Source: Dysgonomonas sp. ZJ279
Lineage (GTDB): Bacteria; Bacteroidota; Bacteroidia; Bacteroidales; Dysgonomonadaceae
Reading direction: 5' to 3'
NCBI RefSeq assembly: GCF_011039205.1
Contig: NZ_JAAKEL010000022.1
Span: 1 to 55,324 of the forward strand
DNA: 55,324 bases
In this document: positions 1 through 55,324 of the stretch, in pieces
Position numbering within the stretch: the stretch's first letter is position 1
Layout of the letters: each line of letters starts with the position of its first letter
Position numbers and translations under genes: made by a program
The notes under the pieces: model-generated
What the model was told of the DNA's origin: nothing
Seen by the model: only the letters and a program-made list of their open reading frames with translations
The model's database searches: none

Positions 1-454
1 GTTTTAGATGTCGCAAATTTGGATTTGACGATTTAGTCATACTTATCGCTTGCGGTCTACATAATTTTAGAATTTCAATTTCTCTGATTATTAGTCATAT
101 ATAACTTTATTGAATATAATGTCTAATACGTTCTTTTATTTAAATAATAATTTCAAATATATGTATATTAATAATTAGTAATAATATAGTTATATATTAT
201 TACTAATACTCTAAATATATATTTATATATATGGTATCGGATTGTGTATTAGAAACAGTAGTAGAGTTAGTCTTATATTGTGTCAGGTATTGAGTATCCC
301 AAAAGATACTCAGAATACTACTACAAACCCACATTTAAAATAAGCACATCTCCCAGTATAAAAACAATAATAATATATTGATAAACGATAAATATTTATA
401 TATTTGTAATCGATAAATCTTTGATTAAACTGTAATGACCAATTAATAATCATT
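1..454. other. AT-rich leader without a recognisable gene
   Basis: No convincing coding frame is visible. The most structured part is a nested dyad: TGAGTATC (291-298) pairs with GATACTCA (305-312) across a 6-base loop, and further out AGTAGTA (257-263) pairs with TACTACT (316-322). It lies 140 bases upstream of the DUF2975 gene and could be the terminator of a gene to the left or a leader hairpin. There is no T-run after it, so the role is open. Confidence 0.4.
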
Positions 455-934
455 ATGAAAAAAATTTCAACAATATTTCTTCAGGTAGTCGTTGTCCTCA
501 TTGGCATTGTGGCACTTGTGCTTTTGATTTGGCTTCCTTTAACTGAGGGTAGAGCCACAAACTTAGACTTGTTTAGCATTTACTTAGATCCGTTCATCTT
601 GTATGGATACGCGGCATCAATCGCTTTTTTTGTTGCTCTGTATAAGGCGTTCAAATTACTTGGATACATTGGACAAGATAAAGTCTTCTCATCAAACTCT
701 GTTATGGCTTTAAAGAGTATAAAGTATTGTGCAATCATACTAAGCATTTTAATTGTAATGGCAGGGCTATACATAAGAATATTCCATAATAAAGAGGATG
801 ATCCTGCGGGTTTTCTTGCCATCTGTATCATGACTACTTTTGTTTGTATCATAATTGGCGCTGCCGCGGCTGTATTTGAAAAAATCTTACAAAATGCCGT
901 AGATATGAAATCTGAAAATGACTTAACAATTTAA
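455..934 (+). CDS. DUF2975 family small membrane protein
   Basis: A 159-residue protein with four hydrophobic segments (about residues 8-30, 44-66, 90-110 and 120-143), matching the four-helix layout of DUF2975 membrane proteins. The family has no assigned reaction. Its members are typically encoded next to a short Cro/C1-type regulator, as here: the next gene starts 13 bases downstream, with its ribosome binding site overlapping the stop. The pair is probably co-transcribed, and the membrane protein may work with the regulator in sensing or stress adaptation, but that is inference from pairing alone. The start is ATG at 455. No catalytic residues can be recognised. Confidence 0.75.
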   Translation: MKKISTIFLQVVVVLIGIVALVLLIWLPLTEGRATNLDLFSIYLDPFILYGYAASIAFFVALYKAFKLLGYIGQDKVFSSNSVMALKSIKYCAIILSILIVMAGLYIRIFHNKEDDPAGFLAICIMTTFVCIIIGAAAAVFEKILQNAVDMKSENDLTI

Positions 935-947
935 AGAGGAAAAGAAA

Positions 948-1154
948 TTGGCAATTATAATCAACATAGATGTGATGCTCGCAAAGCGAAAGATGAGTGT
1001 TACTGAGCTTACCGAGAAAGTTGGAATAACTATGGCTAATATTTCAATATTGAAAAATGGAAAAGCAAAGGCAATCCGACTATCAACTTTGGAGGCAATT
1101 TGCAAGGCATTAGAATGTCAGCCAGGAGATATCATAGAATATAGAGTCGACTAA
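948..1154 (+). CDS. XRE/Cro-type HTH regulator (YozG-like)
   Basis: A 68-residue protein that is almost entirely one helix-turn-helix domain. The recognition part reads KVGITMANISILKNGKAKAI, followed by the LEAICKALECQPGDIIEY ending typical of short YozG-like regulators. The start is TTG at 948, fixed by the purine-rich AAAGAGGA ribosome binding site at 933-940; no in-frame ATG precedes the conserved domain. It lies 13 bases after the DUF2975 gene and probably controls that small operon. DNA target and signal are unknown. Confidence 0.8.
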   Translation: MAIIINIDVMLAKRKMSVTELTEKVGITMANISILKNGKAKAIRLSTLEAICKALECQPGDIIEYRVD

Positions 1155-1326
1155 TTATTATATAATATTTATATATGCTATGGGCTTGCGTATAGCAATC
1201 TGTATATAATTATGTATTAGATCGTATTGTTTATAGAATACGCTGAATGATACTCGAATAAAGGAAATTTGATAAAAAGGAACTAAATTATAAAATATTT
1301 GCAGGCACATTCGTTTTTTAATTTCA

Positions 1327-1334
1327 TAACTTTG
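1327..1334 (+). promoter_or_regulatory. Bacteroidota -7 box for panB-topB
   Basis: TAACTTTG matches the TAnnTTTG -7 consensus of the Bacteroidota primary sigma factor. A TTTG at 1298-1301 could be the -33 element, though the 25-base spacing is longer than usual. The predicted leader before the panB ATG at 1377 is about 35 bases. Confidence 0.5.
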
Positions 1335-1376
1335 CCGCAAGTTTATCTATAGATAGCTAATATAAAAAACAAAGTT

Positions 1377-2195
1377 ATGTCAACATACACAGAAGACAAC
1401 CGTAAGGTTACAACACGCCGCCTTATCGAAATGAAAGAGCGTGGCGAAAAAATATCGATGCTTACAGCCTACGATTATTCGATGGCATCTATTATCGATC
1501 AGGCCGGAATGGACGTTATCTTAGTCGGCGATTCGGCATCGAACGTAATGGTGGGTAATGTTACCACTATACCGATGACTATGGAGCAAATGATTTATCA
1601 TGGTCGTTCAGTTGTAAATGGTGTAAAGCGTGCATTGGTGATTGTCGATATGCCATTCGGCACATGTTCGGGCGATCCTCTTAAATCGTTGGAATATGCA
1701 ATCCGCATGATGAAAGAAACCGGAGCAGATGCTTTAAAGATCGAAGGTGGTGAAGAAATTATTCCCGATATAAAGAAAATTATCGATGCCGGTATCCCTG
1801 TTATGGGACACTTGGGTCTTATGCCTCAATCCATCAACAAATATGGTACTTACAATGTGAGGGCAAAAGATAAAGGTGAGGCTGATAAATTGATAAAAGA
1901 TGCTTTGCTGTTGCAAGAAGTTGGTTGCTTCGGTATGGTACTCGAGAAAATTCCATCCGACTTGGGAAAAGAAGTTTCTGAACAGTTATTTATCCCCACT
2001 ATTGGTATCGGTGGTGGATCTCATACCGATGGTCAGGTGCTTGTTATGCACGATATGCTAGGTATAAATAAAGACTTCTCCCCTAAATTTCTTCGTCGTT
2101 ATGCCGATCTGCATACAGTTATAAAAGATGCTGTTGAGAATTATATCAAAGATGTGAAGACTTCGGATTTTCCGAATGCGAATGAAAGTTATTAA
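1377..2195 (+). CDS. panB: 3-methyl-2-oxobutanoate hydroxymethyltransferase
   Basis: PanB transfers a hydroxymethyl group from 5,10-methylenetetrahydrofolate to 2-oxoisovalerate, making ketopantoate, the first committed step of pantothenate and CoA synthesis in the cytoplasm. The 272-residue length is normal for the family. The TIM-barrel signature residues are visible: D52 in LVGDSAS and D91 in VIVDMPFG (the Mg-binding aspartates), K121 and E123 in ALKIEGG, and E190 in [15 protein letters not shown] is also intact. It is followed 16 bases later by topB and is probably co-transcribed with it, although the two functions are unrelated. No other pantothenate gene is in the window. Confidence 0.95.
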
Positions 2196-2211
2196 TCCAT
2201 AAACAGTATAG

Positions 2212-4287
2212 ATGAAAGTTTGTATAGCCGAAAAACCAAGTGTTGCACGCGAAATAGCCACAGTTTTAGGAGCAAATGCCCGACGCGACGGATATTTCGA
2301 AGGTAACGGTTATCAGGTAACATGGACTTTCGGACACTTTTGTACGCTTAAAGAACCGCATGAATACGCTCCCCAATGGAAGCGATGGTCATTGGATCTC
2401 CTGCCTATGATACCGCCACGTTTTGGTATTAAGCTACTCGAAAACGATGGGGTTGTTAAACAATTTGCCGTAATAGAACAATTGATGGCAGCAGCCGATG
2501 AGGTGATTAACTGCGGTGATGCGGGACAAGAAGGAGAACTCATTCAGCGGTGGGTGATGCAGAAGGCTAATTGCAAATGTCCTGTTAAACGTCTGTGGAT
2601 TTCCTCACTGACGGAAGAGTCTATTCGCGAAGGCTTTCAGAAATTAAGAGAACAATCGGAGTTCGACAAACTATACGAAGCAGGATTATCCCGTGCCATT
2701 GGCGACTGGTTGCTCGGTATGAACGCAACCCGCCTTTATACAGTGAAGTACGGACAAAACAGATCAGTGTTATCTATTGGGCGTGTGCAAACGCCTACAT
2801 TAGCATTGATCGTTAACCGTCAGTTAGAGATTGAAAACTTTGTTCCCGAACCATACTGGGAATTGAAAACCATATATCGTGAAACTACTTTTTCGGCTAC
2901 CAAAGGGCGTTTTTCGACACAAGAAGAGGGTGAGAAGTTTCTCGAAGAAATAAAACAAGCTGACTTTGAGGTAACAGATGTTACTACAAAAAAAGGGGAG
3001 GAGCTACCCCCTCGTTTGTTCGACTTAACAGCCTTGCAGGTAGAGTGTAATAAGAAATTTGCTTTCTCGGCAGAGGATACGTTAAAGACCATCCAGACGC
3101 TCTACGAAAAGAAACTGACCACTTACCCACGTGTGGATACTACCTATCTGAGTGATGATATGTATCCTAAAGTTCCCGCTATTTTGCGAGGATTGGCAGG
3201 GTATGAAGAACTGGTAAAACCATTACTTACAGACAAGATAAAGAAATCGAAGAAGGTATTCGACAACAGTAAAGTGACGGATCACCACGCTATTATCCCC
3301 ACAGGCGTACGAGCTAACAATGTTTCTGATAACGAACGTAAGGTTTACGATCTTATCACACGCCGTTTTATAGCCGTCTTTTACCCTAATTGTAAAATAT
3401 CTACAACAACGGTGTTGGGCGAAGTAAATAAGGTTGAATTTAAAGTAACGGGCAAACAAATACTCGATCCGGGATGGCGTGTAGTATTCGACAAATCGAA
3501 TAATCAGGATGATGACGAAGCAGATAAAGAAGACGATAATATTCTTCCTGCTTTCGAAAAAGGCGAAACAGGGCCTCATGAACCGGCATTGAATGAGAAA
3601 TGGACGCAACCGCCTAAATTCTATACTGAGGCGACTTTGTTGCGGGCAATGGAAACAGCAGGTAAGCTTGTCGATAACGATGAGCTTCGTGATGCTTTGA
3701 AAGAGAATGGTATAGGTCGCCCATCTACTCGTGCGGCTGTAATCGAAACACTTTTCAAACGTAACTATATACGTAAAGAGCGAAAGAATCTTCTTGCTAC
3801 ACAAACAGGAGTGGAATTGATTGGTACGATTAAAGAAGAGCTTCTTAAATCGGCTGAACTGACAGGTCTTTGGGAAAAGAAACTGCGCCAGATAGAGAGG
3901 AGCGAATACGATCCCCGTCAGTTTATAGACGAACTCAAAGATATGCTTACCCAGATAGTTGCCAATGTGAAAAGCGATTGGGGAAGTAGAATCACAATAG
4001 AAGAAGCTGTAAAGGAAGAGGTGAAAGAGGCTAAGCCTAAGAAGAAATCCCCTCCTAAAGAAAAGAAACCAAAGGCTGAAAAGAAAACGGTTGAAGCAAA
4101 AATAGAAAAAGTTGAAGCGGCACCATTAATTTGTCCGCTTTGCAAAAAAGGAACTATTCTGAAAGGTAAGTCGGCTTATGGCTGCTCCGAATGGAAAAGC
4201 GGTTGTACTTTCAGATTGAATTTCGATGGTACAGTTGAGAATTTATCCGATGAAGAACTGAGAGGTGTATTGAATAAGCAACTGTAA
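2212..4287 (+). CDS. topB: DNA topoisomerase III (type IA)
   Basis: A 691-residue type IA topoisomerase that relaxes negative supercoils and decatenates DNA through a 5'-phosphotyrosine link. The Toprim domain opens the protein (AEKPSVAREIATVLG), SIGRVQTPTLALI lies near residue 190, and the active-site tyrosine is Y305 in TYPRVDT. A lysine/glutamate-rich linker (about 600-635) leads to a C-terminal zinc finger with CPLC and a later Cys pair (about 641-667). This is the length and order of chromosomal Bacteroidales TopB proteins, not the shorter copies often seen on conjugative elements. It begins 16 bases after panB. Confidence 0.93.
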   Translation: MKVCIAEKPSVAREIATVLGANARRDGYFEGNGYQVTWTFGHFCTLKEPHEYAPQWKRWSLDLLPMIPPRFGIKLLENDGVVKQFAVIEQLMAAADEVINCGDAGQEGELIQRWVMQKANCKCPVKRLWISSLTEESIREGFQKLREQSEFDKLYEAGLSRAIGDWLLGMNATRLYTVKYGQNRSVLSIGRVQTPTLALIVNRQLEIENFVPEPYWELKTIYRETTFSATKGRFSTQEEGEKFLEEIKQADFEVTDVTTKKGEELPPRLFDLTALQVECNKKFAFSAEDTLKTIQTLYEKKLTTYPRVDTTYLSDDMYPKVPAILRGLAGYEELVKPLLTDKIKKSKKVFDNSKVTDHHAIIPTGVRANNVSDNERKVYDLITRRFIAVFYPNCKISTTTVLGEVNKVEFKVTGKQILDPGWRVVFDKSNNQDDDEADKEDDNILPAFEKGETGPHEPALNEKWTQPPKFYTEATLLRAMETAGKLVDNDELRDALKENGIGRPSTRAAVIETLFKRNYIRKERKNLLATQTGVELIGTIKEELLKSAELTGLWEKKLRQIERSEYDPRQFIDELKDMLTQIVANVKSDWGSRITIEEAVKEEVKEAKPKKKSPPKEKKPKAEKKTVEAKIEKVEAAPLICPLCKKGTILKGKSAYGCSEWKSGCTFRLNFDGTVENLSDEELRGVLNKQL

Positions 4288-4354
4288 TCATATTCTATCT
4301 ATAACCTATAAATACAATCAATAGGCAATCTCCCGATATAGAGAATACACATAC

Positions 4355-4362
4355 TATCTTTG
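4355..4362 (+). promoter_or_regulatory. -7 box for trhO; excludes an upstream TTG start
   Basis: TATCTTTG matches TAnnTTTG and ends exactly where an in-frame TTG (4360) would otherwise extend the next gene. Transcription should begin about 7 bases downstream, so translation should start at the ATG at 4396. Confidence 0.55.
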
Positions 4363-4395
4363 CATTTTATTTATAATCATTCTAATTTATATAAA

Positions 4396-5427
4396 ATGCA
4401 ATTATATAATACATTAAGTGCTGATGATAGAGCCAAACTCATCGACGAAGCCGGACTTCAACGGCTGACATTGTCTTTTTATACCTATGCACAGATAGCA
4501 GACCCCCAACAATTCAGAGACGAACTATTTATTCGCTGGAGCCAGTTAGATGTACTTGGTCGTATCTATGTAGCCCACGAAGGTATCAATGCTCAACTCT
4601 CATTGCCTGCACCCAATTTTGCGGCATTCAAGGAATTTCTTGATACTTATTCGTTCATGAAGGACATCAGATTGAATGTTGCTGTGGAGCATGATAATAA
4701 ATCGTTCCTTAAGCTAAAAGTGAAAGTCAGAGACAAGATAGTAGCAGATGGTTTGAATGATGATACATTCGACCCAACTGATATTGGCATACACCTCAAA
4801 GCCAAAGACTTTAACCGAATGATGGAAGATCCCGATACGATTGTGATCGATATGCGTAATCATTACGAAAGCGAGATAGGTCATTTCACAGGAGCTATTA
4901 CTCCCGATGTCGATACATTCCGCGAATCGCTGCCTATCATCGACGATCAACTAAAAGATTATAAGGATAATAAGAATCTACTGATGTATTGTACCGGTGG
5001 CATTCGTTGCGAGAAAGCGAGTGCTTACTTCAAACATAAGGGTTTCAAGAATGTCTATCAACTCGAAGGCGGAATAATAGAATATACCCGACAAGTAAAA
5101 GCCGAAGGATTAGACTCTAAGTTTATAGGTAAAAATTTCGTATTCGACAATCGTTTGGGCGAACGTATTACAGAAGATGTAATTGCCCATTGTCATCAGT
5201 GTGGTAAACCTTGCGATACACATACCAACTGTTTGAACGATGGTTGTCACTTACTCTTTATACAGTGCGACGAATGTGCTGATAAAATGAAAGGCTGTTG
5301 TTCCGATACATGCAAGGAAATTGTATCTTTGCCCGAAGAACAACGAAAAGATTTACGAAAAGGTAAGCACAACGATGCTATGATTTTCAAGAAAGGTAAA
5401 TCGAAAAGTCTTTTGTTTAAAGTATAA
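4396..5427 (+). CDS. trhO: tRNA uridine 5-hydroxylase, rhodanese family
   Basis: TrhO (YceA family) catalyses oxygen-dependent hydroxylation of U34 in certain tRNAs, leading to ho5U-derived wobble modifications. From the ATG at 4396 it is 343 residues. An N-terminal acylphosphatase-like region is followed by a rhodanese domain with its active cysteine in MYCTGGIRCEKAS (C199) and a Cys-rich C-terminal region (HCHQCGKPC, CLNDGC, CDECADKMKGCC) that probably binds zinc. An upstream TTG at 4360 is rejected because it lies inside the promoter box. The Nudix gene starts 2 bases after the stop, so the two are likely co-transcribed. Confidence 0.9.
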   Translation: MQLYNTLSADDRAKLIDEAGLQRLTLSFYTYAQIADPQQFRDELFIRWSQLDVLGRIYVAHEGINAQLSLPAPNFAAFKEFLDTYSFMKDIRLNVAVEHDNKSFLKLKVKVRDKIVADGLNDDTFDPTDIGIHLKAKDFNRMMEDPDTIVIDMRNHYESEIGHFTGAITPDVDTFRESLPIIDDQLKDYKDNKNLLMYCTGGIRCEKASAYFKHKGFKNVYQLEGGIIEYTRQVKAEGLDSKFIGKNFVFDNRLGERITEDVIAHCHQCGKPCDTHTNCLNDGCHLLFIQCDECADKMKGCCSDTCKEIVSLPEEQRKDLRKGKHNDAMIFKKGKSKSLLFKV

Positions 5428-5429
5428 TT

Positions 5430-5954
5430 ATGCACGAAGAAATCTTCCCCCTTGTCGATGAGACGGGCAATGTTATCGGGCAAGCACCACGGAGTGTTTG
5501 TCACAATGGTTCTAAAGTGTTACATCCTGTTATTCACTTGCATATCTTCAATTCCGAAGGTAAGCTGTTTCTTCAAAAGCGTTCTGCTAAGAAAGATGTA
5601 CAGCCCAACAGGTGGGATTCATCCGTAGCAGGACATATCGATTTGAACGAGACAGCCGAGATCGCTGCTGTTCGCGAAGCATGGGAAGAATTGGGCTTGA
5701 AAGATATAGATCCTCATTTTATTACCAAATATATTATCGAAACGGATATAGAACGCGAATTGAGTTACTGTTTCTACATTATTTACGATGGGGATTTCAA
5801 TATTGATAACGATGAGGTATCGGATGGTCGTTTTTGGACTATTGATGAGATAAGGTCGCAACTGGGTAAAAATATCTTCACTACAAACTTTGAATTGGAT
5901 TTCAATGGCTTTCTGAATCAGGGTGTAGAATCACTCATTTCTCAATATATTTAA
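5430..5954 (+). CDS. Nudix hydrolase (isopentenyl-diphosphate isomerase-like)
   Basis: A 174-residue Nudix protein. The Nudix box is complete between G68 and L90: GHIDLNE, then REAWEELGL, fitting GX5EX7REUXEEXGU. The N-terminus (FPLVDETGNVIGQAPRSVCH) and the segment NRWDSSVAGHI resemble the Nudix group annotated as isopentenyl-diphosphate delta-isomerase-like or YfcD-like. Those proteins usually lack proof of isomerase activity and may hydrolyse nucleotide diphosphate derivatives. It sits 2 bases after trhO and is probably translated from the same mRNA. Substrate unknown. Confidence 0.85.
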   Translation: MHEEIFPLVDETGNVIGQAPRSVCHNGSKVLHPVIHLHIFNSEGKLFLQKRSAKKDVQPNRWDSSVAGHIDLNETAEIAAVREAWEELGLKDIDPHFITKYIIETDIERELSYCFYIIYDGDFNIDNDEVSDGRFWTIDEIRSQLGKNIFTTNFELDFNGFLNQGVESLISQYI

Positions 5955-6040
5955 TAGCGTTAATTTGTTAAATGTTAGATATTTAACTATTAGTTCGAAA
6001 GAATTAATATATTAAAGAAATAATGTTTAAGAATTAATTC

Positions 6041-6048
6041 TATTTTTG
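6041..6048 (+). promoter_or_regulatory. -7 box upstream of the DUF4468 gene
   Basis: TATTTTTG fits TAnnTTTG and lies 33 bases before the ATG at 6082, after the end of the Nudix gene. Confidence 0.45.
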
Positions 6049-6081
6049 TCTTCCTTTATAAACTAAACACCTAACATTACT

Positions 6082-6693
6082 ATGAAAAAATTACTGTTTA
6101 TTATTTTATTTTCATTCGGATTTATTGGATTCTGCAACTCTCAGTCAAAAGAGTTGATGGAAAAATTTGAAAGCGATAAATCAATGTACACAATTGATGG
6201 AAAGAACATAGTTGTATCAAAAGTTATAGATAACGTACCCGGTACAAAAGACGAAATTTACATTAAAACAAAGAACTTTTTCGCTCGAAATTACAAAGAC
6301 GCTAACTCTGTACTACAAACTGATGACAAAGAATCAGGTGTAATAATAGGCAAAGGAAGTTTTCCGGAATTGAAAGAATGGACCGATCTATTTGGAACAA
6401 AGAGCCTCCTAAGTGCTTATCACATACTTAGAGTAGATATTAAAGATGGACGAATTAGGGTTATTTGTAGTGCAGACGAATGGTTTTTATATAAGGTTAC
6501 TGGAAAAGGAGCTAGGTCGTCTGATGAAGGTTACATTATAGATTATGCGCCATTTACCAATAAAAGGTTTGTTGATAAAGGTAAGCAAACAGAGGCTTTT
6601 ATTAATTTAGTGGGTAGTATGAATGCGACAATAGATTCGTTAGAAAAATCCATTAAAGATGGTGCATTAAAACAAGAAACTGACGAATGGTAA
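6082..6693 (+). CDS. Secreted DUF4468-domain protein
   Basis: A 203-residue protein with an N-terminal signal peptide (MKKLLFIILFSFGFIGFCNS, cleavage likely near residue 20-22). The body resembles DUF4468, a TBP-like fold common in Bacteroidales envelope proteins: a strand-rich segment with IVVSKVIDNVPGTKDEIY, then GVIIGKGSF and YHILRVDIKDGRIRVIC. No catalytic residues are recognisable, and the family has no known activity. It is a single-gene unit with its own promoter box and a very strong terminator 43 bases downstream. A periplasmic or surface location is inferred from the signal peptide. Confidence 0.75.
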   Translation: MKKLLFIILFSFGFIGFCNSQSKELMEKFESDKSMYTIDGKNIVVSKVIDNVPGTKDEIYIKTKNFFARNYKDANSVLQTDDKESGVIIGKGSFPELKEWTDLFGTKSLLSAYHILRVDIKDGRIRVICSADEWFLYKVTGKGARSSDEGYIIDYAPFTNKRFVDKGKQTEAFINLVGSMNATIDSLEKSIKDGALKQETDEW

Positions 6694-6736
6694 ACCATCG
6701 TTTGAAAATCGTCTGATATATTAGTTTCAATCTAAA

Positions 6737-6773
6737 CAGCCCTCCAAAGCTATAACATAGCTTTGGAGGGCTG
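6737..6773 (+). terminator. Strong intrinsic terminator after the DUF4468 gene
   Basis: CAGCCCTCCAAAGCTAT (6737-6753) and its exact complement (6757-6773) form a perfect 17-bp stem with a 3-base loop, followed by TTTATT. Confidence 0.9.
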
Positions 6774-6816
6774 TTTATTAACTGAAAGTTTATTGTTTTA
6801 TCTATTCGTTTATTAA

Positions 6817-6968
6817 TGAAGTCGTCTTGACTTTTTGTTTTTCGTATTATTTTGTCATCCTGATGAACGAAGGATCTCGGTTAGGAGATGCTTCCCCATC
6901 GTTTAGCATGACAAAGAGAGTACAAAACAAATAAAAAGAAAATATTTTGAAAAGTCAAGACGACTTCA
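6817..6968. repeat. Nested inverted repeat element, copy A
   Basis: A 152-bp noncoding unit bounded by a perfect 19-bp inverted repeat, TGAAGTCGTCTTGACTTTT (6817-6835) and its complement (6950-6968). Inside are TTTGTCAT (6851-6858) and ATGACAAA (6908-6915) around a core with CCTGATGAACGAAGGATCTC. The core matches copy B at 7327-7469. It looks like a small non-autonomous repeat of the REP/MITE type; no transposase is next to it. Confidence 0.7.
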
Positions 6969-6983
6969 ATATAAAAATATCTA

Positions 6984-6991
6984 TATATTTG
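6984..6991 (+). promoter_or_regulatory. -7 box upstream of the small membrane protein gene
   Basis: TATATTTG fits TAnnTTTG and lies 37 bases before the ATG at 7029, just past repeat copy A. Confidence 0.45.
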
Positions 6992-7028
6992 TGAAGTGAA
7001 GATATTAATTTAATAATGTATAGATAGT

Positions 7029-7283
7029 ATGGAAAATTTAGAGCAATTTCCTCAAAGGAATACGTCTGTTGTAAGTATTGGCGATTGGATCATCACTATG
7101 ATTCTGATGCTTATCCCTGTAGTTAATATAATAATGCTTTTTGTATGGGCTTTTGGTGGTGGCACTGCCGAGAGTAAATCCAACTGGGCAAAGGCCAGCT
7201 TGATCTTTATGGTCATCGGTATTGTGTTAACAGTTGTTTTCTGGGGCGCATTTGCGGCTACAATAGCCAGTTCGATGAATTGA
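7029..7283 (+). CDS. Small two-helix membrane protein
   Basis: An 84-residue protein with two hydrophobic segments (about 18-42 and 55-80) separated by a short charged loop (GTAESKSNWAK). I do not recognise a named family. The soluble N-terminus (MENLEQFPQRNTSV) and short C-terminus suggest an inner-membrane hairpin. It has its own TAnnTTTG promoter box and is isolated between the two nested repeats. The start is the ATG after TAGATAGT; an intact, membrane-type composition argues that it is a real gene. Function unknown. Confidence 0.6.
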   Translation: MENLEQFPQRNTSVVSIGDWIITMILMLIPVVNIIMLFVWAFGGGTAESKSNWAKASLIFMVIGIVLTVVFWGAFAATIASSMN

Positions 7284-7326
7284 TCGCTCCTTCTGATAAG
7301 CCCAGAATAAAGAAATATACATAAGG

Positions 7327-7469
7327 GTGTGTCATAAGTAAAAGTGCACTGCCAAAGTGTTAAACTCTTTTGTCATTCTGAACGAAGTGAAGAATCCTAA
7401 CTCTCGATAAGAGATCTTTTTCTCCGTTAGGAATGATAGAATTTTGTAAAAAAATTACTTGTGACACAC
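7327..7469. repeat. Nested inverted repeat element, copy B
   Basis: The outer arms are GTGTGTCATAAGTAA (7327-7341) and TTACTTGTGACACAC (7455-7469), with one mismatch in 15. The inner arms are TCATTC (7373-7378) and GAATGA (7431-7436). The core TTTGTCATTCTGAACGAAG resembles copy A, but the outer arms are unrelated. With copy A it fills most of the non-genic DNA between 6694 and 7774. The rest of 7470-7774 is AT-rich with nothing else recognisable. Confidence 0.65.
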
Positions 7470-7774
7470 TCTCTTTTTTATCATAGTATGTGTGAGTTTG
7501 ATATAAGAAAAGAAAGAGTAACTAATAAAATTCCGAAGAACTCGTTATACCAAATTGAAAGGAAGGATCTGTATTTTTGGTTAAAAACATGAGGAAATAG
7601 CTTGAATCAGCCATAACATTCTTATCATAAATTACATCTTGTTACACCTTAAATTGCTTATATATAAAATATTATATATTTATTACCTCTCACATTGATG
7701 GGAGGGTATTGCTTGGGCTGTTATATTGGAATACTTTTACACCCACTCTTACATAATATACTAATTCTAACACT

Positions 7775-7984
7775 ATGGAAATAAAAAGACTATTTTTAAT
7801 AATGACACTGCTTGGCGGATTACTATTCTGCTTGTCGTCTTGCGATAAGCTAGGAGACGATGAATCGGATTCAGGTGGAAGTGGTGGTGATAGACCCAAA
7901 CCGCCGAGTATAAATGACTTAGTGATTACGGATACGTTATCTATGGAAATAGAAAGAGATAGCATAATAATCCATAACTTATGA
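7775..7984 (+). CDS. Small putative lipoprotein
   Basis: A 69-residue protein with a lipoprotein signal: a basic start (MEIKRLF), a hydrophobic stretch and a lipobox LSSC with the lipidated cysteine at about residue 23. The mature part is acidic and glycine-rich (DDESDSGGSGGDRPKPP), the spacer type seen after the lipobox in exported Bacteroidota lipoproteins. No domain is recognised. It could be a truncated remnant of a longer lipoprotein, since only about 45 mature residues remain. The next gene also encodes a lipoprotein, 134 bases downstream. Confidence 0.5.
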   Translation: MEIKRLFLIMTLLGGLLFCLSSCDKLGDDESDSGGSGGDRPKPPSINDLVITDTLSMEIERDSIIIHNL

Positions 7985-8117
7985 ATAATGTGCTATCAAT
8001 AGTTTTATAATTCAGTCACATCAAACTAAGGATTATTAAACTTAATAGATGAAAAACAAATAATAATTTCTGTTAAAGAGTTTCAAAATAGCATGCTTTA
8101 GACATAACTATCGATTT

Positions 8118-9818
8118 ATGAAAATTTTAAAACCCGATCGGACAAAATATCTTCTAATCTTGTTAACTATTGTTTTATTCTCTTGTATAGAAAGTAAGCG
8201 CTCACTTTCGAGCGAATTATTGAGTAAAGCTCAAATTATAGTTGAGCAATATCCTGAAAACGCACTATTGTACTTAGATTCTATACAAACTCCTGAGAGT
8301 GACTTGGACAAGGACGACTATATGCAGTACATTGTGACTTATACACAGGCGAAATATAAAGCAGGTCATGATATAACAAATGATTCCTTAATATTTAAAG
8401 CCCAAAACTACTTCAAAAATAATCCGCAAAAAGCTGGTTTAGCTAACTATGTTGCGGGTTATGTATATTTTGAAAGAAAAATTGATGACAGGGCACTTGA
8501 ATCATATTTGAAGGCTGAGTATTATGCACGTAAAACAAATGATGACCTGTTGATTGCCAGAAGCCTGCATAGCATAGGTAATTTATATTTTATTAAACAA
8601 AGTATGGATTCTGCAATAGTTCGTTATAAAGAGGCGAATAGTTATTATATAAAAACAAAAGGTGCAGAAAAGAATAGGCTCTTACTTTATCAGCAGATTG
8701 GGCGAACATATGAAGATATGCACAATTTAGATAGTGCTTTGGTCTATTTCGAAAAGGGATCGGTGTTGGCAATGCAGCTTAATGACTCCGACTATGAAAC
8801 CACTTTCATTTTTTTAAAGGGTATGGTCTTATGGGAAAAAGAAGACTATAAGCAATCAGAAGAATACTTATATAAGGCTCTCGAAGAAACTAAAAATGAC
8901 GAAGAAGCTTTAAAAATACGCCTTAATTTAGCAAGGTTATATATAAAAATTGGTAAACAAGATGCAGCACAATTTCACATTGACGAGATAAAAAACGGAT
9001 TATCTAAAATTAATGGCAATATCGGATTGCGAAGCGTATATACCTCTTTGGTCGATTTCTATACATTAAATGCAGATTATAAAGAAGCTATATATTACGA
9101 AAAGCTAATAGGGAAGATTAATCAACAAATCAGTGAAGAAAAAGGGTTAGATAAATTAGTCATTGCAGAAGAAAGGCATCAGCGATATATTGTAGACAAA
9201 GAATCTGCTGAAGCTCGCCAAAAATTGATAACAATACTTGGTGTGGTGTTCGGAGTGGCTCTTTTCCTTGTTTTCATAGCCGTTTTGTTATTAAGGAATA
9301 AGCGTCTGAAATTCGAGAAAGAATTAGAAACAAATAAATTGTCAGAGTCCAAAGACAGATTGTTGAGACACAGCGAAGAAAGCCTTTTATTCCTGCAAAG
9401 TATTCATCAGAATATAATTTATGATTGGGCTAAAGTAGAAGAAGAAATAAAAGAACTAGCTAACGAATTCGGAGCAGAAGAACGTCCAATTTTGCTGGAT
9501 AAAATTCAGCAAATTATTGACGAACTCAGAAACAAATCTAACCAACAGTTAATCGAAAATGCGAGAATCCATTTACGTGAAGCCGGTGTTAAAGAACAAA
9601 CAATTAAGAATTTAAACGACAAACAACTGCTGATATTTATCCTCACTTGTTGTGGGTATAACAGGAATGATATGTCGATAATAATGGGTTCGGATGTTGC
9701 TATCGATGATGATGACTTTGCCGTTCAACTAAAAGTCCTGAAAGCGAAACTTAAAAGATTCGGGGTATCGATAGACGAAATGAAACAAGAATCACCCTCA
9801 AAAGAAATGGATAGTTAG
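8118..9818 (+). CDS. TPR lipoprotein/membrane sensor with C-terminal LuxR-like region
   Basis: A 566-residue envelope protein. The signal sequence ends in a lipobox-like LFSC (about residue 23). Residues about 40-340 are tetratricopeptide repeats (for example SLHSIGNLYFIKQSMDSAI and YQQIGRTYEDMHNLDSAL). A transmembrane helix follows (ITILGVVFGVALFLVFIAVLLL, about 370-390), then a coiled coil and a C-terminal region (NDKQLLIFILTCCGYNRNDMSIIMG) that resembles a degenerate LuxR-type HTH. This TPR-TM-HTH order is common in Bacteroidota one-component sensors. Ligand and target genes are unknown. It is monocistronic and ends at a clear terminator. Confidence 0.7.
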   Translation: MKILKPDRTKYLLILLTIVLFSCIESKRSLSSELLSKAQIIVEQYPENALLYLDSIQTPESDLDKDDYMQYIVTYTQAKYKAGHDITNDSLIFKAQNYFKNNPQKAGLANYVAGYVYFERKIDDRALESYLKAEYYARKTNDDLLIARSLHSIGNLYFIKQSMDSAIVRYKEANSYYIKTKGAEKNRLLLYQQIGRTYEDMHNLDSALVYFEKGSVLAMQLNDSDYETTFIFLKGMVLWEKEDYKQSEEYLYKALEETKNDEEALKIRLNLARLYIKIGKQDAAQFHIDEIKNGLSKINGNIGLRSVYTSLVDFYTLNADYKEAIYYEKLIGKINQQISEEKGLDKLVIAEERHQRYIVDKESAEARQKLITILGVVFGVALFLVFIAVLLLRNKRLKFEKELETNKLSESKDRLLRHSEESLLFLQSIHQNIIYDWAKVEEEIKELANEFGAEERPILLDKIQQIIDELRNKSNQQLIENARIHLREAGVKEQTIKNLNDKQLLIFILTCCGYNRNDMSIIMGSDVAIDDDDFAVQLKVLKAKLKRFGVSIDEMKQESPSKEMDS

Positions 9819-9926
9819 TCAGCGTTTTCGAAAAAAAGCAAAAGTAGAGTGCCTGTCAGCAAATCCTTATTTCGAGACATTCTATAAAATCACTATAGTT
9901 GTAGTATAAGCAACAGAGGTATTTTA

Positions 9927-9960
9927 CCCGAATTGGAGGAATCCATTTCGGGCTTTTTTT
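9927..9960 (+). terminator. Intrinsic terminator after the TPR sensor gene
   Basis: CCCGAA-T-TGGA, a GGAA loop and TCCA-T-TTCGGG form a stem with one T-T mismatch, followed by CTTTTTTT. It lies in the 395-base gap before the hexuronate cluster, whose other recognisable element is the promoter box at 10118. Confidence 0.85.
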
Positions 9961-10117
9961 GTTTTACACAAACACAAAAATAGTGCAAATTTAAAAGATC
10001 TGTCTGTTTCTAAAAGCATGTGTAAAGGATAACTTATTGAAAATAAATATTTTATTAGCTGTTAAAAATAGGTGTAAATAAGAGATTAGACAGATCGAAT
10101 GCTTACACAATAATTAG

Positions 10118-10125
10118 TATATTTG
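10118..10125 (+). promoter_or_regulatory. -7 box for the hexuronate cluster
   Basis: TATATTTG fits TAnnTTTG about 90 bases before the first gene of the cluster, leaving a leader of roughly 80 bases. No operator could be identified with confidence. Confidence 0.4.
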
Positions 10126-10214
10126 TATGTGACCGCAATTATAGGGTATAAGTATTTATCTTATAGCTTTGATATGTGTATGCGCATTTAACCTGAATTG
10201 AAGATAAAAACAAC

Positions 10215-11039
10215 ATGAAGCACATGAAGACAGATTTGTTTAATATCCAAGATAAAGTAATTCTTATCACAGGAGGCTATGGAGTTTTGGGAACAAGCAT
10301 TTCCAAATATCTGGCAGCACAAGGAGCCAAAGTTGTAGTACTTGGACGAAACAAAATAAAGGGTGATGCTCTTGCGAAAGAGATAAAAGCTGGCGGAGGC
10401 GAAGCCCTTTTCTTAGAATCTGACGTGATGGCCGAAGAAGTCCTCATTCGGAACAGAGAAGATATTCTGAAGAAGTATGGTAAAATCGATGTACTTATCA
10501 ATGCGGCAGGAGGTAATATGCCGGGTGCGACCATTGGCCCCGACAAAAATATTTTTGACCTCAAATTAGATGATTTCAAAACAGTAGTAGACCTCAATCT
10601 TTTTGGTACGGCATTACCTACGTCTGTTTTTGCCAAAGCTATGGTCGATGGTGGCGAAGGTAATATTGTCAACTTCTCGTCTATGTCGGCACTCCGTCCA
10701 TTGACACGTGTTGCCGGTTATGGTGCAGCCAAAGCGGCAGTGTCTAACTATACGCAATATATGGCTGGCGAATTGGCGACTAAGTTTGGCGAAAAATTCA
10801 GAGTGAACGCACTTGCCCCCGGTTTTTTCCTGACAGAACAAAACAGAGCTCTTTTGACAAATCCCGACGGATCGTTTACCGACAGAGGTAAAACGATTAT
10901 AGCGCATACTCCATTTCGTAGATTTGGCGAAGCCGAAGAACTGCATGGAGCGATTCACTTTCTGGTAAGCGATGCTTCTAAATTTGTAACAGGGACTGTA
11001 CTTGTTGTAGATGGAGGATTCAACGCATTTTCTATTTAA
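10215..11039 (+). CDS. SDR oxidoreductase, probable D-mannonate (fructuronate) reductase
   Basis: A 274-residue short-chain dehydrogenase. The Rossmann nucleotide motif is TGGYGVLG near residue 19, NAAGG lies around residue 96, and the catalytic Ser and YxxxK are in NFSSMSA and YGAAK (about 172-176). Its place directly before mannonate dehydratase and uronate isomerase argues that it interconverts D-fructuronate and D-mannonate with NAD(P)H. It would replace the unrelated long-chain UxuB enzyme found in enterobacteria. Start at 10215; an ATG three codons later is an alternative. The gap to uxuA is 17 bases. The specific substrate is inference from context. Confidence 0.8.
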   Translation: MKHMKTDLFNIQDKVILITGGYGVLGTSISKYLAAQGAKVVVLGRNKIKGDALAKEIKAGGGEALFLESDVMAEEVLIRNREDILKKYGKIDVLINAAGGNMPGATIGPDKNIFDLKLDDFKTVVDLNLFGTALPTSVFAKAMVDGGEGNIVNFSSMSALRPLTRVAGYGAAKAAVSNYTQYMAGELATKFGEKFRVNALAPGFFLTEQNRALLTNPDGSFTDRGKTIIAHTPFRRFGEAEELHGAIHFLVSDASKFVTGTVLVVDGGFNAFSI

Positions 11040-11056
11040 GATAAAACAAAAAAAAC

Positions 11057-12229
11057 ATGATACTAAGTGAGCAAACATGGAGATGGTATGGTCCCAACGA
11101 TCCTGTATCGTTACCTGATATCAGGCAAGCCGGAGCGACAGGAATTGTAACGGCGCTTCACCATATCAAAAATGGAGAAGTGTGGACTGTGGAAGAAATT
11201 GAAAAACGCAAACAGACGATAGAAGATGCAGGGCTTACTTGGTCTGTAGTCGAAAGTATCCCTGTACACGAGCATATAAAGACGCAGGAAGGAGATTACA
11301 AAAAGTATATAGAAAACTATAAAGAAAGCATCCGTAATCTGGCTAAATGTGGCGTGAAGATTATCACCTACAATTTTATGCCTGTATTAGACTGGACTCG
11401 TACCGACCTCGCCTTCACAATGCCCGACGGCTCTAAAGCATTACGTTTCGAAAAGGATGCTTTTATGGCATTTGACTTGTATATCTTAAAGCGCCCTGAT
11501 GCCGAAAAAAGTTATATAGAAGAAGAACAGGCAAGAGCAAAGAAACGTTTCGAAAGCATGTCGCAGGCTGACAGAGATCTGATTGTCAATAATATGATTG
11601 CAGGCTTACCGGGAGCAGAAGAGAGTTTTACTTTAGAAGAATTTCAAAAACAGTTGGATAGATACAATAATGTGAGCGAAGACCGATTGAGACAAAATCT
11701 TATCGACTTCCTCAAAGAGATAGCACCTGTTGCCGATGAGGTAGGGGCTAAATTGGCTATTCATCCCGACGATCCTCCTTATGCTATTCTTGGATTGCCC
11801 CGTATACTTAGTACGAAATCGGATTTTCAGGCATTAGTAGAAGCTGTGCCTAACGAGTCTAATGGTCTGTGTTTTTGCACAGGCTCATTCGGTGTACGTG
11901 CTGACAACGATCTGCCTGAAATGATTGTGGAACTGGGGGACAGAATCAATTTTGTACATCTTCGTTCTACCAAACGTGACGATCAGGGCAATTTTTACGA
12001 GGCCAATCACTTAGAAGGTGATGTAGATATGTATGGAGTAATGAAAGGCTTTCTCGAAATACAAAACAAACATGGAATTTCTATTCCATTCCGTCCCGAT
12101 CACGGTCACCAAATGTTAGACGACTTGAACAAGAAAACCAATCCTGGTTATTCAGCGATAGGTCGTTTACGTGGTCTAGCTGAACTGCGCGGACTAGAAA
12201 TGGGAATAGCGAAAACACTTTATAAATAA
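11057..12229 (+). CDS. uxuA: Mannonate dehydratase
   Basis: UxuA dehydrates D-mannonate to 2-keto-3-deoxygluconate in glucuronate breakdown. The 390-residue length is normal, and the sequence is the xylose-isomerase-like barrel of the family: [20 protein letters not shown] at the start, [21 protein letters not shown] near residue 110, AIHPDDPPY near residue 230, and the late metal-ligand region FRPDHGHQM near residue 350. It lies between the SDR reductase (17 bases upstream) and uxaC (13 bases downstream), so the three enzymes are almost certainly one operon. The downstream KDG kinase and aldolase are not in the window. Confidence 0.95.
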
Positions 12230-12242
12230 AGGAGAGAATACC

Positions 12243-13649
12243 ATGAAAGATTTTTTAGACGATAACTTTGTATTAGAGAATAGTGTGGCTGAATTGCTCT
12301 ATCATCAACATGCCAAGCATCAGCCCATCATAGATTACCATTGTCACCTCGATCCTAAAATGATTGCCAAAGATTATCAGTTCGACAATCTGGGCGAAAT
12401 CTGGCTGGGGGGCGATCATTATAAATGGCGTGCATTGAGAGCCAATGGGGTAGACGAGCGATATATAACAGGAAAAGAGACTACCGATTGGGAGAAATTT
12501 GAAAAATGGGCAGAAACTGTACCTTATACCATGCGCAATCCACTTTATCATTGGACGCACTTGGAATTAAAAACAGCTTTCGGAATCACTAAACTTCTTA
12601 AACCCGAAACCGCAAAAGAAATATATGATGAGTGCACAGAGAAACTTCGCACTAAAGAATTTTCGGCTCGTGGCTTGATGAAGCATTACAAAGTTGAGGT
12701 AGTTTGTACAACTGATGATCCGGCTGATTCTTTGGAGCATCATCTCGCTTTGAAGAAAGAAGGTTTTGAGATAAAAGTACTTCCTACTTGGCGACCCGAT
12801 AGGGCTATGGCTGTCGAAAATCCTACTCAATTCAGAGCCTACATGGAAAAACTGTCTCAAGCATCGGGTGTATCTATTTCTAATTTTACCGATCTGCTGA
12901 CTGCACTTCGCAAACGCCACGACTTTTTTGCAGAGGTTGGCTGTAAACTGTCAGATCATGGAATAGCTCATTTTTTTGCAGAAGATTATACAAATGCAGA
13001 AATTGACAGGATATTCAATAAAGTATATGGAGGGAATGAACTTACAATCGAAGAATGCTTGAAATTTAAATCGGCTCTGCTCTACGAAGGTGCTGTTATG
13101 GATTGGGAAAAAGGCTGGACGCAGCAATTTCATTTTGGAGTAGTTCGAAACAATAGTAGTCGCTTATTTAATAAACTTGGAGCAGATGTTGGCGGAGATT
13201 CAATCGCCGATTTTTCGCAAGCCCTCAATATGGCTAAATTTCTGGATAGGCTCGATTCAAAAGATAAACTCGCTAAAACAATACTTTATAATCTCAATCC
13301 CCGTGATAACGATCTGGTAGCTACTATGGTCGGTAACTTTCAGGATGGCACTGTTGCAGGCAAAATTCAGTTCGGTTCGGGTTGGTGGTTTCTCGATCAG
13401 AAAGATGGTATGGAAGCACAGATAAACTCGTTATCTAATCAAGGGTTGTTGAGCCGTTTTGTGGGTATGCTCACCGATTCACGTAGTTTCTTGTCATACC
13501 CCCGCCACGAATATTTTCGTCGTATTCTTTGCAATCTTATCGGCAGAGATGTTGAAAAAGGATTTTTACCCGCTTCCGAGATCGAATTTCTAGGTAAGAT
13601 GGTCGAGAATATATCATACTATAATGCAAAGAATTTCTTTAAATTCTGA
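12243..13649 (+). CDS. uxaC: Glucuronate (uronate) isomerase
   Basis: UxaC converts D-glucuronate to D-fructuronate and D-galacturonate to D-tagaturonate. It is 468 residues, the usual length. The amidohydrolase-like metal motif DYHCHLDP appears near residue 31, with other family signatures CTTDDPADSL, FGSGWWF and SRSFLSYPRHEYFRRIL near the C-terminus. It is the third gene of the hexuronate operon, with a 13-base gap from uxuA and a GGAG ribosome binding site at 12231-12234. The transporter follows 90 bases later. Together these genes would take glucuronate to 2-keto-3-deoxygluconate. Confidence 0.95.
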   Translation: MKDFLDDNFVLENSVAELLYHQHAKHQPIIDYHCHLDPKMIAKDYQFDNLGEIWLGGDHYKWRALRANGVDERYITGKETTDWEKFEKWAETVPYTMRNPLYHWTHLELKTAFGITKLLKPETAKEIYDECTEKLRTKEFSARGLMKHYKVEVVCTTDDPADSLEHHLALKKEGFEIKVLPTWRPDRAMAVENPTQFRAYMEKLSQASGVSISNFTDLLTALRKRHDFFAEVGCKLSDHGIAHFFAEDYTNAEIDRIFNKVYGGNELTIEECLKFKSALLYEGAVMDWEKGWTQQFHFGVVRNNSSRLFNKLGADVGGDSIADFSQALNMAKFLDRLDSKDKLAKTILYNLNPRDNDLVATMVGNFQDGTVAGKIQFGSGWWFLDQKDGMEAQINSLSNQGLLSRFVGMLTDSRSFLSYPRHEYFRRILCNLIGRDVEKGFLPASEIEFLGKMVENISYYNAKNFFKF

Positions 13650-13739
13650 TTAACAATTAGCATGAGGAAAATAGCATACAGAAGCACGTTTGTTATCTTT
13701 TAAAAAGTGAAATAAAAAGGAAACCTAAATCTAATAATT

Positions 13740-15200
13740 ATGAATAAAATACTACATGCTGCCAACGATACCATGACCAAATACAGGTGGAAAGTCTGTG
13801 CTTTACTATTCTTCGCCACGACTATCAACTACATGGATCGTCAGATTATAGGCTTGCTCAAAAGCGATTTGAGTGCCGAATTCCATTGGTCTGAATCCGA
13901 TTTTGGTTGGATTACGGGTGTATTCTCGATAGTCTATGCCATCAGTATGATTTTTGTCGGCAGTTTTGTAGATAAAGTAGGTACAAAAAAAGGGTATGCT
14001 TATGCTATAAGCCTTTGGTCTTTCGGGGCATGTTTGCATGCAGCTTGCGGACTATTTACAGAATGGTATACAGGTATTGAAAATGCAGAGGGGTTAATAA
14101 ATGCTACCGGTAGTATAGTTCCTGTTATCGCTACTGTCAGTTTGGGTGCTTTCCTTTTTGCTCGTGTAGTCTTAGCTGTGGGCGAAGCGGGAAACTTCCC
14201 TTCGGCTGTAAAAGCTACGGCAGAGTATTTCCCTAAACGAGACCGTTCGTTTGCCACAGGTATTTTCAATTCGGGAGCTAATGTCGGTGCTATTATAGCT
14301 CCGCTATCTGTACCGTTTATTGCAAAAGAATGGGGATGGGAGATTGCATTTCTTATAGTTGGTGCTATCGGATTCGTTTGGTTGGGTTTTTGGTGGTTCC
14401 TATATAAAGAACCGGATAAAAATCCTCATATGAATGATGCAGAACGCAACTACATCAATCAGGATACAATTTTGGAACAAGAGTTGATTGAAAAAGGAGA
14501 GATAGAAGCGCCCGACCCTGAAAAGAAAGAAGAGTCGGTTTCGTTCTTAAAATGTATGAGTTACAGACAAACTTGGTCAGTTTTCTTAGGCAAATTTATA
14601 ACAGACGGTGTGTGGTGGTTCTTTCTTTTCTGGACTCCTGCGTACTTAGACGCTGAATTTGGATTAAAAGGTACACAAATAGCATTGCCTCTCGGAGTAC
14701 TATATACCATCACAGTATTTGGTTCTGTATTAGGCGGTAAATTTCCTACTTATTTCATCAACAAGGGCATGAAACCGTATGAAGGACGTATGCGGGCAAT
14801 GTTATTCATAGCCATGATTCCGCTAGTTGTATTATTTGCTCAGCCGTTGGCACATCTCGAATTTTTAGGAGATTATGGATATTGGATTCCTGTGATATTG
14901 ATAGGGATCGGTTGTGCAGGACATCAGGCATGGTCGGCAAATATCTATACGGCAGGTAGTGATATGTTTCCCAAGAAAGCGGTTGCTTCTATTACATCGG
15001 CTACAGGCTTGGCAGGAGGAGTAAGTTCATTTCTCCTGATGATTATCAGTGGTCAACTATTCGACCATGCAAGAGATGTTTGGGGAGATATATCATTGGG
15101 ATATTCTATCGTATTCGGATATTGTGCCGTAGCCTATCTTTTAGGATGGGTGGTAATGAAAACACTTGCACCTAAGTTTAAGCCGATAACTGATCTGTAA
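13740..15200 (+). CDS. exuT: MFS hexuronate transporter (ExuT-like)
   Basis: A 486-residue major facilitator with about 12 transmembrane segments. The N-terminus has the anion:cation symporter/ExuT signature: TTINYMDRQIIGLL, then FGWITGVFSIVYA. VGEAGNFPSAVKATAEYFPKRDRSFATG is also characteristic of hexuronate and related acid-sugar symporters. A long charged central loop (about residues 240-275) separates the two halves. Its position last in the uxu/uxa cluster supports glucuronate or galacturonate uptake at the inner membrane; substrate preference cannot be read from sequence. A strong stem follows 43 bases after the stop. Confidence 0.88.
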   Translation: MNKILHAANDTMTKYRWKVCALLFFATTINYMDRQIIGLLKSDLSAEFHWSESDFGWITGVFSIVYAISMIFVGSFVDKVGTKKGYAYAISLWSFGACLHAACGLFTEWYTGIENAEGLINATGSIVPVIATVSLGAFLFARVVLAVGEAGNFPSAVKATAEYFPKRDRSFATGIFNSGANVGAIIAPLSVPFIAKEWGWEIAFLIVGAIGFVWLGFWWFLYKEPDKNPHMNDAERNYINQDTILEQELIEKGEIEAPDPEKKEESVSFLKCMSYRQTWSVFLGKFITDGVWWFFLFWTPAYLDAEFGLKGTQIALPLGVLYTITVFGSVLGGKFPTYFINKGMKPYEGRMRAMLFIAMIPLVVLFAQPLAHLEFLGDYGYWIPVILIGIGCAGHQAWSANIYTAGSDMFPKKAVASITSATGLAGGVSSFLLMIISGQLFDHARDVWGDISLGYSIVFGYCAVAYLLGWVVMKTLAPKFKPITDL

Positions 15201-15242
15201 TATTTAGTGTTATTCGAAAATCACTATATTATTGAATGAATA

Positions 15243-15289
15243 AGGAAGGCGCTTGTTATTTTACCACTGTCAATAACAAACGCCTTCCT
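15243..15289. terminator. Bidirectional terminator between exuT and the FISUMP gene
   Basis: AGGAAGGCG-C-TTGTTATT (15243-15260) pairs with AATAACAA-A-CGCCTTCCT (15272-15289), 17 of 18 pairs, around an 11-base loop. It sits between convergent genes and could serve both strands, although neither side has a long T-run. Confidence 0.75.
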
Positions 15290-15354
15290 ATATATAAAAT
15301 ACTAAACAAAAATTATCTCTTTTTGCGAAAAAGTGGATTCTTCCGATTAAAGAG

Positions 15355-16710
15355 TTAGTTTCTCTTACACCTAACCGAGTGCATGGCGTTCCGCGCAGAG
15401 TTGTTCCAGCGGTATCCCTTAGCCTCGGTATTCTGGAGACTCCGACGCCAAGCCAAAGTTGCGCTAGAATTGCTACTAGACCACCAATAGCCTTGCGTGC
15501 CGAATTTGTTCGAGCTATCACTGTTACCGGAAAGAAGGCCGTTGAAGCCGCCTTGCGTTACAGGATTGGATGTGCCGCCAGTGGCGGTGGTTCCGTCGGC
15601 AGATGTAGTGGATTTCATAGCAGTACCATGGGTTGTGCCACGCCAACTGTAAAGAGCGTAGTCTAATATATTAGCACTACCGATATTAGGCGTAGTACTG
15701 AAAAGAGATGTGTTAATGATAATCGCATTCTCCAGATTAGTCCACTCCCTGTCGCTCGGTAAATGCCATCCCGAAGGGCAGATACCCTGTCTTTGAGTTC
15801 CTTCGGCAAGTTCACCTTCACTAACTGTACCTTCCTGACCCGTCGCTCCACCCTTGCCATTAGTGGCTGCCGCCCAATTATAAAGTACACCTAACGTGTT
15901 TTTATTGGCAGATACTTTATTGGGGTAACCAAAATAGGTTTCAGAATGACTGTAAGTATAATTTTCGGTCAGAATCAAAATAATATCGCCGTTATCACGC
16001 ACAGGGTCGATAACCTCGGCACGAAGATTATCATTCATCCATACACCATCTTCAAAATAGTCGCCTGTTTCAATTGTAGTGACAGCGTTGCCGGAGACAA
16101 GAGTATTGCTGCATGAATAATTTTCCTGTACCTCATAAGTCTTGGTACGATTAGCCAGACCGACATAAAAGCGGGTATAATTGTAGGTCTGTGGCGTATC
16201 GCCCCCACGGCTGTCGGTAAATGTGCCGATATAGCCTAAAGGGTATTGGCTGCGGTCTTTATCGGCAGGCCAATTTGTAGGCGAATTCGGATCAAGGAAC
16301 GTAAAACCATTTAATTTATCCGATTTAAGAATCTTGCTGCCGACAGGTTGTATAGGATAGGGGATAAGCGACTCCCATTTTTCCCCAGTCCATAGGTGAA
16401 GCCCGGGACAGATACGATTGGCTGTTTCTTGTGTAGTAGTATTGTAAACCATCAGACCGACATGAGAGGCTTTTAGTGTCTCATAATCAGTTTCACTACC
16501 TGTGAGCATAGGGTAAAGATTGGTTAAATCACTAAGTGGTACACGAGGCATACCTAGCCCCTTAGTGGACATACCTTCCTTGTTTTCCTTCAGATCGAGC
16601 AGAGCGCCTGCTGAAGGAGCTTCGCCACTACCGATTGTTACCTGGGCATTCACCTTCCACGACAATAAAAAGGCAGTAATTAGCACATAAAATAGTTTTG
16701 TCTTCCTCAT
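15355..16710 (-). CDS. Secreted FISUMP-domain (Fib_succ_major) protein
   Basis: From the ATG at 16708-16710 the product is 451 residues with a clear signal peptide (MRKTKLFYVLITAFLLSWKVNAQ). The N-terminal mature part (VTIGSGEAPSAGALLDLKE) is typical of Bacteroidota surface proteins. The C-terminal two thirds carry the Fib_succ_major paralogous domain: GVLYNWAAAT, GICPSGWHLPSDREWTNLE, GYWWSSSNSS and a final SVRCKR. Its function is probably surface binding, but no ligand is known. The open frame runs in phase a further 480 bases upstream through a (GA)32 repeat to an ATG at 17190, which would give 611 residues. I prefer 16710 because the signal peptide starts there. Confidence 0.75.
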   Translation of the reverse strand: MRKTKLFYVLITAFLLSWKVNAQVTIGSGEAPSAGALLDLKENKEGMSTKGLGMPRVPLSDLTNLYPMLTGSETDYETLKASHVGLMVYNTTTQETANRICPGLHLWTGEKWESLIPYPIQPVGSKILKSDKLNGFTFLDPNSPTNWPADKDRSQYPLGYIGTFTDSRGGDTPQTYNYTRFYVGLANRTKTYEVQENYSCSNTLVSGNAVTTIETGDYFEDGVWMNDNLRAEVIDPVRDNGDIILILTENYTYSHSETYFGYPNKVSANKNTLGVLYNWAAATNGKGGATGQEGTVSEGELAEGTQRQGICPSGWHLPSDREWTNLENAIIINTSLFSTTPNIGSANILDYALYSWRGTTHGTAMKSTTSADGTTATGGTSNPVTQGGFNGLLSGNSDSSNKFGTQGYWWSSSNSSATLAWRRSLQNTEAKGYRWNNSARNAMHSVRCKRN

Positions 16711-17041
16711 AAAGTTTTTGAATAAAGTTTTTAATTTGAGCAAATTATAGTTCGCATAAAGCAGACAGGGCTGCTTAGATGTTAAGATTGTTAAGTAATC
16801 CACGATTTTGAATATAGGCATGTAAAGTCTGTCAACTACATACTTTTGGTTGGCAGCATAAAAAATAAGGGCACACTCAATGCAGCATACCCTTTTAGTA
16901 GAAATAAATATATATAGAAAGTTTGTTTTATAATTTTTATTGTGTAATATATACGCAATATGCGAAAAGAGATGGTAACGAATAACAAAAGGAGAATTGT
17001 TATTACAAATTAGAAAAAATAAAAACAGGTAGATTAGTAGA

Positions 17042-17111
<70 letters not shown>

Positions 17112-17537
17112 ATAAAATATAGCTAACCTCCAAATTTTCAGCGGAAAAGATGGAGGAAATAGCTATTTTATTTCGAGATAAATTGTTCATTTTATTTGTC
17201 TTATTTATATATCCTTAACGGTTGTAAATATAATTATATATTTTAAATTTATCAAATAGATAAACATTAAATAAAGTATCTATGAGTTGATACCCAGTTT
17301 TCTTTTTCAGCTTTTTTTGTCATTACGATACACAGCTAAGATCTCCTGCTATTCCTTAGGTATAGAATGAATAGATGGCTTCTTTCAAATCGTGATGATA
17401 GATTCGAATCGAGATTTTATTGTTCTTTTCCCTATACTGAACTCACGTTAATTATCCAAAATGTGATTATGTTATTTTTTCTCCCTTTAAAATAACATAA
17501 TATTTACTCATCGTTATATCTGATAGATATTATTTCC

Positions 17538-17545
17538 TATTTTTG
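17538..17545 (+). promoter_or_regulatory. -7 box upstream of aroK
   Basis: TATTTTTG fits TAnnTTTG and lies about 120 bases before the aroK ATG at 17665. Confidence 0.4.
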
Positions 17546-17664
17546 TGTAATAGCTTAGACTATATTAAGGTCGCAGACCTAAATTATTGCTATCCAAGTA
17601 TAAAAAAGATTGGTAGTTATAGCTTCAAAATGCGACATTAAATGCATTCTTTTACTTATATGAA

Positions 17665-18186
17665 ATGAAAAGAATTTTTTTAATCGGATATATGGGAACC
17701 GGTAAGACCACCGCCGGACGCGAATTAGCAAAAGCTTTGGGAGTGGAGTTTGTCGATATAGACCATTTCATTCAAGCTCGCTATTTAAAGTCAGTCAGTC
17801 AGTTATTTGAAGATGTAGGCGAAGCCGAATTCCGAAAGATAGAAAGTAATATACTGAAAGAGGTTGGAGAATTTGAAGATGTTGTTATATCTACGGGTGG
17901 TGGTACGCCTTGTTTTTTTGACAACATAGACTATATGAATCGGGTAGGGACAACAATTTATTTGAAGGCATCGCCCGAAGCTTTATCCTCGCGGCTCAAT
18001 ACATGTAAAGAAAAAAGACCCCTCATAAGAGATAAAAACGAAGAAGAGTTGTATGCTTTCGTGGTAGAAAGTTTGCAAAAGAGGGAGCCGTTCTATTCGA
18101 AAGCCGGTATAATATTCGAAACCGAAGAGCTTGTCAATAGAGAGGATGTGGACAAATATATTCAACAATTAATAGCCAAATTATGA
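17665..18186 (+). CDS. aroK: Shikimate kinase
   Basis: AroK phosphorylates shikimate to shikimate 3-phosphate with ATP, the fifth step of the shikimate pathway. It is 173 residues, the normal size. The Walker A loop is GYMGTGKTT (G8-T16), the shikimate-binding aspartate lies in FVDIDHFI (D33), STGGGTPC near residue 79 is the GGG substrate loop, and KRPLIRD is the LID region. The stop overlaps the start of the next gene (ATGA, 18183-18186), so it is translationally coupled to the secreted protease, an unexpected partner. Confidence 0.95.
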   Translation: MKRIFLIGYMGTGKTTAGRELAKALGVEFVDIDHFIQARYLKSVSQLFEDVGEAEFRKIESNILKEVGEFEDVVISTGGGTPCFFDNIDYMNRVGTTIYLKASPEALSSRLNTCKEKRPLIRDKNEEELYAFVVESLQKREPFYSKAGIIFETEELVNREDVDKYIQQLIAKL

Positions 18187-19826
18187 GAAATAATTCTGTG
18201 AATAAACTGCTTTTAGGTTTATTCCTACTGTTTAGTCTGAATATATCAGCCCAGCAAACTGCACATACATTTAATAGTGATAAATCAGTTGTTACACTCC
18301 AGATCGATGTAGACAAAGCCAGATTGGATAAAGAAGATGAAATGGCGAAGCAAATCGGAACTCCTATGCGTATAGCTATTCTTTATCCTTTATTCTTAGA
18401 TGCTATCAGTATCGGTAAATGGGACGTTTTATCCAATTCGAAAAAAACATGGAAACTGACGATAGAGGCACCTAAATCTCATGGTGTGACTGTGCGTTAC
18501 GATGATTTTTATATTCCACAGGGCGGTACATTGTACGTTTATAACGAAGATTCATCTTATGATACGAAAGTTTATACCCACAAAAGTAATCCCAATGGAG
18601 GTTTTTATTCTACTGAAACACTGTCGGGGGATAAAATAACATTGGAATATGTAAATTCTTCTGATCAGACTGAAATGCCACGGTTTCAAATAAGTAGCAT
18701 AGGGTATAAGTACAGGGATCTAAGCGATGTTTTCGTTACACCTGATAGTAAATTGAGATCGTTTAACGACTCACGTAATGTGTGTATCCCTAATATCAAT
18801 TGCCCTGAAGGAGATGAATGGCAGAATCAGAAAAAAGGTGTTGTCCGTTTGTTAACAACAATAGGAAGCTCTACTTATTTCTGTTCAGGTACATTAGTAA
18901 ATAATGCTAATAAAGATAAAACGCCTTATTTGCTTTCTGCATATCATTGTTTCAATGTTAATGGCAGAACAGCTACAATGGAACGCACGGAAATATATTT
19001 TGACGATGAGTTTGTAACATGTGAAAATCAAACAACAAGACCTGAATCGAAGAAACTGATCGGGGCAGAGTCTTTAGTGATGAATCCCATAGTAGGAGGT
19101 TCGGATGGTGCATTGATAAAACTGACACAAGAGATCGATCCTGCGTGGAAGGTACATTACAATGGATGGGATACCGAAAATCAGGATTATGTAAATCTAA
19201 GTGGTGCTGTTATTCAACATCCTTTAGGTGATGTAAAAAAAATAGCTTTATTTACGACACCGTTAGTTACAACCAGCTGGGCTGAATCGGAAGGTTCGTC
19301 TACGCCGAATGCTCATTGGTTGGTAAGATATTCTAGAGGTGTTACTCAGGGTGGTTCGTCGGGTTCTCCTATTTTCAATCAGAATGGGCTTGTAGTAGGT
19401 ACGCTGACAGGTGGTTCTTCTAGTTGTACTAATACATCTGCCACAGATTCTTATGGTAAATTCGCTTATCATTGGAATAAATCGAGTGATCCTGACCTTT
19501 GGATGAAGAAATACTTAGACCCTAATAATACAGGCATAACGAAGCTGTCGGGAATGGACTCGTCGGGTGCGACAGATCCCGATCCGCAGCCTATTGACAG
19601 ACCAAATGTTGTAGTCTTTTGGGATGGTGAAGATCTTTATGTAACAGCAAAAGATATATTAAAAACAGTTAGAGTTTATAATCTGTCGGGATACGAAGTT
19701 TATTCTCAGAGGGAGTTTAGCTCGTCGACACACCGCATTCCTACCAGTGCGTGGAATAGAGGTGTTTATATTGTATCAGTGGATGCACAAAGTGGTATCT
19801 CGAAAACAAAAAAAGTGGTAAAGTAA
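18183..19826 (+). CDS. Secreted trypsin-like serine protease with T9SS-type C-terminal tail
   Basis: A 547-residue exported protease. The signal peptide is NKLLLGLFLLFSLNISAQ. After a propeptide region the S1-type catalytic triad is visible: His in LLSAYHCF, Asp in GGSDGALIKL and Ser in GVTQGGSSGSPIF, with CSGTLVNN before the His. This resembles the lysyl-endopeptidase-like group of S1 proteases. The last 70 residues (VVVFWDGEDLYV to SKTKKVVK) have the beta-rich layout of a type IX secretion sorting domain, so surface display or release is likely. The ATGA overlap with aroK implies coupled translation, and radA follows 7 bases later. Substrate specificity is not decided. Confidence 0.85.
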   Translation: MRNNSVNKLLLGLFLLFSLNISAQQTAHTFNSDKSVVTLQIDVDKARLDKEDEMAKQIGTPMRIAILYPLFLDAISIGKWDVLSNSKKTWKLTIEAPKSHGVTVRYDDFYIPQGGTLYVYNEDSSYDTKVYTHKSNPNGGFYSTETLSGDKITLEYVNSSDQTEMPRFQISSIGYKYRDLSDVFVTPDSKLRSFNDSRNVCIPNINCPEGDEWQNQKKGVVRLLTTIGSSTYFCSGTLVNNANKDKTPYLLSAYHCFNVNGRTATMERTEIYFDDEFVTCENQTTRPESKKLIGAESLVMNPIVGGSDGALIKLTQEIDPAWKVHYNGWDTENQDYVNLSGAVIQHPLGDVKKIALFTTPLVTTSWAESEGSSTPNAHWLVRYSRGVTQGGSSGSPIFNQNGLVVGTLTGGSSSCTNTSATDSYGKFAYHWNKSSDPDLWMKKYLDPNNTGITKLSGMDSSGATDPDPQPIDRPNVVVFWDGEDLYVTAKDILKTVRVYNLSGYEVYSQREFSSSTHRIPTSAWNRGVYIVSVDAQSGISKTKKVVK

Positions 19827-19833
19827 TACTCGA

Positions 19834-21210
19834 ATGGCAAAGACTAAAACGAAAACGGCATTTGTATGCACCAGTTGTGGTAACGATTCTCCTAAATGGC
19901 TCGGCAAATGCCCTGTCTGTGGAGAATGGAACAGCTATGTCGAAGAAATTATAAGTACCGGAAAAGATAGCCTTGCAAAGGGTGGACTCAATATATTTGC
20001 GACATCAAAAGCCAAACCTCTTCTATTGAAAGATGTAGAAACTGCTGATGAACCCCGTATCGATTTACAGGATGGCGAATTCAATCGGGTATTAGGTGGC
20101 GGCCTTGTACCGGGGTCGTTGGTATTGATTGGCGGTGAACCGGGTATTGGTAAATCGACATTAGTTCTACAGACCGTATTAGGACTGAAAGATGTAAAGA
20201 CTCTTTATATATCGGGAGAAGAGAGCGCACGCCAGTTAAAACTACGTGCTGATCGTATCAATTCCAACAGCGAAAACTGCTTTATTGTCTGTGAAACAAA
20301 TCTGGAACAAATATTTGTCCATTTGCAGAACACTAAACCCGACTTTGTTATTATAGATTCTATACAGACAATCTTTACCGATACTGTAGAATCTTCGCCG
20401 GGTAGCGTATCACAAGTACGTGAGTGTTCGGCAGCGATACTCAAATTTGCGAAAGAAACCAGTACACCTGTGGTTCTTATCGGTCATATCAATAAAGAAG
20501 GTAGTATAGCAGGGCCTAAAGTACTCGAACATATTGTAGATACAGTATTGCAATTCGAAGGTGATCAACACTATATGTACCGTATTCTTCGCAGTATCAA
20601 AAACCGTTTCGGTAGCACAGCCGAGCTTGGTATTTACGAAATGCGCCAAAGTGGATTGCGTGAAGTCAGCAATCCATCTGAATTGCTATTGACCCAGAAT
20701 CACGAAGGGCTTAGCGGCGTGTCTATCGCTGCTGCTATAGAAGGTATTCGTCCGTTTCTGATAGAGACACAAGCATTGGTTAGTACAGCGGCTTATGGTA
20801 CGCCACAGCGTTCGGCTACGGGATTCGATCTTCGCCGCATGAACATGCTTTTGGCCGTATTGGAGAAACGTGCAGGTTTTAAGCTTATTCAGAAAGATGT
20901 ATTTCTTAATATAGCAGGAGGATTGAAGGTTAACGATCCTGCAATGGACTTATCGGTTATTAGTGCAGTTCTATCGTCCAGTCTCGATATTTCTATAGAA
21001 AAACATGTTTGTATGACAGGCGAAGTTGGCTTGTCGGGCGAAATACGACCTGTAAACCGTATAGAACAACGTATTCTGGAAGCTGAAAAATTAGGCTTCT
21101 CTAAAATATTAGTGCCGCAAAATAATTTGAAAGGATTTACGTCGAAAGTTAATATCGAAATTATTCAGGTGAGGAAAGTCGAAGAAGCTTTCAGACAATT
21201 ATTTGGATAG
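19834..21210 (+). CDS. radA: DNA repair ATPase RadA (Sms)
   Basis: RadA is a RecA-like hexameric helicase that helps branch migration and processing of recombination intermediates. At 458 residues it has the family order: N-terminal zinc finger with C12, C15, C26 and C29; Walker A GGEPGIGKST (101-109); the RadA signature KNRFG near residue 255; and the C-terminal Lon-protease-like domain (EVGLSGEIRPVNRIEQR). It starts 7 bases after the protease gene and is followed by the CatA-like gene 14 bases later, so aroK to the CatA-like gene may form one transcript. Confidence 0.95.
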   Translation: MAKTKTKTAFVCTSCGNDSPKWLGKCPVCGEWNSYVEEIISTGKDSLAKGGLNIFATSKAKPLLLKDVETADEPRIDLQDGEFNRVLGGGLVPGSLVLIGGEPGIGKSTLVLQTVLGLKDVKTLYISGEESARQLKLRADRINSNSENCFIVCETNLEQIFVHLQNTKPDFVIIDSIQTIFTDTVESSPGSVSQVRECSAAILKFAKETSTPVVLIGHINKEGSIAGPKVLEHIVDTVLQFEGDQHYMYRILRSIKNRFGSTAELGIYEMRQSGLREVSNPSELLLTQNHEGLSGVSIAAAIEGIRPFLIETQALVSTAAYGTPQRSATGFDLRRMNMLLAVLEKRAGFKLIQKDVFLNIAGGLKVNDPAMDLSVISAVLSSSLDISIEKHVCMTGEVGLSGEIRPVNRIEQRILEAEKLGFSKILVPQNNLKGFTSKVNIEIIQVRKVEEAFRQLFG

Positions 21211-21224
21211 GAGATTAAATTAAA

Positions 21225-21857
21225 ATGAAAAAATATTTAGATATAGATTCGTGGAATAGAAAAGAGCATTTTCATTTCTTCAAAGGCTTCGATGATCCAT
21301 TTTTCGGATTGACTGTCGATGTTGATTTTACGAATGTATATAATAAAACGAAGAGGGAGAAAGGTTCATTCTTTATCGACTCGCTATACACCATAATGTA
21401 TGCAGTAAATAGATCAGAGCCATTTCGTTATCGTATCGAAGATGATAAAATCGTTTGTTACGATGAAATTCATATCTCGTCGACCATAGGGCGTGAGGAT
21501 GGTACATTTGGCTTTTCGTTGTTTGAATATGATATAAATAAGGATATCTTTATCGAGAATGCCCGTCAAGCTATTGAAAAGGTTAAAAGCTCGTCGGGTC
21601 TTATGCTTTCTGAAGAGATGAACAGACTGGATGTGATACATTTTTCTCCTGTTCCGTGGTTTCGTTTTACAGATATGAAGCATGCAACTTCTTTTGGTAG
21701 AGTAGGTTCTCCGCCAAAGATATCGACAGGACAATTGTACCAAGATGGGCAATGCTTGAAATTGCCTGTTTCGATAACTGTAAATCATGCGTTGATGGAT
21801 GGGCTGCATGTTGCTCAATTTCTGGATATACTCAATGATTGTATTATCGCGAATTAA
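21225..21857 (+). CDS. CatA-like acetyltransferase family protein
   Basis: A 210-residue protein of the chloramphenicol acetyltransferase (CAT) fold. The N-terminus (YLDIDSWNRKEHFHFFKGFDDPFFGLTVDVD) is the classical CAT opening. The active-site motif HHxxxDG appears as VNHALMDGLHV: the catalytic second His and the structural Asp are kept, but the first His is Asn. F-rich substrate-pocket residues lie around VPWFRFTDMKHATSFG. It may be a chromosomal acyltransferase of unknown substrate rather than a resistance enzyme; core-genome neighbours (radA, folC) and no mobile signatures favour this. Drug acetylation cannot be excluded. Confidence 0.8.
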   Translation: MKKYLDIDSWNRKEHFHFFKGFDDPFFGLTVDVDFTNVYNKTKREKGSFFIDSLYTIMYAVNRSEPFRYRIEDDKIVCYDEIHISSTIGREDGTFGFSLFEYDINKDIFIENARQAIEKVKSSSGLMLSEEMNRLDVIHFSPVPWFRFTDMKHATSFGRVGSPPKISTGQLYQDGQCLKLPVSITVNHALMDGLHVAQFLDILNDCIIAN

Positions 21858-21874
21858 TTTATTAATTAAGTAAA

Positions 21875-23050
21875 ATGCAAAAAAAAGCACTGAGGGTTAT
21901 TGTATCGATTGTACTGATATTGCTATTAGCATTTGTCGGCTTTTGTGCGCTCATTGGTTTTGCTTTTAGCGGACAATCTGCATTTTATAGTCCTTTCATA
22001 CTTACATTGTTTTCATTGTTAAGTATATGGCTTATTGTTTGGGCACTGAAATTATTGAAAACTAAGATAGCAGTGGGTTCGTTTATTGCTATTCTCTTAT
22101 CTGCCTCCATTGCTGTGACAATATATGAAGTTCGGAAGAGCTATATAAATAGTATTCCTACAATAGACGATCAGGGCGTAAATCTAAATGATTATCAGCC
22201 TTTTGATAAAGACAGTAAAGTTGCACTGCTTGATGGCGAATCGACACTGAATTTTGAAGATAACTTGCCACGCATAGATGGAGCGACAGCGTTATATCCT
22301 TTATATTCGGCATTTGTTCAGGCAACATATCCTGAGGGTGAATATAATCCATACGGGAGTATTGTAATGAGTAATACTACTCCTGAAGCCTATCGACGGC
22401 TTTTAGATGGAGAAGTAGATGTTATATTCTGTGCTGCGCCATCGAAAGCACAAATAGAAGAGGCAGAGAGTGAAGGTAAAACTTTTATCCTCCGTCCCAT
22501 TGGTCGCGAAGCCTTTGTATTTTTCGTAAATATTAATAATCCTGTGGATGAACTCTCTGTTGAGCAGATACAGGACATATATTCCGGAAAAATAACGAAT
22601 TGGCGTCAACTAGGGGGCGATAATCAGGATATTAAGGCATTTCAGCGACCAAAGAATAGCGGAAGCCAGACAATGCTCGAAAAAATAATGGAAGGTGCAC
22701 CACTCATATCGCCACCTCTAAAAGATGTAGCAACAGGGATGGGTGGTATAATTCATCAAACGGCGGAATATAAAAACTTCAATAGTGCTATCGGTTATAC
22801 TTTTCTGTTCTTTGCAACAGAGATGATTGGTAATAATCAAGTAAAGCTGCTGAAAGTAAATGGTGTTTATCCGGATAAAGCATCTATAAAGAATAACGAA
22901 TATCCTTTTATAGGTGATTTCTATGCTATAACTTTAGATACCCAAAACGAAAATGTGACTAAGCTTATAGATTGGGTAACTTCCGATCAGGGACAATCTC
23001 TGGTAGAGAAAACAGGATATGCATCATTGTCTATGGACAAGATTCCTTAA
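21875..23050 (+). CDS. Membrane-anchored PstS-like substrate-binding protein
   Basis: A 391-residue protein with three hydrophobic segments at the N-terminus (about 8-30, 36-58 and 66-87), followed by a periplasmic-binding-protein fold of the PstS type: PRIDGATALYPLYSAFVQ, GEVDVIFCAAPSKAQ, VEQIQDIYSGKITNWRQLGG and FQRPKNSGSQTMLE. The last two are phosphate-binding family signatures. Unlike PstS it is fixed to the membrane and no ABC transporter genes lie beside it, so it may be a sensor or scavenging accessory instead of a transporter subunit. Phosphate as ligand is an inference. Its 3' end overlaps any upstream extension of folC, so GTG 23067 is preferred for that gene. Confidence 0.78.
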   Translation: MQKKALRVIVSIVLILLLAFVGFCALIGFAFSGQSAFYSPFILTLFSLLSIWLIVWALKLLKTKIAVGSFIAILLSASIAVTIYEVRKSYINSIPTIDDQGVNLNDYQPFDKDSKVALLDGESTLNFEDNLPRIDGATALYPLYSAFVQATYPEGEYNPYGSIVMSNTTPEAYRRLLDGEVDVIFCAAPSKAQIEEAESEGKTFILRPIGREAFVFFVNINNPVDELSVEQIQDIYSGKITNWRQLGGDNQDIKAFQRPKNSGSQTMLEKIMEGAPLISPPLKDVATGMGGIIHQTAEYKNFNSAIGYTFLFFATEMIGNNQVKLLKVNGVYPDKASIKNNEYPFIGDFYAITLDTQNENVTKLIDWVTSDQGQSLVEKTGYASLSMDKIP

Positions 23051-23066
23051 ACTAATAATTAAAGTC

Positions 23067-24353
23067 GTGACATATAAAGAAACAATTGAATATCTATATA
23101 ACCAACTACCCGTATATCAAAAGGTAGGAGGTCTCGCATATAAAGAAGGACTTGACAATAGCCTGAAATTAGATGCTTATTTCTCTCATCCCCATCGTAA
23201 GTACAAAACTATACATGTGGCAGGTACCAACGGTAAAGGCTCTACGTCGCATTTACTGGCTGCTGTTTTGCAGGAATCGGGTTATAAGGTCGGATTATAT
23301 ACTTCACCTCATTTAGTCGATTTCAGAGAACGCATACGTGTTAATGGTGAGAAAATATCGGAACAATATATTGTCGATTTCGTAGAGGAACATCGTGAAG
23401 CATTCGAACCGATTCAACCTTCTTTTTTTGAGTTGACTATGATGATGTCCTTTCTCTATTTCGCTGAAATGGAAGTAGATGTAGCTATCATCGAAGTCGG
23501 TTTAGGCGGACGATTGGATAGTACTAATATAATTACACCTGATTTGAGTGTGATAACTAATATTAGTCTCGATCATGTTCAATTTCTGGGAGATACTATC
23601 GAAAAGATTGCGACTGAGAAGGCTGGTATAATGAAGCAAAATATTCCTGTAATTATCGGCGAGGCAAAAGACAGTGTAAGAGAAGTTTTTGAAAACACAG
23701 CCGAAAGGGTAGGAGCTCCTATCTTTTTTGCCGAAGATGAAAAACTAATTTTATCCAGTCTGAAGACCGCGAGTGGCTGGTTGTTCGACACAAAGCATTA
23801 TTCGCATCTCAAAGGCGAACTGTCGGGTTATGCGCAACTAAAAAATGCAGCAACTGTATTATGTGCCATTAAAGAACTGCAAAAAATAGGATATAAAATA
23901 CCATCGAAGGCTGTTTATAGCGGTTTTGCTTACGTAACAGAATTGACAGGGTTGATGGGACGCTGGCAGATCATTCAAGAGCTGCACCCTAAGATTGTTT
24001 GTGATACAGGACATAATGTAGCCGGAATAAAATATATAGTTGAACAGTTGGTTAACGAAAAATACAGCACGCTGCATATTGTGCTGGGTATGGTGAACGA
24101 TAAGGATATTTCGTCTGTATTATCTTTGCTACCTAAGAAAGCGATATATTACTTCACTAAAGCATCTATTCCACGGGCTATCAACGAACGTGAATTAGAA
24201 ACTATGGGACGAAAATTAGGGCTGACAGGGTATTCATATCCTACTGTTGCTGACGCTATTATTGCTGCAAAAGAATGGGCTGCACCGAACGATTTTATAT
24301 TTATCGGGGGTAGTAATTTTATTGTAGCCGATGCATTAGAAGCCCTGAGTTAA
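23067..24353 (+). CDS. folC: Bifunctional folylpolyglutamate/dihydrofolate synthase
   Basis: FolC adds glutamate to dihydropteroate and to folates, ATP-dependently, in the cytoplasm. From the GTG at 23067 the product is 428 residues, the usual length; an upstream TTG at 23019 would overlap the preceding gene by 32 bases and add a non-family sequence. Visible motifs are the P-loop VAGTNGKGSTSHLL (near 50), YTSPHLVDFRERIRV, the Mur-ligase EVGLGGRLDSTN, ITNISLDHVQFLG with the carbamylated-lysine region TEKAGIMK, and DTGHNVAGI in the C-terminal domain. It ends at a terminator-like hairpin. Confidence 0.93.
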   Translation: MTYKETIEYLYNQLPVYQKVGGLAYKEGLDNSLKLDAYFSHPHRKYKTIHVAGTNGKGSTSHLLAAVLQESGYKVGLYTSPHLVDFRERIRVNGEKISEQYIVDFVEEHREAFEPIQPSFFELTMMMSFLYFAEMEVDVAIIEVGLGGRLDSTNIITPDLSVITNISLDHVQFLGDTIEKIATEKAGIMKQNIPVIIGEAKDSVREVFENTAERVGAPIFFAEDEKLILSSLKTASGWLFDTKHYSHLKGELSGYAQLKNAATVLCAIKELQKIGYKIPSKAVYSGFAYVTELTGLMGRWQIIQELHPKIVCDTGHNVAGIKYIVEQLVNEKYSTLHIVLGMVNDKDISSVLSLLPKKAIYYFTKASIPRAINERELETMGRKLGLTGYSYPTVADAIIAAKEWAAPNDFIFIGGSNFIVADALEALS

Positions 24354-24406
24354 TTTATTAAACCTGCCCTATTTAGATCAATTATACATTATTATTATGT
24401 TAAAAT

Positions 24407-24437
24407 AAAAGAGAAAATACCCTCGATATTCTCTTTT
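24407..24437 (+). terminator. Terminator-like hairpin after folC
   Basis: AAAAGAGAAAATA and TATTCTCTTTT pair with a two-base bulge around a short loop, ending in TTTT. It is weaker than the other terminators in the window because the stem is AT-rich. Confidence 0.5.
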
Positions 24438-24504
24438 GAATACGGCTCAAACCCTTTCCCTGCCTAATAATTCGTAACATTGTGTGTATTTTAATAGACA
24501 TGCA

Positions 24505-25308
24505 ATGAACAAAATTTTACTTATTCCATTACTCCTTTTTTTGAGTTATGGATGTGATATGATTGAATATCATCCTTATGACGGACGAATAACCGGAGAA
24601 ACAGACATCAACAACAAAAACATAGTACGTATAGAAAATGCTTGTGCCGGAAAAACGACTATCCGATATGCTTTCATGGGTGACACCCAACGGGCTTTAG
24701 CCGACACCGAAGATTTCGTGAAAACAATTAATAATCGCACGGATATCGATTTTGTGATACATGGCGGTGATGTAGCTGACTTCGGACTTACCAAAGAATT
24801 TATATGGACACGAGATATAATGAACAAATTAGTCGTTCCTTATGTCGTATTAATTGGCAATCACGACTGTTTGGCTAATGGAGAGGAGGTATTCACTCAA
24901 ATATTCGGTAATCCGAACTTTTCATTTATGGCAGGCAATACCAAGTTTGTATGCCTTAATACGAATGCTTTAGAATACGATTATTCCCGTCCTGTACCTG
25001 ATTTTGCATTTATGAAAGAGCAATTGGAGGAACAATGCGATGCTCACGAGAAGACAGTTTTTGCAATGCATGTAAGACCTTCTTCAGAACAATTTAATAA
25101 CAATGTTGCCGAAATATTTCAGGACTATATAAAGAAATTTCCTGCTTTACAATTCTGTATGAATGCGCATGACCATAATATAAACATAGACGACTTGTTT
25201 GGTGATGGAATCATCTATTATGGTTCGCCGAGTATGGCCAAACGCAAATACTTTCTTTTTACATTAAACTCTGATAACAGTTATGATTTTGAAGTGGTTG
25301 AATTTTAA
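24505..25308 (+). CDS. Calcineurin-like metallophosphoesterase lipoprotein
   Basis: From the ATG at 24505 it is 267 residues; a GTG at 24484 would add seven residues. A lipobox LSYGC ends the signal sequence. Metallophosphoesterase motifs are in order: GDTQ (the usual DxH is here DxQ), HGGDVADFG, IGNHDC, AMHVRP and NAHDHNI. The metal-ligand set is therefore nearly complete; the third residue of the first motif is the only departure and may alter the metal site. The substrate could be a phosphomonoester or phosphodiester. Its last 26 bases overlap the next gene in another frame, implying coupled expression. Confidence 0.8.
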   Translation: MNKILLIPLLLFLSYGCDMIEYHPYDGRITGETDINNKNIVRIENACAGKTTIRYAFMGDTQRALADTEDFVKTINNRTDIDFVIHGGDVADFGLTKEFIWTRDIMNKLVVPYVVLIGNHDCLANGEEVFTQIFGNPNFSFMAGNTKFVCLNTNALEYDYSRPVPDFAFMKEQLEEQCDAHEKTVFAMHVRPSSEQFNNNVAEIFQDYIKKFPALQFCMNAHDHNINIDDLFGDGIIYYGSPSMAKRKYFLFTLNSDNSYDFEVVEF

Positions 25309-25933
25309 TCGCAAAATATGCATCGTTTTTGTATTGTCGATTTCTCCTTTCATCGTGTCTACTGCTCAGAACGGTTATGATGTACGTGTAGAAAAATATA
25401 ATTCTACGTGGCAAAAGCTTATTCCCAGATATATGAAAATGCAATATGCTGGAGGAATGGGTTTCTTATCTTTAGGAACAGGTTGGGATTATGGTAAGAA
25501 TAAGCAATGGGAGACTGATGTATTTATGGGGTATCTGCCAAAATTTTCGACTGACAACTCGAAAATTACGTTTACGTTGAGGCAGAATTTTATGCCTTGG
25601 AATACAAAATTAAATGATAAATTTTCATTCGAGCCTTTAGCAACAGGTTTGTATGTAAATACTATTCTGGGAGATGATTTTTGGGTTCACGAACCGGATC
25701 GTTACCCGAAGGGTTATTATGGTTTTTCTACAAAAATGCGTTTTAATATTTATGCAGGTCAACGAATAACCTATAATATTCCTCATGACAAACGCAGTAT
25801 AGCCAAATCATTTACCTTCTATTATGAGATTAGTTCGAATGATCTTTATCTTGTTAACGCTTTTACAGATAGTTATTGGGGACCGAAGAATTATCTGAGA
25901 CTATCTTTTGGAATAAAGATGCAGATATTATAA
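25283..25933 (+). CDS. Secreted or outer-membrane protein of unknown function
   Basis: A 216-residue protein starting at an ATG inside the end of the metallophosphoesterase gene. The N-terminus NRKICIVFVLSISPFIVSTAQ looks like a signal peptide ending at Ala-Gln. The mature part is rich in aromatic residues in alternating patterns (GGMGFLSLGTGWDYG, WETDVFMGYLP, KMRFNIYAGQRITYN) and ends in LRLSFGIKMQIL, suggesting a small beta-barrel with a C-terminal outer-membrane strand. I do not recognise a named family. The overlap suggests it works with the phosphoesterase. It ends at a strong bidirectional terminator. Confidence 0.7.
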   Translation: MILKWLNFNRKICIVFVLSISPFIVSTAQNGYDVRVEKYNSTWQKLIPRYMKMQYAGGMGFLSLGTGWDYGKNKQWETDVFMGYLPKFSTDNSKITFTLRQNFMPWNTKLNDKFSFEPLATGLYVNTILGDDFWVHEPDRYPKGYYGFSTKMRFNIYAGQRITYNIPHDKRSIAKSFTFYYEISSNDLYLVNAFTDSYWGPKNYLRLSFGIKMQIL

Positions 25934-25936
25934 AAT

Positions 25937-25968
25937 AAGAAAGGCGTAAATTAATTTACGCCTTTCTT
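25937..25968. terminator. Bidirectional intrinsic terminator
   Basis: AAGAAAGGCGTAAA (25937-25950) and TTTACGCCTTTCTT (25955-25968) form a perfect 14-bp stem with a TTAA loop, between convergent genes. T-rich sides on both strands suit termination in both directions. Confidence 0.88.
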
Positions 25969-25985
25969 TATCAACTGTTTGATTT

Positions 25986-26717
25986 TTACTTTTTAGTAGT
26001 AATCTCAATGTCGAGACTATTGTCTGACTTTAAGAATTTAGATGCAGAATATTCAACTATAACAGTCTTTCCATCTTGCGATATTAAAGCATCTGAATTA
26101 TTTGCTTTATCGACTTTTTCGGGGAAGTGATAATTAATGGTCATCTTACCTTGCGAAAACATCTTTGATATCATATCATTCTTGTTACCGGCAGCTTCAT
26201 TTACAATCTGAGAAAGATCTAATTTTCTCTTCATTGTTTTGCCGTCCCATGTAAAAGAAGATGTATTAGTAATCCTGTCAATACCGATATTACTATTTTT
26301 CATACCTTCTTTCTTACCTTTCTCTTGCAACTTATTAATCGAAATCAGAGCTTTGTTAAGAGCTTCTACATTCGTAAAGTCGCCAAACATAGTAATTGTA
26401 AGAATTTGATTAGCCTTATCGTTTCGCATCTCAAGAAAAAGAGGAGTAATATTTTCGATATCTTCCTTGTTTTCTATCAGTAGCTTCGAAGAACCTCCTT
26501 TTTGCTTCAAGAGATCGACTACCGAGATGATACTACCAGACGGTAAGTCTCCTGCTTTATCGGCAGCGTCGGGGATCATAGCAAGTATTTCGCCGGCATC
26601 GAATTTTATCTCATACCTTACCTGACCATCCTGTTTGAAGTAAACATCTTCATAGATGGAACAGCTGGTTAATAATAAGGTGGAGGTAAAAAATAGCGTA
26701 TATAGTATCGTTTTCAT
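25986..26717 (-). CDS. Putative lipoprotein of unknown function
   Basis: A 243-residue protein with a lipoprotein signal: MKTILYTLFFTSTLLLTSCS, with the lipobox LTSC at about 16-19. The mature part has repeated strand-forming stretches (QVRYEIKFDAGEILAMIP, QILTITMFGDFTN, MTINYHFPEKV) and a Lys/Asn-rich helix (NKLQEKGKKEGMKN). No family was recognised. It starts 3 bases after the speA stop, so it is very probably co-transcribed with speA, though no link to polyamine metabolism can be shown. Location: outer or inner membrane lipoprotein facing the periplasm (inference). Confidence 0.72.
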   Translation of the reverse strand: MKTILYTLFFTSTLLLTSCSIYEDVYFKQDGQVRYEIKFDAGEILAMIPDAADKAGDLPSGSIISVVDLLKQKGGSSKLLIENKEDIENITPLFLEMRNDKANQILTITMFGDFTNVEALNKALISINKLQEKGKKEGMKNSNIGIDRITNTSSFTWDGKTMKRKLDLSQIVNEAAGNKNDMISKMFSQGKMTINYHFPEKVDKANNSDALISQDGKTVIVEYSASKFLKSDNSLDIEITTKK

Positions 26718-26720
26718 CTA

Positions 26721-28613
26721 TTATTCTAAATAAGTATATCCGTATAGCCCTGAACGATAATTAGACAAAAATTCTTTTCCTTCTTCTACCGTGATCGAAC
26801 CTTGCTTCACACAGGTAGTAACCCAAGTTTCTACTGTACGTACAAGTTTCTTCGCATTGTATTGAGCATACTCAAGTACTTCGGCTACAGTCTCTCCATC
26901 GATCATTTGCTCTATCTTATATCCGTTTTCGTCTACCGAAACGTGTACAGCATTGGTGTCGCCAAATAGATTGTGTAGATCGCCTAATATCTCTTGATAT
27001 GCACCTACAAGAAATGCACCCAAGTAGTAGCTTTCATTTTTCTTCTTGTTGTGAACAGGAAGATAAGATGATTGATTACCATTCGATATGAAGTTGTCGA
27101 TCTTACCATCCGAGTCGCACGTAATGTCTTGAAGAGTAGCTGTCCTGTCGGGACGTTCGTCGTGACGATGTATCGGTATAATTGGGAATACCTGATCTAT
27201 TGCCCACGAATCGGGTAAGGATTGAAATAGCGAAAAATTACAGAAATATTTGTCTGGAAGAAGTTTCGACAATTGTTTCAACTCTTCCGGAGAATGTTTT
27301 GAACGGCCTGCTATTTGGAATATTTCACGTGCAATAGAGAAGTATAAACGTTCTACTTGCGCTCTTGTTTTAAGCGTAAGCATACCAAGACTGAACAAAT
27401 CGAGAGATTCTTCCCTTATTTGTTGGGCATCATGCCATGCTTCGAGCATACGAGATTGGCTTAGATCATCCCATATCTGATACAACTCTTTTACCAGTTC
27501 GTGATCATCTTCAGCGATCTCTTCATCCTCTTTCCATTCAGGAAGCGTTGTTGTTTCAAGCGCCTCAAAAACAAGAATAGAGTGGTGGGCTGTAAGAGAA
27601 CGTCCCGATTCTGTAATAATATGAGGATGTGGGATTTCGTTCTTGTTTGCAGCTTCTACCATCGTCGCGATAGAGTCGTTCACATATTCTTGTATCGAAT
27701 AGTTAACGCTGCTTTCGCTGTATGATGAACGCGTACCGTCATAGTCTACGCCAAGACCTCCGCCAATATCGACAAACTCTACTTTATACCCAATTTCGTG
27801 TAATTGAACATAAAATTGTGCTGCTTCGCGTAGAGCTGTCTTTATACGGCGTATTTTAGTTACCTGACTACCGATATGGAAATGAATAAGACGAAGTGAT
27901 TCTTTCATATTATTCTTTTCAAGGAATGCAAGAGCTTCTAATAGTTCACTCGAATTTAATCCGAACTTGCTACCATCGCCACCCGATTCTTCCCATTTAC
28001 CACTACCAGAGCTGGCTAGTTTGATACGAATACCTATATTAGGAACTATTTTAAGTCTCTTCGCTATTTTTGTTATAAGAGAAAGCTCATTTAGTTTTTC
28101 AACCACAATGAACACTCGCTTACCCATTTTTTGTGCAAGAAGGGCAAGTTCGATATAGCTTTCATCTTTATATCCGTTGCATATAATTAGCGAATTGGGA
28201 TCGGTGTTTATTGCTATTACAGCATGAAGTTCGGGTTTAGAGCCGGCTTCTAGTCCGATATTGAATTTCTTACCATGACTTACAAGTTCCTCTACTACCG
28301 GACGCATCTGATTTACTTTAATAGGGTAAATAAGGTGATTCTGTCCTTCGTAGTTATATTCTTTAGCGGCTTGTTTAAAGCACGTCGATATCTTTTCGAT
28401 TCTGTTATCCAGAATATCCGGAAAACGAACCAAAACAGGAGCTGATATATCACGAAGTTGTAATTCGTCTATAAGCTCTTTCAAATCAACAGCAACTCCG
28501 TCTTTTCTAGGTGTTACTATTACATTACCTTTCTCGTTGATTGAAAAGTAATTTATACCCCATCCCGAGATGTTGTATAACTCTATCGAGTCCTCAATGC
28601 GCCATTTTCTCAT
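26721..28613 (-). CDS. speA: Biosynthetic arginine decarboxylase
   Basis: SpeA decarboxylates L-arginine to agmatine, the first step of putrescine and spermidine synthesis via agmatine. It is a 630-residue, PLP-dependent group IV decarboxylase, the usual length. The PLP lysine is K99 in LIYPIKVNQ, the PLP-phosphate glycine-rich loop is in DIGGGLGVDYDGT, and the barrel signatures NIGLEAGSKPEL and FHIGSQ are intact; the C-terminal VDENGYKIEQMIDGETV follows the family. It lies 37 bases downstream of the flavin reductase gene in a minus-strand run starting with lepA. Confidence 0.95.
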   Translation of the reverse strand: MRKWRIEDSIELYNISGWGINYFSINEKGNVIVTPRKDGVAVDLKELIDELQLRDISAPVLVRFPDILDNRIEKISTCFKQAAKEYNYEGQNHLIYPIKVNQMRPVVEELVSHGKKFNIGLEAGSKPELHAVIAINTDPNSLIICNGYKDESYIELALLAQKMGKRVFIVVEKLNELSLITKIAKRLKIVPNIGIRIKLASSGSGKWEESGGDGSKFGLNSSELLEALAFLEKNNMKESLRLIHFHIGSQVTKIRRIKTALREAAQFYVQLHEIGYKVEFVDIGGGLGVDYDGTRSSYSESSVNYSIQEYVNDSIATMVEAANKNEIPHPHIITESGRSLTAHHSILVFEALETTTLPEWKEDEEIAEDDHELVKELYQIWDDLSQSRMLEAWHDAQQIREESLDLFSLGMLTLKTRAQVERLYFSIAREIFQIAGRSKHSPEELKQLSKLLPDKYFCNFSLFQSLPDSWAIDQVFPIIPIHRHDERPDRTATLQDITCDSDGKIDNFISNGNQSSYLPVHNKKKNESYYLGAFLVGAYQEILGDLHNLFGDTNAVHVSVDENGYKIEQMIDGETVAEVLEYAQYNAKKLVRTVETWVTTCVKQGSITVEEGKEFLSNYRSGLYGYTYLE

Positions 28614-28650
28614 TTCTTTCTATAAAAAGCTGTTTTAATAGTGGATAATC

Positions 28651-29157
28651 TTATTTATTTTCCAAAACTTTGGTTATTTCACCTATATACAATATATGGA
28701 AGTCTTTTTCGGGAAACCAGCGATCTATGATTGCTTTATCCAGAAAGAATTCGCCACCCATAGGTTGTGCGTATAATTTTTTAGCAAAGATAGCTGTTTC
28801 GGCTTCTTCAAAATAAGGAATATTATTGTCTAAAGCAACAGTGAATCCTGCTTTTGCTATTTTATTTTCGTCTCGGCCTGATGTCTTACCTAAATAACTT
28901 AGTGTTTTCAGGTGTTTTTTATCAAAGAATGTAAGCGAAAACGAATCGGCATTATCTACAAATTCCTTCGTGTATCGTTGTGGACGTATAACAACAAAGA
29001 CTACTTCTTTGTTCCACATCACCCCGAAACCTCCCCAACTGGCAGTCATGGTGTTGGTTATACCATCTTTCTGTGCCGAGATAAGCATCCATTTATTTTT
29101 GATCTCAAATGGATTGAGGGTAAAGTCCTTTATATCTTTTTCTATGAAATTGCTCAT
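28651..29157 (-). CDS. Flavin reductase family (FMN-binding) protein
   Basis: A 168-residue protein of the flavin reductase-like, FMN-binding split-barrel fold. The N-terminal NPFEIKNKWMLISAQKDGITNTMTASWGGFGVMWNKEVVFVVIRPQRYTKEFVDN carries the family core: a Thr/Ser-rich FMN-phosphate loop, then VxxRP. The later PYFEEAETAIFAKKLYAQ and the C-terminal FHILYIGEITKVL are also typical. It probably reduces flavin or a small substrate with FMN as cofactor; the real substrate is unknown. It starts 5 bases after the lepA stop, so it is co-transcribed with lepA and probably with speA. Confidence 0.85.
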   Translation of the reverse strand: MSNFIEKDIKDFTLNPFEIKNKWMLISAQKDGITNTMTASWGGFGVMWNKEVVFVVIRPQRYTKEFVDNADSFSLTFFDKKHLKTLSYLGKTSGRDENKIAKAGFTVALDNNIPYFEEAETAIFAKKLYAQPMGGEFFLDKAIIDRWFPEKDFHILYIGEITKVLENK

Positions 29158-29162
29158 ACTGT

Positions 29163-30950
29163 TTAGTCTAACTTCAATACTGCCAAGAATGCTTTTTGAG
29201 GAACTTCTACATTACCTACTTGCTTCATTCGTTTCTTACCTTCTTTTTGTTTTTCTAATAGTTTACGTTTACGGGAAATATCACCCCCGTAACATTTTGC
29301 CGTAACATCTTTACGTACAGCCTTAATTGTTTCACGAGCTATTATTTTTGCTCCTATGGCCGCTTGTATTGCTATATCAAATTGTTGGCGTGGGATTAGC
29401 TCTTTCAGTTTCTCGCACATACGACGACCAAAGTTTACGGCATTGTCTACGTGTGTCAACGTAGAGAGTGCATCTACAGGCTCGCCATTTAGGAGGATAT
29501 CCATTTTTACAAGTTTTGCTTCACGGTAGTCATTCATATGATAATCGAATGAAGCATAACCTTTCGATATACTTTTCAATTTGTCGTAAAAGTCAATTAC
29601 AATCTCGCCCAGAGGCATGTCGTAAGTTATTTCGATACGGTCGCCCGATATATATTCTTGTTTCAGTAAAATTCCTCGTTTACCCAGACACAAGCTCATT
29701 ATCGATCCGATATATGCTGTATTGGTAATTACCGACGCGCGTATATATGGTTCTTCGATAAAGTCAACCAAGGTAGGTTCGGGAAGACCTGATGGGTTGT
29801 GAACTTCCTTTACATTTCCTTTTTTGTCATGGACAAGGTACGATACGTTTGGTACAGTGGTTATCACATCCATATTGAATTCTCTATCCAATCGCTCCTG
29901 TATTATCTCCATATGCAATAGACCTAAGAATCCACAACGGAATCCAAAGCCCAGAGCTACGGATGATTCGGGTTGGAAGGTAAGGGAAGCATCATTCAGT
30001 TGAAGTTTTTCTAACGAAGCACGCAAATCTTCGAAATCTTCACTTTCGATGGGATATACTCCGGCAAATACCATTGGTTTTACTTCCTCGAATCCATCAA
30101 TTGCAGTTTTACATGGATTTTTCACATGGGTTATCGTATCACCAACTTTAACTTCTTTCGATGTTTTGATCCCGGATATAATGTAACCTACATCTCCACA
30201 GGTAACTTCCTTTTGAGGTGACATGGTAAGTTTAAGAACACCTACTTCGTCAGCATTATATTCTTTTCCGGTAGCAAAGAATTTTACAAGATCGCCTTTT
30301 TTGATACTACCATTGACTACTTTGAAGTATGCGATGATTCCACGGAATGAGTTAAATACCGAGTCGAAAATCAAAGCTTGCAGGGGAGCTTCAGGGTCGC
30401 CTTTGGGGGCATGTATGCGTTCTATAATCGCATCGAGTATAGTATATACACCCTCTCCAGTTTTACCGCTGGCTCTAATTATTTCGTCGCGCTTGCAACC
30501 TAGAAGTTCGATGATTTGGTCTTCTACTTCATCGGGCATAGCGCTCGGAAGGTCTATTTTATTTAGTATGGGAATAATCTCAAGATCATTTTCTATCGCC
30601 ATGTATAGATTGGATATTGTTTGAGCTTGTATTCCTTGTGCAGCATCAACAATAAGTAACGCACCTTCGCAGGCTGCGATAGAGCGTGACACTTCGTACG
30701 AGAAATCGACGTGCCCGGGAGTATCTATAAGATTCAAGATATATTCTTCGTCTTTATAGATATATTTCATTTGTATGGCATGGCTTTTTATCGTGATACC
30801 ACGTTCGCGCTCCAAATCCATGTTGTCAAGCACTTGGGCTTGCATTTCTTTTCCTTCGACAGTTCTTGTATATTCTAGTAGTCTGTCGGCAAGTGTACTT
30901 TTTCCGTGGTCGATATGAGCAATGATGCAAAAATTTCGTATTCTATTCAT
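29163..30950 (-). CDS. lepA: Elongation factor 4 (ribosomal back-translocase)
   Basis: LepA is a ribosome-binding GTPase related to EF-G, active in the cytoplasm and thought to rescue stalled or mistranslocated ribosomes and aid initiation. At 595 residues it is full length. G1 is AHIDHGKST (11-19), G2 RGIT, G3 DTPGH, G4 NKID, and the LepA-specific C-terminal domain ends in KAFLAVLK. It is the first gene of a minus-strand run (lepA, flavin reductase, speA, lipoprotein) and has a TAnnTTTG box about 65 bases upstream. Confidence 0.96.
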
Positions 30951-31016
30951 CCGATATAATGAGTTCTATTTTGATGTCTTTTTATACTTATACTAATAAC
31001 CCTAAATTACGAAGCG

Positions 31017-31024
31017 CAAATATA
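31017..31024 (-). promoter_or_regulatory. -7 box for the lepA operon
   Basis: Read on the minus strand this is TATATTTG, fitting TAnnTTTG, about 67 bases upstream of the lepA ATG. Confidence 0.5.
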
Positions 31025-31141
31025 CATAAAGATATCAAAATAGCATGTGTGTTAGATGTTATATATTACTTATTTGTGAGTATGGAGTAGGGTGGAAGAT
31101 ATGGTTTGTTGAAGAAAAATATAAAAAAGCTTCGTTTTTAT

Positions 31142-31171
31142 TTTGAAGTTTAAAAAAAGTACATATCTTTG
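31142..31171 (+). promoter_or_regulatory. tRNA-Ser promoter
   Basis: TTTG (31142-31145) and TATCTTTG (31164-31171), 18 bases apart, match the -33/-7 pair of Bacteroidota promoters. Transcription would start about 30 bases before the tRNA. Confidence 0.65.
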
Positions 31172-31209
31172 CATCGCTTTTGAAGGAAAGCACTGTGCTA
31201 ATAAGCACT

Positions 31210-31297
31210 GGAGAGATGGCAGAGTGGTCGATTGCGGCGGTCTTGAAAACCGTTGTACTGTGAGGTACCGGGGGTTCGAATCCCTCTCTCTCCGCCA
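31210..31297 (+). tRNA. tRNA-Ser (anticodon UGA)
   Basis: A class II tRNA of 88 bases with encoded CCA. The acceptor stem GGAGAGA pairs with TCTCTCC; the anticodon loop CTTGAAA gives anticodon TGA; a long variable arm and the T-loop GGTTCGAATCC are present. It faces away from lepA and is followed by its own terminator. The DNA to its right is accessory, so the tRNA 3' end is the probable attachment site of the outer element. Confidence 0.97.
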
Positions 31298-31320
31298 AGA
31301 CAAAAAGAAAAATGAAGTAA

Positions 31321-31354
31321 AACCCTGAAATTCAATGAGTTTCAGGGTTTTTTG
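31321..31354 (+). terminator. tRNA-Ser terminator
   Basis: AACCCTGAAA (31321-31330) and TTTCAGGGTT (31340-31349) form a 10-bp stem with a 9-base loop, followed by TTTTG. Confidence 0.85.
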
Positions 31355-31407
31355 TTTTCTGAAAAGTGATAAAAAAGGGTGGTTTCCGGTATAGTCCACG
31401 GACGAAA

Positions 31408-31443
31408 TCGGGGACATTCCAAAATCACAAAAACTGTCCCCGA
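31408..31443. repeat. Inverted repeat beside the integration site
   Basis: TCGGGGACA (31408-31416) and TGTCCCCGA (31435-31443), a perfect 9-bp inverted repeat with an 18-base spacer. It lies between the tRNA terminator and the first recombinase fragment, where recombinase arm sites are expected. The role is inference. Confidence 0.55.
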
Positions 31444-31548
31444 ATTGCTTTTAAGCCATTCTTTTTAAGCTGTTTGGGTGAATCTAGAACCTGCCTGAAT
31501 GAACTGAACTTCATACCTTGAGAATAAAAATTAAAACAAATTCAAAGT

Positions 31549-32409
31549 ATGAAAAGAAACACATTTCATGTTTTATTCTTTGTGAAGAGATCTAGAGTAG
31601 CAAAGAACGGAGAAAGCCCTGTATTCATGAGGATCACAGTCAATGGTCAGCGTATCGAAACGGTTGTTACCTTATCCGTAGAACCCGATAAATGGAACAA
31701 TCTGGCAGAAAAAGTAATCGGTAAAGACCGCAAATCCCAGGAGATCAATAGCCGGCTCGATACAATTCGCTTACGCATTATGGAGATCTACCGGGAGCTC
31801 GAATTCGACGGAGTAGAAATCAACCCACGAATAATATTAAATCGTTATCAAGGACGAGAAGACGAATCACGAAAAACACTATTATTCATATTTCTGGATC
31901 ACAATGAACGCTGTAAAAAACTGATCGGAAAAGATATGTCCCCCGCAACCGTTATGCGTTACGAAACATCTTACAGGCATACAGCCGAGTTCATCCAATT
32001 AAACTATAAGAAGGACGATGTATTCTTGGATGAAGTCAATCACCAATTCATCAAAGATTATGAATTCTTTTTAAAAACAGAACGTAACTGTAATCATAAC
32101 TCAGCAACCAAATACCTGAAGAACTTCAAAAAGATCATTCGTATTGCTTTAGCTAACGAATGGATAAAAAAAGACCCGTTTGCCAATATCCGATTTACAC
32201 TGGATGAAGTAGAACGGGATTTTCTCGAAGACCATGGATTACAGAAAATCATGGATAAGAAATTCCAGATAGAACGTCTGGCTGTAATACGTGATGCCTT
32301 TGTCTTCTGCTGTTTCACTAACCTAGAAGATAAAAAGAAAAGGAAAGCAAATCAGGGTAACGAACTAATAATCAGAAACGAATGTCCTTTAATGGCATTG
32401 AGTGCCTAA
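31549..32409 (+). pseudogene. Tyrosine recombinase, N-terminal part (interrupted)
   Basis: The 286-residue frame begins like a full Bacteroidota integrase: an arm-binding domain (MKRNTFHVLFFVKRSRVAKNGESPVFMRITVNG), a SAM-like core-binding domain (about 110-210), then VERDFLEDHGLQKIMDKKFQIERLAVIRDAFVFCCFT. At residue about 258, where a GLxxxD motif should begin the catalytic domain, the sequence switches to unrelated NLEDKKKRKANQG and stops about 30 residues later. No catalytic residues remain, so it cannot recombine DNA. A fragment starting just where this one breaks off (YCFTGLAFSDVKSL) lies 13 kb away at 45550-45975 in the same orientation. Confidence 0.85.
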
Positions 32410-32590
32410 TCGCTAAAATACCAATTTCGGCAGATATAAGCAAGAGTTCCATTTCTATACCGTTACCCATTTTAGAAGGAGCAAAACACAGCAATTTGAT
32501 GACCTTTATTGTCTGTTTATAACGTTGTTTGTCTGCGGTTTACATTGCTCGAATAACTCACATAAGAAGTAAATTTATCAACTTGAAAAT

Positions 32591-33859
32591 GTGAGCATTA
32601 TGAACAACGAATTGAAAGTCTCTTTTTATATAAAAAGAGAGAGCAGACTTGAAAAAAACAGAAATAAAGAGAACATTGCTTATCCGATAATTGGCAAAAT
32701 TATCATCGGAAACAGCATCGCCCAATTTGGGTCAAAATTATCTGTCCCCGAACATCTTTGGAATGTCAAATCGGGTCGAGCAATCGGCAAAAGCCGTATT
32801 GCTGTCGAACTCAATCGAGAGATTAACAAAATCAATCTCTTAATACATTCCCACTACAAAGAAATCTTACAGCGAACAGGAAAGGTTACAGCCATCGAGG
32901 TTAAGAACGCCTTTCAGGGAATCGCCACCACACAGAAAACTTTGCTTGTCCACTTCAAGGATATGGCGGAAGAGTTTCGCAAACGGATAGGTCTCGACCG
33001 TTCGGCTAACACTTACCCCAAATACAATGTTGCTTACAAGAATCTCAAACATTTTCTCAAAGAAAAATATCATGTTGAAGATATTCCTTTGACTCAATTG
33101 GATTTACCATTCATTGAAGCCTACGACTATCATCTTCGGGTAGAACGCAAACTCAAAGCAGAATCGATTGTTACCATTGTTGCGTTGTTATTGAAAGCGG
33201 TTCGGATAGCTTTGCACCGAAATATGATAACCTATCCACCATTCTTGGGTTACAAATTGGGTAAGCCCGAATTTGTGCAACGTACATTATCAGCCGAAGA
33301 ACTAGAACGACTGATATCAACTCCGCTAAATTCTCCAAGTCAAAGTTTTATTCGTGATTTGTTTGTTTTCGCAGCTTTTACAGGGCTCTCATTCATCGAT
33401 TTGAAGCAATTGACATGGAAGCATATCATCACTGAGGAGGACGGCAGTTTGTGGATTTCCATGTCGAGACAGAAAACTGATATTCCGTTCAATGTAAAAT
33501 TGTTGAATATTCCTATTCGCATTATTGAGAAGTATAAAGGGATAAGTGGTACAGGGAAAGACGATACAGTTTTCAAAGTCTTATCCCATCGAAGAATCAG
33601 TGATGCTCTGAAAGCCATTGCTAAACACTGTAATATTACCACTAACGTCAGCTTCCACGTTGCTCGGCACTGCTTTGCAAGCCAAATTTGCCTCTCGCAA
33701 GGTGTTCCCATTGAAAGCGTTAGCCGAATGATGGGACACCGAAATATTCAGACCACGCAACGCTACGCTCGTGTCAATAATGAAAAAATTGGCAACGATA
33801 TGAAACAACTTTCGAATCGACTCGCCAATAAATTCACCTATACAGCTAATAATCAATAA
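32591..33859 (+). CDS. Tyrosine recombinase/integrase, first of a tandem pair
   Basis: A full-length, 422-residue recombinase: N-terminal arm-binding domain (SFYIKRESRLEKNRNKEN), core-binding domain (about 105-215), catalytic domain from about 230. Catalytic residues: the Lys in RQKTD, H356 and R359 in FHVARH, GHRN, and the nucleophile Y392 in QRYARV. The usual first arginine is replaced (TGLSFIDL), as in the CTnDOT-type IntDOT recombinase. The start is the ATG at 32591; the gene following 10 bases later is a second recombinase. Probably catalyses integration and excision of the inner element. Confidence 0.92.
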   Translation: MSIMNNELKVSFYIKRESRLEKNRNKENIAYPIIGKIIIGNSIAQFGSKLSVPEHLWNVKSGRAIGKSRIAVELNREINKINLLIHSHYKEILQRTGKVTAIEVKNAFQGIATTQKTLLVHFKDMAEEFRKRIGLDRSANTYPKYNVAYKNLKHFLKEKYHVEDIPLTQLDLPFIEAYDYHLRVERKLKAESIVTIVALLLKAVRIALHRNMITYPPFLGYKLGKPEFVQRTLSAEELERLISTPLNSPSQSFIRDLFVFAAFTGLSFIDLKQLTWKHIITEEDGSLWISMSRQKTDIPFNVKLLNIPIRIIEKYKGISGTGKDDTVFKVLSHRRISDALKAIAKHCNITTNVSFHVARHCFASQICLSQGVPIESVSRMMGHRNIQTTQRYARVNNEKIGNDMKQLSNRLANKFTYTANNQ

Positions 33860-33869
33860 AAACAGAAAC

Positions 33870-35183
33870 ATGGAATACAACAGAAGTACATTCAGCATAT
33901 TATTCTATCTGAATACAAGTAAGAAAAAGAAGTCTGGTAAATGCCCAATAATGGGTCGTATCAGTGTAGATGGTAAAAACACTGCATTCAGTACAGGGAT
34001 GGACATTCTTCCCGATGAATGGAATGCACAAGGGGGATTAGCTATTGGAAAATCAAATGCTTCGATAAACAAGCAAATCGAAAACTATAAATCTGAACTG
34101 AACACCCACTACAAAGTAATGGTACAGGACAAAGGTTATATCACTGCGGAATCTTTGAAAAATGCTTTGCGTGGTATCGGTACAAACCGAAATACTTTGA
34201 TGCAGGAATTTGCAGAGTTGGTGGAAGAAAAACGGAAAAGTATTGGAATCAAAATTAAGGAATCCACCTATCCTGTATACCCGAATGCTTACAGGCATTT
34301 GAAAGATTTTTTAGCGACAAAATACAATGTAACGGATATTCCATTCGGGAAAGTAGATATTGCATTTATTGAAGCCTATTCGCTCTATCTAAAGCTGGAC
34401 TTGCGTATGACTCCAAGAACGGTAAAATGTAACTTGATTCCTTTACGAACTTGTATTACAAAAGCTAAACATAAGGGACTGATACGCCAAGATCCATTTT
34501 TTGATTATGTTTCTGAAAAGATAATTCCTAAACGCCCGTGGCTCACAATGGATGAGATAGAGTGTTTGATGGGAGTACATACCAAACATGCTACATGGAA
34601 CTTTACACGGGATATGTTTATCTTTTGCGTGTTTACGGGCATTACGGCTATTGATTTAAGGAATCTGCAACACTCTAATATCCAACGACAGGAAGACGGC
34701 AACCTATGGATTGTACTGAACAGGCAAAAGACGGGAACGGCTTCATATATACCATTATTGGATATTCCACTAAAGATTCTTGAACGGTATAGGGATTCTG
34801 AATTTGCGGGAACTGATGGTAGAGTTTTTACTCTTCAAACTCATGTCAATATGAATTGGCAACTGAAACGGCTTGCTAAGGCTGCCAAGATTGATAAACG
34901 ACTGACATTCCACATGAGCCGTTTTACGTTCGCAACGACTATCTGCCTGACTCAGGGTGTTCCGATTGAATCACTTAGCCAAATTATGGGGCATCTCTCC
35001 ATTAAAACAACACAAATCTATGCGGAGGTTACCCGAACTAAAATCAACGAGGATATGACGAACCTTGCGGAAAGGATTCAGGGGAAATATGAGCTGCCTA
35101 AAAATGATGGGAAAATATATAAAATGGGGAGAAGAAATAGAAGGTTTCCTGAAAGGGAAAGCGACAAAAATATTGATTCATAA
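33870..35183 (+). CDS. Tyrosine recombinase/integrase, second of a tandem pair
   Basis: A 437-residue recombinase with the same three-domain order as its neighbour. Catalytic residues: RQKTG, H348 and R351 in FHMSRF, GHLS, and Y384 in QIYAEV. The first arginine is again missing (TGITAIDL). The C-terminus carries a basic extension (GRRNRRFPERESDK). It begins 10 bases after the first recombinase and is surely co-transcribed. The proteins are clearly related but not near-identical, so this is an old duplication or a two-recombinase system. Which one cuts which site is unknown. Confidence 0.92.
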   Translation: MEYNRSTFSILFYLNTSKKKKSGKCPIMGRISVDGKNTAFSTGMDILPDEWNAQGGLAIGKSNASINKQIENYKSELNTHYKVMVQDKGYITAESLKNALRGIGTNRNTLMQEFAELVEEKRKSIGIKIKESTYPVYPNAYRHLKDFLATKYNVTDIPFGKVDIAFIEAYSLYLKLDLRMTPRTVKCNLIPLRTCITKAKHKGLIRQDPFFDYVSEKIIPKRPWLTMDEIECLMGVHTKHATWNFTRDMFIFCVFTGITAIDLRNLQHSNIQRQEDGNLWIVLNRQKTGTASYIPLLDIPLKILERYRDSEFAGTDGRVFTLQTHVNMNWQLKRLAKAAKIDKRLTFHMSRFTFATTICLTQGVPIESLSQIMGHLSIKTTQIYAEVTRTKINEDMTNLAERIQGKYELPKNDGKIYKMGRRNRRFPERESDKNIDS

Positions 35184-35248
35184 TTGCATTTATTTCAGGT
35201 GTTTATGTGTATATTTACATTCAAATTTTATAGATAATCACAATAAGA

Positions 35249-36586
35249 ATGAGTAATATATTTGATATATTTTCAACGAGAGAAATCGCTTTAGCTATAT
35301 GGCTTCTTATTTTTCTAATTTTCATTTCTAGAACAAAGGATGTCAGACGTTCTATAGCTGGAGTTGTCAAAGCATTTTTCGTAAAAAAACTTATTCTGGC
35401 TTTTAGCACACTATTGCTGTATATGCTAATTGTCATATGTATTTTATCAAGTATAGGATTATGGGATATATCATTACTAAAAGATACTTTTCTGTGGCTT
35501 TTATTCTCAGGGATTGTCTTATTTATGAATATAAACAAAGTTGAAAATGTAAATTATTTCTCAAAACTCATAAAAGACAATATCAAGATTATTGCTATTT
35601 GGGAATTTTTGTTCAATCTTTATACACTTAGCTTAATTGGAGAACTTTTACTTATTCCTATTGTATCCCTGTTTTCTATTATGGAAGTTTTTGCAGAGCA
35701 TTCTTCAAAAAAGGAAGAAAGTCATAAAAAAGTCGTTATTTTATGTAAGAATATATTAGGACTAATAGGGCTTGGTATGATTGTATATGTTGTATATAAA
35801 ACAATTACAGAATATGAACTTCTATTCTCTGTTTCCAATATAAAATCTTTTCTATTGCCTATCCTGTTGGTTATATTAACATTGCCATACTTTTATGCTT
35901 TAGCTTTATATCTGAATTATGAAAGCTATATTACCGTAGTAAAACATATTCATAGATATAAAGAATCTAAATCCAGTAAAGGGCTGATTATAGCGACTTT
36001 AAAATATGCAAATTTTAATTTGAATACATTAAAGCGTATTTGGAAATATCAGGTACATTTTGATTCCTCAAAAGAAACTCCTGACGAGTATATAAGAAGG
36101 GTTGCGAAGAAACCTAAATATGTTATATCCGATAAAGCAAAATTGCTTAAGTTTAATGATGTACAAACAATTGTCAATTCACTTTCTGAGATTGGCATTG
36201 GAAAATTAGATGAATGGCATAAATCATATGCAGGTGATGATTGTTATTTGTCGATGACTAATTATCACAAATTTGGAATAGATGATATAACAAAAATACC
36301 TAATACGCTTGCTCTCTATTTGACTGGAGAGGAAACCCATATCAAACAATTAGAAGTAGTACTGGATATTGGTTGGGAGCAGAATAAGTATCAAGCAATA
36401 AAGAAATTTACAGAAGTTTTACAACAGATATTCAATTGTATAGGTATAATGCTGCCTGATAATTTAATTTGTTCAATAGCAGACGGAAAGGAGCAGCATT
36501 ATGAATATAATACCCATGAAGTGTCCATGAACTATGAAAAATTTGAAAGAATTGAACAATACAAATTGACTGTCATAACCAAATAA
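35249..36586 (+). CDS. Polytopic membrane protein with soluble C-terminal domain, unknown
   Basis: A 445-residue protein. Residues 10-235 hold about six hydrophobic segments (for example LAIWLLIFLIFISR, LLYMLIVICILSSIGL, FLLPILLVILTLPYFYALALYL). From about 245 the protein is soluble, with a central Lys-rich part and a C-terminal domain (IVNSLSEIGIGKLDEWHKSYAGDDCYLSM; GEETHIKQLEVVLDIGWEQNK). No family is recognised. It is cargo of the inner element, AT-rich, and convergent with the HEPN gene, whose stop lies 23 bases away. The membrane-plus-soluble layout fits abortive-infection effectors or sensors, which is inference only. Confidence 0.7.
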   Translation: MSNIFDIFSTREIALAIWLLIFLIFISRTKDVRRSIAGVVKAFFVKKLILAFSTLLLYMLIVICILSSIGLWDISLLKDTFLWLLFSGIVLFMNINKVENVNYFSKLIKDNIKIIAIWEFLFNLYTLSLIGELLLIPIVSLFSIMEVFAEHSSKKEESHKKVVILCKNILGLIGLGMIVYVVYKTITEYELLFSVSNIKSFLLPILLVILTLPYFYALALYLNYESYITVVKHIHRYKESKSSKGLIIATLKYANFNLNTLKRIWKYQVHFDSSKETPDEYIRRVAKKPKYVISDKAKLLKFNDVQTIVNSLSEIGIGKLDEWHKSYAGDDCYLSMTNYHKFGIDDITKIPNTLALYLTGEETHIKQLEVVLDIGWEQNKYQAIKKFTEVLQQIFNCIGIMLPDNLICSIADGKEQHYEYNTHEVSMNYEKFERIEQYKLTVITK

Positions 36587-36608
36587 ATAATACTTAGACA
36601 ATGGTTTT

Positions 36609-37709
36609 TTATTTTCGTTTTTTTTCTGGATACATTAACCAGTTTGAAAGACTTAACCTTACAAGTTGTAATGTTTTCAATCTCATTATCCAATCTTGGT
36701 GTTCTAAATTCATTTTATTTTCATCTAATGACAAATCATAGTCACCTGAAAACAATTGATTTTGATGAGTTATCTTGCACCGCAAGTTATAAACTTCTCT
36801 ATATATCTGAGCTGATTTTTCACTTCCAGCTACAAATTTTCTTAAAAATTCAACGAATTTTGTTTTGATACCCCAAATTGGTCTTCCACATTTTGGACAA
36901 TGATGTGGAGAATCCTTAATCGTCTTACAGTTATGGCATTCAAATGTTATTTCATCATCAGCAACCTCTAAGCTTACCAATCCTTCTATAGCTGAAACGA
37001 ATGATAGAAAAGCTAAACTTCGTTTATTATCTTGAATATCAATACCGTCACATGTTAAGTAAACACATGATTTCACTTTCTGCAATACTTTTTGTGATAG
37101 AGAAAAATAATTATCCAGACAACTTACGATAGTTTCTGGGAATCGTATTTTACCTTCATGATTTTCAACAGGATTATTCGTGAAATATTGATAATAGGGA
37201 GATATTAATGGCATTTCTGGATGCTTCTGTTCAGAGAATCGCTCTATTTCAAGCTCTTTCTTTAAATTCGGATACATATATCCCCCAAAAACCCAAGAAC
37301 TATTTTGGTTATTATATAATGTTTTTTGTTCTTCGCTCAAATTATCAAATCCTATATTGGGAGTCATAATTGCCCATTCATTCCTATCTGATAAATATTT
37401 AAAGAACCGATGATTTGTCAAAACAGATAATAAGTTTATGAGTTCAAATTCTTTTTTCTGTTGAGCTGCTAGATCTTCAAATATATCAATTTCTCTTTCA
37501 TTTCCTTCAAAATCTATATAATATTCAAGAAACAGTGGAAAATGTCTTGCTAAGGGATTTGATGGAGCAGATTTAGACCCAATGGGTAATAGCTGAAAAA
37601 CATCTCTGTACCTGAATTGTGTTTTTAGCGGTGTTTTTGAAAAAACAATTCTTCTATAGTATTTTCTCATAACTTTTTTAGTTAGTATAACTTCCATAAA
37701 AATACTCAT
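36609..37709 (-). CDS. Zinc-ribbon/HEPN (Apea-like) protein
   Basis: A 366-residue protein; an internal ATG at 37670 is an alternative start. No domain is recognised in residues 1-220. Residues 228-345 resemble an Apea-like HEPN domain: an all-helical LAFLSFVSAIEGLVSLE, an inserted zinc ribbon with C258, C261, C271 and C274, and the HEPN active-site motif RCKITH (R310-x4-H315). HEPN domains with Rx4-6H are commonly RNases in toxin-antitoxin, abortive-infection and CRISPR systems. It lies convergent with a membrane protein inside the inner element. RNase activity is inference; the conserved R and H are visible. Confidence 0.65.
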   Translation of the reverse strand: MSIFMEVILTKKVMRKYYRRIVFSKTPLKTQFRYRDVFQLLPIGSKSAPSNPLARHFPLFLEYYIDFEGNEREIDIFEDLAAQQKKEFELINLLSVLTNHRFFKYLSDRNEWAIMTPNIGFDNLSEEQKTLYNNQNSSWVFGGYMYPNLKKELEIERFSEQKHPEMPLISPYYQYFTNNPVENHEGKIRFPETIVSCLDNYFSLSQKVLQKVKSCVYLTCDGIDIQDNKRSLAFLSFVSAIEGLVSLEVADDEITFECHNCKTIKDSPHHCPKCGRPIWGIKTKFVEFLRKFVAGSEKSAQIYREVYNLRCKITHQNQLFSGDYDLSLDENKMNLEHQDWIMRLKTLQLVRLSLSNWLMYPEKKRK

Positions 37710-37713
37710 AAAA

Positions 37714-37743
37714 AAAGACCTAAAAGCAATATTCTAGGTCTTT
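37714..37743 (-). terminator. Terminator of the minus-strand HTH/DUF3876 operon
   Basis: AAAGACCTA (37714-37722) and TAGGTCTTT (37735-37743) pair around a 12-base loop. Read on the minus strand the stem is followed by TTTTT, an intrinsic terminator just past the stop of the gene at 37767. Confidence 0.8.
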
Positions 37744-37766
37744 CTTAAATATTTATTTCAAACAAC

Positions 37767-38054
37767 TTATTCAATTTTATCAAAGTTGCTTTCTATGCGT
37801 TTTATTATCACCGACTCACAATACAAAATCTTCCCTTTAATCTGAATAAACGGAATAATTTTGTTATCCCGCCAATCTTGTAAAGTCCGAAGGCTGACGC
37901 AAAGCATTTTACAAACATCTTTGTTTGTCAGGAACTTTTCGCCATTTAGGTGCGGAGTGCGGTTTTTAAGAGCTTGGTTGACGGAATCTAATACCTCATC
38001 CAAAGCCGTAAAGAATTGGGATATTTCAGCCGATTTTCGATCCAATAGTTCCAT
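37767..38054 (-). CDS. Excisionase-like HTH protein
   Basis: A 95-residue protein. The second half is a MerR/Xis-like helix-turn-helix: FLTNKDVCKMLCVSLRTLQDWRDNKIIPFIQIKGKILY. These HTH_17 proteins are found in Bacteroidota conjugative and mobilizable elements, where some act in excision or transcription control. It is last of three tightly packed minus-strand genes (gaps of 2 and 4 bases) before a terminator. It differs from the related protein at 38343 and from 54924, but shares the LRTLQDxRDN recognition helix. Confidence 0.78.
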   Translation of the reverse strand: MELLDRKSAEISQFFTALDEVLDSVNQALKNRTPHLNGEKFLTNKDVCKMLCVSLRTLQDWRDNKIIPFIQIKGKILYCESVIIKRIESNFDKIE

Positions 38055-38056
38055 AT

Positions 38057-38338
38057 TTAGTTACGCATATAATCTCCCAAAGCAGAGAGGGTTAATAAAT
38101 CTATTTTTGCATCGTAGCTGATAGCGGTTCGTTTCATGTTATAGCTGATAAAATATCCGTCTCCATCCTCCTGAATATCATAAGTAGCAGGGCTAGCCTG
38201 TTTACTCGTTTCGTTAATGTGAATGATACTTAGCAGATAGCTGTCGCCATTTCTGTAAATTATGATCGTTGGATTCAGGTTTACGCTTTCCCATGTGCCA
38301 ACCAACATACTCAAATCAAATACTATTTCTTCTTTCAT
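38057..38338 (-). CDS. DUF3876 family protein
   Basis: A 93-residue protein resembling DUF3876, a family found in Bacteroidales mobile elements next to HTH genes. The sequence reads LVGTWESVNLNPTIIIYRNGDSYLLSIIHI, then YDIQEDGDGYFISYNMKRTAISYD, suggesting a small beta-rich, lipocalin-like fold without obvious catalytic residues. Its place between two excisionase-like genes with gaps of 2 and 4 bases indicates an operon. Function unknown. Confidence 0.7.
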   Translation of the reverse strand: MKEEIVFDLSMLVGTWESVNLNPTIIIYRNGDSYLLSIIHINETSKQASPATYDIQEDGDGYFISYNMKRTAISYDAKIDLLTLSALGDYMRN

Positions 38339-38342
38339 GGTA

Positions 38343-38618
38343 TTACTTTTTTGATTGTGATTGACTGATTAGGGTTTCAATGTCCGATGCTTTGTAGTAG
38401 CACTTACGCCCGATTTGAGAGTAAGATAATGTTCCATTATCCCTATACGATTGTAAGGTTCGGGGCGAAATATGCAGTAGTTCACAAACGGTTTTGTTAT
38501 CCAACCATTTCTCATTGTTCCGACTATCCTCGCAAAGAGATTTTATTTGCTTGGTAAAATACTCAAAACGTTGTTTTATCTGCTCGAAGGTTCTACCTTC
38601 AATTGCTATAATATCCAT
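38343..38618 (-). CDS. Excisionase-like HTH protein (paralogue of 54924)
   Basis: A 91-residue HTH_17-type protein. The N-terminal half is helical (IAIEGRTFEQIKQRFEYFTKQI); the DNA-binding half reads WLDNKTVCELLHISPRTLQSYRDNGTLSYSQIGRKCYYK. It is clearly related over its whole length to the gene at 54924-55187 in the outer element (WLDNQDVCMLLNISPRTLQTLRDNGTLAYSQI), so each nested element seems to carry its own copy. It is the first gene of the HTH/DUF3876/HTH operon. A role in excision control is inferred. Confidence 0.8.
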   Translation of the reverse strand: MDIIAIEGRTFEQIKQRFEYFTKQIKSLCEDSRNNEKWLDNKTVCELLHISPRTLQSYRDNGTLSYSQIGRKCYYKASDIETLISQSQSKK

Positions 38619-38770
38619 ACTGATTCTTGTTTTAAATTGATACTTAAAAATCTCATTGCAATGATTTGAGGCAAAGGAAAGCAGAATATCAAGCAGTTTT
38701 CAAAAGTGTGTAGCAATGGATCGCATTGGCTGTAAATGGCACTTACGGCAGAAGTTATTCTCGGGCAATC

Positions 38771-38856
38771 GGTTATTCTGCGGGCTTCCGCCCCTTCAAA
38801 CGGCAGGGAAGCCATGAGCGGAAATAACCGAAGTTGCACGGGAAATAACTTCGGTT
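38771..38856. other. Structured intergenic DNA downstream of the DUF5712 relaxase
   Basis: Nested dyads: GGTTATT (38771-38777) with AATAACC (38823-38829), inner GGCTTCC (38783-38789) with GGAAGCC (38807-38813), and a perfect 10-bp stem AACCGAAGTT (38826-38835) with AACTTCGGTT (38847-38856). It lies just past the relaxase stop on the minus strand, so it may end that transcript, though no T-run follows; a site bound in transfer is the alternative. GC is higher than in the flanks. Confidence 0.5.
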
Positions 38857-38861
38857 CAACC

Positions 38862-39800
38862 TCACGACTGCCTGAATCCTCGCTTCGGTATCTTCTTTTT
38901 CTTTTTCACGGGAGTTTGTTCTTCCTCTTGGTTAGAAATATCAGGCGTAAACAAACCCAATGCAGAGGATAAGCCCAAATCAGGCAGATTGAAATCTTGC
39001 TTATTTTCTTGATTTACTGTTTGATAATCTTCTAATTTGGAATCTTGAGAATTTGCAAACTTGTTTCCAATATTGGGATTTTGAAGATTCTCTTGTTTGT
39101 TTTTTCTTTCATCAGCAATTTGTCTTTCTTGCATCTTGATTTGACCTGTGATAGAACCATTTTTCATTGTATTATAATATTCAAAACTTTCGGTTAGAGG
39201 ACGATTGTACATAAATAGCTTGTCAAAACCCTTTTCCACATTCTGAAATAATGCACTCCTATCAAAACCGCCTTTAACTGTTCCTTTGGTGGTGTTCTTG
39301 TGGTTGGTTAGAGGACTTATTTTGACTTTGTTCGATTGGTCTTTACGGCTTACTATCAGATGGCAGTGCATATTTAGCTCATTAGTTGACCTGTCACGAC
39401 TAAAGTGTATCTTCCCATAGAATTTAATATCTTCCGCTTTCAAGTCTTTGTTAAAGTTAGCGGCATAAGTTGAAATAAATACTTCCCTAATATATCGTTT
39501 CATTGCTTCGGCTTGTTCTTGTTCGGTATTACCCATTGCTTTGAGTTCCTTCTCCGATGGGCTAATATGGATGGCATAGAACTTAGCATCTGTTTTTAAT
39601 AGTTGAGCTTTGTTATTGTCAATATCCTTAACTACTTGCGATTTATAAAGATTATCTTCGGTCAGATTGAAAAAACCTTCAGTATATATTCCTTGCTCCA
39701 TGCGTTCCATATCCTCATGCTCCAAATAGTTACATAGCCTTCGGCTACTGTCTGCATTATTGTATGTACCTTTCGATGGTGGCGGGAAGTCTATATTCAT
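38862..39800 (-). CDS. DUF5712 putative relaxase (MobB/BtgB-like)
   Basis: A 312-residue protein. FYAIHISPSEKELKAMG (near residue 74) and FYGKIHFSRDRSTNELNMHCHLIVSRKDQ (near 128-154) show the histidine pair H145-x-H147 preceded by H132, the HUH-type metal triad of relaxases. The N-terminal NNADSSRRLCNYLEHED fits DUF5712. The C-terminus is a low-complexity linker ending in the basic tail KKKKKIPKRGFRQS. It follows the BfmA/BtgA gene with a 3-base gap. It is expected to nick oriT and pilot the inner element in transfer; a tyrosine nucleophile is not assigned with confidence. Confidence 0.72.
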   Translation of the reverse strand: MNIDFPPPSKGTYNNADSSRRLCNYLEHEDMERMEQGIYTEGFFNLTEDNLYKSQVVKDIDNNKAQLLKTDAKFYAIHISPSEKELKAMGNTEQEQAEAMKRYIREVFISTYAANFNKDLKAEDIKFYGKIHFSRDRSTNELNMHCHLIVSRKDQSNKVKISPLTNHKNTTKGTVKGGFDRSALFQNVEKGFDKLFMYNRPLTESFEYYNTMKNGSITGQIKMQERQIADERKNKQENLQNPNIGNKFANSQDSKLEDYQTVNQENKQDFNLPDLGLSSALGLFTPDISNQEEEQTPVKKKKKIPKRGFRQS

Positions 39801-39803
39801 GCC

Positions 39804-40391
39804 CTATTTTTTATTAATGAGATTCATAATATCTGTTTTCAGATTCTCTTTCCGCTTTCCATCCATCACTCCACAGGCTGACAGTTCCGAATAAAGAGAA
39901 ATCAGCATTAACAGTCTCTCATTATCCCTCTGTTGTATTTGGGATTGGCTATTGATAACTTTGGAATGGTTTGTTACAACATCCGCTATTTTTCCGAACT
40001 GTTCGTCCAGTTTTTTCAACACACTAACAAGAGTATCTTTCGAGCTCTTTATCTCTAAGTCTAACCGTTGGGATAGCTCCTTTGCTGTTCCATCAAATCG
40101 GGTAGCAATAGAGTTGCTTGTGCGTATCATAGGATTAAGCTGTTCCTCTTCATAGTGGCGAATAAAACGAATAATATCATCCTGCCGTTTGTTGATTTTG
40201 GATAACTCCGATTTGACAGATTCAGGAGCATCGGCAGGGTTAATAGAAGCCTTGTCAATATACTGGAATGCCAACTTTACAACTTCACTCTTTTTCAGCG
40301 AATAACGTTTACATATTTTATCTATTAAACGCCCTGTTTCCTTGTCTATGGAAACTGTGGTATATACGATTTTTCTATCTTGATTTTGCAT
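39804..40391 (-). CDS. BfmA/BtgA family mobilization accessory protein
   Basis: A 195-residue protein. The N-terminus (IVYTTVSIDKETGRLIDKICKRYSLKKSEVVKLAFQYIDK) is a ribbon-helix-helix DNA-binding segment, and residues 60-150 form a coiled coil (KLDEQFGKIADVVTNHSK). This matches the BfmA/BtgA relaxosome accessory proteins of Bacteroides transfer factors, which bind oriT beside the relaxase. The gene is directly upstream of the DUF5712 relaxase, and a row of five hairpins precedes it, consistent with its own binding site. Probably also represses its own promoter (inference). Confidence 0.82.
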   Translation of the reverse strand: MQNQDRKIVYTTVSIDKETGRLIDKICKRYSLKKSEVVKLAFQYIDKASINPADAPESVKSELSKINKRQDDIIRFIRHYEEEQLNPMIRTSNSIATRFDGTAKELSQRLDLEIKSSKDTLVSVLKKLDEQFGKIADVVTNHSKVINSQSQIQQRDNERLLMLISLYSELSACGVMDGKRKENLKTDIMNLINKK

Positions 40392-40450
40392 AGTAATTAC
40401 TTTTTAATGGAAAATCATGTTGTTAAACTGTTGACAATAAGAGCTTAATC

Positions 40451-40562
40451 AATTACACTTATTAAAAGTGTAATTACAGTGCTTTCGCATAAAGCACTAA
40501 AGCCGAAGGCTTTGCCCCGCAGGGCAAGAGGAGAACAGGACGTTAGTCCAGTTCCCTCTTGC
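40451..40562. other. Row of five hairpins; candidate oriT of the inner element
   Basis: Five consecutive inverted repeats in 112 bases upstream of the BfmA/BtgA gene: AATTACACTT/AAGTGTAATT (40451/40466), AGTGCTTT/AAAGCACT (40478/40491), AAAGCC/GGCTTT (40499/40508), TTGCCC/GGGCAA (40512/40522) and GCAAGAGGAGAACAGGAC with its near-complement (40524-40541/40546-40562; GTTA loop, one bulge and one mismatch). Position before the accessory and relaxase genes suggests oriT. The nick site cannot be placed. Confidence 0.6.
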
Positions 40563-40639
40563 TTAATTTCGCAAAACACACAGAGCCGTAAGGTGAAGTT
40601 GTTTTTGAGAAATGCGGAGCCATTACATAAGGCGGTTGG

Positions 40640-40987
40640 CTAAACCCCGCCTTCGGTGGTTTTCATCGGATTGCTTGTTGCCTTGTCGAACTGTTGGAAC
40701 GTGCGAAAATCGCAATGCTCCCTGACAAACGAGCGAATATCTTCGGCTCGGTAGTAGGTCTTATGTCCGATTTTGAAGAACGGTAGAACGCCATTGCTTC
40801 GGTATCGTTGCAGGGTTCGGTAGGATACTTTCAACAGAAATGCCAAATCTTGGTTATCCAACAATTTCTCGTCCTTGTCGAAAACATCGTTGGTGTTTAT
40901 GAGCGATTTGAGGTCTTTGCCTATCTCGCTCAATTTTTTGGATAGCTTCTCCATCCATTTATCAAAATCTTCATTATTGATATACAT
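40640..40987 (-). CDS. Excisionase-like HTH protein
   Basis: A 115-residue HTH_17 protein. The N-terminal 40 residues are helical and charged (WMEKLSKKLSEIGKDLKSL), then LLDNQDLAFLLKVSYRTLQRYRSNGVLPFFKIGHKTYYRAEDIRSFVREH is the DNA-binding domain. It lies alone upstream of the hairpin row and downstream of the rteC-like gene, the position in which Xis-type factors occur on CTnDOT-like elements. It probably helps excision or regulates mobilization. It resembles 37767 and 38343 only in the HTH. Confidence 0.78.
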   Translation of the reverse strand: MYINNEDFDKWMEKLSKKLSEIGKDLKSLINTNDVFDKDEKLLDNQDLAFLLKVSYRTLQRYRSNGVLPFFKIGHKTYYRAEDIRSFVREHCDFRTFQQFDKATSNPMKTTEGGV

Positions 40988-41133
40988 TTTGCTTCGTTTT
41001 TGAGATTAATACTGATTTTCTCAATCGATTGATGAAGCAAAGCTCGGCAGATGAACGCAATAAAAATAGGGGAATCCCTATGGACTCCCCTAAAATTGAA
41101 TTGTAAAATACTATATATCAAATATTTGTAAAA

Positions 41134-41535
41134 TTATCTTTTTTCATCTTGTTTTCGGCGTGTCTTAACGATTAGATTTTTCAGAGAATCTAATGCTTTG
41201 GTCAGGTTGTAAGGCTTACGGCTTAATATTCGTGCTTTTGATTTATAAGCGTTCCCGAAACTAAAATTAAAAGCGGCTTCCAAAGCCTGTGCAATATGGA
41301 TGAACGGGGCAGGCTTGCCTGTCTCGTCCAAAAATTGGCGGGATAATTCAAATGAAACGGCAAATTCTCCCATGCTGTCAATCCCCAAGCCTTGCGACTG
41401 GGGGATAAAATAGACTTTGGAATTGTTGGATTGTGTATTCTTTAGGGATTGATTTGCTTGTAAAAAAGTGAGTTTAAGCAAATCAATTTCAGATTCAAGG
41501 AATAGGATAGATTTTCTAAGATAAGCAAATTTCAA
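41134..41535 (-). CDS. RteC-like protein, C-terminal part
   Basis: A 133-residue frame resembling the C-terminal domain of RteC, the regulator that activates excision genes in CTnDOT: FLESEIDLLKLTF, then HIAQALEAAFNFSFGNAYKSKARILSRKPYNLTKALDSLKNLIVKTRR. The only available start is a TTG (41535) inside the previous gene, in another frame and without a clear ribosome binding site. The natural reading is that this is the second half of one gene with the frame at 41516-41767, separated by a one-base shift in the run GGGGGAAAAA at 41540-41549. Confidence 0.65.
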   Translation of the reverse strand: MKFAYLRKSILFLESEIDLLKLTFLQANQSLKNTQSNNSKVYFIPQSQGLGIDSMGEFAVSFELSRQFLDETGKPAPFIHIAQALEAAFNFSFGNAYKSKARILSRKPYNLTKALDSLKNLIVKTRRKQDEKR

Positions 41536-41767
41536 GGCATTTTTCCCCCTGCTCGTACTGATTAAGCGATTCTATGAATACTAACTCAATACGAGTGTTA
41601 TTCAGTATCCGAAAGACTTCCGAATGATTACTTTCAGACTGGCTGACAGTGGTTTTTACCTGTTCCTTGAAGCAGCCATAGGCATTTTGCATTTCTTCGT
41701 TTGTTACTTGTGAGGGTTCAGACAATAGGCTGAATAACCTCGAATCATTAATAATCCACATAAGCAT
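41516..41767 (-). CDS. RteC-like protein, N-terminal part (frameshifted)
   Basis: An 83-residue frame starting at an ATG (41767) and ending 14 residues after the GGGGGAAAAA run. Residues (NDSRLFSLLSEPSQVTNEEMQNAYGCF; IELVFIESLNQYEQG) are helical. Removing one base from the run would join it as YEQGKNALKFAYLRKSILFL to the RteC-like frame, giving a protein of about 215 residues, close to RteC size. Either the gene is disrupted, or the run carries a sequencing error or allows frameshifting. Confidence 0.55.
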   Translation of the reverse strand: MLMWIINDSRLFSLLSEPSQVTNEEMQNAYGCFKEQVKTTVSQSESNHSEVFRILNNTRIELVFIESLNQYEQGEKCLEICLS

Positions 41768-41865
41768 ATATTTTAAAGATTAATATAGGAGTTCATTGTT
41801 TAAGAATCCTTGCTTTGTGAATTTTTTAGTGGCACGTCAAAGATATTGAATGTTCTTCACCTGAT

Positions 41866-41885
41866 AAATGGCTATTTATAGCTAT
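41866..41885 (+). promoter_or_regulatory. Palindromic box overlapping the LuxR-regulator promoter
   Basis: AAATGGCTATTTATAGCTAT contains the dyad GCTAT-TT-ATAGC (41871-41882) and overlaps the -7 box. The same 20 bases occur in inverted orientation upstream of the nucleotidyltransferase gene (43285-43304), pointing to a shared operator. Confidence 0.65.
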
Positions 41886-41890
41886 CTTTG
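41883..41890 (+). promoter_or_regulatory. -7 box for the PAS-LuxR regulator
   Basis: TATCTTTG fits TAnnTTTG only 4 bases before the ATG at 41895, so the transcript would be nearly leaderless. This excludes an in-frame ATG at 41868. Confidence 0.55.
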
Positions 41891-41894
41891 CGCT

Positions 41895-42659
41895 ATGACT
41901 TCCAGTAAAATAACCCCCGAAGAACTATGGTCAAGACAGCAAATCAGCAGTCTTGATGTTGACTATGATTTGTGGAATAAGAAAAGGGTGTCCATACAGA
42001 ATTTCTCCCAAATGAGCCAAAGCTGTATTTTTACTGTTGATGTGTTTAAGGAAAGATATGATTTTGCTTCCGACAACTTCTCTACAATTTTAGGATATAA
42101 TCCCACATGGATAAAAACGATAAGGAAGCAGGGCGACTTATTGGAAGATAGAATACATCCGGATGATCGCTCTCAACTATTGGAATACCAGATTGAGCAT
42201 GGACGGTTTATCTATTCTCTTCCGCAGGAAGAAAGAAATGACTACCAGCAGATATTTCAATACCGGATACTGAATGCAAAAGGGCACTATGTAAATGTAA
42301 CCAGCCGTCAGCAGGTTCTTGAAAAAGACAGGAACGACAAGGCTTGGATTATTATGGGAATTGTGGATGTATCTCCTGACCAGACATTCACAGAAAAAAT
42401 CAAAAGAACGATTATAAATTGGAAAACAGGCGAGATTCTTTCACCTGCATTAATTCCGGCAGAGAAGCAACTTACTAATCGTGAAAAAGAAATACTGCTA
42501 TTAATTCGTCAGGGCTTGCTGAGTAAAGAAATTGCAGATAAACTAAGTATCAGTATTTATACGGTTAATAATCACCGAAAAAGTATATTGACTAAATTGA
42601 ATGTCGATAACGTGATTGAAGCAATTAATACTGCCCGCGACTTCGGGATCATCTATTGA
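41895..42659 (+). CDS. PAS-LuxR transcriptional regulator
   Basis: From the ATG at 41895 the product is 254 residues. An N-terminal PAS-fold domain (VDVFKERYDFASDNFSTILGYNPTW; RIHPDDRSQLLEYQIEHG) is followed by a PAC-like strand set (YRILNAKGHYVNVTSRQQV) and a C-terminal LuxR-type HTH (LTNREKEILLLIRQGLLSKEIADKLSISIYTVNNHRKSIL). This pairing is typical of ligand-sensing one-component regulators. It converges with the nucleotidyltransferase gene, whose promoter carries the same 20-bp palindrome, so it may control both. Ligand unknown. Confidence 0.8.
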   Translation: MTSSKITPEELWSRQQISSLDVDYDLWNKKRVSIQNFSQMSQSCIFTVDVFKERYDFASDNFSTILGYNPTWIKTIRKQGDLLEDRIHPDDRSQLLEYQIEHGRFIYSLPQEERNDYQQIFQYRILNAKGHYVNVTSRQQVLEKDRNDKAWIIMGIVDVSPDQTFTEKIKRTIINWKTGEILSPALIPAEKQLTNREKEILLLIRQGLLSKEIADKLSISIYTVNNHRKSILTKLNVDNVIEAINTARDFGIIY

Positions 42660-43240
42660 GGCAGCCAATCTAAACTGTTTGTCATCGGATTGGTTCTTCG
42701 CCATTGTTCCAATTCCTCATAACTTTTCACCCCACCAGTAAAAACAGCGTAGTATATCTCTATGCCGGGAATCATTACGCCATCCGGTACATCGTATTTG
42801 ATTTGAAGAATGGTTTCGCGGATTTCAGGCGTTAGCTGCCGGATTATAGCATCGGTTGCATGCTCTACTTTGCCATCATATTTTGAGCCCCGGCGAATAT
42901 GAATCATATCGAACTTCCATGTATTCCGGTCTTTATCTTCATACAAGGTATGCCATTCGATGCACTCTTCTTCCGTATCTATTCCATTGATATACTGAAC
43001 TTCTTTCAGAGATAGCCTTTCTGCCAGTTCCTGCATAACGGAGAAACTTTCAGCAACATCAAGCCTATCCGTATAAATATGCATATCTATATCCCTGCTT
43101 TTCATCAACAAACCGGATTTGAGTGAACCAACCAGATTAACAGTTGCCCCAATATGCTCCCATGCAGAAATGATACGTGTATCTTCCAGTATCTTCCATG
43201 CGGTTTGTTGATTCTGTTCTGCGAGTTTAAGGATATCCAT
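42653..43240 (-). CDS. Nucleotidyltransferase-fold protein
   Basis: A 195-residue protein starting at the ATG at 43238-43240, because an upstream in-frame start at 43276 would precede the -7 box. The pol-beta-type nucleotidyltransferase signature is NLVGSLKSGLLMKSRDIDMHIYTD: the GS and the DxD metal pair. Residues 60-140 hold a conserved-looking core (WHTLYEDKDRNTWKFDMIHIRRGSKYDG). Members of this fold include aminoglycoside and lincosamide nucleotidyltransferases, but this protein does not clearly match either. Its 3' end overlaps the regulator gene by 7 bases. Substrate unknown; resistance is a guess from context. Confidence 0.65.
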   Translation of the reverse strand: MDILKLAEQNQQTAWKILEDTRIISAWEHIGATVNLVGSLKSGLLMKSRDIDMHIYTDRLDVAESFSVMQELAERLSLKEVQYINGIDTEEECIEWHTLYEDKDRNTWKFDMIHIRRGSKYDGKVEHATDAIIRQLTPEIRETILQIKYDVPDGVMIPGIEIYYAVFTGGVKSYEELEQWRRTNPMTNSLDWLPQ

Positions 43241-43259
43241 ATTTCTTTTATTGAGAGCG

Positions 43260-43267
43260 CAAAGATA
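43260..43267 (-). promoter_or_regulatory. -7 box for the nucleotidyltransferase gene
   Basis: Minus strand TATCTTTG, 19 bases before the ATG at 43240. The palindromic box lies 17 bases upstream of it. Confidence 0.55.
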
Positions 43268-43284
43268 CAAAATCAACTTGATAT

Positions 43285-43304
43285 ATAGCTATAAATAGCC
43301 ATTT
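43285..43304 (-). promoter_or_regulatory. Palindromic box upstream of the nucleotidyltransferase promoter
   Basis: Minus-strand AAATGGCTATTTATAGCTAT, identical over 20 bases to the box at 41866-41885. Here it sits 17 bases before the -7 box (an activator-type position), whereas at the regulator promoter it overlaps the -7 box (a repressor-type position). Confidence 0.65.
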
Positions 43305-43377
43305 CGTACACCATTGAAACGCAGTAATTTTACACACCTTTTTGTGTCTTTTTTAATGTAATAATAAGGAGTATTTT

Positions 43378-45438
43378 ATGGTATTTAATCAAACAGAGAA
43401 ACAGGAACGTGAGTATTTACAGCAGGTTATCAATTTGCTGAATAAAACCATCAATAGTACAGATGTGTCGGTAAAAGAACATGTCGATACATTGGCAGAG
43501 TATAAAGATTACTTGTGGTCGAATAAAGACATTGACCCACACGAAATACGTTCGATGAGGGAAAGTATTCTGAACCACTTTGCATTGGGCGAGAATGTGA
43601 TTGACAAACGTAAACGATTAATCAAGATATTGGATATTCCTTATTTCAGTCGGATTGACTTTAAGGAAAGAGAAAAAAGCGGTAAGGTTTTGCCTGTCTA
43701 TATCGGAGTCCATTCGTTCTACGATTCGCAGAGTAAGATGAGTTTTATTTATGATTGGCGAGCACCGATTTCAAGTATGTTTTACGACTATGAATTGGGA
43801 GAGGCTTCTTATCAATCTCCGGCAGGCAAAGTAGCAGGAGATATTACACTCAAAAGACAATACCGAATCCGAAAAGGCAGAATGGAATACATGATTGAAA
43901 GTTCGCTGACCGTTCATGACGATATCCTGCAAAAAGAGTTGAGTTCCAATGCAGATGATAAAATGAAGAATATCGTGGCGACTATCCAACGGGAACAAAA
44001 CCAGATTATCCGTAACGAAGAGGCTCAAACGATAATCATACAAGGGGTTGCCGGATCGGGTAAAACATCTATTGCTCTGCATCGTATTGCTTACCTACTC
44101 TATGCGTTCAAGGGGGGTATTTCTTCAAAAGATATATTGATAATATCTCCGAATAAAGTGTTTGCCGATTATATTTCCAATGTGCTTCCCGAACTTGGCG
44201 AAGAAACTGTTCCCGAAACGAGTATGGAGCAGATACTTTCCGGCATATTGGATAACAAATATAAATTTCAGACCTTCTTTGAACAGGTAAACGAATTGCT
44301 CACAAAATCTGCTCCGGAATTTACAGAGCGCATACAGTATAAAGCCTCTTTTGAATTTATTTCCCAATTAGACAGGTTTATCCTGCATGTCGAAAACAAC
44401 TACTTCAAAGCTGTGGATGTAAAACTAACAAAGTATGTTACTATTCCTGCCGAATTTATCGAAGAGCAATTCAGGCGTTTCAATCGCTATCCGATGCGCC
44501 AACGCTTCGAAACGACGACTGATTATATCTTGGAAATGGCACAAGTTCAATATCGGATTACAGTTACCACTGCCGAACGAAATCTGCTCAAAAAAGAGAT
44601 CAAGAAGATGTTTGCCGGGAATAACGATATTCAGGTCTATAAAGATTTATTTGACTGGGCAGGCAAGTCCGAAATGTTCAAGATGCAGAAGAACCGTACA
44701 CTTGAATATGCGGATTTAGCGCCATTGGCATATATCCATATTGCATTGGAGGGTAATAGCACACAAAGCAAGGTTAAGCATCTTCTTATAGATGAGATGC
44801 AGGACTATTCGCCTATCCAATATAAAGTTTTACAGAAACTTTACCCTTGCCGGAAAACCGTTTTGGGCGATGCTAGCCAGTCGGTAAACCCTTACGGCTC
44901 ATCGACTGCCGATATGATTCAGAAAGTATTGATAACCGGAGAGGTGATGAAGCTGTGCAAAAGTTATCGCTCCACATACGAGATAACCGAGTTTGCACAA
45001 AAGATTCGGAAAAACGAAGAACTGGAACCAGTCGCCCGGCATGGAGAGAAACCGCAAATTATGAGACTCAAAAAGGAGGACGATGAAATTTTTGCAATTG
45101 CCGATTTGATTTCGGCATTCAAAAAATCAGGCTACACATCACTTGGAATCGTCTGTAAAACGGAATCACAAGCGAAAGAGATAGCGGACAAGCTAAAAGC
45201 ATATACAGACAATGTTTACTTCCTTTCAAGCCTAAGTTCTGCTTTTGTTCAAGGAATTATTATCACGTCTGCCCATATGGCAAAAGGGTTGGAGTTCGAC
45301 GAGGTAATCATTCCGCAAGTGACCGATAAGAATTACAATTCGGAAATTGATAGGGGTATGCTCTATGTTGCAATAACAAGGGCAATGCACCGACTGACAT
45401 TGACCTATGTTGGAACGAAAAGTGATTTTATTCCATAA
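43378..45438 (+). CDS. HelD/UvrD-like superfamily 1 helicase
   Basis: A 686-residue protein with a coiled-coil N-terminus (EKQEREYLQQVINLLNKTINSTDV), a HelD-type YDWRAPISSMFYDYELGEASY (about 135-155), Walker A QGVAGSGKTSIALHR (about 224-238), Walker B LLIDEMQDYSPIQ, and C-terminal GMLYVAITRAMHRL. The order and length match the HelD family, which dislodges stalled RNA polymerase and can protect against rifampicin-type drugs. The start has AAGGAG 8 bases before it. It is the last gene of the inner element, next to a nucleotidyltransferase and a LuxR regulator, so a stress or resistance function is plausible (inference). Confidence 0.85.
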   Translation: MVFNQTEKQEREYLQQVINLLNKTINSTDVSVKEHVDTLAEYKDYLWSNKDIDPHEIRSMRESILNHFALGENVIDKRKRLIKILDIPYFSRIDFKEREKSGKVLPVYIGVHSFYDSQSKMSFIYDWRAPISSMFYDYELGEASYQSPAGKVAGDITLKRQYRIRKGRMEYMIESSLTVHDDILQKELSSNADDKMKNIVATIQREQNQIIRNEEAQTIIIQGVAGSGKTSIALHRIAYLLYAFKGGISSKDILIISPNKVFADYISNVLPELGEETVPETSMEQILSGILDNKYKFQTFFEQVNELLTKSAPEFTERIQYKASFEFISQLDRFILHVENNYFKAVDVKLTKYVTIPAEFIEEQFRRFNRYPMRQRFETTTDYILEMAQVQYRITVTTAERNLLKKEIKKMFAGNNDIQVYKDLFDWAGKSEMFKMQKNRTLEYADLAPLAYIHIALEGNSTQSKVKHLLIDEMQDYSPIQYKVLQKLYPCRKTVLGDASQSVNPYGSSTADMIQKVLITGEVMKLCKSYRSTYEITEFAQKIRKNEELEPVARHGEKPQIMRLKKEDDEIFAIADLISAFKKSGYTSLGIVCKTESQAKEIADKLKAYTDNVYFLSSLSSAFVQGIIITSAHMAKGLEFDEVIIPQVTDKNYNSEIDRGMLYVAITRAMHRLTLTYVGTKSDFIP

Positions 45439-45530
45439 CTTCTTATGTATTCCAATAAAATAAATGCTTATTTTTGCAGTAGAGTTATTTGAAACAATGG
45501 AAACCCAAAGCAGACCAAAGCATTTCGCTC

Positions 45531-45979
45531 GTTTCTAAATTGTTACCCATTGCTCTTTTCCTTTCCGATAAATATCTGTTATTCAGCGGATAATTTTCAA
45601 ATCTTCTACTGCTTCACCGGTCTTGCATTCTCTGATGTTAAAAGCTTAAAACAAGAACATCTGGCATTAGATAACGAAGGCGTAACCTGGATTCGCAAAC
45701 AACGTGTAAAAACAAACAATATGTGTAACATTCCACTGTTGGATGTGCCGATGCAAATACTAAAACGTTATAAGCATCATGCAGACTGCATCAAAAAAGG
45801 AGTATTACTACCCATACCCTGTAACCAAAAGATGAACGCTTACTTGAAGGAAATTGGAGATTTGTGCGGAATTAGGAAGCAATTAACCACTCATTGTGGA
45901 AGGCACAGAATTCATTCTTTCCCTCTAACAACAAGTAACTTACAAAATGTTTTTCATCAACAGGTAACGATTTAGAAAC
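45531..45979. repeat. 17-bp inverted repeat flanking the recombinase fragment
   Basis: GTTTCTAAATTGTTACC (45531-45547) and GGTAACGATTTAGAAAC (45963-45979) are inverted copies with one mismatch, on either side of the C-terminal recombinase fragment. Similar GTTACC-type sequences also occur at 32356-32363, 32461-32467 and 46044-46060. They may be remnants of recombinase binding sites. Confidence 0.6.
45550..45975 (+). pseudogene. Tyrosine recombinase, catalytic-domain fragment
   Basis: Homology begins at DNFQIFYCFTGLAFSDVKSLKQEHL and continues through the Lys region RKQRVKTNN, LLDVPMQILKRYK and the HxxR motif THCGRH; then family similarity ends. The GH motif and nucleophile Tyr are missing, so the fragment is inactive. 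It begins just where the fragment at 31549-32409 stops (FVFCCFT) and has the same orientation, so together they would make most of one recombinase. A short overlap (TCTTCT-CTG-TTCAC) is similar, not identical, at both breaks. It is a relic of a recombinase gene split by the inner element or a partner of it. Confidence 0.75.
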
Positions 45980-46145
45980 AAACCGATGTTTTGTGGATAT
46001 TTCTTTCTGAATCAGTGGTTTGAAGCGTCGTGAATTCAGAATAGGTAACGGATAAGTAACGAGTTAACTTCTCTAGTTTGCTCCGCTTTTGAGCAGGTTG
46101 ATTAGCTTGGGACAAAGATAAAACAATATTTTAAATCCACATAAA

Positions 46146-47177
46146 CTACTTCGATATATTGTCTGTATTATCGTCTCTTTGAGATTTCAACTCTTTTATA
46201 GCTCTATCGAAATCGCTTTCGTATTGCAGCATTTCTTTACGACGATACTCTTCAAACTCTTTGGTTGCCTTTTCGATGGCTTGTTTATGTGAAACTGTTC
46301 CCGCATTGGTAAGTAATGGACGATTCCCTACAGAAAGTATATCATTCAATTTTTCTATCCATTGCTGCATGGTCATTGAATGTTCTTCGATAGCTTGCAG
46401 TTCGGCAAAATCAAGATATTGAGACACCAATAAATTTAAAACCTGTAATTCTTTTTCCGACAAATAGTTCTTTGCAATTTTGACATCATCACGGGTAATA
46501 TAATCGCCTTTAAAGTTGGTCATACCCACCATTGGTTTATCGGAATCGACTCTCTCGTAGATTACTTCCGCTGCCGTGTGTTGATGGGCGGCATAGTGCA
46601 TTTTGTTTTGTACCGTAGCAAAGAACTGCCGGGTCAGATCGGTTCGTGAATCGTAATCTATTGCTGTGGCATAAATATCAGTCACTTGTTGGTACAAATT
46701 ACGTTCGCTCGAACGAATATCCCTGATTCGTTGCAGCAACTCACGAAAATAGCGATTCCCGTTTCCTTTGAGGCGTTCATCGTCAATCGTAAACCCTTTT
46801 TGGATATATTCGTGCAGTCGTTGCGTCGCCCATTGTCTGAATCGTGTTGCCACTTGCGATTTCACACGATAGCCGATAGCAATAATCATGTCCAGATTAT
46901 AATGTTCAATTTGTCTTTTTACCGACCGGTTGCCTTCCTGACGAACTAACAAGAAATACTTGTGAGTTGCTTCTTTCGATAATTCGCTTTCGTCTAATAT
47001 GCTGTTAATGTGTAGGCTGATATTTTGCTGAGTAGTATCGAACAACAGAGCGATTTGCTGTTGCGAAAGCCAGATATCTTCTCCGTCAAAACGGACATTG
47101 ACATTCGTTATTCCATTATCATCCTGATAAAGGACGAATTGGCTATTGGTTGGTTGGGTTTTATCGTTTTTATTCAT
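46146..47177 (-). CDS. RhuM family (Virulence_RhuM) protein
   Basis: A 343-residue protein with a RhuM-type N-terminus (VRFDGEDIWLSQQQIALLFDTTQQNISLHINSI, a winged-helix region) and family signatures HYNLDMIIAIGYRVKSQVATRFRQWATQRLHEYIQKGF near residue 95. RhuM proteins occur in restriction-modification and defence islands, with no proven activity. Its start overlaps the 3' end of the TPR gene by 8 bases, so it belongs to the minus-strand operon with the NERD-helicase. The C-terminal third is helical and charged, ending in a coiled-coil-like segment (ERELKS-type, DFDRAIKELKSQRDD). Confidence 0.85.
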   Translation of the reverse strand: MNKNDKTQPTNSQFVLYQDDNGITNVNVRFDGEDIWLSQQQIALLFDTTQQNISLHINSILDESELSKEATHKYFLLVRQEGNRSVKRQIEHYNLDMIIAIGYRVKSQVATRFRQWATQRLHEYIQKGFTIDDERLKGNGNRYFRELLQRIRDIRSSERNLYQQVTDIYATAIDYDSRTDLTRQFFATVQNKMHYAAHQHTAAEVIYERVDSDKPMVGMTNFKGDYITRDDVKIAKNYLSEKELQVLNLLVSQYLDFAELQAIEEHSMTMQQWIEKLNDILSVGNRPLLTNAGTVSHKQAIEKATKEFEEYRRKEMLQYESDFDRAIKELKSQRDDNTDNISK

Positions 47178-48606
47178 TTAGTTTTAAAATTTTCACTTGT
47201 TCTTTTTCCCCTTCAACCGCAGGTAGAATTTGAAAAACGATTTTGCTTCCTACGATTATTTTAGGTGTTAAATGAAAGTTTGAAGAAACGGCAAAATAAT
47301 GTTCATTTTCGTTGCTCTTTATAAATCCGACCTTACCTCGTTCATTATCGTGTAATATCCTTACAACTTCTCCAACTGAATTACGCTCATTTGACTTGGG
47401 ACTCTTGCTTTTTACAACTTGATTTGAATTAAAATCATTCCAATATTTTTTTAGTTCATTTTTTAATTCGGCAATCTTTGACAACGGAATCTCCACCTCT
47501 GAAAATTGAGTCAATTCTTCAACTATTTTTTGTGAAATTTTCCATTCTTCTTCCTGACGAATCAATTTTGAAAGAGAAAAATGTTTAAAAGCTAAATCTA
47601 AAATTCCTTGTTCCTTTAGAATTTTTCCAAGAAGAAAGAATAAATCAACTTTAAACTCTAATAGTCCAAAATTATTAATAGCACTTATTGCCATTTTGAA
47701 AGCTGATTCTAAATCATTTTTTTCAAAGTAAAGTTCTGCTAATTCTTTTTGGATAAACCATTCTCGTTTCTTTTTTAGGATAGTTTCAAGTTCTTTGATT
47801 GCATCTTCCGTATTACCAAGATTTTTCTTAGATAAGGCTATGCGTCTTGAAAACCAAACATCGTTTGAATAGTGAAAACTCTCAATCTTCTCAAGGGCTT
47901 CTTTTGAAGTGTCAAAGCATTCCTGCCATTCTCCCAACTTCATTAGGGCTTTCGTTTTATATGCGTACCAATTTTCAAAATCAGAAGCTAATTCCATTTC
48001 TTTTGTTTGCCCTTTACGTTCAACTTGAATAATGGAACATTTCTGAGAAAGAGACTCTCGGTCTATTTGGCTACAAAAGTCATTTATCAGTTTCCAATTA
48101 GGGGCAGTTTTTTTCTTTTCTGATTTTAATACAATTAGAAATAGGTTTGAATTTAAAGTCTTAGTAAATTCACTATCAAACTGAAAAAGAATGGAAATTA
48201 GATTTTCAATTCTTTCAATCAATTCAGTTCTGTTATAACTAAAGTTTTTCGTTTGGATTTCTGCTTCGTCTTCTTCAAAAAATACACTTTCATCCTCGAT
48301 ATCGCTTTCACTTTGATTTTCAAATTTGTATTTAGCCCAAAGTAGCCAACCATAAGCGGATAAAACTCGCTCCTTTTGTTCAGCAGCTATACAGATATCG
48401 TAGATTCTCAGAAATTGGAACCCTGCATCAAACTGGTTTGTATATCTTAACGCTGACATTATATCAGAAACGATATATTCATGATTTGCAATCTGTTCTT
48501 TCGAAAAATCTACTTTATTTTCTTTAAAATAAGTAAGTATTTCAAGATATTTTTTTTCCTTCCTTAAGGATGCAATTTGTCTGCTAAAATCAAATAATGT
48601 AAGCAT
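47170..48606 (-). CDS. TPR protein with C-terminal cold-shock-like domain
   Basis: A 478-residue protein. Residues about 10-400 are helical repeats; the clearest TPR is WFIQKELAELYFEKNDLESAFKMAI (about 290). The last 70 residues (GEVVRILHDNERGKVGFIKSN, then HYFAVSSNF and GSKIVFQILPAVEGEKEQVKIL) have the glycine-aromatic pattern of a cold-shock/OB RNA-binding domain. No catalytic site is seen. It begins 1 base after the helicase stop and overlaps rhuM by 8 bases, so it is probably a partner scaffold. A role in recognising nucleic acid is inferred from the OB-like end. Confidence 0.7.
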   Translation of the reverse strand: MLTLFDFSRQIASLRKEKKYLEILTYFKENKVDFSKEQIANHEYIVSDIMSALRYTNQFDAGFQFLRIYDICIAAEQKERVLSAYGWLLWAKYKFENQSESDIEDESVFFEEDEAEIQTKNFSYNRTELIERIENLISILFQFDSEFTKTLNSNLFLIVLKSEKKKTAPNWKLINDFCSQIDRESLSQKCSIIQVERKGQTKEMELASDFENWYAYKTKALMKLGEWQECFDTSKEALEKIESFHYSNDVWFSRRIALSKKNLGNTEDAIKELETILKKKREWFIQKELAELYFEKNDLESAFKMAISAINNFGLLEFKVDLFFLLGKILKEQGILDLAFKHFSLSKLIRQEEEWKISQKIVEELTQFSEVEIPLSKIAELKNELKKYWNDFNSNQVVKSKSPKSNERNSVGEVVRILHDNERGKVGFIKSNENEHYFAVSSNFHLTPKIIVGSKIVFQILPAVEGEKEQVKILKLNE

Positions 48607-48607
48607 C

Positions 48608-51466
48608 TTAATTTGTTTTTAGTTCATTAATAATATCTTGGAATGCTGACCATAATTCCATTTCAGTACAAGAAGAAGCAATAATTGCAGAAAAGAATCC
48701 ATCTCCATCATAATACATATCAACAAGCAATGTGTCATTAGATTTGTTGATTTGTATTGTATCTTTGAATGGGGTTTGAATTATATAGCCAATAGATAAG
48801 TTTTTCAATTCAAATTTTTCATTCAAATTGTAATAAGCCTTTTTTCGCCAAATTTGATGAATGAATTCAAAGTCTGATATTTTGTTTTCTGTTTGTAATA
48901 AATTTAATACTTCAATCCCAAATTCTTTGGGCTGTGACTTCATCAAAGATGGCATGTTAAATTGCCCTTTTTTATTGTAATACGTAGAAATTGTTGCAAT
49001 TTCACCATGTGCACCCTTAATTTCATATAGTTCTTGATAGTTAGAATGATTAATTGAATTTATAATCAAATGTTTTTTTGACAATTTACTTTCAATAAAC
49101 TGGAAAAATTGCAACAACGAAGACTTGCTCTCTGATTCTTGAAATTTGTATTTTTCAGCTATTTCTTTATTCAGAACAGAAAGGTCTGCCTGAATATCTG
49201 AGATATAAAAAAACTCTTTCCCTTTTTCAACTTTAGGAATAGTAGGATTTATTTCACTCTTAGAAAAAGGGGTAATTGGCTCGTAATTAATTAGATTAAC
49301 CTTTTGAGTTGCTCTGATTAATCCTGTATAAATCCATTTAAAATATGTTTCATTTGTTTTTCCTGTACCTGTTTCAACATTAAGAAATATTTCTTTCCAT
49401 TTATATGACATTGCTTTGTGGACGGTCAAAGCCCATCCAAATCGCATTTGTGCTACATTTTTGTATTTGTAATAATTAGAAGAAGGTCTAGTTTGCAAAT
49501 GTTTTTGAATGCATTTTCTTAACTTAGATATTCCTTTTCGAGTTTTACTATCATATTTATCCAATAAATTTTTTAATTCTTCATCTATGTGATATTTACC
49601 ACTTTTGAAATTCTCTATTTCTTCTTCAGCAAGTTGATTTAAGAGAATTTTAAAGGAGATTATTTCTTCTTTCGAAAGTTCTCCTTTCTCATTCAAACGA
49701 AAATTTTCAAGACTTAAAAAAGTAAGTATATGATTTGATTCTTGTAATTGAATCGTCGTTTTTCTAAAAGTTAGCGGAGTAAGTAGTTTTTCTCTCTTTA
49801 TTATTGGGTCTGAAAAATCAATTATAGATCCAAATTGACCATTATATATCTTTTTAGGTTCAGCAAATGGGTCGTTTTCATCTTCAACACGAATGTTGTT
49901 GCCAAAAACTATCAAATCTCCTTTATTTAAATCATTTCCATTTTTAATTATAGAATTTTTTATCCAAAAATTAACTTTTTGAGCGTCAGAATTTGAAAAG
50001 CAGAGGATATGAGAATTCTTATTTGATTTTAAAGAATTTTCTATCTCTGATTTTAGATTTTCCTTTGTAATTGAACATGTTGAATCTGAAAAGTTAAAAC
50101 TGAGGTTATTGAATGACTGTTGGCGAATACAATCAACAGATTTAAGAGCTTCCCTAACAATCAGGGATTTATCTTCTTTGTCTATAAGTTGAAATGCTTT
50201 TGTGCTGAATTCATATTCATTCGCTAAATATTCTGGATTTAAAGCCGATTCTTCTTTCTTTCCGATTGAAAGTTGATAGCTATCCCCGATAAAAATTATT
50301 TTTCTTTTTGAGTTTTTCAAGTCTGCGAATTCAATAAAATCTTTAAGTAATTTTCCCGAACCAAACCTTAAATCTATTGACTGGTGGTAATTGTCAGATA
50401 TTAAATGTGACTCATCCACGATAAATATTGACTCTTCCGTATCATCTGATTTTTTGAGAGGAACAATTTCTAAGTTGAGAACGTCATCGGCAGTTTCATC
50501 TTCTTTGGAATCCTCTGTTTCTGTGTTTATGTTTCCTCCATATATGTAAGAATAAATACTGTCAAATGGTAGATTTGTATTTTTCAGCAGATTATTGGCT
50601 ACTCTTCCTGATGAAGCAAAAAGTTTAACTTCCGATATTTGATTATTAAAGGCAACATCTTTTATAAATGGAATCAAATGTGTTTTCCCACTTAAAGAAG
50701 TTCCTTGAAGAACGAAAAATTTTTCATTATCCGATTTGATAAAACTTTGTACCTCTGAAAGAGCCGATTTTTGGTCTGGATAAAGATGTTCAAAGTCTAA
50801 ATTTGTTTCGTAAGTCGTAAAGTTCTTATTATCATAATCTTCAAAAATATCAAACTGATCGGCTCTGAAAATTTCTTTGAAAACATTGAAGGACTCTTTT
50901 GATAGATTTACTTCTTTATCTGAAATGTCGATAATATCTTTTATCTTTTCGAGGTAATTGTTTTTCTCAATAATGAAAAAATTCAATTCTTCTTTTGGCG
51001 GGATGCTTCCAATTAATTCAATTTGCTTTTGAAAGCACACAATTCTTACTGTGTGATAAGGATTGAAGCAATCTATTTGTGGTAATTTATCCAAAATTTG
51101 ACTTTCAACAACCTTTGTAAATCTGTCTTTTTGATTTTTTAATTGCACAAATGGATTTATAGAACTTCCACCTTTGATAATTTCTCCTTTTTCATTTGTC
51201 CATCGTCCAAAGTCAAATTCTGATTTTGCATTTTTTGGTAAAGTTATTTTTCCTCCAAAATTCTTGAAGTCGATAATACAAACAGTCTTCTGAGTTACCA
51301 GCAAAGCATCTATTTGAAGTCGACTTTCAACTTCACATTCAGAATTGGCAATAAGTAAGCCATCAAGTGAATACTTGTCAAATACGTTTTTAAGGTTTTC
51401 TGCAAATTCCCTAAAAAACGTATTTTCATAATTCTTTGAAGCTGTTCCTTTTCTTATTTCAAGCAT
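48608..51466 (-). CDS. NERD-domain superfamily 1 helicase
   Basis: A 952-residue protein. The NERD (nuclease-related) domain spans about residues 10-180, with the DxK motif in VCIIDFKNFGGKI (D66, K68) and QIDALLV (D53) before it. The helicase core follows: Walker A LQGTSLSGKTH (G255-T262), Walker B IFIVDESH (D351, E352), motif III IGDSYQLS (near 394), and a C-terminal TVHKAMSYKW and IYTGLIRAT region (near 690) resembling DUF2075/RecD-like helicases. A strong AAAGGAG ribosome binding site lies 8 bases before the ATG. It is the first gene of a three-gene operon and is expected to act on DNA or RNA. Confidence 0.85.
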   Translation of the reverse strand: MLEIRKGTASKNYENTFFREFAENLKNVFDKYSLDGLLIANSECEVESRLQIDALLVTQKTVCIIDFKNFGGKITLPKNAKSEFDFGRWTNEKGEIIKGGSSINPFVQLKNQKDRFTKVVESQILDKLPQIDCFNPYHTVRIVCFQKQIELIGSIPPKEELNFFIIEKNNYLEKIKDIIDISDKEVNLSKESFNVFKEIFRADQFDIFEDYDNKNFTTYETNLDFEHLYPDQKSALSEVQSFIKSDNEKFFVLQGTSLSGKTHLIPFIKDVAFNNQISEVKLFASSGRVANNLLKNTNLPFDSIYSYIYGGNINTETEDSKEDETADDVLNLEIVPLKKSDDTEESIFIVDESHLISDNYHQSIDLRFGSGKLLKDFIEFADLKNSKRKIIFIGDSYQLSIGKKEESALNPEYLANEYEFSTKAFQLIDKEDKSLIVREALKSVDCIRQQSFNNLSFNFSDSTCSITKENLKSEIENSLKSNKNSHILCFSNSDAQKVNFWIKNSIIKNGNDLNKGDLIVFGNNIRVEDENDPFAEPKKIYNGQFGSIIDFSDPIIKREKLLTPLTFRKTTIQLQESNHILTFLSLENFRLNEKGELSKEEIISFKILLNQLAEEEIENFKSGKYHIDEELKNLLDKYDSKTRKGISKLRKCIQKHLQTRPSSNYYKYKNVAQMRFGWALTVHKAMSYKWKEIFLNVETGTGKTNETYFKWIYTGLIRATQKVNLINYEPITPFSKSEINPTIPKVEKGKEFFYISDIQADLSVLNKEIAEKYKFQESESKSSLLQFFQFIESKLSKKHLIINSINHSNYQELYEIKGAHGEIATISTYYNKKGQFNMPSLMKSQPKEFGIEVLNLLQTENKISDFEFIHQIWRKKAYYNLNEKFELKNLSIGYIIQTPFKDTIQINKSNDTLLVDMYYDGDGFFSAIIASSCTEMELWSAFQDIINELKTN

Positions 51467-51575
51467 ACTTTTTACTCCTTTTTAAATATTTGGAAGTCGG
51501 CTAATCAGTAGACGCACAACTCATATATTGTCACGCAGACTGTTCAAGATGAACTAAAAATCTTTTATATCGCTC

Positions 51576-51583
51576 CAAATTTA
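51576..51583 (-). promoter_or_regulatory. Possible -7 box of the NERD-helicase operon
   Basis: Minus strand TAAATTTG fits TAnnTTTG about 110 bases before the helicase ATG. The palindrome CAAATATTTG sits just upstream of it on the minus strand (51585-51594). Confidence 0.35.
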
Positions 51584-51640
51584 GCAAATATTTGAGAAAC
51601 AGCCTCTATTATATTTTAAAACTTTGACTTACAGTGGAGT

Positions 51641-52198
51641 TCATTGCTTTTTCCTTATTCCTGTATCAGGTCTTGCGTTATTCTTGAGACTATCCATTTC
51701 CGTCTGCATTTCTCTAACAACAACACTCTGTCTGTAATATTCATTCATTAGCAACGAATAATCATTCTGCTGCTTCATACAAAAGAGTGTCAGAGTAAAC
51801 ACCAGCAAGCCAAGAATTCCGATCACTAAAGAAGACTTTCGGACTTTAAAGAACCTAAAATTGAAATGAGTGTCATCCGTTTTTTGTGATTCGGCAGTCT
51901 CCTTTTGCTGTTTTCGGATATGAGCAACTGTGCCTAAAGTCTTTTTGACATCCTCGGTCAACTGCTGAATATTCTTACTATTTGCCTCAAAATGAGAGTC
52001 GCTCGATAAACCAAGAATGCGAATATCACCCTTAATTTTAGCAATTATCTCGTCTTTTGTTTCTCCAAAATCAATCTTAATTTCTGACTGATCCTTTTGA
52101 GGAGTCAGTGACTTTTGTGTTATCGCAAACTTTTCCAGTTTCTTATCTAACTCGCATAATTTCTCCCATAACGCATCGTTTGATACTGACTGTGCCAT
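51641..52198 (-). CDS. Coiled-coil membrane protein of the mobilization operon
   Basis: A 185-residue protein: an N-terminal helical part (LWEKLCELDKKLEKFAITQKSL), a hydrophilic middle with a coiled coil (NIQQLTEDVKKTLGTVAHIRKQQKE), one transmembrane helix (SLVIGILGLLVFTLTLFCM, about 127-145), and a second coiled coil at the C-terminus (LLMNEYYRQSVVVREMQTEMDSL). It lies 35 bases downstream of the MobB gene in the same orientation and probably belongs to the mobilization operon, where membrane proteins of this layout follow the relaxase in Bacteroidota. It may tether the relaxosome to the membrane. No named family recognised. Confidence 0.7.
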   Translation of the reverse strand: MAQSVSNDALWEKLCELDKKLEKFAITQKSLTPQKDQSEIKIDFGETKDEIIAKIKGDIRILGLSSDSHFEANSKNIQQLTEDVKKTLGTVAHIRKQQKETAESQKTDDTHFNFRFFKVRKSSLVIGILGLLVFTLTLFCMKQQNDYSLLMNEYYRQSVVVREMQTEMDSLKNNARPDTGIRKKQ

Positions 52199-52233
52199 AT
52201 TTTTCTTTTTTTTAAGTTGTTAATTACTTCTTT

Positions 52234-53166
52234 TTATCTACTTATACCCTTGCGTTTTTCGGGCTTCTTTTTCTTTTTTTTCTTTAATGTTTCCGATTCG
52301 TTCGGGTCATAGTCCGATGGTTGAATATCGAATAAACCGCCTATGCCCGATGCAATATCGGCTACTCCCAATGCAATATTTTCCAATATGGGACTTCCTG
52401 TTTCTTTCGGAATGTTTATCTGCTGCTGTTCCTGACTGTGGTTATTATCATTCAACATCATATCCAGCTTGAAATAGCTAAATTGTCGGTCAACCTCCGA
52501 ACCTTTAAAAGAGTGGTCTCCCTTCTTAAATGAAATACCCTGTACTTCATCCGTTTGCCTTTTTAGCTTGTACTCTATGGATATGCCTTTTTGTTTGAGG
52601 GTTTCTTCAAACTGCTGCCAACTCTTTGCTTTAGAAAGAGAGCCTTTAATCGCATGGTAGATTTCATATTTAGTCTGTTCTGCTCCCTTTAGTTTCTGAA
52701 CGTTAACATTCTCCTTGCCTTTACCATAAGTCAGGTTATATTTATCCTTGAGCTGCTTGCAAACCTTTTCATTCCGATAGCGGTCATTCTTATCGGAAAT
52801 CGTCTTGCCGTCATTGTCTACTCGGTTGAACACAATATGACAATGCGGATGACTGGTGTTGCTATGGCGAACGATAATGTATTGCGTATTCTCTATTCCC
52901 ATCAATTTCATATACTCCTTTGCCAAACGTTCCATAAATTGGTCTGTCATCCGTTCTTTATCATCAGGAGAGAACGCTAACGGGATATGACCGACACATT
53001 TCGAGAGGTTCGGGTTGAGCAAACTTTGCATATAAAAGCTGTTGATAATCGATTTGGTATCCGTTTCCAATACACCATCACTAGCCAAAACAGTTGCATC
53101 CTTATTGCCCAAAACGTATGAGATACATCCTTTAAAACTTCGTCCTTTTACTATTTTTCCAATCAT
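52234..53166 (-). CDS. mobB: MobB-type relaxase/mobilization nuclease
   Basis: A 310-residue relaxase. The N-terminal MIGKIVKGRSFKGCISYVLG is the start of Bacteroides MobB and MobP relaxases. The metal-binding histidine motif is in SNTSHPHCHIVFNRVDNDGK (H106, H108, H110), followed by RYRNEKVCKQLKDKYNLTYG, a signature of the family. The middle (about 165-230) is an accessory region. The C-terminus ends in a KKKKKKPEKRKG basic tail. It overlaps the MobA gene by 35 bases, so the two are translated together. It is expected to nick oriT of the outer element at the dyads upstream of mobA. Confidence 0.9.
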   Translation of the reverse strand: MIGKIVKGRSFKGCISYVLGNKDATVLASDGVLETDTKSIINSFYMQSLLNPNLSKCVGHIPLAFSPDDKERMTDQFMERLAKEYMKLMGIENTQYIIVRHSNTSHPHCHIVFNRVDNDGKTISDKNDRYRNEKVCKQLKDKYNLTYGKGKENVNVQKLKGAEQTKYEIYHAIKGSLSKAKSWQQFEETLKQKGISIEYKLKRQTDEVQGISFKKGDHSFKGSEVDRQFSYFKLDMMLNDNNHSQEQQQINIPKETGSPILENIALGVADIASGIGGLFDIQPSDYDPNESETLKKKKKKKPEKRKGISR

Positions 53167-53521
53167 CGGAGAGCTTATTTATGATAGTTTGAATCTGATT
53201 GAATAGATTTTCGGCTTCCTGTTCGAGCCGTTTTACACCTAAAAATTTAGCGGTTTTTGTGAACTGGTTCAGATTATTGCCCATATTCGAGAGACTTCGA
53301 AGAGTATCCAGTTCTTCTTTTTTCAGTGGCTCCTTGATAACCCCATCCAAAATCGCATCATGGCAGTAAACACTAAGCGAAAGGTTTGCTTTGGCAGCCC
53401 GATGCCTGATGGCATAGAGTTCCGGCTCGGAAAAGCAGACTGCAATCGTCTTGTCTTTCCGAGTAACGGAGCTCTTCTTCGGGCGTCCTCCTTTTCGCTT
53501 ATCTTGATTGTCCTGATTCAA
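53132..53521 (-). CDS. mobA: MobA/MobC-type relaxosome accessory protein
   Basis: A 129-residue protein. A basic N-terminus (KRKGGRPKKSSVTRKDKTIAV) leads into a ribbon-helix-helix (CFSEPELYAIRHRAAKANLSLSVYCHDAIL), then LSNMGNNLNQFTKTAKFLGVKRLEQEAENLFNQIQTIINKL, the MobC-type C-terminal region. It would bind oriT and help MobB melt the nick region. It is the first gene of the mobA-mobB unit, and its upstream DNA carries several dyads. The gene overlaps mobB by 35 bases. Confidence 0.88.
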   Translation of the reverse strand: MNQDNQDKRKGGRPKKSSVTRKDKTIAVCFSEPELYAIRHRAAKANLSLSVYCHDAILDGVIKEPLKKEELDTLRSLSNMGNNLNQFTKTAKFLGVKRLEQEAENLFNQIQTIINKLSDDWKNSKRTKF

Positions 53522-53560
53522 TTCTTAATTTATTGTCAACTTATAAAAGCAATAATAAAA

Positions 53561-53722
53561 GGGTCTGCGACCCAAAAACTGCGACCATCGGGAGCGGTTT
53601 TCCCCTTTGGCTGATAAGCCAAAGCGAGGGTTTTCATGCAATGAAAACATAACCTCGCTCCGCTAAACCGAACATGAAATGTTCCTTTAGAAAAGTAAGC
53701 CGTAAATTATACACAGGCTTAC
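53561..53722. other. Candidate oriT of the outer element
   Basis: A series of inverted repeats upstream of mobA: GGGTC-TGC-GACCC (53561-53573), CTTTGGCT-GATA-AGCCAAAG (53605-53624), AGCGAGG with CCTCGCT (53623-53659) enclosing GTTTTCAT-GCA-ATGAAAAC (53630-53648), AACAT-GAA-ATGTT (53671-53683) and GTAAGCC with GGCTTAC (53695-53722). Such dyads next to MobA/MobB genes are the usual form of Bacteroides oriT regions. The nick position cannot be read. Confidence 0.6.
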
Positions 53723-53746
53723 CCTTAAATTGGCAGAAGCTAACCA

Positions 53747-54253
53747 TTACAGCTTCTTCCACATTTCCACATCATCGTTGTATATATCCAGATGATGCCG
53801 GGCAAGGTTCTCAATGAAACCCGATACACTCCGCCCTCTTCCTCCCAAGCGGTGGACAATCTCGTCTATCCTGTCCCGTACCTCACGGCTGACAAATACC
53901 GGCTTGCGGTCTTCGAGCTTGGGAACAGTAAGAAATGTTCCACGATACTCATCAAGCGATTCTTTCCGTTGTTTGGAAACTACTGTTGGGACAGGTGGTT
54001 GTTCTACTTCGGTTGATACTCCCGCTTCGGTTTGTAGACTATCCATAGTATCGTCCGTTTCGTTCGGTTGGATAGTTTCATCAGCACCGGTACTATTTCC
54101 AGCAATTTCTCTTTCAACCGCCTTTTGAAATTCTGCTTCCGCGTCATCGCTGGCGGAATTCGTTTCCCTTGTTTTGACAAATCCCGAAGTCAGTAGAAAA
54201 TCGTCGGGAATTTGAACTTTGCCTTTTCTGCTTTCTGTTTGCTTACTATTCAT
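53747..54253 (-). CDS. DUF3408 family protein
   Basis: A 168-residue protein whose C-terminal third matches DUF3408: KPVFVSREVRDRIDEIVHRLGGRGRSVSGFIENLARHHLDIYNDDVEMW. The N-terminal two thirds is low-complexity and acidic (ADETIQPNETDDTMDSLQTEAGV). DUF3408 proteins occur in Bacteroides conjugative elements, usually near a ParA-type gene. The C-terminal domain resembles a ribbon-helix-helix DNA-binding fold. Here the DNA upstream (54254-54923) holds no recognisable ParA. The gene lies 225 bases before mobA, on the same strand. Role uncertain, perhaps maintenance or relaxosome control. Confidence 0.8.
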   Translation of the reverse strand: MNSKQTESRKGKVQIPDDFLLTSGFVKTRETNSASDDAEAEFQKAVEREIAGNSTGADETIQPNETDDTMDSLQTEAGVSTEVEQPPVPTVVSKQRKESLDEYRGTFLTVPKLEDRKPVFVSREVRDRIDEIVHRLGGRGRSVSGFIENLARHHLDIYNDDVEMWKKL

Positions 54254-54923
54254 AGCATACTGTGTTTAGAAAATTATTATTATGGCTTCCTTTTGTTTGG
54301 ACAGCCGATTATCGACAGCAAATAAACAACTATTAATCAGCAGTGTTAACAGACTTGGTTTGTATGGAGTATTCTGCAATATCTTTCTTCTGTATCAAGT
54401 GTATGGGCAGTGCAGACTGCTGTGTTTTGCATATCTGATTAAACTGAGTAAGTTGAATACGATATGTAAAAATGATGTTTTCTCTGTTGGTATCCAGTGC
54501 AGCATCTCAATGGGCTGAAAAATGCTTTTTTAACTGAAAATTGATCATCAAACCGAAAAAGTGTGGCTCATGCCCTAGACAAGCCCTGCCACAAGCATCC
54601 ACACGTCTTTCAAGCCATTGAAGGTTGAACTTTTCTGCTTTACTTCGTATCAAAAGAGAGAAAATTTAAGGACAAGACAGCAGGGCATTGACGCCACTTA
54701 CTTCCAAATCGACGCCATATGCTGCCACCTGTCTAAAAACTCGTTGACGGCTGAATTTTTCTTTTTTATTTCGCAGCAAAATGAGGAAGTTGAAACGATT
54801 GAAATAGCTTATTGATAAGCAAAATACAACATGCGAATGCAAAGGAATCTATCCTTTGGAATGTGGTAATTGAAAGGCTTACTTTTGGAGCAAATATGAA
54901 TAATAATTTAAAAATATAGTGCA
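54254..54923. other. Noncoding gap between DUF3408 and the HTH gene
   Basis: No convincing gene in 670 bases. Features seen: GTGTGG with CCACAC about 40 bases later (near 54560-54605), GACGCCA repeated near 54690 and 54713, and a small hairpin CAAAGGA-ATCTA-TCCTTTG (54840-54858). In related elements a ParA-type gene lies at about this place, so a lost gene is possible; the frames present here do not resemble it. Confidence 0.4.
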
Positions 54924-55187
54924 ATGGAGATCGTAAATATTGAAGCAAAAACATTTGAAGCGATGCTTTCAAAATTTGAGAGTTTCGCTATCCGAATGGA
55001 ACACCTTTGCCATTTGTATGGCGGCAGGGAAAGTGAATGGTTGGATAATCAGGATGTATGTATGCTGTTGAATATCTCGCCTCGAACCTTGCAAACGCTT
55101 CGGGATAACGGTACGCTGGCGTATTCTCAAATCAACCACAAGACCTATTACAAACCCGAAGATGTGTATAATATAATTGAAAAGTAG
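54924..55187 (+). CDS. Excisionase-like HTH protein (paralogue of 38343)
   Basis: An 87-residue protein: a helical N-terminus (IVNIEAKTFEAMLSKFESFAIRM), then the HTH_17 DNA-binding domain WLDNQDVCMLLNISPRTLQTLRDNGTLAYSQINHKTYYKPED. It is similar over its whole length to the gene at 38343-38618 in the inner element. The start is ATG at 54924. It faces right, towards genes beyond the window, and would be the first of the outer element's replication or excision genes. ATAATTGAAAAGTA occurs at its 3' end (55173-55186) and again 24 bases later (55197-55210). Confidence 0.82.
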   Translation: MEIVNIEAKTFEAMLSKFESFAIRMEHLCHLYGGRESEWLDNQDVCMLLNISPRTLQTLRDNGTLAYSQINHKTYYKPEDVYNIIEK

Positions 55188-55324
55188 TCCACTAAAATAA
55201 TTGAAAAGTATACCACCGGTTAAGTAAAATCCGCTAGAGCTTCTAATAAAGCCCTGCATTTTACTAACAAATATTAACATTATAAATTCCTTTGTGTATG
55301 AAACACTAACACAGAGGGTAAAAT

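Follow-up and report, generated by a model that had tools for sequence, protein, structure and literature searches.

TOTE systems, named for their TPR, OB, TBP and Effector parts, are a family of conflict systems with an effector, as outlined in an excerpt of PMC12458937 (citing Aravind, Iyer et al. 2022). The same excerpt describes TALON systems, in which a NERD nuclease, a TPR-cold shock protein and a TBP occur together, typically with an ARMADA-like YprA helicase and with the other parts as separate proteins (PMC12458937). The PADLOC collection holds a further relevant entry, PDC-M16, where PDC denotes a putative defence candidate; most such candidates lack experimental validation, according to the relevant section of PMC12988326. 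RhuM proteins have been proposed as toxin domains in multilevel defence loci that contain restriction genes (PMC3710099, in extract) and are listed among toxins in the part of PMC12629846 that names them. In the literature searched, we found no experimental test of TOTE systems, no activity report for the gene pair described below and no mention of PDC-M16. Here we describe a locus from Dysgonomonas sp. ZJ279, contained in a 55,324-nucleotide stretch (contig NZ_JAAKEL010000022.1; hereafter the window), in which two adjacent genes appear to form a TOTE cassette and a third, encoding RhuM, is separate.

Methods

Sister elements were found by a DNA search of 101 genomes of the family, and the cargo slot was spanned in four of them (G018, G029, G048 and G011:C2). 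Relatives of the helicase gene were counted as 35 distinct loci after duplicates and fragments had been taken out. Left out were copies of the window (L021, L036, L053, L068), duplicates (L057, the same as L002; L060, the same as L008; L133, the same as L014; and L015, 99% identical to L014), shorter copies of counted loci (L025, the rest of L031-L053, L083-L092 and L096, L091 being the fragment L022), contig-end fragments bearing the start of HEL or a TOTE helicase (L016, L017, L020, L022), helicases not classed as TOTE (L019, L023, L024, L026-L030), and L066 and L067, where PF22721 scored under its cut-off and there was no long helicase. Four genomes of the 393-genome sample of the order (G077, G456, G522, G706) also stand outside the count. 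L065 was counted despite a PF22721 score of 25.5 bits, under the cut-off, and the helicases of L001-L013 were counted by their similarity to HEL (46-75%, full length save L010 and L012) rather than by PF22721. Partner genes were identified by an HMM built from the window TPR protein (13 loci), by Pfam DUF7017 or S1CSD-TOTE (18 loci), by tblastn of 55 residues (L001), or by Pfam on the second of two overlapping frames (L014).

Results

Three minus-strand genes lie together in the window, the first two separated by a single base at position 48607 and the last two overlapping by 8 bases (47170-47177). An earlier interpretation made from the DNA alone (the sequence-only reading) had given their coordinates, lengths, gap and overlap, all of which were confirmed, and had placed them between mobilization genes, as is the case: a MobA/VirD2-like relaxase (Pfam, PADLOC) and a NikA-like protein are encoded on one side, and DUF5712 and BfmA-like proteins on the other flank of the element, at 38862-40391 (Pfam, PADLOC). 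The features are as follows.

46146..47177, minus strand: RhuM (PF13310, PADLOC PDC-S05), 343 aa; neighbour separate from the TOTE pair
47170..48606, minus strand: TPR protein, 478 aa; tetratricopeptide solenoid with a predicted C-terminal cold-shock/OB domain (residues ~410-477)
48608..51466, minus strand: HEL, NERD nuclease-SF1 helicase-TBP-TOTE protein, 952 aa; candidate TOTE effector / PDC-M16A; NERD nuclease at residues 21-125, SF1 helicase at residues ~228-728
48629..48853, minus strand: second TBP-TOTE domain, HEL residues 872-946 (PF22721); modelled repeat of the first unit
48899..49123, minus strand: first TBP-TOTE domain, HEL residues 782-856 (PF22721); modelled helix-strands-helix unit
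47169..51725, no strand: cargo stretch absent from the sister element of G018, whose own cargo there is type I restriction genes plus at least three others (DNA comparison and Pfam of G018 genes)
51641..52198, minus strand: 185-aa mobilization-backbone gene, the other border of the slot; common to G018, G029, G048 and G011
52234..53521, minus strand: mobilization backbone, comprising the relaxase (52234-53166) and a NikA/MbpA-like accessory protein (53132-53521)

The window pair carries all four TOTE parts, namely a TPR solenoid, an OB/cold-shock domain, a TBP-like pair and an effector, when compared with the architecture given in the excerpt of PMC12458937. In HEL, the NERD domain was recovered by Pfam (PF08378, E 5.8e-8, 33.7 bits against a cut-off of 22.1), and the SF1 helicase by UvrD_C_2, AAA_30, ResIII and AAA_19, all slightly under their curated cut-offs. 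The residues expected to be catalytic, namely D53 and D66-F-K68 (nuclease, with its DxK), G255-T-x-x-S-G-K261 (Walker A), D351-E352 (Walker B) and R718, are invariant in 14/14 aligned homologues, in keeping with the NERD-helicase proposed by the sequence-only reading. The VIA-align rows for HEL were confined to residues 182-699, the helicase part, so that the lack of a TBP fold among them carries no information. The structure model of HEL is poor overall (mean pLDDT 55.7, the NERD part mostly below 50); its best fold match was Dda, with DSH9, Pif1 and RecD2 also among the best. A HEL profile likewise reached Dda among solved structures, where single-sequence searches with HEL or the TPR protein gave no match. 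The C-terminal part of HEL holds two tandem TBP-TOTE stretches (PF22721, E 5.8e-28, 96.8 bits, cut-off 27), which the sequence-only reading had overlooked.

The TPR protein was caught by the PADLOC model PDLC01170, which combines TPR and cold shock (E 3.1e-43), and its AlphaFold model (mean pLDDT 79.8) ends in a five-stranded part at residues 410-477, bearing out the OB/cold-shock-like end first proposed for it. A profile of its family reached UNR cold-shock chains weakly (E 0.15). The Pfam S1CSD-TOTE models did not match the window protein at E 0.1; they do match 18/22 partner pieces of its relatives and the second piece of L014.

By PADLOC, HEL matches PDC-M16A nearly end to end (PDLC04474, E 1.4e-92, HEL residues 13-942 on 15-909 of 917). 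The partner gene adjoins HEL, but its product matches PDC-M16B weakly (E 6.2e-7), over no more than residues 249-406, and PDLC01170 gives the better match; among the partners of relatives, the PDC-M16B match was strong for L081, L128 and L009 and weak for L002. The pair belongs to an already catalogued type of candidate system, having the TOTE architecture and PADLOC candidate PDC-M16 as its match; the sequence-only reading, which knew of no named system for the trio, was wrong as far as the pair goes. Within TOTE it is distinguished by an effector in which NERD is fused to an SF1 helicase and TBPs, and by a partner with one recognisable cold-shock domain. TALON shares the NERD nuclease, TPR-cold shock and TBP combination, as far as the excerpt of PMC12458937 describes it, but in the window the helicase is SF1 and is fused to NERD and TBP; no YprA-family helicase was found in HEL, whose models are AAA_30 and UvrD_C_2 (SF1) and whose best fold matches are Dda, Pif1 and RecD2.

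In 33/35 distinct helicase loci the helicase gene is followed directly, on its own strand, by the TPR/OB partner. The two loci where it is not visible both run into contig ends: the L010 contig stops inside the helicase, and L062 stops 425 bases past it, with no ORF of at least 90 aa in that interval. The spacing of the two genes, if neither is broken, ranges from -25 to +17 nt, and the pairing persists down to about 22% helicase identity (L058, L059). Paired loci include one Sulfurospirillum plasmid and one Klebsiella plasmid, pMB7868_3, where NERD is replaced by a DUF4145 domain. The NERD-bearing N-terminal part is missing in many relatives of HEL; three loci from the same order (L128, L130, L132) encode helicases without these first ~220 residues, and immediately upstream of each stands a gene for a protein with an inactive-receiver (iREC) domain. 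The DUF4145 swap and the NERD-less relatives thus mark the N-terminal part as variable and the helicase, TBP and TPR-OB parts as constant.

TBP-TOTE helicases were recovered at 20 loci by genome-contig search. PF22721 matched 15 of 296 sampled genomes of the phylum (12 above cut-off) and 14 of 393 sampled genomes of the order (11 above cut-off), the Dysgonomonas genome itself being included in each. Distant helicase relatives occur in 51 plasmid records, all under 60% identity, two of which were inspected in detail. Phage records (n=50,697) yielded one distant helicase match and no other, and a close-relative search of viral contigs for homologues gave no match. Restriction or CRISPR genes lie within ~4.5 kb of four relatives. 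L064 has type I restriction genes beside it, L004 an AlwI-like endonuclease together with a methylase, and L135 a Cas10/Cmr2 protein; for L065 a Cas6 protein is found at a distance of 4.4 kb. These neighbours serve as illustration and give no frequency, since 10 proteins were picked by eye. Taken as a whole, HEL and the TPR gene are a conserved two-gene candidate conflict module on a mobile element.

Comparison with sister elements delimits the cargo. The mobilization genes of G018 (locus L157) share 80% DNA identity with window positions 51726-53975, and in place of HEL and the TPR gene this element carries HsdM, HsdS, one further gene, HsdR and two more genes. Homology of the 185-aa gene to G018, G029, G048 and G011 runs up to window positions 51726-51735. 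The G029 slot holds HsdR, an AAA_13 protein, HsdM, HsdS and a recombinase-like frame (the last by eye), with RhuM absent up to the element end, seen across contig ends on the assumption of a circular contig. A resolvase, an Eco57I-like methylase, a PLD-SNF2 helicase and an AbiEi/AbiEii pair occupy the G048 slot, and SusC/SusD-like transport genes and a family 20 glycosyl hydrolase that of G011:C2; no RhuM was found in either slot. Of the four slots spanned, three therefore hold defence genes and one polysaccharide-use genes, which makes the slot a general cargo bay. A slot reserved for defence is ruled out by the G011:C2 cargo, and for the same reason slot sharing is weak evidence of function. 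These comparisons suggest that HEL and the TPR gene are a self-contained cassette, carried by a mobilizable element in a slot whose cargo can be exchanged; the mobilization families make Bacteroidota the likeliest host group. Type I restriction-modification systems, which occupy this slot in G018 and G029, are likewise nuclease-translocase cargo, but the TOTE pair has no methylase or specificity domain (Pfam).

The third gene is indeed RhuM, a full-length PF13310 member (E 3.7e-107), but it does not belong to the pair. A RhuM profile matched 0/27 fetched TOTE loci with at least 3.6 kb of downstream sequence, so that the family, present here, is unlinked to TOTE elsewhere. RhuM is carried by 127/198 genomes of the same order, with up to 12 matches per genome. 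The window RhuM stretch (45891-47168) has 87% DNA identity to G018, and the four genomes whose DNA matches RhuM strongly (G018, G014, G052, G777) all lose homology at 47168. Each of them has a RhuM frame that starts ATG-(TCC/CCT/CCC)-AACGATAAA; that of the window starts ATGAATAAAAACGATAAA, and its ATGAATAA portion closes the TPR gene. Since homology stops there and the frame start differs, the TPR/RhuM overlap sits at the cargo breakpoint, and a jump in GC from 31% to 40% at the overlap is consistent with this (HEL 29.2%, TPR gene 30.8%, RhuM 39.8%; third-position GC 22-24% in HEL and the TPR gene versus 40% in RhuM). RhuM is thus a separate gene whose start has been fused to the TPR gene end at a point of cargo exchange. 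Scans for promoters (28 versus 24.0 in shuffled sequence, sd 4.6) and terminators (4 versus 2.9, sd 1.7) were near the shuffled level.

Among the four spanned sister elements RhuM occurs in G018 only and is therefore not a constant part of the element; given its absence from the G029, G048 and G011:C2 slots, it accompanies the cargo of G018 and the window only. A related RhuM also occurs in G052 (L159), where it comes after an HsdR gene. The cargo beside RhuM differs between these loci: type I restriction genes in G018, an HsdR gene in L159 and the TOTE pair in the window.

Discussion

The sequence-only reading had proposed a candidate defence operon of three genes that might stay adjacent across genomes. 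That proposal holds for HEL and the TPR gene, a conserved candidate module whose adjacency extends to distant genomes, and fails for RhuM, which is absent from all 27 TOTE loci with sufficient downstream sequence and adjoins type I restriction genes in G018. We consider it probable that HEL and the TPR protein are a TOTE cassette acting as a helicase-driven nuclease that degrades invader DNA, with RhuM standing apart.

Recognition and cutting of invading DNA by such a helicase-driven nuclease would be the most likely mechanism, judging from domain content. The TPR solenoid may hold the helicase, while two further parts, the cold-shock/OB domain and the TBP-like pair, would bind incoming DNA at some nucleic-acid feature, such as a single-stranded, transcribed or replicating state. 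Binding of this feature could license the ATP-driven SF1B helicase to run along the invader. Dda, Pif1 and RecD2 move 5'-to-3', and kinship of fold suggests that HEL probably shares this polarity. The helicase would then feed invader DNA to the NERD PD-(D/E)xK nuclease, such that phage or plasmid DNA could be degraded directly, with no need of a protective methylase. Many relatives lack the NERD-bearing part, so a mechanism based on NERD cutting cannot apply to every member of the family.

The chief rival is an abortive system, in which sensing of an invader would lead NERD to destroy host DNA or RNA and so kill the cell. RNA binding is common for cold-shock domains, and the absence of a methylase from the pair (Pfam) would suit such a role, as would the description of TOTE as a conflict-system family with an effector in the excerpt of PMC12458937. 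Against this, the effector is no small toxin but a fusion of helicase and nuclease, and a direct restriction system occupies the same place in the closest sister element, an observation that is suggestive only; we regard the abortive reading as unlikely.

Alternatively, HEL and the TPR protein could serve the element itself, in replication, transfer or stability. Their position amid mobilization genes, the plasmid records with distant helicase relatives and the non-defence cargo of one sister element would all fit, but the mobilization backbone is kept in four sister elements that do not have the pair, and restriction or CRISPR genes are found close to several relatives, which together make this role improbable. 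RhuM, for its part, could be a backup effector guarding whichever DNA-targeting system occupies the slot; if so, fusion of the cargo stop codon to the RhuM start would couple RhuM translation to the cargo. We hold this to be very improbable, as the slots of G029, G048 and G011 contain no such RhuM. Least credible is a three-gene system with RhuM as its third component: the shared strand, the 8-base overlap, the toxin proposal (PMC3710099, in extract) and the restriction genes beside RhuM in L157 and L159 speak for it, but the 0/27 count and the break in homology and GC at the overlap lead us to reject the trio as a single system.

In conclusion, this locus carries a warning that gene overlap is no proof of a single system, the TPR/RhuM overlap lying at a recombination breakpoint. 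TOTE systems are a class defined computationally. HEL and the TPR gene form a compact pair of about 4.3 kb whose catalytic residues are intact and whose position is taken by a restriction system in the closest sister element, and for these reasons their predicted function in defence is directly testable.

Genes around the element and its cargo slot

Four further features of the window are:

38862-39800, minus strand, DUF5712 gene, mobilization-type
39804-40391, minus strand, BfmA/BtgA family gene, mobilization-type
43378-45438, plus strand, HelD-like motor for RNA polymerase recycling (NF041464, score of 529 bits against a cut-off of 419)
45550-45975, plus strand, tyrosine recombinase remnant of 141 aa (Phage_integrase, E 1.1e-4, below cut-off)

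The first two form a second mobilization-type gene set (38862-40391, minus strand), and because of it two mobile elements may adjoin each other in the window. The HelD-like protein, a second helicase-like protein, adjoins the mobile element. The recombinase remnant is located where homology to the sister elements ends, on the RhuM side; the sister element of G018 carries an integrase (L157:3-827). The cargo slot that holds the helicase and TPR genes in the window is occupied in genome G048 (L162:4562-14563) by a resolvase, an Eco57I-like methylase, a PLD-SNF2 helicase and an AbiEi/AbiEii pair.

TOTE pairs in relatives

A plasmid search matched the TOTE helicase in 51 records, 23 from Klebsiella and 21 from Escherichia. 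Two helicase loci (L014 and L015) with contigs labelled Bacteroidales and Ignavibacteria are 99% identical, reflecting either recent transfer or a misbinned contig. Other loci among the relatives are:

L081:7284-11644, TOTE pair carrying a DUF4145 domain at the N-terminus, Klebsiella pneumoniae IncFII plasmid
L128:11583-13283, L132:11177-13015 and L130:5459-7201, iREC (inactive receiver) protein genes, each directly upstream of a NERD-less TOTE helicase
L009:10864-13419, long partner of a TOTE helicase with 74% identity to the window helicase
L064:5646-8252, long partner of a TOTE helicase with 42% identity to the window helicase

The iREC proteins (566-612 aa) come from three genomes of the window's taxonomic order and matched none of the PADLOC models; they are possibly a separate sensor. 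The long partners comprise 851-868 aa with several S1/CSD-TOTE domains, compared with 478 aa in the window. Partners are thus exchanged between members of the TOTE family.
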